From NCBI GenBank assembly GCA_012727735.1, contig JAAYGM010000209.1, positions 1 to 47,177 on the forward strand: DNA of 47,177 bases. The letters run 5' to 3'. This document shows positions 1 to 47,177 of the stretch, in pieces. The notes under the pieces are model-generated. The model worked only from the letters and a program-made list of their open reading frames with translations, was not told the origin of the DNA and did no database searches. Origin of the DNA: Bacteroidales bacterium (GTDB lineage Bacteria > Bacteroidota > Bacteroidia > Bacteroidales > Dysgonomonadaceae). The position numbers were made by a program, and so were the translations under genes. Within the stretch, counting starts at the first letter, position 1. Each line of letters starts with the position of its first letter.

Positions 1-26
1 AAATATTTGAAAATGATTATTCTTTT

Positions 27-122
27 AGTTCTCAGTTTTAGTTCTCAGCAATTAGTTGTAAGCTGTAAGCTCTTTTGGTTCCTGGTTAATATATCGTGTT
101 CAGCTTTCAGCTCCCGGTTTTC
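27..122. repeat. Degenerate 7-base periodic repeat
   Basis: The left edge reads as successive heptamers, many beginning AGT or AGC: AGTTCTC (27), a 6-base AGTTTT, AGTTCTC (40), AGCAATT, AGTTGTA, AGCTGTA, AGCTCTT. After a less regular stretch come AGCTTTC (102), AGCTCCC (109) and GGTTTTC (116). No gene overlaps it. The function is unknown; it resembles low-complexity spacer DNA between convergent or unrelated genes, and it may continue to the left of the window. Confidence 0.6.
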
Positions 123-187
123 AGACCATAAATGTGAATTTCAAGCCTTGCAACCTTCCATCTGGCCAGCCGATTAACCTTGTAGCG

Positions 188-754
188 TTAAATGAACCAC
201 TGCATGCTGCTCTCACCGGCATCGGCCACGAACGTGGTGGCACCGGCATAACGCAGGTGCGGATAATCGATCATCTCCTCTTTTTTGAACCCCATCAGGT
301 TCATCGACATCTCGCATACCGTGATCTCCACTCCCAGATCGGCTGCCTCTTTGAACATCGCATCGAGTGACATCACATTCTGTTTCTTCATCAGGCTTTT
401 AATCATCACCGGTCCCATGCCGCACATATTCATATTGGAGAGCTTCAGCTTGTTGCGCCCTTTGGGGAGCATCATGCCGAACATCTTCGAGATAAAATCT
501 TTGTTTTTCGCCTTTTTCTTCGGATCACGTAGTGCGGAGAGTGCCCAGAACGAGAAGAAGAGCTTCACTTCAGAATCCATCGCAGCTGCCGCCAGTGAGA
601 TGATCATCGCTGCCAGGATCTTGTCCATATCACCTGATACGATGGCGATGGATAGCTGATCTTTTCTTGATTCTTCGAGGAGCAATGTTTTCGCTTTAAT
701 GTTCTCCAGCTCTTGTTGAAGCGCTTCCATTGAAAGGGGAGTAGATTTTTCCAT
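188..754 (-). CDS. DsrE/DsrF-like family protein
   Basis: This 188-residue protein has a short charged helical N-terminus (about 1-35), then a DsrE/DsrF-like Rossmann-type fold. Supporting features are the segment following SIAIVSGDMDKILAAMIIS (about 35-55), a hydrophobic strand (VKLFFSFWAL, 63-72) and a CGMGP segment (111-115). A second cysteine, C147, sits in the VCEMSMNLMG motif that resembles the conserved cysteine region of this family. Relatives bind or relay sulfane sulfur or act as small redox proteins, and are often mislabelled peroxiredoxins. The gene is transcribed divergently from a Crp/Fnr regulator and shares a 181-bp spacer holding a CRP-type palindrome. The family assignment is good; the substrate is unknown. 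Confidence 0.8.
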   Translation of the reverse strand: MEKSTPLSMEALQQELENIKAKTLLLEESRKDQLSIAIVSGDMDKILAAMIISLAAAAMDSEVKLFFSFWALSALRDPKKKAKNKDFISKMFGMMLPKGRNKLKLSNMNMCGMGPVMIKSLMKKQNVMSLDAMFKEAADLGVEITVCEMSMNLMGFKKEEMIDYPHLRYAGATTFVADAGESSMQWFI

Positions 755-849
755 AGATCGTCTGTATAAATTTGTAAATGAATAATATGCAAATTAAAGA
801 AATAATTCTTCAATAATTTTTTTTTCTCTGGTGCATATTTTTACTTTAA

Positions 850-883
850 TTTGTGAGATATGTCACATCTTTCTCTAACTTTG
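850..883 (+). promoter_or_regulatory. Promoter of the first Crp/Fnr gene
   Basis: TTTG at 850-853 and TAACTTTG at 876-883 match the Bacteroidota -33 and -7 elements, with a 22-bp gap that is slightly long. The downstream gene starts at 936, so the leader is about 45 nt. The CRP-type palindrome at 852-867 overlaps the -33 element, which predicts repression or autoregulation. For the divergent gene the only -7 candidate is an imperfect TTAATTTG on the minus strand at 790-797. Confidence 0.65.
852..867. promoter_or_regulatory. CRP-type operator palindrome
   Basis: TGTGAGATATGTCACA is a perfect TGTGA-N6-TCACA inverted repeat in the spacer between the divergent DsrE-like gene and the Crp/Fnr gene. 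The adjacent Crp/Fnr protein carries R187, E188 and R192 in its recognition helix, in the same register as R180, E181 and R185 of E. coli CRP, which read the TGTGA half-site. This makes it the likely binding protein, by inference. Confidence 0.75.
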
Positions 884-935
884 TTGAAGTGATCAGTAAC
901 CAGATGAAATTGACAGGTTTAATTGAAAAGAAAGA

Positions 936-1613
936 ATGAGAAACGAATGCATCGACTGTGACTGTGTGTTGAAATCCTCTGTAGAGCTGAAAGATTGCCA
1001 GATGGAGATGCTGGGCGGTCACCATGCGGTGGTGAAGTTCAGGAAAGGAGACCCGGTTATCAAACAGGGTGTGTTTTCAACGAATGTGATTTTTCTCCGT
1101 AAGGGGATGGCCAAAGTGCATATAACCGGTCCTTCACGAGAGCAGATCGTGCGTTTGGTGAAGGCTCCTACCTACCTTGGTCTTCCTACCACATTTGGCG
1201 ATAAGATTAACCAGTATAGTGTGACCGCTGTGCTCGACTCGGAAGTCTGCTTTATCGATCTGGGTGTATTTAAGAAGTTGCTGAGTGAGAACAGAGAATT
1301 CAACAGCTACATCCTCCTGGAGCTCTGCAAGAGTGAGCTTGAGGCCTACCGGCGTTGTGCCAGCCGTACACAGAAGCAGATGCGGGGGAACCTTGCCGAT
1401 GTGCTGCTTGAATTCTCGGAGCATCTTTTTGAGTCGGATCAGTTTACACTACCCCTCTCGCAATCAGATATAGGAAACTGGGTGGATGCAGGAAGGGAGA
1501 GCATCAACCGCGCCCTCTCGGAGTTTATCCAGGACGACATTATTGAAATGACGGGAAGAAAGGTGAAAATCACCAATAAAAAATTACTGAAAACCATCAG
1601 CCAGAATGGTTGA
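936..1613 (+). CDS. Crp/Fnr family regulator, Cys-rich N-terminus
   Basis: This 225-residue protein has a cyclic-nucleotide-binding-like beta-roll (about 25-120), a dimerisation helix (about 120-150) and a C-terminal winged helix (about 160-220). The recognition helix reads GRESINRALSEF, so R187/E188/R192 match the CRP register rather than the FNR one. The N-terminus has C5, C8, C10 and C21, a spacing reminiscent of but not identical to the Fe-S ligands of FNR; C105, C131 and C141 are further cysteines. The beta-roll lacks an obvious cAMP-binding RS signature, so a redox, NO or metal signal is more likely than cAMP. The palindrome just upstream suggests autoregulation and control of the divergent DsrE-like gene. 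Confidence 0.88.
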   Translation: MRNECIDCDCVLKSSVELKDCQMEMLGGHHAVVKFRKGDPVIKQGVFSTNVIFLRKGMAKVHITGPSREQIVRLVKAPTYLGLPTTFGDKINQYSVTAVLDSEVCFIDLGVFKKLLSENREFNSYILLELCKSELEAYRRCASRTQKQMRGNLADVLLEFSEHLFESDQFTLPLSQSDIGNWVDAGRESINRALSEFIQDDIIEMTGRKVKITNKKLLKTISQNG

Positions 1614-1687
1614 GATTATTGAATTTCCTGTTGTCCGGGTTGGTTGAGCAATAGATTTCCTCCATTCCTGACTCTTCCGTAAAGCGG

Positions 1688-2383
1688 CTACCCCAATCGT
1701 TCTATCTTCTCCAATCCGGTACGATCAATAATTTTTATACCCTTCCCCTCGAGCACAATTACCCCGTCTCGCTCAAACTCTTTCAGCAGTTTGATGGCGC
1801 TCTCGGTGGCCACGGAGGCGAAATTGGCCAGATCCTGACGGGAGAGGTGCCCGAAGATCTCCTGCCCTGTGAAGTCGTCGCCACTCAGGTAAAGCAGCGC
1901 AGAAGCCACCTTGCCCCGCATCTGCTTGTAAGTCATATTCCCGATGACGGTGAGCAGCTGTCTTTCGTTGCGGTAATTGCGTGAGGTGATGCGCATGGCG
2001 AACTCCGCGTTGCGCAGCAGCAGGGTCCGCATCTTCTCCCTGTCAATCATGCATACCTGCGTGTCGGTAAGTGCTACTGCCGAGGTGGCGTGAACCGTCT
2101 CTCCGAAAAGGGAGGAGAAGGCAAGGAAATCGCCCGCTTTGGCCAGTTGCAGGTTAAGCTGTTTTTCTCTTCCCGTTTGCAGATACACCTTTACCAGACC
2201 ATCCATGATCAGCAGTACATGGGTCGAGAAAGCGCCCTGTTTGAAAAGGTTCTCCCCGGCAAGATAGGTCAGTTCCGTCTTTCCCGAACTGATCAGTTCC
2301 AGCTCTTCCGGTTTCAGGTCCCGGAAACAGGCTACCATCTTTTCGCAGTCATCCATCTCATCTTTCATTTCCTGGTTCATCAC
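1688..2383 (-). CDS. Crp/Fnr family regulator (second paralogue)
   Basis: This 231-residue protein has a sensor beta-roll (about 15-125), a long dimer helix and a winged helix (about 165-225). The recognition helix reads VATESAIKLLKEF: the positions matching CRP R180/E181/R185 are T193, E194 and K198, so it should not read the same site as its neighbour. The N-terminus has only C13 and C19. It faces its paralogue convergently, with about 75 bp between stops, and is divergent from the thioredoxin-like gene. Its own promoter region holds a pair of direct repeats. The effector is unknown. Confidence 0.87.
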   Translation of the reverse strand: MMNQEMKDEMDDCEKMVACFRDLKPEELELISSGKTELTYLAGENLFKQGAFSTHVLLIMDGLVKVYLQTGREKQLNLQLAKAGDFLAFSSLFGETVHATSAVALTDTQVCMIDREKMRTLLLRNAEFAMRITSRNYRNERQLLTVIGNMTYKQMRGKVASALLYLSGDDFTGQEIFGHLSRQDLANFASVATESAIKLLKEFERDGVIVLEGKGIKIIDRTGLEKIERLG

Positions 2384-2396
2384 ATGATATTTTTTT

Positions 2397-2404
2397 CAAA
2401 GATA
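2397..2404 (-). promoter_or_regulatory. -7 promoter element of second Crp/Fnr gene
   Basis: The minus strand reads TATCTTTG, a full match to TAnnTTTG, about 14 bp upstream of the start at 2383. The expected -33 region falls on the CTGA/TCAG palindrome and the direct repeats at 2414-2447. Confidence 0.6.
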
Positions 2405-2413
2405 CAATCTTTT

Positions 2414-2447
2414 CCGGAAACTGATTTGCGTCAGCCCGGGAACTGAT
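2414..2447. repeat. Direct repeats, 22-bp spacing, possible operator
   Basis: CCGGAAACTGAT (2414-2425) and CCGGGAACTGAT (2436-2447) match at 11 of 12 positions and are 22 bp apart, two helical turns. The first also contributes to a CTGA-N6-TCAG palindrome (2421-2434). They lie in the divergent spacer between the second Crp/Fnr gene and the thioredoxin-like gene, over the expected -33 region of the former. A regulatory role is inferred. Confidence 0.5.
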
Positions 2448-2511
2448 CAATTTCATCCTGTTGCATGGGGGATGTCATCCTCTTTTACTCGTTCTGCCGC
2501 TCATTATACCT

Positions 2512-2519
2512 TACCTTTG
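2512..2519 (+). promoter_or_regulatory. -7 promoter element of thioredoxin-like gene
   Basis: TACCTTTG matches TAnnTTTG and lies 33 bp before the start codon at 2553. No clear TTTG is visible in the -33 region, so the promoter may need an activator. Confidence 0.55.
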
Positions 2520-2552
2520 TATCCGGAAATAAATCTTTAAAACAACAATAAA

Positions 2553-2900
2553 ATGAAGTACTTAAGAACAGGCATTCAGGAAATTGAAACAGCGGATGAA
2601 TTACAGAAGATCATCAGCGAGAACGAAAATGTGATGGTGTGTTGCGGCCGTATGGGACCTATGTGTATCCCCGTATATGAGATTATGGAAGAGCTCGAGG
2701 AGGAGCGTCCCGGAGTGAAATTTTACTCTATGGCATTCGATAGCCCCGAGTCGGGCGTGATTCGCAATGCTCCCGAATGTCGCGGTTTTATGGGACTCCC
2801 ATTCACCATGTATTACAAAAATGGTCAGGTAGCCAAGGCAACCACCAGCATTCAGGATATGTCGCAGATCACTGCTAATCTCGATCAGTATCTTGCATAA
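2553..2900 (+). CDS. Atypical thioredoxin-fold protein without CxxC
   Basis: This 115-residue protein has the thioredoxin layout: an N-terminal helix, a strand (ENVMVC, 25-30), the active-site loop and helix (31-50), the strand VKFYSMAFD, and the cis-proline segment GLPFTMYYKNG (81-91). The canonical WCGPC is replaced by C30, C31, then GRMGPM, then C38, so the pairing would be CCx6C. A fourth cysteine, C76, precedes the cis-Pro loop. The next gene, about 150 bp downstream, is a TrxB-like flavoprotein, which suggests a dedicated electron donor. The protein could be a thioredoxin with altered redox properties or an adaptor; classic disulfide reductase activity is doubtful. Confidence 0.8.
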   Translation: MKYLRTGIQEIETADELQKIISENENVMVCCGRMGPMCIPVYEIMEELEEERPGVKFYSMAFDSPESGVIRNAPECRGFMGLPFTMYYKNGQVAKATTSIQDMSQITANLDQYLA

Positions 2901-2921
2901 GCGAGACGATCAATGAAAAAT

Positions 2922-3022
2922 GATGTGGGGAATGCTGCTTTTATGGCGTGTTTCCCGCATCTTTTGAAGAGATAGGGTAACCATATCCGGCCGACATGAG
3001 ATTGTCGTGATGGAAGGTTACC
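2922..3022 (+). other. Two hairpins between thioredoxin-like gene and trxB
   Basis: GATGTGGG (2922-2929) pairs with CCCGCATC (2954-2961), with one G-T pair, and is followed by only four T residues. GGTAACC (2976-2982) and GGTTACC (3016-3022) form a second, longer-looped inverted repeat ending shortly before trxB. They could attenuate or protect the transcript. No TAnnTTTG promoter is evident between the genes, so co-transcription is plausible. Confidence 0.4.
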
Positions 3023-3051
3023 GTTTAAATAAATAGCCAAAGAGCGAAATA

Positions 3052-3978
3052 ATGGAAAAGATATATGATGTGATGATATTTGGAGCCGGTGCAGCCGGAC
3101 TCTCAGCGGGGATCTATGCTTCCCGCGGTAAGCTCGACACGCTGATACTGAGTGAAGGGGTGACCGGTGGGCAGATGGTGCTGACGAACGAGATTGCCAA
3201 CTACCCGGGTGTGGAGACAGTGAAAGGGTATGAACTGGCGGACAGCATGAAGCGGCAGGTGAAGAGTTTTGGTTGTACGTTGAAGACCAATGTGAAAATC
3301 AAGGAGTATCGTCTTTCCGACGAAATTAAGGAGGTAGAGCTCGGGGACGGAAGAGTTTTCCGCGCGAAAGCAGCGATTCTTGCCCCCGGTGGCAGGCCCC
3401 GCTCCCTTAACATCCCCGGTGAGAAAGAGTTTGAAGGACGGGGAATCTCCTACTGTGCCACCTGCGATGCCGATTTCTTCAAGGACAAGAGACTGGTCGT
3501 GGTGGGAGGCGGTAATTCCGCCCTGGAAGAGGCGGTAACGCTCACTCATTTCGCATCTCATGTCACCATCGTGCATCAGTTCGACCATTTTCAGGCTTTT
3601 GCGCATGCGGTGGAGGAGGCGGAACGCAATCCAAAAATCAGTTTTATCATGGAATCGGAGCTGAGAGAATACAGCGGTGGAGAGACGCTGGAGAAAGTGA
3701 AGATTGAGAACCTCAGGACTGGAGAGGTCTCTGAGCTGGAGACCGATGGTGTTTTTGTCTTTATCGGTTATATTCCCAATACGGAGGCATTCAGAGATTT
3801 CGTGGAGACCAACCAGAACGGTGAGTTTGTTGTGGATCCGTTAATGAAGACCAGCCTGCCGGGCATCTATGCTGCCGGCGACTGTGTGGCAAAACGCTAT
3901 CGTCAGGTGACCACCTCCGTGAGCGACGGTACAATTGCAGCACTTAGTGCAACCGAATATATCCGTACAAAAAATTAA
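3052..3978 (+). CDS. trxB: Thioredoxin reductase-like flavoprotein
   Basis: This 308-residue protein has the low-molecular-weight thioredoxin reductase layout: an FAD GAGAAG motif (11-16), an inserted nucleotide-binding domain with VVVGGGNSALEEA (149-161), the redox-active CATC (135-138) and the C-terminal FAD motif GDC followed by RQVTTSVSDG. The HRRxxxR segment that holds the NADPH 2'-phosphate in classical enzymes is replaced by HQFDHFQ (175-181), so NADH or another donor may be preferred. The atypical thioredoxin immediately upstream is the likely substrate. The gene ends at a strong hairpin terminator. The family is certain; the electron donor is inferred. Confidence 0.92.
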   Translation: MEKIYDVMIFGAGAAGLSAGIYASRGKLDTLILSEGVTGGQMVLTNEIANYPGVETVKGYELADSMKRQVKSFGCTLKTNVKIKEYRLSDEIKEVELGDGRVFRAKAAILAPGGRPRSLNIPGEKEFEGRGISYCATCDADFFKDKRLVVVGGGNSALEEAVTLTHFASHVTIVHQFDHFQAFAHAVEEAERNPKISFIMESELREYSGGETLEKVKIENLRTGEVSELETDGVFVFIGYIPNTEAFRDFVETNQNGEFVVDPLMKTSLPGIYAAGDCVAKRYRQVTTSVSDGTIAALSATEYIRTKN

Positions 3979-3998
3979 GCAAAAAAACGGACAAAAAG

Positions 3999-4032
3999 AA
4001 AAGAGGCCACCTCGAACGAGAAGGCCTCTTTT
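3999..4032 (+). terminator. Intrinsic terminator after trxB
   Basis: AAAAGAGGCC (3999-4008) and GGCCTCTTTT (4023-4032) form a perfect 10-bp stem with a 14-nt loop. Flanking A and T runs could let it work on both strands. Confidence 0.85.
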
Positions 4033-4216
4033 GTATTGGTTAACGTGGTACCAGTGATAAGGTAAAAAAGATTGTTTTAGGTTATCGATGCAAAGATAAC
4101 GGACTAATTTGAATGTGCAAAATAAATAAACATATTATAAAACATAGTTATTAAGCATCTTATTTTGTCTGATTTCTTTATCGCTCTGTTGTATTGACCA
4201 TTGCATCTGAATAGAA

Positions 4217-4248
4217 AAAGAGGGTAGAATCGTGATTCTACCCTCTTT
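4217..4248 (-). terminator. Intrinsic terminator of rpsO
   Basis: A perfect 14-bp stem (4217-4230 with 4235-4248) with loop CGTG lies just beyond the rpsO stop. On the minus strand it is followed by a T-rich tract. The 180 bp between this and the trxB terminator hold no recognisable feature. Confidence 0.88.
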
Positions 4249-4267
4249 CGTTGTTTCTTTGAGAAAA

Positions 4268-4537
4268 CTATTTTCTGATACCCAATTCTTTGATGATTGC
4301 ACGATATCTTTCAATATCTGTTTCAATCAGGTAATCGAGTAAACGACGACGTTTACCCACCAGGATTCTCAATGCTCTTTCCGTGTTATAATCTTTTCTG
4401 TTTGACTTTAAATGACCAGTCAAATGCGAAATACGGTATGAAAACAATGCTATCTGCGCTTCAGGTGAGCCAGTATCAGTGTTAGACTTTCCGTGTTTTG
4501 CAAAGATTTCTTTCTTTTTGGTAGAATCTAAATACAT
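4268..4537 (-). CDS. rpsO: 30S ribosomal protein S15
   Basis: This 89-residue protein binds 16S rRNA helices 20-22 and nucleates the platform of the small subunit. The family motifs HGKSNTDTGSPEAQIALFSYRI and HLKSNRKDYNTERALRILVGKRRRLLDYL are present in fragments along its whole length. The start at 4537 (MYLDSTKKKE) gives the normal S15 length; a longer upstream reading has no family support and would begin at the -7 element. The gene has its own promoter at 4580-4610 and its own terminator, so it is monocistronic. Confidence 0.97.
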   Translation of the reverse strand: MYLDSTKKKEIFAKHGKSNTDTGSPEAQIALFSYRISHLTGHLKSNRKDYNTERALRILVGKRRRLLDYLIETDIERYRAIIKELGIRK

Positions 4538-4579
4538 ACTTGTTTGTAAAATATTACGTTTAAAAAAACTTTTGGGAGG

Positions 4580-4610
4580 CAAAGATACGCCTAAATATTC
4601 TAATTACAAA
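4580..4610 (-). promoter_or_regulatory. Promoter of rpsO
   Basis: On the minus strand TTTG (4607-4610) and TATCTTTG (4580-4587) are separated by 19 bp, an excellent Bacteroidota promoter. The predicted leader is about 36 nt. Confidence 0.75.
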
Positions 4611-4623
4611 CAGTTTTCTCTTT

Positions 4624-5895
4624 TTATTCACTACGCCTTCTTAATTTACCACTCAATCGTTTAATCGCATCTGTGATCTGCTGATCTGGTTCAATCACAT
4701 TGTATTCACCCCAGAAGTTGGGATCCATGAAATATTCCACCCGCTCAGCAATCACATCGGTGGAACGGATACGTTCGCTACGGGGGAACTTCACCACATT
4801 ATCGTTGTACCTGTCAGTGGTGGCTATTTCCGAACCAATGGTGTATGATGTGGCGAACAGTCCGAAAAACCGGTTGGTCCATCTCACACGGAATCCAACC
4901 TCGGTGCTGCTGTAGTTGAAATACCATTTCCCGTCATTCTCAATGTAATCAACCACATAATGCGCTTCTTTCACCTCAACACGCATTTTCCGGGGTTTTC
5001 TTCTGATAAAAATAGAGGATGCATCTTTCCGGTCTTCCACGTTCATATTGAACTCCATGCGGGCAAAGGCAAGTGATTTGGCGTCAAGGTAAATTTGTCC
5101 ACGGAAGAGAATCTCTTCTGTACCGGCAATCGGATTGAATGAGATAATATAGTGTGGTTTATTGTTGATGTTGATCAGGCCATCGATATGAAAACTGTAT
5201 TCAGCCCCGTCAGTACCGAAGACCACCTCCGGGTTTTTGGCAATGTCAAGCATGAGGGCATCACTGATGCCTCCCTGAAACTTCAGCAAAACCGTATCGC
5301 GGGGAGAGATGTCAGTCGCTTTTCTGCCAATATAAATCCTCGCCTGATCATTACCGTAAGACCTGTAGGATGCTTTGTAAACATCCAGCACAGCCTCTAC
5401 CAGAGAGATGTAGTTAGATCCCTTCTCTATCGATTCGCGATAGAACGCAACCATCATATTGGGGTTGGATGGGTAATTCTCCGGAATACGTTGCAGGGCT
5501 TCACGCACTAAATTGACCCCGTCACCCGAAACGACCAGGATCTCACTTAATTCGATGGGTGATGCCTGCAGAACGATATGATTGTTCGGGCTATCGATCA
5601 GTGTGTTGATCGGTATCTCCATGTTCTCGTATCCCAGATGGCGGATGACCAGCTTAGAATTCTCTGCCGAGGCAGGAACGCGTATGGAAAAATAGCCATC
5701 CTGATTTGTTATACTCGATACATTTTCATTTTGTACCGAGATGCTTGCATTTACCATCGGCTGGTTCGAGTCGCCGCTCAGGACCCTTCCTCTCAGTACC
5801 AGCGTAGGGTTTTGCTGTTGTTCGATATTTCCTGAAAAGAGGTTCAGGCTGCAGGAAAGGTAAAATAACAGTAGAATGACCGGGACGTTTTTCAT
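4624..5895 (-). CDS. Secreted protein with carboxypeptidase-regulatory-like domain
   Basis: From the start at 5895 (MKNVPVILLL) the protein has 423 residues with a hydrophobic signal segment. Residues about 32-115 form a CarboxypepD_reg-like beta-sandwich (LRGRVLSGDSNQPMVNASIS, then a DGYFSI turn), the domain found at the N-terminus of SusC/TonB-dependent receptors. The remainder is a large beta-rich region of unknown function with no TonB barrel. A periplasmic or outer-membrane location is likely. An upstream in-frame start at 5928 is less likely because it would precede the signal peptide with polar residues. The specific function is not recognised. Confidence 0.8.
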   Translation of the reverse strand: MKNVPVILLLFYLSCSLNLFSGNIEQQQNPTLVLRGRVLSGDSNQPMVNASISVQNENVSSITNQDGYFSIRVPASAENSKLVIRHLGYENMEIPINTLIDSPNNHIVLQASPIELSEILVVSGDGVNLVREALQRIPENYPSNPNMMVAFYRESIEKGSNYISLVEAVLDVYKASYRSYGNDQARIYIGRKATDISPRDTVLLKFQGGISDALMLDIAKNPEVVFGTDGAEYSFHIDGLININNKPHYIISFNPIAGTEEILFRGQIYLDAKSLAFARMEFNMNVEDRKDASSIFIRRKPRKMRVEVKEAHYVVDYIENDGKWYFNYSSTEVGFRVRWTNRFFGLFATSYTIGSEIATTDRYNDNVVKFPRSERIRSTDVIAERVEYFMDPNFWGEYNVIEPDQQITDAIKRLSGKLRRRSE

Positions 5896-6264
5896 ACGAT
5901 TATTTTTATTTAAAAGTGTAAGGAACATTCAGATGCAGTGATGACCGGATAATATTTCATGTTTTCAGAGGGCGCAGAAAGACTGTTTCGGGTGAACGCA
6001 TGATAAAGTGATGTGATCATATATGTGATGAGTCAACTGCTCCTTTCATCAAATATATGGATGTTTAAGAGCGGCTTTTGTACAATATACAAAGGAAACA
6101 AATTGCATTATAATTACAAATTATTGCACAAAATTTAACTTAGTTTTCGTTTTCTGCCGGAGGAGGTGTTTAAAAACGGAGTGATCGGGTGAAATTACCC
6201 ATGAGTGCATTTAAAACCGCAATAAATATTTAAATTTGTATCTTAATAATCAAACAGTGAGGAA
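5896..6264. promoter_or_regulatory. Divergent promoter region, 369 bp
   Basis: This AT-rich spacer separates the secreted-protein gene (minus) from nadB (plus). TAAATTTG at 6231-6238 is a good -7 element for nadB, and CAAATATA at 6050-6057 reads TATATTTG on the minus strand for the other gene. ATGTGAT occurs twice in direct orientation (6011-6017 and 6023-6029), 12 bp apart. No open frame or RNA gene is recognised here. Confidence 0.5.
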
Positions 6265-7845
6265 ATGGTTAAGAGATACGATTTTCTGGTGATTGGTTCC
6301 GGTATTGCCGGAATGAGCTATGCGCTGAAAGTGGCAAAGCATGGTAAGGTGGCGATAGTGGCAAAAAACTCACTTGAGGATGCCAATACATATTATGCTC
6401 AGGGTGGTATTGCTTCGGTAACAAATCCATGGGATAATTTCGAGAAACATATCTCCGACACGCTGGATGCCGGTGGCGGACTGTGTGATGCCCGGGTGGT
6501 GGAGAAGGTGGTGCGGGAGGCTCCTGCCCAGATAAATGAGCTGATCAGCTGGGGTGTGGATTTCGATAAAGATGAGAAGGGCAACTTCGATCTTCACCGC
6601 GAAGGGGGCCATTCAGAATTTCGTATACTCCATCACAAGGACAGTACAGGTGCTGAGATACAGGTCAGCCTGATCGATACCATCCGCAATCATCCGAATA
6701 TCGATGTGTATGATAATCACTTTGCCATTGAGATTCTCACACAGCACCATCTGGGGCAGGTGGTGACACGGCATACACCCGGTATTGAGTGTTACGGTGC
6801 TTATATTCTCGATCAGGAGACCAACGAGATCGAAACATTTCTTTCGCGTGTAACGATGATGGCTACCGGCGGTATCGGTTCTGTATATCAGACAACGACC
6901 AACCCGCTGGTTGCCACAGGAGATGGTATCGCCATGGTCGCGAGAGCCAAGGGAGAAATAAAAGGGATGGAGTTTGTGCAGTTTCATCCCACAGCGTTGT
7001 ATCATCCTGGTGCAAGACCCTCATTTCTCATCACGGAAGCGATGCGTGGTTATGGCGGCGTACTGAAGACGGTCGACGGCAAGGAGTTTATGCATAAGTA
7101 TGATGAGCGTGGATCGCTGGCTCCGCGTGATATTGTTGCCCGTGCCATCGATTCGGAGATGAAGGAGCGTGGAGATGATCATGTCTACCTGGATGTGACA
7201 CATATGCATCCGGAGGATACCAGGGCCCATTTCCCGGGAATATATGAGAAATGCCTCTCGTTTGGAATTGATATTACCAGAGATATGATTCCTGTTGCTC
7301 CCGCAGCCCATTATCTCTGTGGAGGCATCAGGGTGAATATCGACGGGAAAACGAGCATCGGCCGTCTCTACGCCAATGGTGAGTGTGCCTGTACGGGACT
7401 TCACGGTGCGAACAGGCTGGCATCGAACTCACTCATCGAAGCGGTGGTCTTTGCTGATGCAGCAGCCAAGCACTCCCTTCCTCTTTTCAGCCAATATCCG
7501 TTCAGGGAGGATATCCCTGCATGGAACGCGGAAGGAACCACCTCGCCGGAAGAGATGGTACTGATCACCCAGAGCTATAAGGAGGTGGGGCAGCTGATGT
7601 CATCTTATGTGGGTATTGTGCGCTCTGATCTTCGTCTGCAACGCGCGATGGACAGGCTGAACATCCTCTACCGTGAGACCGAAGATTTCTTCCATCGTTC
7701 TGTGGTGTCACGTGATATCTGTGAGCTGCGTAATATCATCAAGGTGGGATATATGGTGATAAAACAGGCAATGGCGCGCAAGGAGAGCAGAGGACTGCAT
7801 TTCACTGTTGATTACCCGTTCAGGGATCCCAATTCAGTACTTTAA
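6265..7845 (+). CDS. nadB: L-aspartate oxidase
   Basis: This enzyme oxidises L-aspartate to iminoaspartate, the first step of de novo NAD synthesis, with FAD. The 526 residues show the N-terminal FAD motif GSGIAG (11-16), AQGGIA (45-50), the substrate-domain segment HREGGHSEFRILHH and the C-terminal FAD contact RLASNSLIEAVVFA. These are typical of the succinate dehydrogenase/fumarate reductase flavoprotein family, NadB branch. nadA and nadC are not in the window. The gene leads a tight unit nadB-folP-cdaA-recF-DUF721, with gaps of 6-19 bp, probably transcribed from 6231-6238. Confidence 0.95.
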   Translation: MVKRYDFLVIGSGIAGMSYALKVAKHGKVAIVAKNSLEDANTYYAQGGIASVTNPWDNFEKHISDTLDAGGGLCDARVVEKVVREAPAQINELISWGVDFDKDEKGNFDLHREGGHSEFRILHHKDSTGAEIQVSLIDTIRNHPNIDVYDNHFAIEILTQHHLGQVVTRHTPGIECYGAYILDQETNEIETFLSRVTMMATGGIGSVYQTTTNPLVATGDGIAMVARAKGEIKGMEFVQFHPTALYHPGARPSFLITEAMRGYGGVLKTVDGKEFMHKYDERGSLAPRDIVARAIDSEMKERGDDHVYLDVTHMHPEDTRAHFPGIYEKCLSFGIDITRDMIPVAPAAHYLCGGIRVNIDGKTSIGRLYANGECACTGLHGANRLASNSLIEAVVFADAAAKHSLPLFSQYPFREDIPAWNAEGTTSPEEMVLITQSYKEVGQLMSSYVGIVRSDLRLQRAMDRLNILYRETEDFFHRSVVSRDICELRNIIKVGYMVIKQAMARKESRGLHFTVDYPFRDPNSVL

Positions 7846-7857
7846 CGATAAGAGAGA

Positions 7858-8700
7858 TTGAAAAAAACAATCAACATAAACGGGGAATTAATTGATTTGT
7901 CCACACCCAGGGTGATGGGGATTGTCAATATCACACCCGATTCTTTCTACTCAGGCAGCAGAAAGCAGTCGCAGGGGGAGATCGTGGCCAGATGCCGTCA
8001 GATCCTCGATGAAGGGGGCACGATGATAGACATAGGAGCACAATCAACCGCCCCCGGTTCTCCTTTTCTTACAGCAAAGGAGGAGGCTGAAAGGCTGATG
8101 CCTGCACTGAAGACCATCCGTAATGCGTTTCCTTATGCCATCCTCTCGGTTGATACTTTTCATGCAGATGTAGCAAAACAATCGGCAGAGGAGTTCGGAG
8201 TGAACATCATCAATGATATTTCGGGCGGGTTGTTCGATGACCGCATGTTTGGCGTGATGGGGAAGCTCAATATTCCCTATATTCTCATGCACATGCGGGG
8301 TGTACCGCAAACAATGCAGCAACTGACCAGTTACGATAATTTTATTCAGGATATCTTCTTTTATTTCTCTGAAAGGAAGGCACGACTGAATCTGCTTGGC
8401 GTGAACGATGTGATTATTGATCCCGGTTTTGGCTTCAGTAAAACCCTGGAGCAAAACTATGAATTGATGGCTTATCTGAAATATTTTCATATCTTTGATG
8501 AACCGATTCTGGTAGGGATATCGAGAAAATCGATGATCTACAAGCTGCTTGGATCCTCACCGGAGGAGAGTCTTAACGGGACATCCGCACTCAATACCGT
8601 TGCACTGCTTTCCGGAGCTGCTATCCTGCGTGTGCATGATGTGAAAGAGGCCGTGGAGTGTGTGAAAATAGTGGAGAAGTTGACCGGATTCGAGAAATAA
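7858..8700 (+). CDS. folP: Dihydropteroate synthase
   Basis: This enzyme condenses p-aminobenzoate with 6-hydroxymethyl-dihydropterin diphosphate in folate synthesis and is the sulfonamide target. The 280 residues carry MGIVNITPDSF (20-30), DIGAQSTAPG, SVDTFHADVA, NDISGG, DPGFGFSKT and GISRKS, all typical TIM-barrel signatures. The start is TTG at 7858, 12 bp after nadB; no ATG lies before the first conserved motif until M20, so TTG is favoured. Confidence 0.95.
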   Translation: MKKTININGELIDLSTPRVMGIVNITPDSFYSGSRKQSQGEIVARCRQILDEGGTMIDIGAQSTAPGSPFLTAKEEAERLMPALKTIRNAFPYAILSVDTFHADVAKQSAEEFGVNIINDISGGLFDDRMFGVMGKLNIPYILMHMRGVPQTMQQLTSYDNFIQDIFFYFSERKARLNLLGVNDVIIDPGFGFSKTLEQNYELMAYLKYFHIFDEPILVGISRKSMIYKLLGSSPEESLNGTSALNTVALLSGAAILRVHDVKEAVECVKIVEKLTGFEK

Positions 8701-8719
8701 TCATATGAACAATTAAAAT

Positions 8720-9484
8720 ATGTTTGCGCATTTCGGAATAAAGGATTTCATTGATGTAGTGCTGGTCGCTTTACTCCTGTTCTATCTGTTCAGGCTGGTG
8801 AAGATATCGGGGATGCGTCCCCTGTTTGTTGGAATCCTTGTTTTCATGTTGATCTGGATTCTTGTCTCCCGTGTTTTCAACATGGTGTTACTGGGGTCCA
8901 TCCTCAACCAGTTTGTGAGTGTGGGGCTCTTTCTGCTGGTTATTCTCTTTCAGGATGAAATCAGGCGTTTTCTGATGTCTCTCGGGTCAAAGAAGGGATG
9001 GAATTTTATCTCGAAACTGTTTTTTCCCAGCGATCATCAGAAGAATGACAACTCCTACCTCACGGCTATCGTGCTGGCCTGCATGAACATGTCGAAAACA
9101 AATACGGGAGCACTGATTGCCATTCAGGGTGATATTCACCTTGGGTTATATGAGCAGACCGGTGAGATTGTAAATGCCGAAATATCGTCACGCCTCATCG
9201 AGAACATCTTCTTCAAGAACAGCCCCCTGCATGACGGGGCGATGATTGTTGTTGGGAAAAAAATCAAAGCTGCGGGATGTATCCTGCCCATCTCTCAGAA
9301 CCCTAATATCCCGAAGCACCTGGGGTTAAGGCACAGAGCCGGGCTTGGGATATCACAGGAGACAGATGCCAAGGTAATCATTGTTTCTGAAGAGAGAGGT
9401 AAGATATCATTTGCCTCCCAGGGAAGACTGAAAATGAATATCTCTCCTGAAGACCTTCAGCGACTCTTATTGATAGAGGATTAA
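8720..9484 (+). CDS. cdaA: Diadenylate cyclase, membrane-bound
   Basis: This enzyme makes cyclic di-AMP from two ATP. The 254 residues have three N-terminal membrane helices (about 10-27, 33-52, 60-78) followed by a DAC domain (about 105-230) with the catalytic DGA (172-174) and GLRHRAG (202-208) motifs intact. It lies 19 bp after folP and 6 bp before recF. The regulator CdaR, which neighbours cdaA in Firmicutes, is absent from this unit. A DHH/DHHA1 phosphodiesterase and glmM lie within 10 kb. Confidence 0.95.
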   Translation: MFAHFGIKDFIDVVLVALLLFYLFRLVKISGMRPLFVGILVFMLIWILVSRVFNMVLLGSILNQFVSVGLFLLVILFQDEIRRFLMSLGSKKGWNFISKLFFPSDHQKNDNSYLTAIVLACMNMSKTNTGALIAIQGDIHLGLYEQTGEIVNAEISSRLIENIFFKNSPLHDGAMIVVGKKIKAAGCILPISQNPNIPKHLGLRHRAGLGISQETDAKVIIVSEERGKISFASQGRLKMNISPEDLQRLLLIED

Positions 9485-9490
9485 CGCATA

Positions 9491-10597
9491 ATGATTTTAA
9501 AAGAACTCTCCATAATCAATTACAAGAATCTTTTGCAGGCAGAGCTGCAGTTCTCGCCAAAGATCAACTGTTTTATAGGCAATAACGGCATGGGGAAAAC
9601 CAACCTGCTGGATGCGGTTTATTACCTCTCGTTCTGTAAAAGTTATACCAATCCCATCGACTCCCAGATTATCAATCATGAGGCAGATGTCTGTATGCTG
9701 CAGGGGAGATATGAGTTTGAGGATGCACGAAAAGAGGAAGTATACAGTGGTATACGGCGACGGCAGAAGAAGCAGTTCAAGCGTAACAAGAAGGAGTATG
9801 AACGTCTTTCAGACCATATCGGGCTGATACCACTTGTGATGATTTCTCCGGCCGATAATGAGCTGATTACCGGTGTCAGTGAAGGGAGGCGTAAATTCAT
9901 GGATCTGGCCATCTCACAGTTCGACAAGGAGTATCTGCGTGCGCTGGTGAGATATACAAAAGCCTTGCAGCAGAGGAATGTGTTGTTGAAGAACGGGGAT
10001 GATCAGATCGATATCACACTGCTCGAACTATGGGAGGAGCAGATGATTGATGATGGGATCTTCATTCACCGGCGACGAAAAGATTTTATTGATGCGTTCA
10101 CACCTATTTTCAATGATTTTTATACACGTATCAGTCAGTCGGGTGAGAAAGTTTCTTTCGATTATATCTCTCAGCTCAATGATGCCGATTTCCGTGAGAC
10201 GCTTCAGCGAAACCGCCAGCGCGATATCGCTATCGGCCACACCACCACGGGCATCCATCGTGATGAGCTGGAGATGCTGCTCGATGGCTTTCCCATTAAA
10301 AAAGTGGGGTCGCAGGGTCAGAACAAAACCTATTTCGTGTCGCTGAAGCTGGCACAGTTTCATTTCCTGTTGAAGACAGGGAATACCACCCCCATCTTAT
10401 TGCTGGATGATATTTTCGACCGGCTGGATGCCAACAGGGTGGAAGAGATAGTGAAGCTTGTTTCCGGCCCTGAATTCGGGCAGATCTTCCTGTCGGATAC
10501 CAACAGGGAGTCACTCGACAGAATCCTGGAACGAACAGATAACAATGCACATATCTATTCTGTGATTGACGGAGAGATAAACCTGATGACTGAATAA
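9491..10597 (+). CDS. recF: DNA replication/repair protein RecF
   Basis: RecF is an SMC-like ATPase that helps load RecA at gaps with RecO and RecR. The 368 residues contain Walker A (GNNGMGKT, 30-37), the family segment TGIHRDELEM, the ABC signature region GSQGQNKT and Walker B (ILLLDDIFDRLD). In many bacteria recF follows dnaA-dnaN; here it is 15 kb from dnaA, within a nadB-folP-cdaA unit. Confidence 0.95.
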   Translation: MILKELSIINYKNLLQAELQFSPKINCFIGNNGMGKTNLLDAVYYLSFCKSYTNPIDSQIINHEADVCMLQGRYEFEDARKEEVYSGIRRRQKKQFKRNKKEYERLSDHIGLIPLVMISPADNELITGVSEGRRKFMDLAISQFDKEYLRALVRYTKALQQRNVLLKNGDDQIDITLLELWEEQMIDDGIFIHRRRKDFIDAFTPIFNDFYTRISQSGEKVSFDYISQLNDADFRETLQRNRQRDIAIGHTTTGIHRDELEMLLDGFPIKKVGSQGQNKTYFVSLKLAQFHFLLKTGNTTPILLLDDIFDRLDANRVEEIVKLVSGPEFGQIFLSDTNRESLDRILERTDNNAHIYSVIDGEINLMTE

Positions 10598-10603
10598 AGC
10601 AGT

Positions 10604-10897
10604 ATGTTGAAGAAAAATGCACAACCCCTGTCTGAGGCCCTTTCGGACTTTTTCGATGAAAACAGTACCCTGAGGGTGAAGCTGGCTGAACAGCGTGCTG
10701 TCAGGGGATGGCGTGAGGTGCTGGGTGAGGGTGTTTCACAGTATACCAGGAATGTCTACTTCAGCCGCAATGTCCTCTATGTACAGCTCTCGTCGGCAGT
10801 GCTGAGGGCTGAACTGGTCATGAACAAGGAGAGTCTGATCAAGAAATTAAACGAACACGCCGGGTCTCCCATCGTACGGGATATCATATTCCGGTAG
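10604..10897 (+). CDS. DUF721 (DciA-like) protein
   Basis: This 97-residue protein matches the compact DUF721 domain, with W36 in RGWREVLGEGV, a strand LYVQLSSAVLRAELVMNK and a C-terminal DIIFR. Larger DUF721 proteins include DciA, a loader of the DnaB helicase in bacteria lacking DnaC/DnaI. It follows recF by 6 bp, so a replication or repair role is plausible, but it is domain-only and unproven as a loader. It ends the five-gene unit; the next gene is convergent 23 bp away, with no clear terminator between. Confidence 0.85.
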   Translation: MLKKNAQPLSEALSDFFDENSTLRVKLAEQRAVRGWREVLGEGVSQYTRNVYFSRNVLYVQLSSAVLRAELVMNKESLIKKLNEHAGSPIVRDIIFR

Positions 10898-10920
10898 CTT
10901 GAGTTCAGTGAGAACCGTTT

Positions 10921-11565
10921 TTAAAAGAATGCCGATATGCCGAGGTAAAATCCGTCGGGATGAGGAGAGTTGTCATGTTGCACCAGGTCGTAGTTCAGTG
11001 TGATGTGCGACCTGCCTAATCGCAGTCCGGCACCCACCACCAGTGATGGAACCATTCCCCTGCTCAGCTCGTCGTTGTCTTTTGCCTTGTCAGTTAAAAC
11101 CGACCTGATATAGTTTAATTCCGGTTGTGCGAATACGGTGATGAATCTTGCCGGGTAGAAGTACCCGAAGATGTTTGCGCCAAGCAGATTATTCCTGATG
11201 ATGTGGGTGGGTAGCTCAGCTTTCGTATAATAATATTTGATCCCTGCTCCTGCCATGAAATAGCTATTAAACTGGTATCCCACCTGCGGGCCTATACCCA
11301 GCCGTGTATAATTCCTGCTCAGTGACAGGCCCAGATCGGCTCCGAAACGCAATTTGCTTTTATCGAATATTGCAGGTCTCTCATCTGTGATGGATCTTCT
11401 TCGTGGTGTGATTGACACAGGCTCGCCAGTGCTGCCCTGAGGTTGCTGATGACGATAGATATTCCTTTCATCATTGGGGGAGACCCTGATGGTGTCGTAG
11501 GTGATCACTTGTCCTGAAACCATCAGCGGCAACAACAAGAGCAGAAGAAAGCTGCATTTTTTCAT
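10921..11565 (-). CDS. Outer-membrane beta-barrel-like protein
   Basis: The 214-residue precursor has a clear signal peptide (MKKCSFLLLLLLPLMVSGQV), a basic linker (about 40-70) and then alternating beta strands such as GLSLSRNYTRLGIGPQVGYQF, ending in aromatic ISAFF. These are typical of small porin-family barrels. The specific function is not recognised. The gene appears monocistronic and converges on the DUF721 gene. Confidence 0.75.
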   Translation of the reverse strand: MKKCSFLLLLLLPLMVSGQVITYDTIRVSPNDERNIYRHQQPQGSTGEPVSITPRRRSITDERPAIFDKSKLRFGADLGLSLSRNYTRLGIGPQVGYQFNSYFMAGAGIKYYYTKAELPTHIIRNNLLGANIFGYFYPARFITVFAQPELNYIRSVLTDKAKDNDELSRGMVPSLVVGAGLRLGRSHITLNYDLVQHDNSPHPDGFYLGISAFF

Positions 11566-11662
11566 AATGAGACAGTTTAATGATGGTCTGGAGGTGCTTT
11601 CTCATGTATCGTGCATATCTAAACCTTCCTATTGACATGGCAAAAAAGAATAGGTTTAAAAC

Positions 11663-11697
11663 AGAAAAAAAGAAGTTGAAAATATATCAACTTCTTT
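11663..11697 (-). terminator. Intrinsic terminator after secG
   Basis: AAAGAAGTTGA (11669-11679) pairs with TCAACTTCTTT (11687-11697); on the minus strand a run of seven T residues follows the stem. It ends the sigma-54 activator-lptE-TPR-secG unit. Confidence 0.88.
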
Positions 11698-11723
11698 CCT
11701 CTCTCTTATTGAAGTAAATAAGA

Positions 11724-12092
11724 TTATTCTGTAGGCACTCCTTCTTCCGTTGCCGGCTGTGCAGGCATTTGTGAAGGGATGGGCATGCTGGGTGTTACGT
11801 CAGGTGCTGTTGACGGGTTGAGTGGTGCAGGTTGTTGTACTTCCACCTGTGATTGCGGCACATTGGAGTTGGAGGCTGTGAATTTAGCCGTTAAGATGCT
11901 CAGGACAATCATGATGCCCGCCAGTGTCCAGGTAAACTTCTCCAGGAAATCGGTTGTTTTCCGTACACCCATGATCTGGTTTGAAGATGAAAATCCGCTT
12001 GCCAGGCCTCCACCCTTCGATTTCTGTACCAATACGGCAAGAATCATCAGTATGGATGCAAGGAGAATGAGGATTGTAATAAAAATATACAT
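11724..12092 (-). CDS. secG: Preprotein translocase subunit SecG
   Basis: This 122-residue protein of the SecYEG channel has two membrane helices (about 2-20 and 52-72) flanking the conserved VLVQKSKGGGLASGFSSSNQ segment. The C-terminal 45 residues are a Pro/Gln/Glu-rich low-complexity tail, common in Bacteroidota SecG. It lies three bases after the TPR-like gene and ends the operon. Confidence 0.94.
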   Translation of the reverse strand: MYIFITILILLASILMILAVLVQKSKGGGLASGFSSSNQIMGVRKTTDFLEKFTWTLAGIMIVLSILTAKFTASNSNVPQSQVEVQQPAPLNPSTAPDVTPSMPIPSQMPAQPATEEGVPTE

Positions 12093-12095
12093 ATC

Positions 12096-12842
12096 TTATT
12101 TGTTTTTATTCTTTTCGTTAATAATCAGATATTCAAGAAAGCGAATTTGGTCGGCAAAGTAAACACTTTTTTTTGGAAAATTCAAACTTAATCGTTTAAT
12201 AATTGTGAGTGCCTGTGAATATTTTTTCTGCCTGATGTAGATCCGGGCCAGTGTCTCTGTCAGGAACTCACCTCCAATATTCATGTTGTCAGCACCTTGG
12301 CTGCCTGTGGTCGCAGCTGTTTCACCGGGTGTAAAAATTGTATCAGACGCTGCTTTCTCTATAAAAGCGTCGATGATATCATGATGCTGAAGTTTTTGAT
12401 TATCTGTTAGATCGGTCTCTTTCTTTTCACCCAGTGACTCCAGGTAGGTGAGGTAGTCGGTTGTCACGATATTCAGGCCCGCATCATCGAGTGTGGTATC
12501 AGCCATCACGCTTTCAGGCAGCGAGGTGAGGAAAGAGTCAAGCAGCGCCTCTGTCCTGTCCCTGTTCGCAGCATGTGTTTCTTCAGGCTGTTCCAGGAAA
12601 GTGCGATAATCCTCTTTGTGGATCAGGTAGAACAGTTTTCTCCTGTCGGCACATAAAACAGCACTCTTGCCCAGTTCATCACCGTATCGCTCACTGTTGG
12701 TAAGATCCAGGTTTTTTGTGTATAGCAGACGACCGGTATGGAAGTAGGGGTAATCTTCCACTACTTTTTCCAGCTCTCCCAATGTTGACGCATCCATCAG
12801 CCCGGTGTCCCCGATCACTCTGTAGAGATTTTCCTTTTCCAT
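12096..12842 (-). CDS. TPR-like hypothetical protein
   Basis: This 248-residue soluble, helix-rich protein has no signal peptide. The C-terminal segment ETLARIYIRQKKYSQALTII resembles a tetratricopeptide unit. The middle is acidic and low in conserved motifs. It sits between lptE (4 bp) and secG (3 bp), an arrangement typical of Bacteroidota. A role in envelope biogenesis is a guess from context. Confidence 0.8.
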   Translation of the reverse strand: MEKENLYRVIGDTGLMDASTLGELEKVVEDYPYFHTGRLLYTKNLDLTNSERYGDELGKSAVLCADRRKLFYLIHKEDYRTFLEQPEETHAANRDRTEALLDSFLTSLPESVMADTTLDDAGLNIVTTDYLTYLESLGEKKETDLTDNQKLQHHDIIDAFIEKAASDTIFTPGETAATTGSQGADNMNIGGEFLTETLARIYIRQKKYSQALTIIKRLSLNFPKKSVYFADQIRFLEYLIINEKNKNK

Positions 12843-12846
12843 TGAA

Positions 12847-13359
12847 TTACCAGTTGGCCATGGTGGCGTTAAAGATCTGGTCTACAATTTCATCGATAAG
12901 TTCGTTAATCAGTTGATCCTGCACGCTGTCAAACACAGTGTTGCTTGGGAATGTGCGGTTGGCAGACAATCGTTCCTCAATTTCCGGAACATCCAGCTTA
13001 TTATTCCGGAATCGCATTCTTACCGTTAGTGTCAGTTTTGTTTCGGAGGCGAATGCATCTTCCTGCACCGCCATGGGTGTAAGCTCGTACCCCACGATCT
13101 CACCCTCGATTTCCATGTCGGCATTCTGGCTTACCAGCTGCAACCGTGTATTGCGGGTGAACATATCTTTCATCTCCTCATTGAATCTTTGTTCGAGCGG
13201 CGGATAGACCAGCGGTGCCTGGTTGACAAAGTGGGCAATGGAGAGTGTTTTGGTGAGATCATAGTCAATGGAGGCCGTTCTGAATGTGTAAGACATTCTG
13301 CACGAGGTAACGACAAATATCATTGTGAAGATGAACAGGATCTTTTTCATAATTTTCAA
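12847..13359 (-). CDS. lptE: LptE-like LPS-assembly lipoprotein
   Basis: This 170-residue lipoprotein has a lipobox VTSC near residue 20. The mature part resembles the Bacteroidota LptE family, the plug of the LptD channel that places lipopolysaccharide in the outer membrane: the YTFRTASIDYDLTKTLSIA and PPLEQRFNEEM regions near the start and a helical C-terminus. Its start overlaps the stop of the sigma-54 activator (ATGA at 13356-13359), which favours this start over the methionine three codons later. The LptE call rests on family resemblance and context. Confidence 0.85.
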   Translation of the reverse strand: MKIMKKILFIFTMIFVVTSCRMSYTFRTASIDYDLTKTLSIAHFVNQAPLVYPPLEQRFNEEMKDMFTRNTRLQLVSQNADMEIEGEIVGYELTPMAVQEDAFASETKLTLTVRMRFRNNKLDVPEIEERLSANRTFPSNTVFDSVQDQLINELIDEIVDQIFNATMANW

Positions 13360-14624
13360 CCTTCCAGTCTGTATTCCTTAATTTTACGGTACAGCGTACG
13401 TTCTGAGATGCCTAAATCGTTGGCAGCGAGCTTCCTCTTGCCTTTATGACGCTCCAGTGCTTTTGCAATCATCTCTTTTTCAACCTCACTGATAGATAAA
13501 GCACTCTCCTCATATTCTGTGGCGTCCTGAATATCGTTTCTCTCCGTTTCGTCGATAGTGATTTTCTTCGGGAGTGCTTCATATTTCATGGGGACCGTGA
13601 CGCGTGTGTGATCACCTGGAATGATCGATGAGGAGTGCATATCGGAAGGTGAGGGGTCATACGGTGCAGAATGGGGTCCCGACTCTTCCATGATATTCTT
13701 CACTACCTGCTTCAGGTCGGTGATATCCTTCTTCATGTCGAAAAGAACCTGATACAAAATCTCGCGCTCGTTGGCAAACGATTTATGCTCCGAATCCTGA
13801 AATTGTGATACAGAAACGGGAATCATCCCCACTTCGTTGTAGGGCAGGTATTTCTGGATAATATCAACCGTGATCACACGCTCCTGTTCAATGATGGAGA
13901 TTTGTTCAGTGATGTTCTTCAGCTGCCTGACATTACCGGGCCAGCGATAGTTCTTCAATATCTCCCTGGCATCATCGGTGAGTGTGATGGGAGGCATCAT
14001 ATATTTCTCGGCACAGTCGCTGGTAAATTTCCGGAACAGGAGGGGTATGTCCTCTTTCCTGTCACGTAACGGCGGTATGCGGATGGGAACAGAATTGAGA
14101 CGATAGTAGAGATCTTCGCGAAACTTCCCTTTCTCTACTCCCTTCACCATGTCCATGTTGGTGGCAGCTACGACCCGCACGTCACTCTTCTCCACTTTGG
14201 ATGATCCCACCTTGATGAACTCGCCGCTCTCAAGTACGCGCAGCAGACGTGCCTGTGTGGACATTGGCAGCTCACCCACCTCATCGAGGAAGAGTGTTCC
14301 TCCGTCGGCCACTTCAAAGTACCCTTTGCGACTTCCTGTTGCACCGGTGAAGGAGCCTTTCTCATGTCCGAAAAGTTCAGAATCAATGGTTCCTTCAGGT
14401 ATGGAACCACAATTGATTGCGAAATAGGGACCATGTTTGCGTTTGCTGTATTGGTGCACTATCTGCGGGAAATTCTCTTTTCCGGTACCACTCTCACCGG
14501 TGATAAGCACCGACAGGTCGGTGGGAGCCACCTGTAAAGCCACGTCAATGGCACGATCCAACTCGGGAGTGTTGCCAATGATTCCAAAACGCTGCTTGAC
14601 TTGCTGTAAGGAGTGCTTTACCAT
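13356..14624 (-). CDS. Sigma-54-dependent transcriptional activator
   Basis: This 422-residue protein has no N-terminal receiver or other sensor; the AAA+ domain starts almost at once (about 15-245). Walker A is GESGTGKE (43-50), the sigma-54 contact loop reads GSFTGA (90-95) instead of GAFTGA, and Walker B is GTLFLDE (109-115). The C-terminus carries a Fis-type helix-turn-helix (LAANDLGISERTLYRKIKEY). A linker of about 130 residues of low conservation lies between. It leads the lptE-TPR-secG operon, so it may control envelope genes; the signal is unknown. Confidence 0.92.
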   Translation of the reverse strand: MVKHSLQQVKQRFGIIGNTPELDRAIDVALQVAPTDLSVLITGESGTGKENFPQIVHQYSKRKHGPYFAINCGSIPEGTIDSELFGHEKGSFTGATGSRKGYFEVADGGTLFLDEVGELPMSTQARLLRVLESGEFIKVGSSKVEKSDVRVVAATNMDMVKGVEKGKFREDLYYRLNSVPIRIPPLRDRKEDIPLLFRKFTSDCAEKYMMPPITLTDDAREILKNYRWPGNVRQLKNITEQISIIEQERVITVDIIQKYLPYNEVGMIPVSVSQFQDSEHKSFANEREILYQVLFDMKKDITDLKQVVKNIMEESGPHSAPYDPSPSDMHSSSIIPGDHTRVTVPMKYEALPKKITIDETERNDIQDATEYEESALSISEVEKEMIAKALERHKGKRKLAANDLGISERTLYRKIKEYRLEG

Positions 14625-14653
14625 AAATTAGCTGACTGATTTAATTAAGAATT

Positions 14654-14661
14654 CAAAGATA
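14654..14661 (-). promoter_or_regulatory. -7 promoter element of the activator-secG operon
   Basis: The minus strand reads TATCTTTG, a full TAnnTTTG match, about 30 bp before the start at 14624. Confidence 0.65.
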
Positions 14662-14670
14662 AGAATTTAT

Positions 14671-15501
14671 TTACTTTTCACCTAAGAGATAGGTTCTCCC
14701 TTTCAGGAATTCACCCAATTGTAGGGTATCATCTCCGAAAGGTCTGATCTCTTCAGGTGTGATCGGATCACCCAGGGTTATGATTATCTCCTTACCCTTT
14801 TTGTTGTACAACTCGTGGCATAACCTGAGATTACGCACCTGCCATCCGAAGATCTTTGAAAAATAGAATGACCAGCTGTTGTGACCGGAGAAGTGCATTG
14901 GGATGACCGGTACTTTAAGCTTCTGGATTATTTTTAATGCTGCCGGCTGCCACTCCTGGTCCTCAATCACGAGCCTGCCATTCCTCAGATACATGTTCGA
15001 GACAGCCCCGGCAGGAAAAAACCCCATGGGATGACCTTGTCGTAAATGGGCAATGCTTTCCCGTATACCGGCGTATGTTATCCCCTTTTTATCGGAATTC
15101 TTCATCGGATTGACGGAGATGAAGTTTTCAGCCATGGTATCAATCAGGCTCAGAAAAACGTTTACCATCATTCTGTAGTTCTCCACACGGCTGCCAACGG
15201 TCTCAATAGCAGCTATCCCATCTATGTGCCCGTAGGCATGATTGGAGACAGTGATAAAAGGTCTCTCTTTGAATTCTTCCAGTATCTTTGCATTCCTGAC
15301 ACTGCGCGTTATTTCAAGCTTATCCAGCACATCCTTGCAGAATGCAGGCCCGGAAAGATGTTTGGAGCGGTCGTAGATCTCATTCGGAACATGCAGGGCC
15401 GATAATTTTATCCCCACGTCAATAATCCTGTCACCATGTCTCCCCCGGAAAATTGGGTGGAGTGTCCGGATGTCATCTCTACTTACCAGAATGCTTTTCA
15501 T
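14671..15501 (-). CDS. Lysophospholipid/lipid O-acyltransferase (PlsC-like)
   Basis: This 276-residue PlsC-superfamily acyltransferase has the catalytic block NHAYGHID (87-94), where H88 and D94 are separated by five rather than four residues, and the second block FPAGAVS (162-168) in place of FPEGT. Both variants are typical of the hemolysin-like/OlsA/GlsA branch that O-acylates aminolipids such as glycine or ornithine lipids in Bacteroidota. No N-acyltransferase partner is seen nearby. Substrate assignment is inference; ordinary lysophosphatidate is the alternative. Confidence 0.85.
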   Translation of the reverse strand: MKSILVSRDDIRTLHPIFRGRHGDRIIDVGIKLSALHVPNEIYDRSKHLSGPAFCKDVLDKLEITRSVRNAKILEEFKERPFITVSNHAYGHIDGIAAIETVGSRVENYRMMVNVFLSLIDTMAENFISVNPMKNSDKKGITYAGIRESIAHLRQGHPMGFFPAGAVSNMYLRNGRLVIEDQEWQPAALKIIQKLKVPVIPMHFSGHNSWSFYFSKIFGWQVRNLRLCHELYNKKGKEIIITLGDPITPEEIRPFGDDTLQLGEFLKGRTYLLGEK

Positions 15502-15535
15502 TTCACCTCAATCTTATTTGTTTATCTAACTCAAA

Positions 15536-15561
15536 TGCCACGTCAGTAGAATGAAGTGGCA
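15536..15561 (-). terminator. Hairpin after glmM, weak terminator
   Basis: TGCCACGTCA (15536-15545) pairs with TGAAGTGGCA (15552-15561) with one mismatch. On the minus strand it lies between the glmM stop and the acyltransferase start and is followed by only three T residues. Confidence 0.4.
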
Positions 15562-15599
15562 AATGAATGGTGAAGAAATATTGTAGTTGTGCTCTGTTT

Positions 15600-16982
15600 C
15601 TACGCAAGTTCATTGATGATCTCAATGATTTGTTTTCCTATCTCTTCTGCTTCGTTCTGCGAGTGTGCCTCTGAATAGATGCGAATGATTGGTTCTGTAT
15701 TTGATTTACGCAGGTGCACCCATTTATCAGGGAAATCAATTTTCACACCGTCGATATCGGTCACCTGCTGGTCGCTGAATTTTTCTTTCATCTTCTCCAG
15801 TATGCCATCGGTGTCAATATCGGGTGTTAGTTCCACCTTCTGTTTGGCCATATAATAGAGAGGGTAGGATTGTTTGAGTTGTGACGGGCTCTTACCCGAT
15901 TTAGCCATATATGTCAGAAACAGTGCGATGCCAACGAGAGCATCACGTCCGTAATGCGACGCAGGATAGATAATGCCTCCGTTTCCTTCACCGCCAATCA
16001 CGGCATTAACCTCTTTCATTTTGGCGACCACATTTACCTCACCCACAGCAGCGGCCTGGTATTCTCCGCCTCTTTCGAGGGTGACATCCCTCAGTGCACG
16101 GCTTGAGCTGAGGTTTGAGACAGTGTTGCCCGGTGTGTGCTGGAGGATGTAGTCTGATACAGCCACCAGCGTGTACTCTTCACCGAAAGGTTCGCCGTTT
16201 TCGCAGAAAACAGCCAGACGGTCCACATCAGGATCAACGGCGAAACCTACGTCGGCTTTGGAGCTTCGTGTAAGCGAGGAGAGCTCTGTAAGATGCTGAG
16301 GCAGGGGTTCGGGGTTGTGGGAGAAATTGCCGTGGGGTGCACAGTGTAGCTTGAAGATTTCTTTCACACCCAAAGCGTAGAGCAAATCAGGGATGGCAAT
16401 GCCGCCGACTGAGTTCACACAATCAATGGCAACACGGAAGTTGGCTGCTCTGATGGCATCCTTATCAACCAGTTCGAGAGATAAGACAGATTGAATATGT
16501 TCGTGGAGGTACTGTTTCTGGATGATTTTGCCCAGGTCGTCGACAGCTGAAAATGTAAAATCCTCATTGTCAGCAATGCGAAGAATTTCTGCTCCCTCCT
16601 CTGCATTGAGAAACTCTCCTCTGTTGTTTAAAAGCTTTAAGGCATTCCATTGTTTTGGATTGTGGCTTGCCGTGATGATAATCCCTCCGGATGCATTCTC
16701 TTTTGTGACAGCGATCTCCGTGGTAGGAGTGGTGGCCATTCCAATATCGGTTACATCACATCCCATACCAGACAGCGTGCCTGTGATGATGCGATGGACC
16801 ATCTCTCCGGAGATACGGGCGTCCCGTCCAACAACAATCAGGGGTCTGATATCCTGGGTTGATATTTTGATGAATGTGGCGTAGGCAGCGGTAAATTTAA
16901 CGATATCAAGCGGTGTGAGGTTCTCACCAGCTTCCCCGCCTATGGTTCCCCTGATACCGGATATGGATTTAATCAACGTCAT
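15600..16982 (-). CDS. glmM: Phosphoglucosamine mutase
   Basis: This enzyme converts glucosamine-6-phosphate to glucosamine-1-phosphate for peptidoglycan and LPS. The 460 residues have the alpha-D-phosphohexomutase layout: N-terminal GIRGTIGG, phosphoserine loop TASHNPKQWNA with S106, metal-binding DPDVDR, sugar-binding GEGNGG and the phosphate-binding RKSNTEPIIRIY near the C-terminus. GlmM rather than a phosphomannomutase is favoured by the Bacteroidota-type sequence and the neighbouring DUF4827 gene. GlmM regulates CdaA in some Firmicutes; cdaA lies 6 kb away here. Confidence 0.9.
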   Translation of the reverse strand: MTLIKSISGIRGTIGGEAGENLTPLDIVKFTAAYATFIKISTQDIRPLIVVGRDARISGEMVHRIITGTLSGMGCDVTDIGMATTPTTEIAVTKENASGGIIITASHNPKQWNALKLLNNRGEFLNAEEGAEILRIADNEDFTFSAVDDLGKIIQKQYLHEHIQSVLSLELVDKDAIRAANFRVAIDCVNSVGGIAIPDLLYALGVKEIFKLHCAPHGNFSHNPEPLPQHLTELSSLTRSSKADVGFAVDPDVDRLAVFCENGEPFGEEYTLVAVSDYILQHTPGNTVSNLSSSRALRDVTLERGGEYQAAAVGEVNVVAKMKEVNAVIGGEGNGGIIYPASHYGRDALVGIALFLTYMAKSGKSPSQLKQSYPLYYMAKQKVELTPDIDTDGILEKMKEKFSDQQVTDIDGVKIDFPDKWVHLRKSNTEPIIRIYSEAHSQNEAEEIGKQIIEIINELA

Positions 16983-17013
16983 AAGAATTCGTCTTTATCG
17001 GTTATTAATTGAG

Positions 17014-17062
17014 TCAAAGATGAGTCATTAAACAGGTGTTTTCAATTTTGTATCAACACCTG
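17014..17062 (-). promoter_or_regulatory. glmM promoter region with inverted repeat
   Basis: The minus strand reads CATCTTTG (17014-17021), one mismatch from TAnnTTTG, about 32 bp before glmM. Just upstream, CAGGTGTT (17033-17040) and AACACCTG (17055-17062) form a perfect 8-bp inverted repeat. This may instead terminate the DUF4827 transcript, since the minus strand continues with TTTAAT. Confidence 0.5.
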
Positions 17063-17082
17063 AGAAAGAAGAGGCCGTACAG

Positions 17083-17643
17083 TTAATAGCGACTCTCAAA
17101 TTTATACAATACGCGGTCATAATAGGTGGGCTGATATTGTGATTTGTCGTATGATGAGCCCATGTCGAAGGGAACAATCATTTTCACTTTGCCGTTATGA
17201 CCAACATAACCCAGGGGTACAATCCACCCCGGAGTACTGTAGCTTCCCTTGGTGTTCGAATTTACCGGGCCTATAAAAACAATTTCTTCAGGGAAGACAC
17301 TGTTCATATTGGAATACCTTGTGGTATCACCTGTCATGAAATACTCCAATCCGCTAAACCGAACATAGACTTCTTCTTTCCACTGCAGATTCAGCGTGGT
17401 GTCACCTACTTCGATAATATTGAAGTAGACCCCGCTGTTTTTGTCTTTGTAAAAGTCATTGTCTCCAAACTGTCCATCTTCGGGGAACTCATCGAGGATG
17501 GTGAGATTGTGTTTTGATATGAACAGATCAATCGCTCTTGATTCATCTTTCAGGTAGTCTGCATATGTCTTTCGGTCCTGGCAGGAAGAGGCAAGGATCA
17601 GAAGAGCAAAGAGTGTTGTTGCTATAGCGATTATTTTTTTCAT
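17083..17643 (-). CDS. DUF4827-like lipoprotein
   Basis: From the start at 17643 (MKKIIAIATT) this is a 186-residue lipoprotein with lipobox ASSC. The mature region (YADYLKDESRAIDLFISKHN, then YFNIIEVGDTTLNLQWKEEVYV) resembles the DUF4827 family found beside glmM in Bacteroidales. A peptidyl-prolyl isomerase-like fold is possible, since YVGHNGKVKMIVPFDMG looks FKBP-like, but no activity can be claimed. A longer upstream reading is rejected because it would run through the -7 element and precede the signal peptide. Confidence 0.8.
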   Translation of the reverse strand: MKKIIAIATTLFALLILASSCQDRKTYADYLKDESRAIDLFISKHNLTILDEFPEDGQFGDNDFYKDKNSGVYFNIIEVGDTTLNLQWKEEVYVRFSGLEYFMTGDTTRYSNMNSVFPEEIVFIGPVNSNTKGSYSTPGWIVPLGYVGHNGKVKMIVPFDMGSSYDKSQYQPTYYDRVLYKFESRY

Positions 17644-17672
17644 TTTCTTTGTCGAATAATTGGAATAAGGTA

Positions 17673-17680
17673 CAAAAGTA
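17673..17680 (-). promoter_or_regulatory. -7 promoter element of the DUF4827 gene
   Basis: The minus strand reads TACTTTTG, a TAnnTTTG match, 30 bp before the start at 17643. Confidence 0.6.
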
Positions 17681-17745
17681 CACAATCTGCGGTAAAAAAA
17701 GAGCGATTGCACCGAAATAAACATTATCTATTCTTAAAAAACAGG

Positions 17746-18804
17746 TTATTGCTCACCGTTCGCCTCCTTTAGTTTCTGCTCATACTTCTTCAGTCCCATG
17801 GAGTAAGTGCGGAGCGCATCTTCATAGGTGCCGTAGAATTCACCCCCTGAGGCATTCAGGTGACCACCTCCGTTAAAGAACTCTGCAGCAAACTCATTGC
17901 AGGGGAATGTTTTTTGTGAACGGAAAGAGAGCTTGATCAATCCCTCATCCTCGCGGATGAAAGTAGAAAAAATAATATTCTTGATGCTGAGTGGATAATT
18001 CACGAATCCTTCGGTATCCCCTTTGCTGTAACGAAAGGGAGACTGATCGTCCCTGGAGAGGTGAATCAGTGCCGAGTGCAATTCGGGATAGACCTCCATG
18101 CGCTGCGACAACGTGAACCCCAGTAAGCGAAAACGATCTGCGGAGTAATTGTGGAATACCTGTGAATAGATTGCATCTTTATCCACATTTTTACGTAACA
18201 GCAGACTGATGATCTCGAAAATCTCCGGTTCACTCGAGTTATAGGTGAACCCTCCGGTGTCGGTCATCATCCCGCAATAGATGCATTCTGCTTCTGCCTG
18301 ATTCAGTGATTCATATTTGCCTGCCTGGAACAAAAGTCTGAAGATGAGCTCGCTGGTTGATGATATCTCGGGGTGAGATACGATCACATCAAAGTTGTTA
18401 CCCGGGGCAAGGTGATGATCGATCAGGATTTTCCTGGCATGTGATGCATCGATGATCATTCCCATATCTCCGGCTCTTTTACTGATGTTATAATCGAGAG
18501 AGAAGATTAAGTCGGCGTTGGAGAGAATCTTTTTTGCTGCTCCGGGGTTGTATTCATATATATCAATCTCATTGGCTCCCTTCATCCATTTCAGGAAATA
18601 GGGAAATGAGTTGGGTACGATAATTCGTGGTTTCTTTCCTATGTTCCTGAGATAATGGTAGAGTGCAAGTGAAGAGCCTAATGCATCTCCGTCGGGAGAG
18701 AGATGCGTTGTGATGACGATCTTTTCGGACCTGTCGATTGTGCCCATTATTTCTTCCACTGTCTGTGGTGGGATAACATCTGTGATGGATTCTGTAAACT
18801 TCAT
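17746..18804 (-). CDS. nrnA: DHH/DHHA1 phosphoesterase (NrnA-like)
   Basis: From the start at 18804 this 352-residue protein has a DHH domain (HLSPDGDALGSSLAL, then LDYN, then ILIDHH) and a C-terminal DHHA1 domain with GGGHLNASGG. The family hydrolyses nanoRNA, 3'-phosphoadenosine 5'-phosphate, or pApA and c-di-AMP. No membrane or PAS domain is present, so it is the stand-alone type. With cdaA in the window, pApA degradation is a plausible role. A start 11 codons upstream is possible but falls at the promoter element. Confidence 0.88.
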   Translation of the reverse strand: MKFTESITDVIPPQTVEEIMGTIDRSEKIVITTHLSPDGDALGSSLALYHYLRNIGKKPRIIVPNSFPYFLKWMKGANEIDIYEYNPGAAKKILSNADLIFSLDYNISKRAGDMGMIIDASHARKILIDHHLAPGNNFDVIVSHPEISSTSELIFRLLFQAGKYESLNQAEAECIYCGMMTDTGGFTYNSSEPEIFEIISLLLRKNVDKDAIYSQVFHNYSADRFRLLGFTLSQRMEVYPELHSALIHLSRDDQSPFRYSKGDTEGFVNYPLSIKNIIFSTFIREDEGLIKLSFRSQKTFPCNEFAAEFFNGGGHLNASGGEFYGTYEDALRTYSMGLKKYEQKLKEANGEQ

Positions 18805-18834
18805 TATAAGCGTTATTCTTTTGATGATAAGCGG

Positions 18835-18842
18835 CAAAAGTA
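18835..18842 (-). promoter_or_regulatory. -7 promoter element of the DHH gene
   Basis: The minus strand reads TACTTTTG, matching TAnnTTTG. It abuts the stop codon of the upstream comEC gene, so the DHH gene can be transcribed independently. Confidence 0.6.
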
Positions 18843-20807
18843 CTAAAAATTTACGGAAAAGGCGCCGTTTTGTGCCACATCATGTACCCCTATGCCCATG
18901 CGATTGCATTCTTCTATCATTCTGTCTGCAGCGAAACGGGGAAGAGAACTGTCTAAAACGATCATAGATGGATTGAAGACCTCCAGCAGCTGCCTGATGT
19001 CGAAATATCGGTACTGAGAGAGGATCAGCAGGTCTAAGGGAAAGCGCTCATCAGTAGTGCAATTATTGAATGAACCATCCGAAAGCCTGAAAATACTTTT
19101 TTCGGGGTGAGGAAGAAAGCCATTTGGAGGGATCTCCAGTGGGTGACGTCTCTTGTGGTAGTAGAGACCTATGTCGCTGTTGTTGTAATTGTTGAAGACG
19201 ACGAGCTGTGGGGGTGGTTTTGTGAGCTTGTCGTAGGTGATAGTCCATTGAAAAAGAGATAATGAAAACAGGGCCACAATGAGTGGTTGGGCCCGGTGTG
19301 AGAAGAAGAAGCGTGAGATAAATATGATCAATGCAAGGAGCAGAAGAAGCTGAAGCAGCGAGATCTTTCCGTCGGCAAGCTGTGCATACGGAAGTGATTC
19401 AGAAATGTAGACAATACGCAGGGTTAATGCTGAGAGGCTTTTCACTGTCCAATGTGCAATTGTCTGCAGCAATTCAACAAAGCCTGATTGAAGAAAAGCA
19501 AGAGACCCTGCAGCGAGGAGCAGGAGGGTTGCATACAAAATGATTCCGATGATTGGTACCACAAGCAGATTAGTGATGAAAAAATAGGTGGGGAAAGTGC
19601 CGAAATAATATAGCACCAGCGGGAAGACACCTAGTTGTGCAGCGGTGGAAACGGTGAACAGATTCCATCCATACCTTGAAATGCTATTTTTGGGTGTATA
19701 GAGTTTGCTTAGCCTTGGTTGAAAATAGAGAATCGCAAACACTGCACAGAAACTCATTTGAAAACCGACATCGAACAGACTGGACGGACGAAAAATAAGC
19801 ATGAGGAATGCTGTTGCAGCCAGCGTGTTATATGTGAACCCCCTGAGATGCTGCATGCACCCCAGGCAGTAGAGAGTGAGCATGATAACCGCTCTTATAA
19901 CTGAGGATGACATCCCGGCTACGAGGGCGTATGCCCATAACAGAATCACGATGAGCCACTGACGGATGAGATACCCTCTTCCCTGCTTTCCAAGAAATGA
20001 AAAAATGGAGTTGAAGATAATATAAATAATGCCGACATGCAGTCCGCTCACTGCCAGTATATGCGCTGTTCCGGAAGCGCGAAACGCCTCCATCATATTG
20101 TCAGGTATAAATGCTTTGTAGCCCAATGTAATTGCAGAGATAAAGGCGTAGGTCTCCCGGTCGAACCCGAAAGTGAGATAAAAATCAAGCGCTTTTGCCC
20201 TTAATCTTTGTGCCATGACAGGAACAGAACGGTTTAGCCTCTCTGTGTTTTGCCAGTTAGTCCCATGCACATATCCCGATCCTGAGAACCCCCTTTTTTT
20301 CATCTGTTCTGCATAGTCTGACTCATCCGGATTCCCCGAGTTCTGAAATGAGTGCAATCTTGCGGAAAAGATGATCTCCTCACCTGGAAGGAGCTCCCGT
20401 GCATCTCCTGTCTGTTCCAGGTATAGAATCACTTTTTTCTGTACAGGGTATGTGATTCTCACGTTGCAGGCCACGGACTTCTGTTTCACCACCGGTATAT
20501 CCAGGATAGTGCCTGTATAATAGTATTCATCATCGGTGAAAGTGATATGTACATGCTCTTCGTGCTTCAGGTAAAGAAAAGCGGTAAGAGAACAGAGAAA
20601 AAGGAAAAGCCCCGCACCAAAAAACCATCTGAATCTGTATTGTTGTTTTTTATCGGTGAGGCAGGAGAGAAGCATCAGCATCAGCCCCGAGAGGCAGAGA
20701 AGGTGTAGAAGGTGAGCATGACAGGGCAAACGGGCAGCTGCCGCAATCCCCGTAATGACGGGTAGCAGGAGTCGGAGGAAGGGTGTTTTTCCGATCAATT
20801 CGTTCAT
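18843..20807 (-). CDS. comEC: ComEC/Rec2 family DNA-uptake channel protein
   Basis: This 654-residue integral membrane protein has an N-terminal DUF4131-like segment with two helices and a periplasmic beta domain (about 90-190). A Competence domain follows, with the conserved FRASGTAHILAVSGLHVGIIY and GMSSSVIRAVIM blocks and about eight helices (about 225-490). The C-terminal 140 residues are in the place of a metallo-beta-lactamase domain but show no HxHxDH motif. In competent bacteria ComEC carries single-stranded DNA across the inner membrane. No other competence genes are seen here. Confidence 0.9.
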   Translation of the reverse strand: MNELIGKTPFLRLLLPVITGIAAAARLPCHAHLLHLLCLSGLMLMLLSCLTDKKQQYRFRWFFGAGLFLFLCSLTAFLYLKHEEHVHITFTDDEYYYTGTILDIPVVKQKSVACNVRITYPVQKKVILYLEQTGDARELLPGEEIIFSARLHSFQNSGNPDESDYAEQMKKRGFSGSGYVHGTNWQNTERLNRSVPVMAQRLRAKALDFYLTFGFDRETYAFISAITLGYKAFIPDNMMEAFRASGTAHILAVSGLHVGIIYIIFNSIFSFLGKQGRGYLIRQWLIVILLWAYALVAGMSSSVIRAVIMLTLYCLGCMQHLRGFTYNTLAATAFLMLIFRPSSLFDVGFQMSFCAVFAILYFQPRLSKLYTPKNSISRYGWNLFTVSTAAQLGVFPLVLYYFGTFPTYFFITNLLVVPIIGIILYATLLLLAAGSLAFLQSGFVELLQTIAHWTVKSLSALTLRIVYISESLPYAQLADGKISLLQLLLLLALIIFISRFFFSHRAQPLIVALFSLSLFQWTITYDKLTKPPPQLVVFNNYNNSDIGLYYHKRRHPLEIPPNGFLPHPEKSIFRLSDGSFNNCTTDERFPLDLLILSQYRYFDIRQLLEVFNPSMIVLDSSLPRFAADRMIEECNRMGIGVHDVAQNGAFSVNF

Positions 20808-20895
20808 TTTTACGTGCTAAAAAAGAACGGTATAACCGCTATTCTGCAAAGGAAAGTAAAATCCTGCAGGCTTAAAAGAAAATCATAAAGAAGGC

Positions 20896-21546
20896 CTATA
20901 ATGCCCTTAACATACGTATGGCCTCTTCAGGGTTCTCTGAAGAGAAAACAAAACTTCCCGCAACGAGTACGTCGGCACCTGCATCTACAAGCCTCCTGCC
21001 AGTTTTCAGGTTGACTCCGCCATCTACCTCAATCAATGTGGATGTGTTTTGTCTCAGAATCATCTTTTTGAGTTGTGCTACTTTTCTCACACTGTTATCA
21101 ATGAATTGCTGGCCGCCGAATCCCGGATTCACTGACATCAACAGCACCATCTCCAGGTCGGGAAGGATCTCTTCAAGCAACATCACCGGTGTGTGCGGGT
21201 TCAGGGTGACAGCCGGTTTCATCCCTCTCTTTCTTATCTCTTGCACAACACGGTGCAGGTGGGTGCAGGCTTCAAAATGAACATTCATAAAGGTGGCCCC
21301 CGTTGCCGCTACTTCATCAATAAATTTCTCTGGTTGAACAATCATTAAATGTGTATCCAGCGGTTTTTGTGTGACCTTTTTCAGTCTGTTGATCACCGGG
21401 AATCCGAAAGAGATGTTGGGTACGAAAACGCCATCCATTATATCCAGATGAATCCAATCTGCCTCACTTCTGTCAAGCATCAGAATATCTCTCTCGAGAT
21501 TCAGGAAATCGGCCGCCAACAGCGACGGTGCTACAATTGTACTCAT
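20896..21546 (-). CDS. rpe: Ribulose-phosphate 3-epimerase
   Basis: This enzyme interconverts ribulose-5-phosphate and xylulose-5-phosphate in the pentose phosphate pathway. The 216-residue TIM barrel has APSLLAADF at the N-terminus, the metal-binding HLDIMDGVFVPN, VNPGFGGQ and the C-terminal EVDGGVN. It has its own promoter at 21567-21574. Confidence 0.95.
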   Translation of the reverse strand: MSTIVAPSLLAADFLNLERDILMLDRSEADWIHLDIMDGVFVPNISFGFPVINRLKKVTQKPLDTHLMIVQPEKFIDEVAATGATFMNVHFEACTHLHRVVQEIRKRGMKPAVTLNPHTPVMLLEEILPDLEMVLLMSVNPGFGGQQFIDNSVRKVAQLKKMILRQNTSTLIEVDGGVNLKTGRRLVDAGADVLVAGSFVFSSENPEEAIRMLRAL

Positions 21547-21566
21547 ACGGTTTACGTTTATCTTCT

Positions 21567-21574
21567 CAAAGATA
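21567..21574 (-). promoter_or_regulatory. -7 promoter element of rpe
   Basis: The minus strand reads TATCTTTG, a full match, about 20 bp before rpe. Confidence 0.6.
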
Positions 21575-21598
21575 GAGAAAAATATTCAGACACAAAAA

Positions 21599-21821
21599 AG
21601 CAGTTGTTTTTAATGCAGTGAATCACCATTGAGAAATACAGGCTGTCAGTTTATGAAGAGCATGATATCTGGTATTTTAAGCCGTTTCTCACCGTGGCTG
21701 TTTCTGGCATACTGCCGGATTATACTGAGTGAAAGTTCAGATGGATTCGGTTCACCCTGTGAGTCTCTGTTGGGAAGGGTTTTACTCTTAGGAGTATGCA
21801 TGCTCATAAGCAGTTGTTTTT
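21599..21821. repeat. Segment flanked by 13-bp direct repeats
   Basis: AGCAGTTGTTTTT occurs at 21599-21611 and again at 21809-21821, and both copies are soon followed by CAGT. They bracket about 200 bp in the 396-bp rpe-TlpA spacer. Near the right copy is an imperfect palindrome, GAGTATGCATGCTC (21792-21805). An open frame of 68 codons from ATG at 21653 exists but has no recognisable family. The layout could be a small insertion with its target duplication, or chance. Confidence 0.4.
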
Positions 21822-21905
21822 GTTCAGTTAAAACGTTTATACCGCACGTTTATTGCTAGTGAGTAAAAAAAACGCTAAAATCCTAATATTTACGGGCATT
21901 TTACA

Positions 21906-21913
21906 TATCTTTG
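21906..21913 (+). promoter_or_regulatory. -7 promoter element of the TlpA-like gene
   Basis: TATCTTTG is a full TAnnTTTG match 30 bp before the start at 21943. The rest of the spacer back to the rpe promoter holds only the repeat pair described separately. Confidence 0.65.
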
Positions 21914-21942
21914 CCTCTGTTTAATTATAAATTAGAAATAAA

Positions 21943-23055
21943 ATGAGAAAATTAATTTATCTATTCATAATGGCTGGCATCGCTCTATCTTGCCAGAACA
22001 GTAAGGAGTATGCAGTCAACGGAACCATAGCCGATGAAGCATTCGAGGGTACCCGCGTCTATATGCAGGAAATGACTGACGATGCAATGATCACTACCGA
22101 TACAGCTGTTGTACAAAACGGTAAATTCGCTTTTGCAGGCGTTGCCGATACAACAGTGCTTCGTTTTATCCTGCTGGATGAGACAGTGAGTCCCGGGCAG
22201 GAGACCAGAATACCTCTGTTGGTTGAACCCGGCAAGCTGACAGTGTCCTTTGATTCTGTTGTCACAGTGAAAGGGAGCAAGGTGAATGAATCCTATACTG
22301 ACTTCAGGATGAAACAGCGGGATTTTGGCAAAAGCATCAGGACAGTTGTTGAGAGATACAACAATGCCATGGCTACCGGCACAATGACTGACACGCTGGA
22401 AGCTGAAGTCAATGAAGCCTATGATAAAATCAACGAAGAAATGACCGAGTTGAATTTTAATTTCATCAAGGACAATATCAAAAACGATCTGGGAAAGTAC
22501 TCTTTCATGGCTTCTTCCTCTATGTTTGAACCGGAAAAACAGAAAGAGATCCTTGCGCTTGCCGATGATGAGTTCAAGGCAAAGGAAAACATTCAGCGTG
22601 TGGTGAAACGCCTGGAAAACCTTGAAAATGTAGCTGTCGGGAAAAAATTTGTTGATTTCACATTGAAAGATACTCAAGGTAATGATGTCTCTCTTTCCGA
22701 TTATGCAGGAAAAGGGAAGTATGTACTGGTTGATTTCTGGGCTGCATGGTGTGGTCCCTGTCGCCAGGAAATGCCTAATGTTGTGGCAGCCTATGATAAA
22801 TACAAATCGAGAGGATTTGAAGTTGTGGGTGTCTCATTTGATCAGGAACAGGACAAATGGTTACAGGGGATCGCCGACCTGAACATGACCTGGCCGCAAA
22901 TGTCAGACCTGATGTATTGGGACAGCCCTGTGGTCGATTTATATGCCATCAACGGCATACCACACACCGTCCTGCTGGATAAGGAAGGTGAAATTATCGG
23001 TAAGAATTTAAGAGGTGAAGCACTTGATGCTAAATTGGCAGAATTGATGCCTTAA
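21943..23055 (+). CDS. TlpA-like thioredoxin lipoprotein with DUF4369-type domain
   Basis: This 370-residue lipoprotein has lipobox ALSC with the lipidated Cys at 17. Residues about 22-125 form a DUF4369-like beta domain (VNGTIADEAFEGTRVYMQEM), a helical linker follows, and the C-terminal 145 residues are a TlpA/ResA-type thioredoxin domain with WCGPC (C270, C273) and cis-proline in NGIPHTVLLD. Such proteins reduce disulfides in the periplasm, for cytochrome maturation or sulfoxide repair. It is monocistronic, with its own promoter and terminator. Confidence 0.9.
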   Translation: MRKLIYLFIMAGIALSCQNSKEYAVNGTIADEAFEGTRVYMQEMTDDAMITTDTAVVQNGKFAFAGVADTTVLRFILLDETVSPGQETRIPLLVEPGKLTVSFDSVVTVKGSKVNESYTDFRMKQRDFGKSIRTVVERYNNAMATGTMTDTLEAEVNEAYDKINEEMTELNFNFIKDNIKNDLGKYSFMASSSMFEPEKQKEILALADDEFKAKENIQRVVKRLENLENVAVGKKFVDFTLKDTQGNDVSLSDYAGKGKYVLVDFWAAWCGPCRQEMPNVVAAYDKYKSRGFEVVGVSFDQEQDKWLQGIADLNMTWPQMSDLMYWDSPVVDLYAINGIPHTVLLDKEGEIIGKNLRGEALDAKLAELMP

Positions 23056-23081
23056 AGCGATCAGGTAAGATGGTACAAAGG

Positions 23082-23115
23082 AAATGAGCTGCATATTGCG
23101 GCTCATTTTTTTTCC
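23082..23115 (+). terminator. Intrinsic terminator after the TlpA-like gene
   Basis: AAATGAGCTGC (23082-23092) pairs with GCGGCTCATTT (23098-23108) through an ATATT loop, with one G-T pair, and is followed by a run of T residues. Confidence 0.88.
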
Positions 23116-23132
23116 AAACCAAAAATAATCGC

Positions 23133-23140
23133 TATTTTTG
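23133..23140 (+). promoter_or_regulatory. -7 promoter element of the amidase gene
   Basis: TATTTTTG matches TAnnTTTG 16 bp before the start at 23157, giving a very short leader. Confidence 0.5.
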
Positions 23141-23156
23141 TAAAAACGAAATTCAC

Positions 23157-24251
23157 ATGAAACGATATAGAAGCCTCTATTTATTCCTGTTTTTTGGTGT
23201 ATTTCTCCTCTTTTTTACCGCCATGCCTCTGACCGCCCAGAACAGGAAATTCACTGTCGTGATTGATCCCGGTCATGGAGGCAAAGATCCGGGAGCTGTC
23301 GGTTCAAGCTCTAAAGAGAAGGATATCGTCCTGTCGGTAGGTCTGAAGGTGGGCAAACTTATCGAGAAAAATCATCCCGATGTAAATGTGATCTATACCC
23401 GCAACAATGACAGCTTTGTAGCACTGAACAAAAGGGCGGAAATAGCCAACAAAGCGCACGCTGATCTGTTCTTGTCAATCCACTGCAATGCACTCGACCG
23501 TAAACGCGCTTCACCACAGGGAGTAGAGACATTTGTACTTGGGTTGCACCGTAGCAAGGATAACCTCGATGTGGCGAAGGCTGAGAATGCGGTGATTATG
23601 TATGAAGATGATTATTCGGTGAAATATGAGGGCTTCAACCCCAATGAGCCGGAGTCCTACATCATCTTTGAGTTTATGGCTAATGAGTTTCTTTCACAGA
23701 GTGTCTACCTTGCTTCAATTGTCCAGAATCAGCTGGTCTCCAACTCCAGAAGAGTGAACAGGAACGTGCGTCAGGCCGGGTTTCTTGTACTGAGAGAGGT
23801 CGCCATGCCGAGCATACTGATTGAACTGGGATATATCAGCAACAGGCAGGAAGAGAAATACCTGATGAGTGCGAGTGGCCAGACATCATTGTCCAACTCC
23901 ATCTATAACGGATTCAAGGAGTATAAAAGGGAGTATGACAAGAAGAGTTATGTTTTCACCAACGGGAACAGCCCTGCCTCACAGGAAAACACATCCCACT
24001 CTTCCCCAGCTGTCTCTGCAGGGAAAGAATACAGGATTCAGATTCTCACCTCATCACGGAAATATGATAACGGCGCATCGGTTTTTAAGGGAATAAGCCC
24101 TGTCAGTTATTATACAGATGGTCAGATCTATAAATACACCTATGCAAGTACAACCAGTCCCGAAGAGATTAAAAAATCACTGCGTGAGGTACATAAAAAA
24201 TTTAAGGACGCCTTCATTATTGAGTTCGTGAATGGTGAGCGGGTGAAATAA
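23157..24251 (+). CDS. N-acetylmuramoyl-L-alanine amidase (Amidase_3)
   Basis: This 364-residue exported zinc amidase cleaves the stem peptide from peptidoglycan. A signal peptide (about 1-28) is followed by the catalytic domain with VVIDPGHGGKDPGAVG (zinc ligand H40), the later ligand His in SIHCNA and the catalytic Glu in LIELGYISN. The C-terminal 110 residues, with a serine-rich linker, end in a small SPOR-like alpha/beta domain (YRIQILTSSRKYDNG), probably binding septal glycan. The next gene, an MCE protein, begins 8 bp later. Confidence 0.92.
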   Translation: MKRYRSLYLFLFFGVFLLFFTAMPLTAQNRKFTVVIDPGHGGKDPGAVGSSSKEKDIVLSVGLKVGKLIEKNHPDVNVIYTRNNDSFVALNKRAEIANKAHADLFLSIHCNALDRKRASPQGVETFVLGLHRSKDNLDVAKAENAVIMYEDDYSVKYEGFNPNEPESYIIFEFMANEFLSQSVYLASIVQNQLVSNSRRVNRNVRQAGFLVLREVAMPSILIELGYISNRQEEKYLMSASGQTSLSNSIYNGFKEYKREYDKKSYVFTNGNSPASQENTSHSSPAVSAGKEYRIQILTSSRKYDNGASVFKGISPVSYYTDGQIYKYTYASTTSPEEIKKSLREVHKKFKDAFIIEFVNGERVK

Positions 24252-24259
24252 CAGCACAG

Positions 24260-25153
24260 ATGAAAACTAAAATAACCAGAAACGCGCTTATCGGTCTGGC
24301 ATTTATTGCCAGCCTTTTTATGATCTATTTCGGGATTAATTTCCTGAAAGGGGTCAATGTGCTGAAAAAGCAGAATCTCTATTATGCTGTTTTTGAGGAT
24401 GTCTCCAATTTGCTTTTATCTTCACCCGTATACGTGAAAGGCTATCAGATAGGATTGGTGAGCAACATCAGGATGATCAGTGCCGATCCGATGCGGTTTG
24501 CTGTTGGCATCAACCTGGAGGAGGAAATACGGATTCCTGAAGGGAGCTATATAGAATATGGCATTGATCTGTTTGGAGCCTCAAACGCGACACTCGTGAT
24601 GGTGTCTTCCGATGTCTACCTGCAACCGGGTGACACCCTTAGCGGTCGTAAGATTACAGGAGTGATGGATGGTGTTGCAGGTGTAATGCCCAAAGCGGAC
24701 TCAATCCTTCTGCGGATCGACTCCGTTCTTCTCACCTTAAATAAACTCATGTCGAACCCTGCATGGGAACAATCAATTGTGGGTATCGGCAGTACAGTAG
24801 ACCAGCTTAACCGCTCCAGTGAAAGTCTGAACAGGATTGTAGGATCTCTGGAGATGGAATTGCCGGAGATAAGCAGTAACCTTAACTTCGTCTCCGCTGA
24901 TTTGAAAAAGGTTAGCGAAGAGCTTACCCGGATGGATATGAAAAGCACATTTAATTCAATCGATGAGACAGTAAATAATCTGAAACTGCTGACAACAAAA
25001 ATAAACAGCGACGATAATTCACTGGGATTATTGATTAACGATACAAAGTTGCACGACAGTCTCAACGTTACGATTGATACAGCCACAAAACTGCTCGAAG
25101 ACATACGGCAGAATCCAGAGCGGTATTTGAGTATAAAGGTGCGTTTATTCTAG
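24260..25153 (+). CDS. MCE/MlaD family lipid-transport protein
   Basis: This 297-residue protein has one N-terminal membrane helix (about 9-29), an MCE/MlaD beta-barrel domain (about 37-115, with VYVKGYQIGLVSNI and GIDLFGASNATLVM) and a long helical C-terminus. MCE proteins form hexameric rings that move phospholipids between inner and outer membranes. The ATPase and permease partners (MlaF/MlaE) are not in the window. It follows the amidase by 8 bp. Confidence 0.9.
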   Translation: MKTKITRNALIGLAFIASLFMIYFGINFLKGVNVLKKQNLYYAVFEDVSNLLLSSPVYVKGYQIGLVSNIRMISADPMRFAVGINLEEEIRIPEGSYIEYGIDLFGASNATLVMVSSDVYLQPGDTLSGRKITGVMDGVAGVMPKADSILLRIDSVLLTLNKLMSNPAWEQSIVGIGSTVDQLNRSSESLNRIVGSLEMELPEISSNLNFVSADLKKVSEELTRMDMKSTFNSIDETVNNLKLLTTKINSDDNSLGLLINDTKLHDSLNVTIDTATKLLEDIRQNPERYLSIKVRLF

Positions 25154-25512
25154 GTTTGCGAGGTTTCAGTTTTTTTATTGGCGGATAATTTAAATAGAAT
25201 TATTCTAAATAACGATCTTGGGCGGAATAAGGTTGAAACGCTTTAGCTGACCGGAATTAGGTAACAAAAATGTAATATTTAAAAAATTTTAACGAAGTGG
25301 ATGTTATTTTTATATCGTGTTGTTAATCAGCCATGTCCGAAAATTAGTTATATGGTATTGTGTTGTATAAGAGATTCATACTTCTATTTTACTGATAAAT
25401 AGCCTTTTTTTCGGAAAAAGAATTTTCTTAAAAAAGTTCATTTTTTTATCTCGTTTATTTTTTGAAAATTTGTATCCAATTACAGGAAAATAAAAGATCA
25501 TTTTTTAATTCA
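25154..25512. other. AT-rich dnaA upstream region, 359 bp
   Basis: This spacer between the MCE gene and dnaA is strongly AT-rich, especially 25370-25510, with many A and T runs. No TTATNCACA box, GATC cluster or iteron is seen, and no full TAnnTTTG element close to the dnaA start. It could hold a dnaA promoter and perhaps an unwinding element, but an origin cannot be supported. Confidence 0.5.
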
Positions 25513-26916
25513 ATGAATAGTGACTGTCAGCTTTTGTGGAACAATTGTTTGAATATCATTCGGGATAATATTCCCGAACCGGCATTCAATACATGGTTTC
25601 AACCTATTGTTCCTCTAAAATACCAGGATCATGTACTTACAGTACAGGTTCCCAGTCAGTTCTTCTATGAATATCTGGAAGACAAATACCTTGATCTTAT
25701 TCAGCAGACTCTTTACCGGGAAATTGGAGAGGGTACCATCCTCAACTACAGGATACTTGTCGAAACAGAAAGCAACACAGCTGTTGAGCTTCGCGGAGAG
25801 AGCAAACCGTATATTGCAGCCGATAAGAACAGCAACAAGAAAATTTCAGCGAAAGTCCCCAGCCCGTTCGACAGGGTAGAGACATCGGAGTTTGATTCAC
25901 AGATTAATTCAAAATACAGGTTCCTCAATTTTTTTGAAGGTGAAAGCAATCGACTGGCGCGCACTGCTGGTGAAGCGGTGGCAAATAATCCCGCCAAGAC
26001 CGCTTTCAACCCGCTTTTCGTTCATGGCCATTCGGGTGTGGGGAAAACGCATCTCTGTCATGCCATTGGCTCTAAAGTGCAGGAGCTCTATCCCGACAAG
26101 AAGGTGTTGTATCTGTCGGCGCATCTGTTCAAGGTTCAATTTACAGATGCCCGCCGCTTCAACACGATCAATGATTTCATCAATTTCTACCAGAGTATAG
26201 ACGTGCTGATCATTGATGATATCCATGAACTCTCCGGACTGGAAAAAACCCAGAATACCTTTTTCCATATTTTCAATCATCTCCATCAGAACAACAAGCA
26301 ACTGGTGATGACTTCCGATTGTGCCCCCATGGATATGCAGGGGATGGAAGAACGTTTGCTCACCCGTTTTCGCTGGGGGCTTACTTCAAAACTGGAGCGT
26401 CCCGACAAAGAATTACGTAAAAAAATTCTTCAGAACAAGGTTCTCTCCGACGGTCTCTCCATTCCCGAGAACGTGATTGAGTTCATTGCCGAGAATGTGA
26501 CTGAAAATGTGCGTGACCTGGAAGGTATTGTTGTTTCATTGATGGCACATTCCATCATCAACAATCGGGAGATTGATATGACACTGGCACGGCGGGTGAT
26601 GGAACAGAGTATCAAGTTTGAGAGAAAACGCATTACCGTTCAGAAAATACAGGATACTGTATCTCAGTTTTTCAATGTCAATAAAGATTTGATCCAGTCG
26701 GCATCACGTAAACGTGAAATTGTGCAGGCACGTCAGGTAACCATGTATTTCATCAAGAAGCACACCGAATTATCACTTTCTCAAATAGGTATACAGGTTG
26801 GTAATCGCAATCATGCCACCGTACTGCATGCCTGTAACACAGTGAAGAATTTTTATGAGGTTGACAAGGGTTTCCGCTCTGATATCGAAGAGATAGAGAA
26901 AATACTTAATTCCTGA
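25513..26916 (+). CDS. dnaA: Chromosomal replication initiator DnaA
   Basis: From ATG at 25513 the protein has 467 residues: domain I (about 1-85, with WNNCLNIIRDNIPEPAFNTW), a variable linker, AAA+ domain III with Walker A GHSGVGKT and Walker B LIIDDIHELSG, and DNA-binding domain IV. The domain IV signature reads GNRNHATV (430-437), where E. coli has GGRDHTTV, so D433 is Asn and T435 is Ala. A TTG 17 codons upstream is in frame but adds residues unlike the family. dnaN and gyrB are not adjacent; the next genes are a nuclease and a phosphoesterase. Confidence 0.95.
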   Translation: MNSDCQLLWNNCLNIIRDNIPEPAFNTWFQPIVPLKYQDHVLTVQVPSQFFYEYLEDKYLDLIQQTLYREIGEGTILNYRILVETESNTAVELRGESKPYIAADKNSNKKISAKVPSPFDRVETSEFDSQINSKYRFLNFFEGESNRLARTAGEAVANNPAKTAFNPLFVHGHSGVGKTHLCHAIGSKVQELYPDKKVLYLSAHLFKVQFTDARRFNTINDFINFYQSIDVLIIDDIHELSGLEKTQNTFFHIFNHLHQNNKQLVMTSDCAPMDMQGMEERLLTRFRWGLTSKLERPDKELRKKILQNKVLSDGLSIPENVIEFIAENVTENVRDLEGIVVSLMAHSIINNREIDMTLARRVMEQSIKFERKRITVQKIQDTVSQFFNVNKDLIQSASRKREIVQARQVTMYFIKKHTELSLSQIGIQVGNRNHATVLHACNTVKNFYEVDKGFRSDIEEIEKILNS

Positions 26917-26996
26917 TTTACTCCGTTTTACCCCGTTCCTTTTTTACTTTATTGCATTTTCTTCGTTTAGTATGTGGTTGGCATGGATGAAATAAT

Positions 26997-27004
26997 TATA
27001 TTTG
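26997..27004 (+). promoter_or_regulatory. -7 promoter element of the endonuclease gene
   Basis: TATATTTG matches TAnnTTTG, with TTG at 26978-26980 as a possible -33 element, and lies about 54 bp before the start at 27058. Confidence 0.6.
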
Positions 27005-27057
27005 TGCTTCATAGCAATGTAATCATATAACGGTTTCGTGCCTTTATCATATAAGAA

Positions 27058-27975
27058 ATGAACTATTCTTTAGGCAGCATTGTTGCTGTTGTTTTTCTGT
27101 TTGTGAGCTCTTCACTATCTGCCCAGGTGCCTGATGGATATTACACCGCCGCCAGGGGTAAGCGTGGTGCAGATCTGAAGACAGCGCTGTTCACCATCAT
27201 AAAAGACCCCGATGTTGTACCCTACGCTCAGTTGTGGGAAGCGTTCGAGACGACCGATGCGCTCAGAAACAATAAAGTATGGGATATGTATTCCGATCAT
27301 CCGGAAAAAGGGGCATTGTATCATTATGACTTCAGGAATAATCGTTGCGGTTCCTCAAGGGCAGAGGGAGATTGCTTTAACCGTGAACACTCACTGCCGA
27401 GAAGCTGGTTTAAAGGAACACGCTCTCTGGAGTCCGATCTGTTCCACCTCTATCCTACTGATGGTTATGTGAACAACCGTCGCAGTAATCTTCCCTTCGG
27501 ACAGGCAGGTATCATTTATTGGGAATCATCCAACGGGTCAAAGGTTGGTCAGAACACTTTCGGCAATTATACCAAAACAATATTCGAACCTATTGATGAG
27601 TACAAGGGCGATTTCGCCCGCACTTACTTTTATGTTGTCACAGCCTATGAAGATAAGGTGTCACAATGGCGTTCTGATCAGGTGGGTGGCAGCAGTTATC
27701 CCGGATTCAGTGACTGGTCGCTTCACTTGTTGTTAAAATGGCATCGGGAGGACCCGGTAAGTCTCAAAGAGGTGCGCAGAAATGAAGAGATTTATAAAAT
27801 TCAGGATAATCGTAATCCTTATATCGACTATCCCGAACTGGTTGAACATGTGTGGGGAGAATCGATGTCAGAATTGTTTCAGCCTGAAGTTCTTTCAGAT
27901 AGCTTTCTGGTAATTGAATGCAGTCCGTTTGAGCGATGGTTGAAAGGGATGAGTAATCTCTTTAAACAGCGTTGA
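27058..27975 (+). CDS. Secreted endonuclease I family protein
   Basis: This 305-residue protein has an N-terminal signal peptide (cleavage after about SLSAQ) and an Endonuclease I (EndA/NucM-like, His-Me finger) domain. The catalytic block is FNREHSLPRSW, and it is followed by DLFHLYPTDGYVNNRRSNLPFG. Such enzymes cut DNA or RNA outside the cytoplasm for nutrient scavenging or biofilm clearance. The next gene starts three bases after its stop. Confidence 0.9.
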   Translation: MNYSLGSIVAVVFLFVSSSLSAQVPDGYYTAARGKRGADLKTALFTIIKDPDVVPYAQLWEAFETTDALRNNKVWDMYSDHPEKGALYHYDFRNNRCGSSRAEGDCFNREHSLPRSWFKGTRSLESDLFHLYPTDGYVNNRRSNLPFGQAGIIYWESSNGSKVGQNTFGNYTKTIFEPIDEYKGDFARTYFYVVTAYEDKVSQWRSDQVGGSSYPGFSDWSLHLLLKWHREDPVSLKEVRRNEEIYKIQDNRNPYIDYPELVEHVWGESMSELFQPEVLSDSFLVIECSPFERWLKGMSNLFKQR

Positions 27976-27978
27976 TGC

Positions 27979-29250
27979 ATGAGGTTTTTACTACTGATAC
28001 TTCTTTTTTTATCCACATGTTTTGTCGGATGTGCTTCCGAAGATGATAATTCCCTGAAAATTGCCGTGATCACCGATGTGCATTTTCTTTCACCCCAGCT
28101 TGCAAAAGAGGGTGAGGCGCTGACCGCCTTTGAAAAGTCCACAGGACGGAACATCGCGGATCAGCATAAGGTGCTGGATCAGCTGCTTGCTGATTTAGCG
28201 AAGGAGAAACCGGATATTCTTCTTGTTACGGGTGATATCACCAACCACGGTGAGAGGCAGAGCCACCTCGGTTTTATTAAAAAACTGCAACCGTTGCAGA
28301 AACAGGGCACCCATGTTTTTGTGATCCCGGGGAATCATGATGTCAATATCCCCGATTCAAGGGCCTATACCGGTGACAAAGCAACATCTGCAGAGAATAT
28401 TTCAAAAGAGGAGTTTACGGAATTATATCACTCTTTCGGGTTTGGAGATGCATTGGATCGAGACACCGTTTCACTGAGTTACCTTGCAGCCATTGATGAG
28501 GATACCTGGCTTCTCTGCTTCGACAGCAACCGTTACGATGAGAATACAACCACCTCAATCACTGCCGGCCGCATACACCCTCAGACCATGGCGTGGGCGC
28601 TCTCCCTGCTTGATGAAGCAAAAGAAAAAGGGGTTAGGGTCTTTGGGATGATGCACCACGGGCTGCTTGAGCACATGCCCTACCAGTCCGCTTTTTTTCC
28701 CGATTATCTGGTGGATGATTGGAAAGAAAACGCTGAGATTCTTGCTGATGCAGGATTGAAAGTAGTTTTCACCGGTCATTTCCATTCCAGTGATATCACC
28801 ATGCATACTTCACCTGCTGGTAACACGTTGTATGATGTGGAAACAGCCAGTCTGGCACAATATCCTTTTGGGTGGCGCATGATGCGGATGGATGACGGCA
28901 ACCTTTATGTTGAGACACACTTCGTGAGGGATCTCCCCGGTAACCCCGGTTTCAGGGAGGAGTCACGTCAACGACTGGAGTCGATCAGCCGCAGGGTGGC
29001 GAAAAGCAAACTCAACGCGCTGGGGATGCCGTTGCCTACTGCAACAATGGAGGCACTTGTCGATGTGATTGTGAAGCTGAATATGATGCATGTGTGTGGT
29101 GATGAGAAACCCGATCCGGAAATGGAGCTTGCTATTCGTATGTTCGCATCTCTGCTGGGAGATGAAGCAGAGATAGAGGAGTTCACTTTCGATTTTCCTC
29201 CCGGGGATAACAATATTGTGATTCCGTTGGAATCGGTAAGGAAGAAATAG
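27979..29250 (+). CDS. Lipoprotein metallophosphoesterase
   Basis: This 423-residue calcineurin-like phosphoesterase has metal-binding blocks AVITDVHF, GDITNHGE, GNHDV, MMHHG and GHFHSSD. The signal peptide ends in lipobox FVGC (C18), and the mature N-terminus CASEDDNS is acidic just after the cysteine, like surface-export signals of Bacteroidota lipoproteins. The C-terminal 130 residues are a helical domain of unknown role. The substrate is unknown. The gene is probably co-transcribed with the endonuclease gene and rnhB. Confidence 0.88.
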   Translation: MRFLLLILLFLSTCFVGCASEDDNSLKIAVITDVHFLSPQLAKEGEALTAFEKSTGRNIADQHKVLDQLLADLAKEKPDILLVTGDITNHGERQSHLGFIKKLQPLQKQGTHVFVIPGNHDVNIPDSRAYTGDKATSAENISKEEFTELYHSFGFGDALDRDTVSLSYLAAIDEDTWLLCFDSNRYDENTTTSITAGRIHPQTMAWALSLLDEAKEKGVRVFGMMHHGLLEHMPYQSAFFPDYLVDDWKENAEILADAGLKVVFTGHFHSSDITMHTSPAGNTLYDVETASLAQYPFGWRMMRMDDGNLYVETHFVRDLPGNPGFREESRQRLESISRRVAKSKLNALGMPLPTATMEALVDVIVKLNMMHVCGDEKPDPEMELAIRMFASLLGDEAEIEEFTFDFPPGDNNIVIPLESVRKK

Positions 29251-29257
29251 TTGAGCC

Positions 29258-29878
29258 GTGAAAAAGTACAATCCCCTACAAAATTGCATGAAGTCGGGTT
29301 GCATTGAAGCCGGATGTGACGAGGCAGGACGGGGATGTCTTGCAGGGCCAGTTTTTGCCGCTGCTGTCATTCTGCCTGATCAGTTTCGTTGTGACGGACT
29401 CAATGATTCGAAGCAGTTAACAGAAAAACAGCGGGATGCATTACGCATTATCATTGAGGAGAACGCCCTGAGTTACGCGGTGGGGATTTGCTCACCGGAA
29501 GAGATAGACCAGATGAATATCCTCTGGGCATCTGTTGAGGCAATGCAGAGGGCACTGGCCAAACTCAGCAGAAGTCCGGAACATGTATTAGTGGATGGAA
29601 ACCGTTTTCGTCCTTTCCGCGATATCCCGCATACCTGTGTGATCAAAGGGGATGCGCAGTATATGTCTATTGCTGCGGCATCTGTTCTGGCGAAAACTTA
29701 CAGGGATGCGTACATGAAAGAGCTACACGAGCAATATCCTCAATACCAGTGGGCCAGGAACAAAGGTTATCCCACGAAAAAACATCGCGATGCAATCAGG
29801 GAGTATGGTCTCACACATTGTCATCGCAGGAGCTTTGCACTGCTGGAACAGCAGCTGACCATCGACTTCAGGGTTTAA
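29258..29878 (+). CDS. rnhB: Ribonuclease HII
   Basis: This enzyme nicks RNA in DNA-RNA hybrids, including single misincorporated ribonucleotides. The 206 residues carry the catalytic block CDEAGRGCLAGPVFAAAVILP in fragments, NDSKQLTEKQR, the VDGNRF block and the later aspartate region SVLAKTYRD. The start is GTG at 29258; an ATG ten codons in (29288) would also retain all catalytic residues. It converges on tex with 21 bp between stops. Confidence 0.95.
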   Translation: MKKYNPLQNCMKSGCIEAGCDEAGRGCLAGPVFAAAVILPDQFRCDGLNDSKQLTEKQRDALRIIIEENALSYAVGICSPEEIDQMNILWASVEAMQRALAKLSRSPEHVLVDGNRFRPFRDIPHTCVIKGDAQYMSIAAASVLAKTYRDAYMKELHEQYPQYQWARNKGYPTKKHRDAIREYGLTHCHRRSFALLEQQLTIDFRV

Positions 29879-29899
29879 TACTGCAGGAACTTGTTCAGA

Positions 29900-32023
29900 T
29901 TACACATTACGCATCGATAGCTGTACTCGTTTCCTCTCCAGATCCACAGATACTACTCTTACGTTCACATGCTGGTGGAGTGAAACCACCTCCGTGGGGT
30001 TCGACACATACCTGTCTGCCAGTTCTGAGATATGTACCAGTCCGTTCTCCTTGATGCCTACATCCACAAAACAACCGAAGTTGGTGATGTTTGTAACGAT
30101 GCCGGGTAAAATCATGCCCTCTTTCAGGTCTGTTATTACGTGAATGTTCGGATCAAACTCAAGCGTCTCTACTTTCGACCGCGGATCACGTCCCGGTTTT
30201 TCCAGCTCCAGAAGAATATCGGTCAGTGTGGCTGTACCTGCCTCTGCTGTTTTGTATCGGTTGATATCGATGGTGTCGATCAACGTTTTGTTGCCTATTA
30301 GCTCATTCATTGAGCATTTCAGCTCTTTGGCCATTCTTTCAACGATGGCATAGCTCTCGGGGTGAACGGCTGAGTTATCCAGTGGGTTGCCGGCATCGGG
30401 AACGCGAAGAAAGCCCGCACATTGCTCAAAGGCTTTCTCCCCAAGGCGGGGTACTTTCTTCAGTTCCCTGCGTGAACGGAAAGGACCGTTTTCCGTCCGC
30501 CAGTTCACGATATTCTGTGCCAGCGACTCTCCCAGTCCGGATACATAGGTGAGCAGATGCTTGCTTGCAGTGTTGAGGTTCACCCCAACGAGATTGACAC
30601 AGCTCTCCACTGTCTGGTCGAGTGAGCGCTTCAGTTTCGCCTGGTCCACATCATGCTGGTACTGACCCACGCCAATTGATTTGGGGTCGATCTTCACCAG
30701 TTCGGCCAGCGGGTCGCTCAGCCGCCTGCCTATAGAGATAGCACCACGCACCGTCACATCATATTCGGGGAACTCATCGCGTGCTATCTTCGATGCGGAA
30801 TAGACCGATGCGCCGTTTTCACTGACGACGAACACTTTCACCTCCTTCTCGTAGCGCAGGTTAGTGATAAAACGCTCTGTCTCACGACTGGCGGTGCCAT
30901 TGCCTATGGCTATGGCGTCTATCTTGTATGTGGAGACAATCTGTATCACTTTCGCTGCAGATTTTGTGAATTCCTTCTGTGGCGGATGGGGGTAGATGGT
31001 TTCGTTGTGTAGCATATTGCCCTGCTCATCGAGGCAGACAAGCTTGCAGCCGGTACGGTAACCGGGGTCAATGCCCAGTATTCTTTTCTGTCCCAGGGGC
31101 GGCGATAAAAGCAGTTGACGGAGATTTTCAACGAAGACGGCAATGGCTGCTTCATCGGCTTTCTCTTTGGAGAGGTTGGCAAACTCCGTCTCGATGGAGG
31201 GCTTTAACAATCTCTTGTACGCATCCGTGACAGCATCCTCCACGTGGTCAGCCGCTTTGGTATCGTTTGTCGCATAACGGGGTACCAGTCTGTCGAGGCA
31301 TTTCTCATCATCGGGTGAGATGGAGACACGCAGAAAACCCTCTTTCTCACCGCGCCTGATGGCGAGGAGACGGTGCGACGGGCATTTAGAGAGGGGAGCT
31401 GAGAAATCAAAGTAATCTGCATACTTCTCTCCATCAGCCTCTTTGCCTTTTACTACCTTCGCGCTGATCACCGCCTCCCTGGCGAAAATTGTTCTGACGA
31501 TCTGCCGTGCCTGCACATCTTCATTCACCCATTCAGCGATGATGTCGCGTGCACCCTTCAGCGCGTCCTCACTGTCGGCAACAGCGTCGGTAATGAATTG
31601 TGCGGCTTTGGCTTCCGGTGAGCCTTGTTGCTGTGACATCAGCCATCGGGCCAGTTCTTCCAGTCCCTTTTTGCGGGCTATCTCTGCACGAGTCTGTCTC
31701 TTTGGTCTGAATGGCAGATAGAGATCCTCCAGCACTGTGCTGTCCCAACAACCGGTGATCTTGGATTCCAGTTCCGGTGTCAGTTTCTCCTGTTCGGAGA
31801 TCGTTTTGAGTACAAAATTCTTACGCTTTTCCAGTTCGAGCAGTTTTTCGTTTATCTCTTTTATATCCGCAATTTGTACCTCATCCATTTCGCCTGTAGC
31901 CTCTTTGCGGTAACGGCTGATAAAGGGGATGGTGGCGCCCTCTTCAAGTAATTGTACCGTGTTAATCACGCTTTTCAGGGGCAGATTGAGCTGTTTTGAG
32001 ATTAATGCATGTATGACCGACAT
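29900..32023 (-). CDS. tex: Tex family RNA-binding transcription accessory protein
   Basis: From the start at 32023 the protein has 707 residues: an N-terminal Tex helical domain, a YqgF-like RNase fold (ILGIDPGYRTGCKLVCLDEQ, about 325), a helix-hairpin-helix region (VNLNTASKHLLTYVSGLG) and a C-terminal S1 domain (about 635-707, with GIVTNITNFGCFVDVGIKENG). Tex binds nucleic acids and influences transcription and stress survival. The longer 722-residue reading would begin near the transcription start. The promoter is divergent from radA. Confidence 0.94.
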   Translation of the reverse strand: MSVIHALISKQLNLPLKSVINTVQLLEEGATIPFISRYRKEATGEMDEVQIADIKEINEKLLELEKRKNFVLKTISEQEKLTPELESKITGCWDSTVLEDLYLPFRPKRQTRAEIARKKGLEELARWLMSQQQGSPEAKAAQFITDAVADSEDALKGARDIIAEWVNEDVQARQIVRTIFAREAVISAKVVKGKEADGEKYADYFDFSAPLSKCPSHRLLAIRRGEKEGFLRVSISPDDEKCLDRLVPRYATNDTKAADHVEDAVTDAYKRLLKPSIETEFANLSKEKADEAAIAVFVENLRQLLLSPPLGQKRILGIDPGYRTGCKLVCLDEQGNMLHNETIYPHPPQKEFTKSAAKVIQIVSTYKIDAIAIGNGTASRETERFITNLRYEKEVKVFVVSENGASVYSASKIARDEFPEYDVTVRGAISIGRRLSDPLAELVKIDPKSIGVGQYQHDVDQAKLKRSLDQTVESCVNLVGVNLNTASKHLLTYVSGLGESLAQNIVNWRTENGPFRSRRELKKVPRLGEKAFEQCAGFLRVPDAGNPLDNSAVHPESYAIVERMAKELKCSMNELIGNKTLIDTIDINRYKTAEAGTATLTDILLELEKPGRDPRSKVETLEFDPNIHVITDLKEGMILPGIVTNITNFGCFVDVGIKENGLVHISELADRYVSNPTEVVSLHQHVNVRVVSVDLERKRVQLSMRNV

Positions 32024-32057
32024 CTGTTCTATCTTTACTTCTGACTTTATTTCACTG

Positions 32058-32086
32058 CAAATGTACAAGAAATATTCCTATCTTTA
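32058..32086. promoter_or_regulatory. Divergent tex/radA promoters
   Basis: The minus strand at 32058-32065 reads TACATTTG, a full -7 match for tex. The plus strand at 32079-32086 reads TATCTTTA, one mismatch, for radA. The two -7 elements are 13 bp apart, so RNA polymerases may interfere. Confidence 0.55.
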
Positions 32087-32106
32087 CCTCTTTAAATTCG
32101 GAGAGA

Positions 32107-33474
32107 ATGGCAAAACTGAAATCAGTATATTTTTGCAGCAACTGCGGTCACGAATCACCTAAATGGATGGGTAAATGTCCATCGTGCGGAGAGTGGTCGA
32201 CATTCGTCGAGGAGCTGATACGCAAAGATGCAGTATCGAAACAGGAAGATACCCGTTCATTTTCAGAGGTGAAGAGTGAGCCGTTAACGTTGAGGGAGAT
32301 CACCGCCGATGAAGAACCGCGTATAGATATGCAGGATACGGAACTGAACAGGGTGCTCGGTGGTGGCCTGGTGCCCGGCTCTGTGGTGCTGCTGGGCGGC
32401 GAGCCTGGTATTGGAAAATCGACCCTCGTACTGCAAACTATTCTGAAGCTGAAAGGCATAAAGACACTTTACGTATCCGGTGAGGAGAGTGCACGTCAGT
32501 TGAAGCTCAGGGCTGAACGTATAGGTGTGGAGAACGATGATTGCCTTGTCGTATGTGAAACCAATCTAGATACTATTTTCAAACATCTGAAGAAGATCTC
32601 ACCTCAGCTGCTCGTCGTCGATTCCATACAGACTATCTACAGTGATGCCCTTGAGTCGGCTCCCGGCAGCATCTCTCAGGTACGGGAATGTGCGGCAGCG
32701 TTGTTGAAGTTTGCCAAGCAATCGGGCACGCCGGTGCTGCTTATCGGACATATCACGAAAGATGGTAGTATCGCCGGACCGAAGATCCTGGAGCATATCG
32801 TGGATACGGTGATCCAGTTTGAGGGAGACCAGCATTATATGTACCGCATACTACGGAGTATTAAAAACCGCTTCGGTAGTACAGCCGAGTTGGGCATCTA
32901 TGAGATGAATCAATCGGGGTTACGCGAGGTGACCAATCCCTCTGAACTCTTGCTGACGCAGAATCATGAAGGACTGAGTGGTGTTTCCATTGCGGCAGCC
33001 ATTGAGGGTGTTCGCCCTTTCGTGATTGAAACGCAGTCGCTGGTAAGCACCGCTGCTTACGGCACACCGCAGCGATCGGCTACAGGCTTTGATATCAGGC
33101 GTATGAACATGCTGTTGGCAGTGCTGGAGAAGCGCGCTGGCTTCAAGCTGGCACAGAAGGATGTGTTCCTGAATATTGCAGGAGGGTTGCGCGTGAATGA
33201 TCCCGGCATGGATCTATCGGTGATCAGTGCAGTGCTTTCATCCAGTCTTGATATCTCAGTTGACCGTGACACCTGCCTTTGCGGTGAAGTGGGCCTGTCG
33301 GGTGAGATAAGACCTGTCAACCGTATCGAACAACGTATACAGGAGGCTGAGAAGCTGGGCTTCTCGCGGATACTTATTCCTGCCAACAATCTCAAAGGAT
33401 ATAATAAGAAGGTCTCCATCGAATTGTTGCAGGTGAAGAAAGTGAGTGACGCGTTTGGATTACTCTTCGTGTAA
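32107..33474 (+). CDS. radA: DNA repair ATPase RadA
   Basis: RadA (Sms) drives branch migration in recombination. The 455 residues have a C4 zinc finger (C10, C13, C24, C27), a RecA-like ATPase with Walker A GGEPGIGKST, the family motif KNRFGS, and a C-terminal Lon-protease-like domain (about 265-455, with LSGEIRPVNRIEQRI). The gene is transcribed away from tex and followed by tRNA-Cys. Confidence 0.96.
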   Translation: MAKLKSVYFCSNCGHESPKWMGKCPSCGEWSTFVEELIRKDAVSKQEDTRSFSEVKSEPLTLREITADEEPRIDMQDTELNRVLGGGLVPGSVVLLGGEPGIGKSTLVLQTILKLKGIKTLYVSGEESARQLKLRAERIGVENDDCLVVCETNLDTIFKHLKKISPQLLVVDSIQTIYSDALESAPGSISQVRECAAALLKFAKQSGTPVLLIGHITKDGSIAGPKILEHIVDTVIQFEGDQHYMYRILRSIKNRFGSTAELGIYEMNQSGLREVTNPSELLLTQNHEGLSGVSIAAAIEGVRPFVIETQSLVSTAAYGTPQRSATGFDIRRMNMLLAVLEKRAGFKLAQKDVFLNIAGGLRVNDPGMDLSVISAVLSSSLDISVDRDTCLCGEVGLSGEIRPVNRIEQRIQEAEKLGFSRILIPANNLKGYNKKVSIELLQVKKVSDAFGLLFV

Positions 33475-33524
33475 ATGCTTTCTACCTCTTTTGTGCATGC
33501 TGAGAGTGAAAAAGATGAAAACTT

Positions 33525-33554
33525 TTTGTAACTTGAAAAAATGTGCTAACTTTG
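33525..33554 (+). promoter_or_regulatory. Promoter of tRNA-Cys
   Basis: TTTG (33525-33528) and TAACTTTG (33547-33554) are separated by 18 bp, a near-ideal Bacteroidota promoter, 20 bp before the tRNA. Confidence 0.75.
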
Positions 33555-33574
33555 CAACCCAATTCATCGATATT

Positions 33575-33645
33575 GGTACCTTGGCCGAGTGGTTAGGCGC
33601 CGGTCTGCAAAACCGTTTACGGCGGTTCGAATCCGCCAGGTACCT
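33575..33645 (+). tRNA. tRNA-Cys (GCA)
   Basis: A 7-bp acceptor stem (GGTACCT with AGGTACC), D-arm, anticodon loop CTGCAAA with anticodon GCA (33607-33609), a 5-bp T-stem GGCGG/CCGCC with TTCGAAT loop, and discriminator T73, the identity base for cysteine. The outermost anticodon-stem pair is a C/T mismatch. CCA is not encoded. Confidence 0.96.
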
Positions 33646-33655
33646 CTAAAAATCA

Positions 33656-33687
33656 GAAGAGGCTGCTTTTCATTAAGCAGCCTCTTC
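33656..33687. terminator. Hairpin between tRNA-Cys and a convergent gene
   Basis: GAAGAGGCTGCTT (33656-33668) pairs perfectly with AAGCAGCCTCTTC (33675-33687). T residues follow on the minus strand after a few bases, whereas the plus strand has CCGG, so it best serves the convergent stress-protein gene but may stop both. Confidence 0.75.
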
Positions 33688-33710
33688 CCGGTTAAAAAAA
33701 TGCTTTTTTA

Positions 33711-34079
33711 TTACGCCTGTTCTTTTGTGTCATCATTCAATGCTGAATTTTCCACACTATTGGGATCATCCTCCATTTTCTCCTTTTTAAATGCATCTGC
33801 CACTTTCCCGAAGTTTTCTTTCCATGATCCCGCAACAGATGTGAAGAAACTGCCCGCGCTCTCTTTCACTACATCCCATTTCCCATCCGCAACGTTTTCA
33901 AATTCATCCAGCTTGGTTGATAGATTTTCTTTGATTTCTTTTAGATTTGCCAGTTGATTCCGATACTCTTCCCTGGCATCTTCTGCAATATCTCCTGCTT
34001 TATCCTCGAGTTTTGAAATGTGTTCTGAAAGTTCGTCCAGTACTTCAAGTGTTTTCTGTTTGAATTCTTCTTTTTTCAT
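33711..34079 (-). CDS. Small coiled-coil stress protein (sll1863-like)
   Basis: From the start at 34079 the protein has 122 residues, almost entirely charged amphipathic helix (LDELSEHISKLEDKAGDIAE onward), with repeated KW/SW segments (GKWDVV, GSWKENF) near 70-95 and a polar tail. This layout resembles the sll1863/apolipoprotein-like stress-response family. There is no signal peptide. The function is unknown beyond that resemblance. Confidence 0.7.
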   Translation of the reverse strand: MKKEEFKQKTLEVLDELSEHISKLEDKAGDIAEDAREEYRNQLANLKEIKENLSTKLDEFENVADGKWDVVKESAGSFFTSVAGSWKENFGKVADAFKKEKMEDDPNSVENSALNDDTKEQA

Positions 34080-34255
34080 TTTATAAGGTGTTAATGATCT
34101 ACTTCTATGAATAAACATTTGATGATAAAATTGGTTCAAATGGAGATATTCTTTGTCAGGGACATATATGATTTTACCGTAATATTTTTTTATAATTTAA
34201 ACATCGGATAAGGGAATAATAGCAACAGAATGAAAGCAAAACGGATGAAAAAGTG

Positions 34256-34263
34256 TATCTTTG
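34256..34263 (+). promoter_or_regulatory. -7 promoter element of adk-obg-pgeF
   Basis: TATCTTTG, a full TAnnTTTG match, lies 21 bp before adk. The rest of the 205-bp spacer from the stress gene is AT-rich and shows no other element. Confidence 0.65.
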
Positions 34264-34284
34264 CAACTTAGATAAAAAATAAGG

Positions 34285-34860
34285 ATGTTGAATATAGTGA
34301 TTTTTGGCGCTCCCGGATCAGGAAAGGGAACACAAAGCGAGAAACTGGTTGCGAGATACGGACTACAACACGTATCCACGGGAGAAATACTTCGTGATGA
34401 GATTGAGGCCAATACGGAATTGGGAAAACTGGCAGAGTCATACATGTCGAGAGGTGAGCTTGTGCCTGATTGTATTGTAATTGATATGCTGGATAATCTG
34501 ATTGAAAAGAAAAAGTATGAGAAAGGATTTATTTTCGATGGTTTTCCCCGCACAGTTCCTCAAGGAGAGGCGTTAAACAAGATGCTTTCAAAACATGATG
34601 AGAATGTGAATGTCGTAATCAGTCTTGAAGTGAAGGATGAGGAGTTGATAAATCGGTTAATAAAACGGGGGAAGATATCAGGCAGATCAGATGATAACCG
34701 TGAAACGATTGAAGCACGACTGAAGGTATATTACAGACAGACATCTCCTTTGAAATTATTTTACAGAGCGCATGGTATACTCAAAGAGATTGATGGTATC
34801 GGAACTGTTGATGAAATTTTCCGGACCATAGAATATGAAATAGATCAGTTAATTAAATAA
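34285..34860 (+). CDS. adk: Adenylate kinase
   Basis: This enzyme converts AMP and ATP to two ADP. The 191 residues contain the P-loop [10 protein letters not shown], the AMP-binding [10 protein letters not shown] and FDGFPRT, and a short LID ([15 protein letters not shown]) without the zinc-binding insertion. It leads an operon: obg starts two bases after the stop. Confidence 0.96.
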
Positions 34861-34862
34861 CG

Positions 34863-36017
34863 ATGGCAGAAACAAATTTTGTAGATTATGTGAAGATCTT
34901 TTGCCGTTCGGGCAAAGGAGGAAGAGGTTCTGCTCATTTCAGAAGAGAGAAATATGTACCTAAAGGCGGACCTGACGGAGGTGATGGAGGTGAAGGAGGG
35001 AGCATCATACTGAGAGGTAACCGCAACTACTGGACTTTGTTGCACCTTCGCTATCAGAAGCATCTTTTTGCCGGTCACGGTGAGGGCGGGTCGAAGGCAC
35101 AACGTTCAGGGAAAAAAGGTGAGAGCAAGATTATTGACGTACCCTGTGGAACTGTTGCTTATGACGCACATACGGGTGATTACCTTTGCGATATCACTGA
35201 TCACGATCAGGAGGTGATCCTACTGAAAGGGGGGCGTGGTGGTCAGGGGAATCAGCATTTCAAGACAGCAACCAATCAGGCACCACGCTTCGCTCAACCC
35301 GGTGAACCCAACGAAGAGAAGTGGGTTATACTGGAATTGAAACTATTGGCTGATGTTGGCCTGGTTGGTCTCCCCAATGCCGGAAAATCTACATTACTCT
35401 CCGTTGTATCAGCAGCGAAACCTAAGATTGCCAATTATCCCTTTACCACACTCGAACCCAACCTGGGTATCGTGAGCTATCGGGATGGTAAATCGTTTGT
35501 GATGGCCGATATTCCGGGTATTATTGAGGGTGCCAGTGAAGGTAAAGGACTCGGACTCCGTTTCCTGCGACATATTGAGCGTAACTCATTACTTCTCTTT
35601 GTGATTCCGGCCGATGCCGATGACATCAGAAAAGAGTACGAGGTGTTATTGCATGAACTGACACAGTACAATCCCGAATTACTGGATAAAAAACATGTGC
35701 TTGCCATTTCAAAGTCAGATATGCTGGATGAGGAGCTGATGCATGAAATAACGCTAGATCTGCCGGATCTCCCGTATACCTTTATCTCATCCATGACCGG
35801 TTTTGGTATTCCTGTGCTGAAAGATATTCTGTGGAGAGAGTTGAATGCAGATGATTATGTCCCTGTAGCTGCTGCAAGTGATACGCTGATACACAGAAAG
35901 CTGAATGTTGCCTCTCTCGAGTTTGATCCGGAGGATGAGATTGTTGTTGATGAAATTGAGGGGGCAGATGATGAGGAGTATGATGATGGGGAAGACTACG
36001 ACGAAGATGATTTTTAA
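34863..36017 (+). CDS. obg: GTPase Obg/CgtA
   Basis: This 384-residue ribosome-assembly and stress GTPase has the glycine-rich Obg fold (about 1-155), G1 [10 protein letters not shown]3 DIPG and an NKxD-like G4, SKSD. The C-terminus lacks the OCT domain and ends in an acidic tail with about 20 Asp/Glu in the last 35 residues, as in other Bacteroidota. It is flanked by adk (2 bp) and pgeF (9 bp). Confidence 0.96.
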
Positions 36018-36026
36018 CGCTGAAGC

Positions 36027-36845
36027 ATGAAAGCACATCCTCAACACAGTAATCTGTTGTTGTTTGATCTGTTTTGCCGTGAAGACAGAATTGTACATTT
36101 CACAACTACACGGGAAGGAGGGGTAAGCAACGGCGCATTCTCCTCCTTTAACATGGGGAACTTCTCCGATGATGATCCGCTGAAGATTCGTGAGAATCGA
36201 CTTATTCTTGCCCGGATGTTCTATACGGAATTAGAGAGCTTTATTACTCCGCATCAGACACACGGTACGGTTGTACTGACAGTGGATAAAACCTTCCTGG
36301 AGCTGGATAATGCTGCTGCGATTGAAACCTTGTACGGCGTTGATGCCACCATCACGCAGGAAAAAGGAATTTTCCTTTGTGCCACTGCAGCTGATTGTGT
36401 GCCTTTGATCCTTTTTGATAAAAGAAATGAGGTCGTTGCTGCTATACACGCCGGATGGAGAGGTACTGCGGGCCGGATTGTGGAGAAAACCATCACTGAG
36501 ATGCAGCGACAATTTGGTTCCTCACCCGGAGATATGATTGCAGGTATTGGTCCTGCTATTTGCAGGGATCATTACGAGGTAGGGGATGAGGTTGCGTTTT
36601 TTTTTGAGGAAAATGGCTTTGATCTCTCAGACACTGTTGTCGCAAACAGAGATCATTCACTCTTGCGGTTACATCTGGATTTAAGCGAGATAAACAGGAG
36701 GGAGTTGCTGCGACTGGGTGTGCCTGACAGCAGTATTGAAAAGAGCAATTTATGTACCTTTGAGAAGCAAGAGCTTTTCTTCTCTGCCCGCAGACAGTCG
36801 GTTCACACGGGAAGAATGCTGACGGGGATCATGCTTGAGAGGTAG
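36027..36845 (+). CDS. pgeF: Peptidoglycan editing factor PgeF
   Basis: This 272-residue Cu-oxidase_4/laccase-domain protein is now known to remove wrongly incorporated L-Ser or Gly muropeptide precursors. Metal-site features include PHQTHG, the CATAADCVPLILFD block and AIHAGWRGT. The last gene of the adk-obg-pgeF unit, it ends at a strong bidirectional hairpin. Confidence 0.92.
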   Translation: MKAHPQHSNLLLFDLFCREDRIVHFTTTREGGVSNGAFSSFNMGNFSDDDPLKIRENRLILARMFYTELESFITPHQTHGTVVLTVDKTFLELDNAAAIETLYGVDATITQEKGIFLCATAADCVPLILFDKRNEVVAAIHAGWRGTAGRIVEKTITEMQRQFGSSPGDMIAGIGPAICRDHYEVGDEVAFFFEENGFDLSDTVVANRDHSLLRLHLDLSEINRRELLRLGVPDSSIEKSNLCTFEKQELFFSARRQSVHTGRMLTGIMLER

Positions 36846-36855
36846 AATTTAATAC

Positions 36856-36901
36856 AAATAGAAAAGAGAATGAATCGAAGGATTCATTCTCTTTTCTATT
36901 T
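36856..36901. terminator. Long bidirectional terminator
   Basis: A 21-bp perfect stem (36856-36876 with 36881-36901) with loop GAAG lies between the convergent pgeF and superoxide dismutase genes. A/T-rich stem ends on both sides allow termination in both directions. Confidence 0.9.
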
Positions 36902-36920
36902 AGTTTGTAATGACCAGTTC

Positions 36921-37610
36921 TTAATAACGTGCACTAATCACTTCCCAATCCAGAATCTTCCAGATCTCTTTCAGATGTTCGGCACGGCGATTCTGGTAAT
37001 CAAGATAATATGAATGTTCCCATACATCGAATCCCAGGACCGGGGTTAATCCGCTGGTGAGTGGATTGCCGGCATTGCTTTCCTTGAGGATGGATAACTT
37101 GCCGTTGCCATCTTTTGCCAGCCATACCCAGCCTGAACCAAAGACTGCCGTTCCGGCCGCATTGAATTCTTCCTTGAACTGATCGAATGAACCAAACTGT
37201 TCATTGATCGCATCAGCTAATTTCCCTTTTGGCTCGCCTCCGCCATCTTTTTTAAAGGAAGTAAAATAGATATTATGGTTGAGAATCTGACCGGCGTTAT
37301 TGAAAATCGCTCCATCGCTCTCTTTCACCACGGTTTCGAGATCTGCATTTTCAAATTTCGTTCCGGTGGCCAATCTGTTTAAATTGTCCACATAGGCCTG
37401 ATGATGCTTCCCATAATGAAGTTCAACTGTTTGTTTGCTTATAACCGGCTCTAAAGCATCGGTTGCATAAGGTAATGCTACTTTTTCAAATTTCATATTT
37501 ACTCTATTTTTAGAATTATTATTTTCGTTATTTTTAGCGTTGGAATTATTGCAACTGATCAGAGATAGCGCAAAAAATCCCGTCAACAGGTAATAATGTA
37601 TTGCTTTCAT
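36921..37610 (-). CDS. sod: Fe/Mn superoxide dismutase with lipoprotein leader
   Basis: The 229-residue product dismutates superoxide. Metal ligands H65, H112, D195 and H199 are all present in family context (LHYGKHHQAYV, ILNHNIYF, FDVWEHSYY). Residues 1-20 form a lipoprotein signal ending in LISC (C20), followed by an Asn-rich linker to M39, where ordinary cytosolic enzymes begin. The predicted product is thus a membrane-anchored, periplasm-facing enzyme; an alternative start at M39 (37496) would give a cytosolic form. Confidence 0.93.
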   Translation of the reverse strand: MKAIHYYLLTGFFALSLISCNNSNAKNNENNNSKNRVNMKFEKVALPYATDALEPVISKQTVELHYGKHHQAYVDNLNRLATGTKFENADLETVVKESDGAIFNNAGQILNHNIYFTSFKKDGGGEPKGKLADAINEQFGSFDQFKEEFNAAGTAVFGSGWVWLAKDGNGKLSILKESNAGNPLTSGLTPVLGFDVWEHSYYLDYQNRRAEHLKEIWKILDWEVISARY

Positions 37611-37708
37611 TTTTTCTTTTTATTATTTGTTTGATGTTATAACGAAATCAAATTGGCAATTGTTCGATATTATCTGGAATCATTCTTGTTAAATATGAAA
37701 AAAATACA

Positions 37709-37744
37709 CAAAAAAATAGCCTGGATACTACAATTCAGGCTATT
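37709..37744 (-). terminator. Intrinsic terminator after ftsH
   Basis: AATAGCCTG (37715-37723) pairs with CAGGCTATT (37736-37744); the minus strand continues into a run of T residues. Confidence 0.85.
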
Positions 37745-37776
37745 AACTGTTTAATTAGAGAAGATATCGTTTTTCT

Positions 37777-39900
37777 CTATTGGTCGTTGTCTTTTTTTAT
37801 TTCGTTGTCAGTCTGTTGACGCTCCTGCAACTCTTCACTGTTGACGGGCTGCTGATCCTTGCCGATAGCGGCTTCGTCTGTAGTGTCGTTTAAGATGTTG
37901 TCCCCTGATCCAACAGGTCGTGACGGGATCACTGTATCTGTTACCGTATCTTTCTTGTTGTCGAAAATTTCCTGTGAGCGAGAGACCCAGTTTCTTTTCC
38001 CGAAAATATGTTCCAGGTCATCTGCATAGATAATCTCTCTTTCCAGTAAGATATTGGCCAGCTGTCCGTGTCCCTCAGCCTTATCGGTAAGTATCTGTTT
38101 GGCCCTTTCATATTGCTGGGCAATCATTACCTTTACTTCGTTGTCAATCAGCTGGGCCGTGTCATCACTATAGGGTTTTGAAAAGCTGTATTCCTGCCCC
38201 GTTGAGTCGTAATAACTGAGGTTAGGCAGTTTGTCGCTCATACCCATATAGGTGATCATTGCATAGGCCTGTTTGGTCACACGTTCCAGGTCGTTCATCG
38301 CTCCCGATGAGATCTGCCCGATAAACAGCTCTTCCGCGGCACGACCACCCAGTAGTGAACACATCTCGTCGAGCATCTGCTCTTTCGTCGTGATTTGGCG
38401 CTCTTCCGGCAGGTACCATGCTGCCCCGAGTGCTTTTCCGCGAGGTATGATGGTCACCTTGACCAATGGGTTGGCATGTTCAAGAAACCAGCTCAATGTG
38501 GCATGTCCCGCCTCGTGAACGGCGATTGATTTTTTCTCTCCCTGCGTGATGATCTTGTTTTTCTTCTCCAGCCCGCCTACAATACGATCCACGGCGTTCA
38601 TGAAATCATCTTTCTGTACAAATTTTTTCTTCTTTCGGGCAGCGATTAGTGCTGCCTCGTTGCAGACATTTGCAATATCAGCGCCCGAAAATCCAGGTGT
38701 TTGTCGGGCAAGAAATTCGACATCGATCGATTCATCAATCTTGATGGGACGTAAATGCACCTTGAATATCTCCTTGCGATCGTTCAGGTCGGGTAATTCC
38801 ACGTAGATCTGTCTGTCGAAACGCCCTGCACGCATCAATGCTTTGTCCAGCACATCGGCCCGGTTTGTGGCTGCAAGAATGATCACACCACTATTGGAGC
38901 CGAATCCATCCATCTCAGTAAGGAGCTGGTTGAGTGTATTCTCTCTCTCATCGTTCGAGCCGAAGTTGGTGTTTTTACCACGTGCACGCCCTACAGCATC
39001 AATCTCATCGATAAAGACAATACAAGGTGCTTTCTCTTTTGCCTGACGGAACAAATCACGCACGCGTGATGCTCCTACGCCCACGAACATCTCCACGAAG
39101 TCGGAGCCGGAAATGGAGAAGAATGGCACGTTGGCTTCACCGGCTACGGCTTTGGCCAACAATGTTTTCCCTGTACCCGGAGGGCCGACGAGCAACGCCC
39201 CTTTGGGGATTTTGCCTCCCAGGTTGGTGTAGTTATTCGGGCTTTTCAGGAATTCAACAATCTCCTGCACCTCCTCTTTGGCCTCAGAGAGGCCTGCCAC
39301 ATCCTTGAAGGTCACTTTCTGGCTTGAATCCTTGTCAAAAAGCTGTGCTTTTGATTTACCCACACTGAAAACACCGCCACTGCCACCACCGGCGCCACCC
39401 TGCATCCTGCGCATCATCCATATCCAGAATACAATGAGCAGCAGAAAGGGAGCAAAAGTGATCAGTATCCCCCACATTTCGGAGGTGGTATCAAAACGCA
39501 CTTCTATGTCGTATTGCTGCTCCGTTTTCACGGTATCAATAAATTCAGAAATTGCCTCTGCCGATGCACCTTCCACCGTGATCACAGGCATTTTTCCCAC
39601 TTTGGCGGCATCTTCACCGAAGATATGGCTTACCGACTCCTCGCGGACGACAGCCTCAGCTGTTCCCTTGTTGCTGTAGACCACGATGCTCTTCACGCGA
39701 TTGTCTCTCACATATTGCTGGAAATCGGACCATTGTACCTCTTTCACAGTCGTATCCTGACCGAAGAACCACATCCCCATCAGTATTGCTAGTGCAACAG
39801 CATATATCCAGTAGGGATTGAACGGACGTTTGGGATTACTGCCACTCAGTTTTGGCCGTAATGTTGGTTGCTTATCTTTCTTATTATTCGAATTATTCAT
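37777..39900 (-). CDS. ftsH: ATP-dependent zinc metalloprotease FtsH
   Basis: This 707-residue membrane AAA+ protease degrades misassembled membrane proteins and regulators. Two membrane helices (about 28-46 and 147-165) flank a periplasmic domain. The AAA+ domain has Walker A GPPGTGKT and Walker [11 protein letters not shown], and the zinc site is HEAGH. The C-terminal 70 residues are a polar, Gln/Asp-rich tail. rsfS is upstream with 97 bp between, likely the same transcript. Confidence 0.97.
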
Positions 39901-39997
39901 TTGGTTGATGCCTCAATTTACGATTATTGTGTGGACAACTCTAAATGCTTCAGAGGGTCCGTCGAGTTATTAGTAACAATTTATTGAAGAATTAGTT

Positions 39998-40357
39998 TTA
40001 TGATAACGAAGGAATACGTTCCGACTTCGCATCTGCCCAGAGGTTATCGATGTTGTAGAAACTGCGTAGCTCGGGGAGGAAGATGTGAACTATCACATTG
40101 CCGTAATCCATTCCGATCCATTCGGCAAGTTGTTGACCATGTACACGGATAGGGTTTTCTTTTCTGTTTTTCCTAACGATCTCTTCCACCGAATCTGCCA
40201 ATGCAGATACCTGTGTAGGTGAATTGCCCTCACATATCACAAAATAATCACATATGGCACCTGACAATCCTTTTAGTTGAATCGTGTTGATATTTTTTCC
40301 TTTTTTCTCCTGAATTCCTTCAATGATACTTTCTATCAGTTCGTTTTTTTCTATCAT
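39998..40357 (-). CDS. rsfS: Ribosome silencing factor RsfS
   Basis: From the start at 40357 (MIEKNELIES) this is a 119-residue protein that binds uL14 and prevents subunit joining under starvation. Family motifs include DYFVICEGNSPTQVSALAD and WIGMDYGNVIVHIFLPELRSFY. A longer reading (16 residues more) would start within the promoter element and is rejected. Confidence 0.95.
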   Translation of the reverse strand: MIEKNELIESIIEGIQEKKGKNINTIQLKGLSGAICDYFVICEGNSPTQVSALADSVEEIVRKNRKENPIRVHGQQLAEWIGMDYGNVIVHIFLPELRSFYNIDNLWADAKSERIPSLS

Positions 40358-40383
40358 TCGTTGTTTTAAGTGAGTTAGTAATA

Positions 40384-40391
40384 CAAAGATA
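40384..40391 (-). promoter_or_regulatory. -7 promoter element of rsfS-ftsH
   Basis: The minus strand reads TATCTTTG, a full match, 27 bp before rsfS. Confidence 0.65.
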
Positions 40392-40470
40392 GGCTGTTTT
40401 TTCATTTATCACCATGAAAAGAGCATGTAAATCTAATTACAAAAACAGTGCCATGAAAAGTGTGTTGAGA

Positions 40471-40505
40471 AAAAGAAACCCCGTCATGATTGACAGGGCC
40501 TTCTT
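40471..40505 (-). terminator. Terminator after the DUF1080 gene
   Basis: An imperfect stem (40473-40486 with 40491-40505, one mismatch and one bulge) around loop TGAT lies past the DUF1080 stop, and the minus strand continues into T residues. Confidence 0.65.
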
Positions 40506-40549
40506 TGTAGCGTATAGGTGTAATCTTCACCGGCTGTTTGGCTGTATGA

Positions 40550-41821
40550 TTACAACGTTTGTAATTTTATATTTTTCCACAACACTTTGATTCCACCTCC
40601 ATCATGAATCTGTAATGCGATGCGTCCCTGACCCTTCCCGATTTTTTCATCGGTAATGTCAACCATCTCTTCCTCGTTGAGATAGGTCTTCACGTTGTCA
40701 CCCTTCACCACAATACGCATGGTGTTCCACTCACCCTCTTTCAGAATCTCTTCCTTCTCATCGGGGATCTGAACAAGCCATCCTCTTCCGTATGACTCAT
40801 AGATTCCACCGGTGTCATTTCCTTTCGGAGCCACCTCAACCTGCCAGCCGTTCACAATTGCACCCGGCTCAACGAAAGAACGGATGAAGACACCTGAATT
40901 GCCATCAGCCTCCTGTCTGAACTCCAGCGTCAGATCGAAATCATCGTAGTACTCACGTGTTGCGAGGTATCCGTACTGTTTATCCGGGCCGCTTTCGCAT
41001 ACCAGGAGACCATCTTCGACATACCATTTCTCTGTTCCGTACACTTCCCATCCATTTAAATCTGTACCGTTAAACAGTGTTACCTCTTTTGTTTTACGAG
41101 GTAGTTCCCTGATCTTTACATTGCGGAACCAGGCCGCTGATCCGTGATCCTGCAGGCAGATCACTCCCTTACGGGCCAATCCGTATTCAGGTGCATTCTC
41201 CCATTTACCACTGTTTTTTCGTTCGAACCACTCTTCTGTCCAGGCTTCGAACTCAACTACTTTTTCGCCGTTTAACCAATGCTCGACATGTCCGTTGTCG
41301 AATACAATCTTTGAACTGTTCCATTCGCCTGCAGGTTTGATCACCGTCCTGGCGGGGTCAGTGGTGTACATCGCGTAGTCAGCGGCCGTCTTCTGCCACT
41401 CTTCCAATGGTTGGGGGAAGTTCAACTCATCGATCAGCTGATATTCAGGTCCGGTAACATAGGGAACGGTGAATTTCGGATTTTCCACCACATGATATAG
41501 TACACCGCTATTTCCCCCATCAGCTATCTTCCAGTCCCAGACCAGCTCGAAATTCTCGTAGATTTTATCGGTTACGATATAACCATGTTCATCAGCTCCT
41601 TCACCTTTGGCCTGAATCATCCCCTCTTCGGCAAACCAAGGAGCAGTAAGGCTTTCGCCGTTATAGTCACGCCATCCGTTCAGCGTTGTACCATCAAATA
41701 GAAGCTCCCATCCATCTGCAGCCTCCTCCCGGGTTAATGTGTTGTGCTTGCCGTCACTGTTGCAGGCAGCTGTTAATGCCGTCATTGCGATTGTAATAAT
41801 TAAAAAATAATTTGATCTCAT
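40550..41821 (-). CDS. Lipoprotein with two DUF1080 domains
   Basis: This 423-residue lipoprotein (lipobox TAAC, C20) has two tandem DUF1080 (3-keto-disaccharide hydrolase type) domains, about 33-230 and 240-423. Each begins with a LF(D/N)GTxLNGW motif and has a concanavalin-like GNSGV loop (GGNSGVLY and DGNSGVF). Such proteins act on or bind glycans, often beside sugar-oxidation genes, but no such genes are seen here. An extracytoplasmic carbohydrate role is inferred. Confidence 0.88.
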   Translation of the reverse strand: MRSNYFLIITIAMTALTAACNSDGKHNTLTREEAADGWELLFDGTTLNGWRDYNGESLTAPWFAEEGMIQAKGEGADEHGYIVTDKIYENFELVWDWKIADGGNSGVLYHVVENPKFTVPYVTGPEYQLIDELNFPQPLEEWQKTAADYAMYTTDPARTVIKPAGEWNSSKIVFDNGHVEHWLNGEKVVEFEAWTEEWFERKNSGKWENAPEYGLARKGVICLQDHGSAAWFRNVKIRELPRKTKEVTLFNGTDLNGWEVYGTEKWYVEDGLLVCESGPDKQYGYLATREYYDDFDLTLEFRQEADGNSGVFIRSFVEPGAIVNGWQVEVAPKGNDTGGIYESYGRGWLVQIPDEKEEILKEGEWNTMRIVVKGDNVKTYLNEEEMVDITDEKIGKGQGRIALQIHDGGGIKVLWKNIKLQTL

Positions 41822-41961
41822 ACGTTTGTGATTAATGATTTTACTTTTTTCTTCTTCCTGAATTAAACGTTCTTTTTTACGTTACTGTACCATTGACTTG
41901 TATCGCTCCTCTTGCGATGTTTGACAATTTGACAATTTCCATCTGTTTATATCTTTTTTTA

Positions 41962-41969
41962 CAAAGATA
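41962..41969 (-). promoter_or_regulatory. -7 promoter element of the DUF1080 gene
   Basis: The minus strand reads TATCTTTG, a full match, about 140 bp before the start at 41821, giving a leader of roughly 130 nt. A tandem TTTGACAA duplication (41920-41935) lies inside that leader. Confidence 0.55.
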
Positions 41970-42107
41970 TTGAAATGTGGAAAATTAACACTCAATTTTC
42001 GAGAAAATACTTTCAGCACCTGAAAAGAATTGAGATCGTAGAGCGCTGGTACACCCCGGTTATATTTCAGTCACTTTTTTAAAACAAAAGGGCAGATTAG
42101 GCGTTAA

Positions 42108-43094
42108 TTGGAGAAGGAAACAATAGAGCGAACGCTTTTAAACAACCCGTCTATTTTGGAACATATTGATCTATCGGATAATATAAAAATAAACGATGGT
42201 TCGTATGTGGCTTCTGTCGGTTTTTTTGACGGAGTGCACATCGGCCACCGGCATCTCATCAAACAGGTGAAAGAAGAGGCCAAACGGCTCAATCTGCCTT
42301 CGGCAATCATTACTTTTCCCATACATCCGCGAAAGGTACTACAAAAAGATTATCAGCCTGCTCTTTTATGCGGTTACGAAGAAAAGCTGGAGCAGCTGGC
42401 CACTACGCAGATTGATTACTGCATTAGCGTGCCATTCACTCATGATCTTTCTCTTCTGTCTGCCAGGGAGTTTATGGAGAAAGTGCTTAAAAACTATATC
42501 GGCGTCCATACCCTCTTTGTTGGGTATGATCACCGGTTTGGACATAACCGGGAGGATGGTTTCAAAGAGTATAAGCATTATGGAACGGAGATAGGGATGC
42601 GTGTGATCAAGGCTTCGGAATGGCAGATTGAAGGAGAGAACGTGAGTTCTACCAGGATACGCTCATTACTGAAGAAGGGTGAGATATTGAAGGCGAATAG
42701 CCTTTTATCATATAACTATACGTTGTCCGGCAAAATAGTGGAGGGTTATCGGGTAGGAAGAACCATTGGGTTTCCTACGGCGAACATCAGATCGTGGGAG
42801 CGATATAAGGTTGTTCCCGCATTGGGTGTGTATGCTGTATTGGTCCATGTAAGGGATGTGATCTATGAGGGGATGCTCTATATCGGTACACGACCCACCC
42901 TACATGATGACCCGGAAATAAGTGTTGAGGTAAATATTTTCGATTTTAATGCTGATCTCTACAATCAGTCTCTTACAGTGGAGTTTATAGATTTTATCAG
43001 GCCTGACAGGAAATTTGAAGCGATGGACAAACTGGTGGAGCAGATCCACAGGGACAAGATCTCGGTACAACAGCGTTTACTAAAAGAAAAATGA
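42108..43094 (+). CDS. ribF: Bifunctional riboflavin kinase/FAD synthetase
   Basis: This 328-residue enzyme makes FMN and FAD. The N-terminal adenylyltransferase has GFFDGVHIGH and VSSTRIRSLL, and the C-terminal flavokinase has GRTIGFPTANI. The start is TTG at 42108; no ATG occurs before the FDGVHIGH block, so TTG is favoured. No TAnnTTTG is seen just upstream. The next gene overlaps by 4 bp (ATGA). Confidence 0.95.
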   Translation: MEKETIERTLLNNPSILEHIDLSDNIKINDGSYVASVGFFDGVHIGHRHLIKQVKEEAKRLNLPSAIITFPIHPRKVLQKDYQPALLCGYEEKLEQLATTQIDYCISVPFTHDLSLLSAREFMEKVLKNYIGVHTLFVGYDHRFGHNREDGFKEYKHYGTEIGMRVIKASEWQIEGENVSSTRIRSLLKKGEILKANSLLSYNYTLSGKIVEGYRVGRTIGFPTANIRSWERYKVVPALGVYAVLVHVRDVIYEGMLYIGTRPTLHDDPEISVEVNIFDFNADLYNQSLTVEFIDFIRPDRKFEAMDKLVEQIHRDKISVQQRLLKEK

Positions 43095-43918
43095 TAAAAA
43101 CCAGACTACTTAACAACAGAATAGAAATTCCATCACCCGGTCTGGGGACCTACCGTCTTGGAAGAAACGATGAAGAGGTCAGCAGGGCAGTGCGCCACGC
43201 GTTAGATGCTGGATACCGACATATTGATACGGCCTCCTTTTATGACAACGAGATGCCTGTTGGTAAGGCAATCAGGGAGAGTGGTATTCCCAGGGAAGAT
43301 TTGTTCGTCACCACCAAGTTGTGGGGTAGCGATATCCTGGAGGGACGTATAGAGAGGGCTTTTGATGAAAGCATGCGACGACTAGATGTCGGCTATATCG
43401 ATCTTTATCTTGTACACTGGCCTGTGAAGGGGAGGATCGCAGACACCTGGAGAGAAATGGAGCGGATTTATCAAAGCGGAAGGGTGAAAGCTATCGGCGT
43501 GAGTAATCACCTGATACATCATCTGGAGTTACTCCTGAAGGAGGCGGGAATAATGCCGGCAGTCAATCAGGTTGAACTTCATCCTTATCTGGTGATGCAG
43601 GAACTGCAAGATTACTGCCAGGGTAAGGGGATTGTAATCGAGTCCTGGAGTCCTCTGGGAAGCAGTAAAATCCCATTGCTTGCTGATCCGATGCTTCAGG
43701 AAATAGCAAACCGAAAAGGAAAGTCCACTGCACAGGTCATTCTTCGGTGGAACTTACAGAAGCAACTGATTCCGCTGCCCAAATCGTCGGACAGGCAACG
43801 TCAGCGGGAGAATCTCTCTCTCTCTGATTTTAATCTCACAGCCGATGAGATGACTGACATTGACCGGCTGGACAGGAATCTCAGGACCGGTATCCATCCT
43901 GATGCTATCACATTTTAA
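43091..43918 (+). CDS. Aldo/keto reductase
   Basis: This 275-residue NADPH-dependent reductase of the 2,5-didehydrogluconate reductase-like branch shows the catalytic tetrad in DTASFYDNE, TTKLWG and LVHWPVKG, NADPH contacts IGVSNH, and the late PLPKSSDRQRQREN segment. The start overlaps the end of ribF, so translation is probably coupled. The substrate is unknown. Its TAA overlaps the mltG stop on the other strand. Confidence 0.92.
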   Translation: MIKTRLLNNRIEIPSPGLGTYRLGRNDEEVSRAVRHALDAGYRHIDTASFYDNEMPVGKAIRESGIPREDLFVTTKLWGSDILEGRIERAFDESMRRLDVGYIDLYLVHWPVKGRIADTWREMERIYQSGRVKAIGVSNHLIHHLELLLKEAGIMPAVNQVELHPYLVMQELQDYCQGKGIVIESWSPLGSSKIPLLADPMLQEIANRKGKSTAQVILRWNLQKQLIPLPKSSDRQRQRENLSLSDFNLTADEMTDIDRLDRNLRTGIHPDAITF

Positions 43919-44958
43919 TAGATCCCTCTCTCGTTCAGCGCACGTTGGTATGCTCTTGCGTTTCGTGCATGTTCTGCATGGGTGACAGCAAAGTTATGAC
44001 GTCCGGAGAGATCATCCTTGGCACACATAAACAGATAGCCATGCTCCGTGGGAGAGAGTGTCCCGTCAATGGCCCGGATGGAGGCAACTCTTATGGGGCC
44101 CGGGGGTAAACCGGTGTATTTGTAGGTGTTATAGGGTGATTCCACCTCCAGGTGCCTGAAGAGAATGCGGCGCAGTGTGAAATCACCCACAGCGAATTTC
44201 ACCGTCGGATCTGCTTCCAGTCGCATCCCTTTTTTCAGTCGGTTCAGGTAGAGCCCTGCAACTACAGGGTATTCATCGGCATAGGTCACCTCCTCTTCAA
44301 CAACCGATGCCAGCACGGATACCTGCAAGGGTGTCAATCCTAAGTTCTCTGCTTTCTTTCGGCGATCTTCATTCCAGAAACGCTCATACTCCTTCTTCAG
44401 GCGTTTTAACAGGTTGTCTCCACTGGTATCCCAATAGACTTCATAGGTATTCGGGATGAACATTGAGATCAATGTATGTTCATTAAAACCTAACTCTTTT
44501 ACCAGGGAGGTGTCATTGAGTGCAATCAGCAGCGTCAGGCTGTCAAGCATGAGTTGTTCCGAGATCCGTCCTGCCACGTTTTCCATGGTGCGCAGATTGT
44601 TGAACGTCAGTCTGACCGGTGACTGTTTCCCTGAGCGCAACAGGCGTATTACGTCGGGCATCGTCATGTCATCTTCAATCGCATATCTTCCTGTTTTTAC
44701 ACTGTTTGGATAAGACATCCTTTCGGCAAGCAGATGGAATGTTTTTTCGGAAGGTAGCGCTTCTTTCTCCTTCAGCTGGTTAACCACATCGTTATAACTC
44801 TTTTCCTGGTCTATATAGATGTAAATCGTCTCTTCAATGTTAATGGGCTTGAAAATAATACTATATGCAAATACTCCGGCGGCTATGATGAGCAGCACCA
44901 GAATGCCGGTGAACCAGAGAAGCGCACCTCTTTTTTTATTTTTCTTCGTATCTTCCAT
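43915..44958 (-). CDS. mltG: Endolytic murein transglycosylase MltG
   Basis: From the start at 44958 (MEDTKKNKKR) this is 347 residues with one membrane helix (about 12-34), a LysM-like segment and the YceG domain with the catalytic Glu in SVVEEEVTY. MltG cuts nascent glycan strands and sets their length. A 381-residue reading would begin inside the divergent tRNA promoter and is rejected. Confidence 0.93.
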   Translation of the reverse strand: MEDTKKNKKRGALLWFTGILVLLIIAAGVFAYSIIFKPINIEETIYIYIDQEKSYNDVVNQLKEKEALPSEKTFHLLAERMSYPNSVKTGRYAIEDDMTMPDVIRLLRSGKQSPVRLTFNNLRTMENVAGRISEQLMLDSLTLLIALNDTSLVKELGFNEHTLISMFIPNTYEVYWDTSGDNLLKRLKKEYERFWNEDRRKKAENLGLTPLQVSVLASVVEEEVTYADEYPVVAGLYLNRLKKGMRLEADPTVKFAVGDFTLRRILFRHLEVESPYNTYKYTGLPPGPIRVASIRAIDGTLSPTEHGYLFMCAKDDLSGRHNFAVTHAEHARNARAYQRALNERGIY

Positions 44959-44987
44959 ATGTTGCCGGGTTGTCTGTATTTTCAGCA

Positions 44988-44995
44988 CAAAAGTA
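44988..44995 (-). promoter_or_regulatory. -7 promoter element of mltG
   Basis: The minus strand reads TACTTTTG, matching TAnnTTTG, 30 bp before mltG and divergent from the tRNA-Ser promoter. Confidence 0.6.
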
Positions 44996-45025
44996 GAAAG
45001 ATTCATTTGAAAATATCCTATTTTC

Positions 45026-45057
45026 TTTGACAAGTTGAAAACAATCTTGTATATTTG
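45026..45057 (+). promoter_or_regulatory. Promoter of tRNA-Ser
   Basis: TTTG (45026-45029) and TATATTTG (45050-45057) are separated by 20 bp, 26 bp before the tRNA. Confidence 0.75.
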
Positions 45058-45083
45058 CATCCGATTTCAGCAAAAATCATTAC

Positions 45084-45170
45084 GGAAGTGTGGGTGAGTG
45101 GCTGAAACCACCAGTTTGCTAAACTGACGTACGGGTAACTGTACCGGGGGTTCGAATCCCCCCGCTTCCG
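45084..45170 (+). tRNA. tRNA-Ser (GCU)
   Basis: A class II tRNA with acceptor GGAAGTG/CGCTTCC, anticodon loop TTGCTAA with anticodon GCT (45118-45120), a long variable arm (ACGTACGGGTAACTGTAC region), T-arm with TTCGAAT, and discriminator G73, as expected for serine. It reads AGC and AGU codons. CCA is not encoded in full. Confidence 0.96.
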
Positions 45171-45172
45171 CA

Positions 45173-45213
45173 AAGTGGCTGCCTGACAATATGTTGGGCA
45201 GCCACTTTTTTTT
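45173..45213 (+). terminator. Intrinsic terminator after tRNA-Ser
   Basis: AAGTGGCTGCC (45173-45183) pairs perfectly with GGCAGCCACTT (45197-45207), followed by eight T residues. Confidence 0.92.
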
Positions 45214-45315
45214 GTTCTGTTCTGTAGGATGCCTCTTGGTGTGCGTTTATCAATCCAATCTATCACCACGATGAAAAATCTATCAAAAATATGTTGTATA
45301 ACATGTTTTTTGTTG

Positions 45316-45323
45316 TATCTTTG
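45316..45323 (+). promoter_or_regulatory. -7 promoter element of the small gene
   Basis: TATCTTTG is a full match, with TTG about 19 bp upstream. The small gene begins at 45443, giving a leader of roughly 115 nt with no recognised structure. Confidence 0.6.
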
Positions 45324-45442
45324 TATCGATTCGAATGGCAGGCGAGTTATTTGAAATCATTTTCAGGTTATCACTAACATACTGAAAAGGCTTCTAATAG
45401 ACGGTTTGCCGATGATCATCACATATTAAAAAAAAGAATATT

Positions 45443-45654
45443 ATGGAAATCAAAAACCTGACAAGCAGTGAAATTCTTGCGCAGATAAATTATCTGGAGA
45501 AGAACATTTCAAAAGGGTCTGTCACTTATCTGGTAAACAGGATGAACAGGCTAAGAGTGTTGAAAACCAGTTTGCATCGTATGGCAAGCTGAGAAAACGG
45601 ACTGAAAGTCTTAAGCTGAGTGATCTGTATGAGATCACGAACGCTTTTATTTAA
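45443..45654 (+). CDS. Small protein gene, apparently frameshifted
   Basis: ATG at 45443 follows an A-rich ribosome-binding stretch and opens 49 codons (to 45592). From about 45472 the -1 frame is also open, ending at TAA 45652-45654, and its tail (with KSVENQFASYGKLRKRTE) is far more protein-like than the frame-0 tail. A shift in the AAAAGGG at 45511-45517 would give a 70-residue product. This is either a frameshifted gene, programmed slippage or a base-call error. The family is not recognised. A promoter and a terminator flank it. Confidence 0.5.
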
Positions 45655-45681
45655 AATTTTTATTTAATGAATAGATGATTG

Positions 45682-45707
45682 AGGCTGCCTTTCCGGTAGC
45701 TTTTTTT
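45682..45707 (+). terminator. Intrinsic terminator after the small gene
   Basis: GCTGCC (45684-45689) pairs with GGTAGC (45695-45700), with one G-T pair, and is followed by seven T residues. A further hairpin, GTGATCT/AGATCAC (45620-45638), lies within the -1-frame tail of the small gene. Confidence 0.75.
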
Positions 45708-45780
45708 ATTTTATGTAAGTAAATAATAGAAAATGATACCTTTTTTTTACTAATAAGCACGTTGAAATGTGATTTTTATA

Positions 45781-45788
45781 TATCTTTG
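45781..45788 (+). promoter_or_regulatory. -7 promoter element of the aminotransferase gene
   Basis: TATCTTTG is a full match, with TTG at 45762-45764, 46 bp before the start at 45834. Confidence 0.65.
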
Positions 45789-45833
45789 CAGTGTTATCTA
45801 ACAAAATGATTTAACTTATTGAAATTTACAATT

Positions 45834-47027
45834 ATGGATTTATTATCAGCCAGATTAACAGCCCTGTCACCTTCAGAAACATTTGCGATGGCGCAGAAAA
45901 GCAATGAACTGAAAGCTTCGGGTATTGACGTGATTAATATGAGTGTGGGAGAACCTGATTTTACTACGCCCGAGCACATCAAGCAAGCGGCTAAAAAGGC
46001 GATTGACGATAATTACTCATTCTATTCACCTGTAGCCGGTTTTCCTGATCTGAAAAAGGCTGTTTGCGAGAAGCTGAAAAACGAAAATGAGCTGGAATAC
46101 ACCCTTGCCCAGATTGTTGTTTCAGGAGGAGCAAAACAATCACTTTGTAACGTTATTCTATCAATCGTTGACAAGGAAGAGGAGGTGATCATCCCTGCGC
46201 CATACTGGGTGAGTTACCCTGAAATGGTTAAATTGGCGGAAGGGAAATCGATCTTCGTGTATGCAGGTATTGAAAAGGATTTCAAGATTACACCACAGCA
46301 GTTGGAAGAGGCTATCACCCCCAGGACCAAAGCACTGATCCTTTGTTCTCCCTCGAACCCCACGGGGAGTGTCTACACGAAAGAGGAGTTGAAAGCGCTG
46401 GCTGATGTGATTGCACGTCATAAACAGATATATGTGATCGCGGATGAAATTTATGAGCATATTAATTATATAGGACAGCATGAATCTATTGCGCAATTTG
46501 AAAACATTCGTGACCGCGTTGTTGTGGTGAACGGTGTTTCCAAGGGGTATGCAATGACAGGGTGGCGTATTGGATGGATCGCTGCCCCGCAATGGATTGC
46601 CTCTGCCTGTAGCATGCTGCAGGGGCAGTATACCTCAGGGCCCTCTTCAATCTCACAAAAGGCTGCTGTAGCTGCATATACTGGTGATCAGTCCTGTGTG
46701 AGTGAGATGAGAACGGCGTTTGAGAGGCGAAGGAACCTGATCGTGGAACTACTTGGGCAGATACCGGGATTGAAGGTAAATAACCCGATGGGTGCATTTT
46801 ATATTTTCCCGGAGTGTACCGGCTATCTGGGTAAATCATATAATGGAAAAATTATTAAAACTGCCACCGATTTAGCCATGTACCTGTTAGAGGAGGCACA
46901 TGTTGCCTGTGTTGGAGGGGATGCTTTCGGCGCACCCGGATACATCCGCCTCTCTTATGCCACCTCCGATGAGAATATCACGAAAGCCGTTGCGCGTATT
47001 GCTGTAGCGTTGGAGAGACTCAAATAA
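45834..47027 (+). CDS. aspC: Class I/II PLP-dependent aminotransferase (aspartate type)
   Basis: This 397-residue enzyme probably moves amino groups between aspartate and 2-oxoglutarate. Motifs are MSVGEPDF, CSPSNPTGS, DEIYEH and the PLP-lysine segment SKGYAMTGWRIGW, followed by RLSYATSDENI near the C-terminus. ATG at 45834 is preferred over an in-frame TTG five codons upstream because the family begins near LSARL. Other substrates (aromatic amino acids, prephenate) are possible. Confidence 0.92.
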   Translation: MDLLSARLTALSPSETFAMAQKSNELKASGIDVINMSVGEPDFTTPEHIKQAAKKAIDDNYSFYSPVAGFPDLKKAVCEKLKNENELEYTLAQIVVSGGAKQSLCNVILSIVDKEEEVIIPAPYWVSYPEMVKLAEGKSIFVYAGIEKDFKITPQQLEEAITPRTKALILCSPSNPTGSVYTKEELKALADVIARHKQIYVIADEIYEHINYIGQHESIAQFENIRDRVVVVNGVSKGYAMTGWRIGWIAAPQWIASACSMLQGQYTSGPSSISQKAAVAAYTGDQSCVSEMRTAFERRRNLIVELLGQIPGLKVNNPMGAFYIFPECTGYLGKSYNGKIIKTATDLAMYLLEEAHVACVGGDAFGAPGYIRLSYATSDENITKAVARIAVALERLK

Positions 47028-47052
47028 GCGTTATCAGACAACAAAAATATAA

Positions 47053-47090
47053 AGAGGCTGTCTCAAAATAGAGGCAGTCTCTCTTTTTTT
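47053..47090 (+). terminator. Intrinsic terminator after the aminotransferase gene
   Basis: AGAGGCTGTCTC (47053-47064) pairs with GAGGCAGTCTCT (47071-47082) with two G-T pairs; seven T residues follow. Confidence 0.88.
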
Positions 47091-47109
47091 GTACTATGTT
47101 AAAAAGAAC

Positions 47110-47143
47110 GGCAAGTTCTCATTTCTACCAACGAAAACTTGCC
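47110..47143 (-). terminator. Reverse-strand terminator at right edge
   Basis: GGCAAGTTCTC (47110-47120) pairs with GAAAACTTGCC (47133-47143) with one mismatch; the minus strand continues GTTCTTTTT. Just to the right, the minus strand reads eight sense codons then TAA (47177-47151). This could be the 3' end of a gene or insertion sequence lying beyond the window. Confidence 0.45.
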
Positions 47144-47177
47144 TAATTACTTAAAGATTAGTATCTTTAAGTGCCTT

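Follow-up and report, generated by a model that had tools for sequence, protein, structure and literature searches.

Textbooks define a thioredoxin by its CxxC pair. The described systems closest to the one reported here pair a non-canonical thioredoxin with its own reductase. In Desulfovibrio vulgaris the NADH-preferring reductase TR3 is paired with the non-canonical Trx3, a couple whose cellular function is given as unknown in the accessible part of its description (PMC5627308). In clostridia, a thioredoxin with the motif GCEPC (TrxA3) and its own reductase (TrxB3) are devoted to glycine reductase, as stated in the portion of the report open to us (PMC10880999).

We analysed a stretch of 47,177 nucleotides from a Bacteroidales bacterium (contig JAAYGM010000209.1), called the window below. 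Positions 188-3978 carry genes for a DsrE-like protein, two Crp/Fnr-family regulators (crpA and crpB), a thioredoxin-fold protein (trx) and a thioredoxin-reductase-like flavoprotein (TR), so that the gene content and order reported by a first-pass annotation of the letters are real. These genes form two modules and not one system: crpB-trx-TR, which is widespread in Bacteroidota, and the pair of dsrE-like gene and crpA. For the core, the likeliest reading is a thioredoxin and a reductase dedicated to each other, with an unusual CX6C or one-cysteine centre and probably with NADH as the nucleotide. Like TR3/Trx3, as far as the accessible text describes it, this is a second dedicated couple in an anaerobe that has lost the HRR residues for NADPH, found in Bacteroidota and not in Desulfovibrio (PMC5627308); like TrxA3/TrxB3 (NCBIfam ThioredTrxAClost), again from the open portion of the source, it joins a non-WCGPC thioredoxin to its own reductase (PMC10880999).

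The trx gene (2553-2900, forward strand) encodes P0004, for which both AF2 and VIA-align find a thioredoxin fold. No model of Pfam or NCBIfam accepts it; against TIGR01068 it scores 14.7 bits where the cut-off is 96.8. Of 55 family members, 3 match PF00085 and 32 TIGR01068 at E<=0.01, and 27 show a weak match to the clostridial model NF047697 (best E 4e-5). Among the 198 genomes of the order, 57 carry the family, in one case as a distant member, and our alignment (A1) retains 55 of 57 rows, having dropped L085, with a cut C-terminus, and the distant L086. Genome contigs hold at least 505 confirmed loci, of which the best 80 were examined, a choice biased toward near relatives; merging identical trx DNA reduced 136 loci to 126 distinct ones. 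Viral contigs gave eight pattern matches and no confirmed relative, and the letters GRMGPM are absent from 5.39 million open papers, a body of text that leaves out most subscription journals.

In place of WCxxC, the family carries (C)CGRMGPMCxPV; in the window the displaced cysteines, CCGRMGPMC, are residues 30-38 (2640-2666, forward strand). Across the 126 distinct loci, G32-R33-M34-G35 and V41 are kept in all, C38 and P40 in 125 each. Every locus has a cysteine at 30 or 31, with C31 missing in 7 and C30 in 22; that these loci all retain one of the two could be chance. Pro83, present in 126 of 126, aligns with the cis-proline that faces the active site in thioredoxins. No locus has a cysteine at 35 or at 41; the family is therefore without CxxC in either register of C38, which bears out the earlier reading of the window's protein and sets the family apart from clostridial TrxA3, which keeps its CxxC in the part of the report open to us (PMC10880999).

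The register itself is ambiguous. C38 may be the classical resolving cysteine, with the nucleophile replaced by Gly, or the nucleophile, with its partner replaced by Val41. In the AF2 model, residue 30/31 lies at the end of the second strand and C38 in the first turn of the next helix (residues 36-51), of which it is the third residue; over residues 31-40 the pLDDT averages 81, lower values being confined to the N-terminal block. We take the resolving cysteine of E. coli thioredoxin to sit at the position matching this third residue, and the modelled secondary structure, read with these assumed boundaries, speaks for C38 as the second cysteine. Five printed PDB alignments divide on the point, three matching C38 to the second cysteine of CxxC and two to the first. 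When the family is scored without gaps against 60 ordinary thioredoxins, 2641 of 3300 pairings favour the first-cysteine register. An hmmsearch against 60 neighbour thioredoxins yielded usable alignments for only five, in four of which C38 falls on the first cysteine and in the fifth on the second. Searching in the opposite direction gave no usable alignment, and hhalign of the family against 8 ordinary thioredoxins aligned the C-terminal third only (probability 5.6). The flat claim that the nucleophile has been replaced by Gly was not upheld as settled.

A CX6C cycle is compatible with either register. A somewhat unlikely alternative is that only one cysteine matters: C38 would be the ordinary nucleophile of a CxPV-type monothiol or a persulfide carrier, with Val41 in place of the resolving cysteine, C30 and C31 structural or auxiliary, and the reductase freeing the bound thiol or sulfur. 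The near-invariance of C38, P40 and V41, whereas C30 and C31 each vary, fits this proposal, as do the gap-free scores and two of the five PDB alignments; the cysteine at 30 or 31 in all 126 loci and the position of C38 in the model helix argue against it. Also in its favour, thiol and sulfur genes recur within 6 kb of trx in the 126 loci (OsmC in 29, DUF302 in 13, DsrE in 8, CoA-disulfide-reductase/rhodanese in 6 and TusA in 4), each of them infrequent on its own. A sensor role, with a metal or an Fe-S cluster bound by the displaced cysteines, is very improbable: the CC pair and the single C do lie close together, at a strand end and a helix start, but there are only two to three cysteines, C30 is variable, and a reductase as partner speaks for thiol chemistry.

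This reductase, P0005 (3052-3978, forward strand), matches Pyr_redox_2, is modelled by AF2 with a pLDDT of 92.2 and narrowly misses the TIGR01292 cut-off (342.7 against 343.45 bits). We aligned it with 42 of 56 neighbours (alignment A2; at least 50% identity and 280 aa). All 43 rows keep the redox-active CATC (C135 and C138; 3454-3465, forward strand) and the GGGxxAxE of TrxB, here as an invariant dinucleotide motif GGGNxAxEE. Where TrxB carries the NADPH 2'-phosphate motif HRRDxxRA, the window has HQFDHFQA (3574-3597, forward strand), a loss that had been noticed from the single sequence and holds throughout the alignment: H175 and Q181 occur in 43 of 43 rows, position 176 is Q in 40, E in 2 and M in 1, position 177 is F in 42 and L in 1, and no row has Arg or Lys at 176, 177 or 181. 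Another TrxB of the same genome retains basic residues at this site (VRKNYLRA). Judged by these missing 2'-phosphate residues, the window reductase probably uses NADH.

The docking residues are kept as well, GxG in 43 of 43 rows, F142 in 43 and F143 in 40. In TR3, as described in the accessible text, the docking GR/KG and F are lost (CxQ and P) (PMC5627308). The isolated, NAD(P)H-independent TRi shares the loss of HRRD but, in the same text, shows TQ/NGK, its pyrophosphate motif is degenerate, and it stands alone (PMC5627308), unlike the window-type reductase with its HQFD, its invariant GGGNxAxEE and its paired thioredoxin gene. The ferredoxin-dependent flavin reductase FFTR has no NAD(P)-binding motif, whereas GGGNxA is present here. 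Finally, a 422-aa Trx-TR fusion in L076 (Bacteroidales) shares the HQFD replacement in a reductase domain of 46% identity, which is joined to a thioredoxin domain with an ordinary CPPC, unlike that of the window. Further matches of 42-46% to the reductase were seen in long open frames.

Of the 117 loci that allow the test, 103 have TR next to trx and 14 have no adjacent intact TR. Outside the class the two genes are adjacent in 8 of 8 loci, taken as the best among 20 strong matches spread over 19 genomes. Defining the TR subfamily by at least 53% identity among genome matches listed at E<=1e-70, we found it in 46 of the 198 genomes of the order, all 46 with trx, and in none of the 141 genomes without trx (Fisher p 7e-35, uncorrected for relatedness). 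This co-occurrence, the conserved cysteines of the small protein and the presence of another TrxB in the same genome all weigh against the idea that the small protein has no redox activity and acts as a chaperone or regulatory subunit, with the reductase serving ordinary thioredoxins. We regard that idea as improbable, even with the GxG and FF docking residues kept and ordinary thioredoxins encoded in the same genome (for example WCGPC in L093).

In 68 of 107 loci a CrpB homologue lies upstream of trx in divergent orientation, and the full five-gene order, scored by identity thresholds, is present in only 8 of the 126 distinct loci. All eight, which carry the labels Proteiniphilum, Porphyromonadaceae, Bacteroidales or Bacteroidetes, are near relatives with thioredoxins of 79-93% identity, and one of them has an additional 856-aa ORF between crpA and crpB. 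L085 shows a looser version, with the dsrE homologue 8 kb away and a 34% crpA homologue beside crpB, and in L076 a 43% crpA homologue adjoins crpB. In two further near relatives (L103 and L104, 10 kb of left flank) crpB-trx-TR is present with no match to dsrE or crpA. The first-pass annotation had proposed a single system of five genes and offered conservation of their order as its test; given the eight loci and the two lacking dsrE and crpA, one system is not supported, while linkage of a subset stands on the trx-TR adjacency, the divergent CrpB homologue, the co-occurrence of TR with trx and a recurrent motif in the crpB-trx spacer.

The regulator crpB (P0003; 1688-2380, reverse strand; Pfam) has cysteines C12, C18 and C110. 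Its spacer with trx holds Operator 2a, CTGATTTGCGTCAG (2421-2434), and an imperfect second site, Operator 2b, CTGATCAATTTCA (2443-2455), whose CTGA..TCA columns are kept in the alignment of the window with 12 relatives that also defines 2a. A -7-like box of trx, TACCTTTG (2512-2519, forward strand), follows; TAnnTTTG, presumably the Bacteroidetes -7 consensus, is present in 12 of the 13 aligned spacers and missing in L103. Exact CTGA-N6-TCAG occurs in 19 of 76 crpB-trx regions of relatives, which are related and hence non-independent, and in none of 12 sets shuffled by first-order resampling. There is mild enrichment of other Crp-type sites as well, with FNR-box counts above those in shuffled sets: TTGATN4ATCAA is exact in 2 (shuffled mean 0.17) and within one mismatch in 9 (3.6), and TTGTN6ACAA is exact in 7 (1.3) and within one mismatch in 30 (22). 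In L044, L062 and L057, which form another group of relatives, different palindromes occupy this spacer.

The second module comprises the dsrE-like gene (P0001; 188-754, reverse strand) and crpA (P0002; 936-1613, forward strand; Pfam cNMP_binding and HTH_Crp_2). P0001 belongs to the DsrE_2 superfamily (PF13686, E 8e-44; 149.7 bits against a curated cut-off of 25), a sulfur-carrier type of protein, and falls below the NCBIfam DsrE2 equivalog (61.3 against 210 bits); all 9 aligned sequences retain C111 and C147. Examined for the two transmembrane helices of DsrE2, P0001 reaches 1.61 in its best 19-residue hydropathy window, the four best windows falling within one region. CrpA scores 41.8 against 300 bits for NCBIfam FnrL. 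Its clustered N-terminal cysteines, seen at first pass, are conserved in 9 of 9 (C5-x2-C8-x-C10-x10-C21, a spacing that we take to be unlike that of FNR, the O2 sensor whose N-terminal cysteines bind a 4Fe-4S cluster), together with C105 and C141. Operator 1, TGTGAGATATGTCACA (852-867), lies in the dsrE-crpA spacer, and its motif TGTGA-N6-TCACA is exact in 6 of 9 spacers and has one mismatch in the other three. The window's copy is the sole intergenic one among six exact sites genome-wide; at one mismatch the motif shows no excess over chance within the window. The -7-like box of crpA, TAACTTTG (876-883, forward strand), aligns as TAnnTTTG in 9 of 9.

The operator-like sites suspected in the divergent spacers are thus conserved palindromes in aligned relatives, but the two spacers have different motifs, TGTGAN6TCACA occurring in 0 of 76 crpB-trx regions, which points to separate control. 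In relatives, tusA, flpD and hdrA-like genes adjoin dsrE, a likeness to the DsrE/TusA/Hdr-like sulfur-trafficking clusters (PMC4175335) and to the YTD cluster (PMC12998232), each as far as its source is accessible; no yedE was noticed in the neighbour lists of six loci, and here the dsrE-like gene is linked to Crp regulators, unlike in either cluster as described in those accessible parts (PMC4175335, PMC12998232). In case an operon of this kind is truncated by the contig end, we searched the window's own genome with the TusA and HdrA-like proteins of relatives. TusA had no match and HdrA-like proteins only partial ones, 39% or weaker; the operon is therefore missing or inside an assembly gap, a further difference from the DsrE/TusA/Hdr-like clusters in the accessible description (PMC4175335). 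A sulfur- or oxygen-responsive thiol relay of all five genes could draw on the order kept in eight loci, the looser crpA homologues in L076 and L085, the palindromes in both spacers and the tusA, flpD and hdrA-like neighbours. Its restriction to eight loci, the differing motifs and the search of this genome, which found no tusA match and no full hdrA-like orthologue, leave it quite improbable.

We favour, tentatively, the account in which the couple and the dsrE/crpA pair are separate. A pyridine nucleotide, probably NADH, would supply electrons that reach the small protein by way of FAD and C135/C138 of the reductase. The small protein would cycle via a CX6C disulfide between C31 or C30 and C38 and pass electrons to sulfur-containing targets. 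CrpB would probably control trx-TR and its own gene through CTGA-N6-TCAG, and the dsrE-like/crpA pair would be a sulfur module added locally with its own operator. A sulfur theme is suggested by the neighbours of dsrE and, in other lineages, of trx.

The conserved pair suggests that a universal redox system has a variant not described before. That it amounts to a second thioredoxin system, widespread among Bacteroidota, with a C30/31-C38 centre, its own NADH-type reductase, Crp/Fnr control and a role in sulfane sulfur, is a more doubtful proposition. Family hosts include named strains of Marinilabilia, Draconibacterium, Prolixibacter and Mariniphaga, which makes these proposals testable. Thiol reduction could be split within one anaerobe between NADPH, through the ordinary TrxB, and NADH, and a family without CxxC that keeps other cysteines and its own reductase would demonstrate that the thioredoxin fold can work with a redox centre that has been moved, or reduced to a single cysteine.

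The window is one entire contig (C108) of a 3.02 Mb genome in 309 contigs, and its position 1 is a contig end. All five genes are present as the first-pass annotation described them: a dsrE-like gene (188-754, minus strand) and crpA (936-1613, plus strand) diverge from a common spacer, crpB (1688-2380, minus strand) and trx (2553-2900, plus strand) diverge from a second one, and TR (3052-3978, plus strand) lies directly after trx. The best named relative among the matches listed is a Proteiniphilum MAG, with a trx 93% identical. Elsewhere in the window are an exported TlpA-like protein whose thioredoxin domain is of the ordinary WCGPC type (21943-23055, plus strand) and a superoxide-dismutase-like protein (36921-37610, minus strand) whose N-terminus resembles, by eye, a lipoprotein signal (LSLISCNNS), so that an exported superoxide dismutase is possible.

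The proposal that these genes form a single five-gene system was not supported by conservation of gene order, since 8 of 126 distinct loci (136 loci merged by identical trx DNA, part of them the best 80 of at least 505) have the five together. One of the eight, L115, carries an extra 856-aa ORF between crpA and crpB; L085 shows a looser version of the arrangement, and in L076 a 43% crpA homologue adjoins crpB. The genes are better divided into two modules, crpB-trx-TR and dsrE-crpA. In the near relatives L103 and L104 the first is present and the second is absent within a 10 kb flank. Downstream of dsrE, L101, L102 and L112 carry tusA, flpD and an HdrA-like gene. In L118 dsrE, flpD and the HdrA-like gene are present and a different ORF is called at the place of tusA; L141 has tusA and HdrA-like genes. 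Pfam confirmed TusA and FlpD of L112; 'HdrA-like' is our own reading of a protein with predicted FAD/pyridine-nucleotide and 4Fe-4S domains. No HdrA-like or TusA orthologue was found in the window's genome.

The thioredoxin had been noted to lack CxxC, and the 126 distinct loci bear this out, with CxxC absent throughout and other cysteines conserved in a motif (C)CGRMGPMCxPV. G32, R33, M34, G35 and V41 are each found in 126/126, C38 in 125, C31 in 119 and C30 in 104; every locus has C30, C31 or both, and none has a Cys at position 35 (0/126). All seven loci without C31 keep C30, which at such frequencies is not significant by itself.

This protein is linked to the reductase. Among 198 genomes of the order, 57 carry the trx family (one distantly, at 36%) and 46 the TR subfamily (at least 53% identity, the next group reaching at most 46%; matches counted at E<=1e-70), all 46 being among the 57 (Fisher p 7e-35, uncorrected for relatedness). 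Of the 117 distinct loci with sufficient flank, 103 have TR 3' of trx in the same orientation; counting against the link, the remaining 14 have no intact adjacent TR. Among them are the Draconibacterium loci L134, L139 and L143: all three have OsmC after trx, and two, as called, have a membrane-anchored WCGPC thioredoxin after that. Outside the class, strong trx matches occur in 19 of 395 genomes drawn from the phylum (20 places), and TR adjoins trx in all eight loci fetched, the best 8 of the 20. The data support the view that trx and TR make up a conserved couple in which the thioredoxin has displaced cysteines; our literature searches found no description of it. In L033 and L124 the TR match just 3' of trx is fragmented (frame change, middle missing) and the trx-like gene is intact. 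Weak matches to the trx-family profile (E 3e-4 to 2e-6) were found in 12 genomes belonging to a single genus-level group (f124/g158; G218, G222, G367 and others); they mark a protein, mostly in open frames of ~240-260 aa, which may be a distant relative.

C38 may correspond either to the nucleophile or to the resolving cysteine of classical thioredoxin. The predicted structure has a strand at 26-31 and a helix at 36-51, C38 being helix residue 3; against the E. coli thioredoxin boundaries, C38 falls at the resolving-cysteine place and Gly35 at that of the nucleophile. Of five printed PDB alignments, three support this register and two match C38 to the nucleophile and Val41 to the resolving cysteine. 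The nucleophile register is favoured by gap-free scoring against 60 ordinary neighbour thioredoxins (2641/3300 pairings) and by 4/5 usable profile alignments with such thioredoxins. C31/C30-C38 is a possible new pair under either register; C38 as nucleophile additionally permits a one-cysteine protein.

Pfam and PDB matches place the TR product, P0005, among the low-Mr thioredoxin reductases; its score is marginally below the NCBIfam cut-off (342.7 vs 343.45). All 43 aligned family members share CATC, GxG, F142 and GGGNxAxEE, and HQFDHFQA stands in place of HRRDxxRA, in agreement with the first-pass annotation's reductase without the NADPH 2'-phosphate motif. A second TrxB in the genome, 33% identical to P0005, has VRKNYLRA there. 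PMC5627308 sorts reductase groups by such motifs (HRR, pyrophosphate, docking). On that account P0005 resembles the NADH-type TR3 in having lost HRR with the pyrophosphate motif intact, but differs in keeping the docking residues that TR3 has lost; we therefore infer that NADH would be its electron donor. L076 (10513-11781, plus strand) encodes a 422-aa protein in which a CPPC thioredoxin domain is fused to a reductase that likewise has HQFD at this place, and further genomes of the order have reductase matches, 42-46% identical, in ~422-493-aa open frames.

Of the 107 distinct loci that have 2.6 kb or more of left flank, 68 show a CrpB homologue 5' of trx in divergent orientation. The crpB-trx spacers of the window and 12 relatives align around CTGA..TCAG plus a second CTGA..TCA. 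CTGA-N6-TCAG occurs exactly in 19/76 crpB-trx regions (0 in shuffled sets) and within one mismatch in 38/76 (6.2 in shuffled sets), reaching distant lineages such as L114, L116 and L140. There is also mild enrichment of other Crp-type patterns (TTGTN6ACAA, exact in 7 vs 1.3 shuffled). A second group of relatives (L044, L164, L062, L057) has spacers without this site and with other palindromes, for example CTGTTGCACAACAG in L057, and their CrpB may thus use an altered operator. In the dsrE-crpA spacer, TGTGA-N6-TCACA is exact in 6/9 and has one mismatch in 3/9, lying a few nucleotides 5' of a TAnnTTTG box; at one mismatch, the window alone shows no excess over chance. Five of the six exact sites in the genome lie within ORFs, which suggests that crpA acts as a regulator of local scope. 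CrpA C5, C8, C10, C21, C105 and C141 and CrpB C12, C18 and C110 are conserved in 9/9; in a wider set of 81 CrpB homologues, 64 retain C18, 55 C110 and 36 C12.

Within 6 kb of trx, the 126 distinct loci hold a membrane-anchored WCxPC thioredoxin (44), OsmC (29), a NifX-like protein (26; Pfam match under cut-off), DUF302 (13), a Trx-glutaredoxin fusion (11) and a CoA-disulfide-reductase/rhodanese (6). Names come from Pfam on one representative per family, except the last, which is our own reading of the sequence. On another contig of the window's genome (C92; L095:657-2191) we noted by eye a group of adjoining genes for an ArsR-like regulator, a small membrane protein containing GCLSGTCPIT, a thioredoxin of lipoprotein type (WCGPC) and a DUF302-like protein. 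In some other genomes, genes of this kind lie next to the displaced-cysteine trx.

FAD passes electrons to a redox-active cysteine pair in the thioredoxin reductase family. In the most likely working route, NADH would reduce the FAD of TR, which would reduce C135/C138; trx would take the electrons on a C30/31-C38 pair and hand them to a putative sulfur-containing target. CrpB would sense a signal and act at CTGA-N6-TCAG, as the position and conservation of the site suggest. The families neighbouring trx hint at thiol and sulfane-sulfur chemistry.
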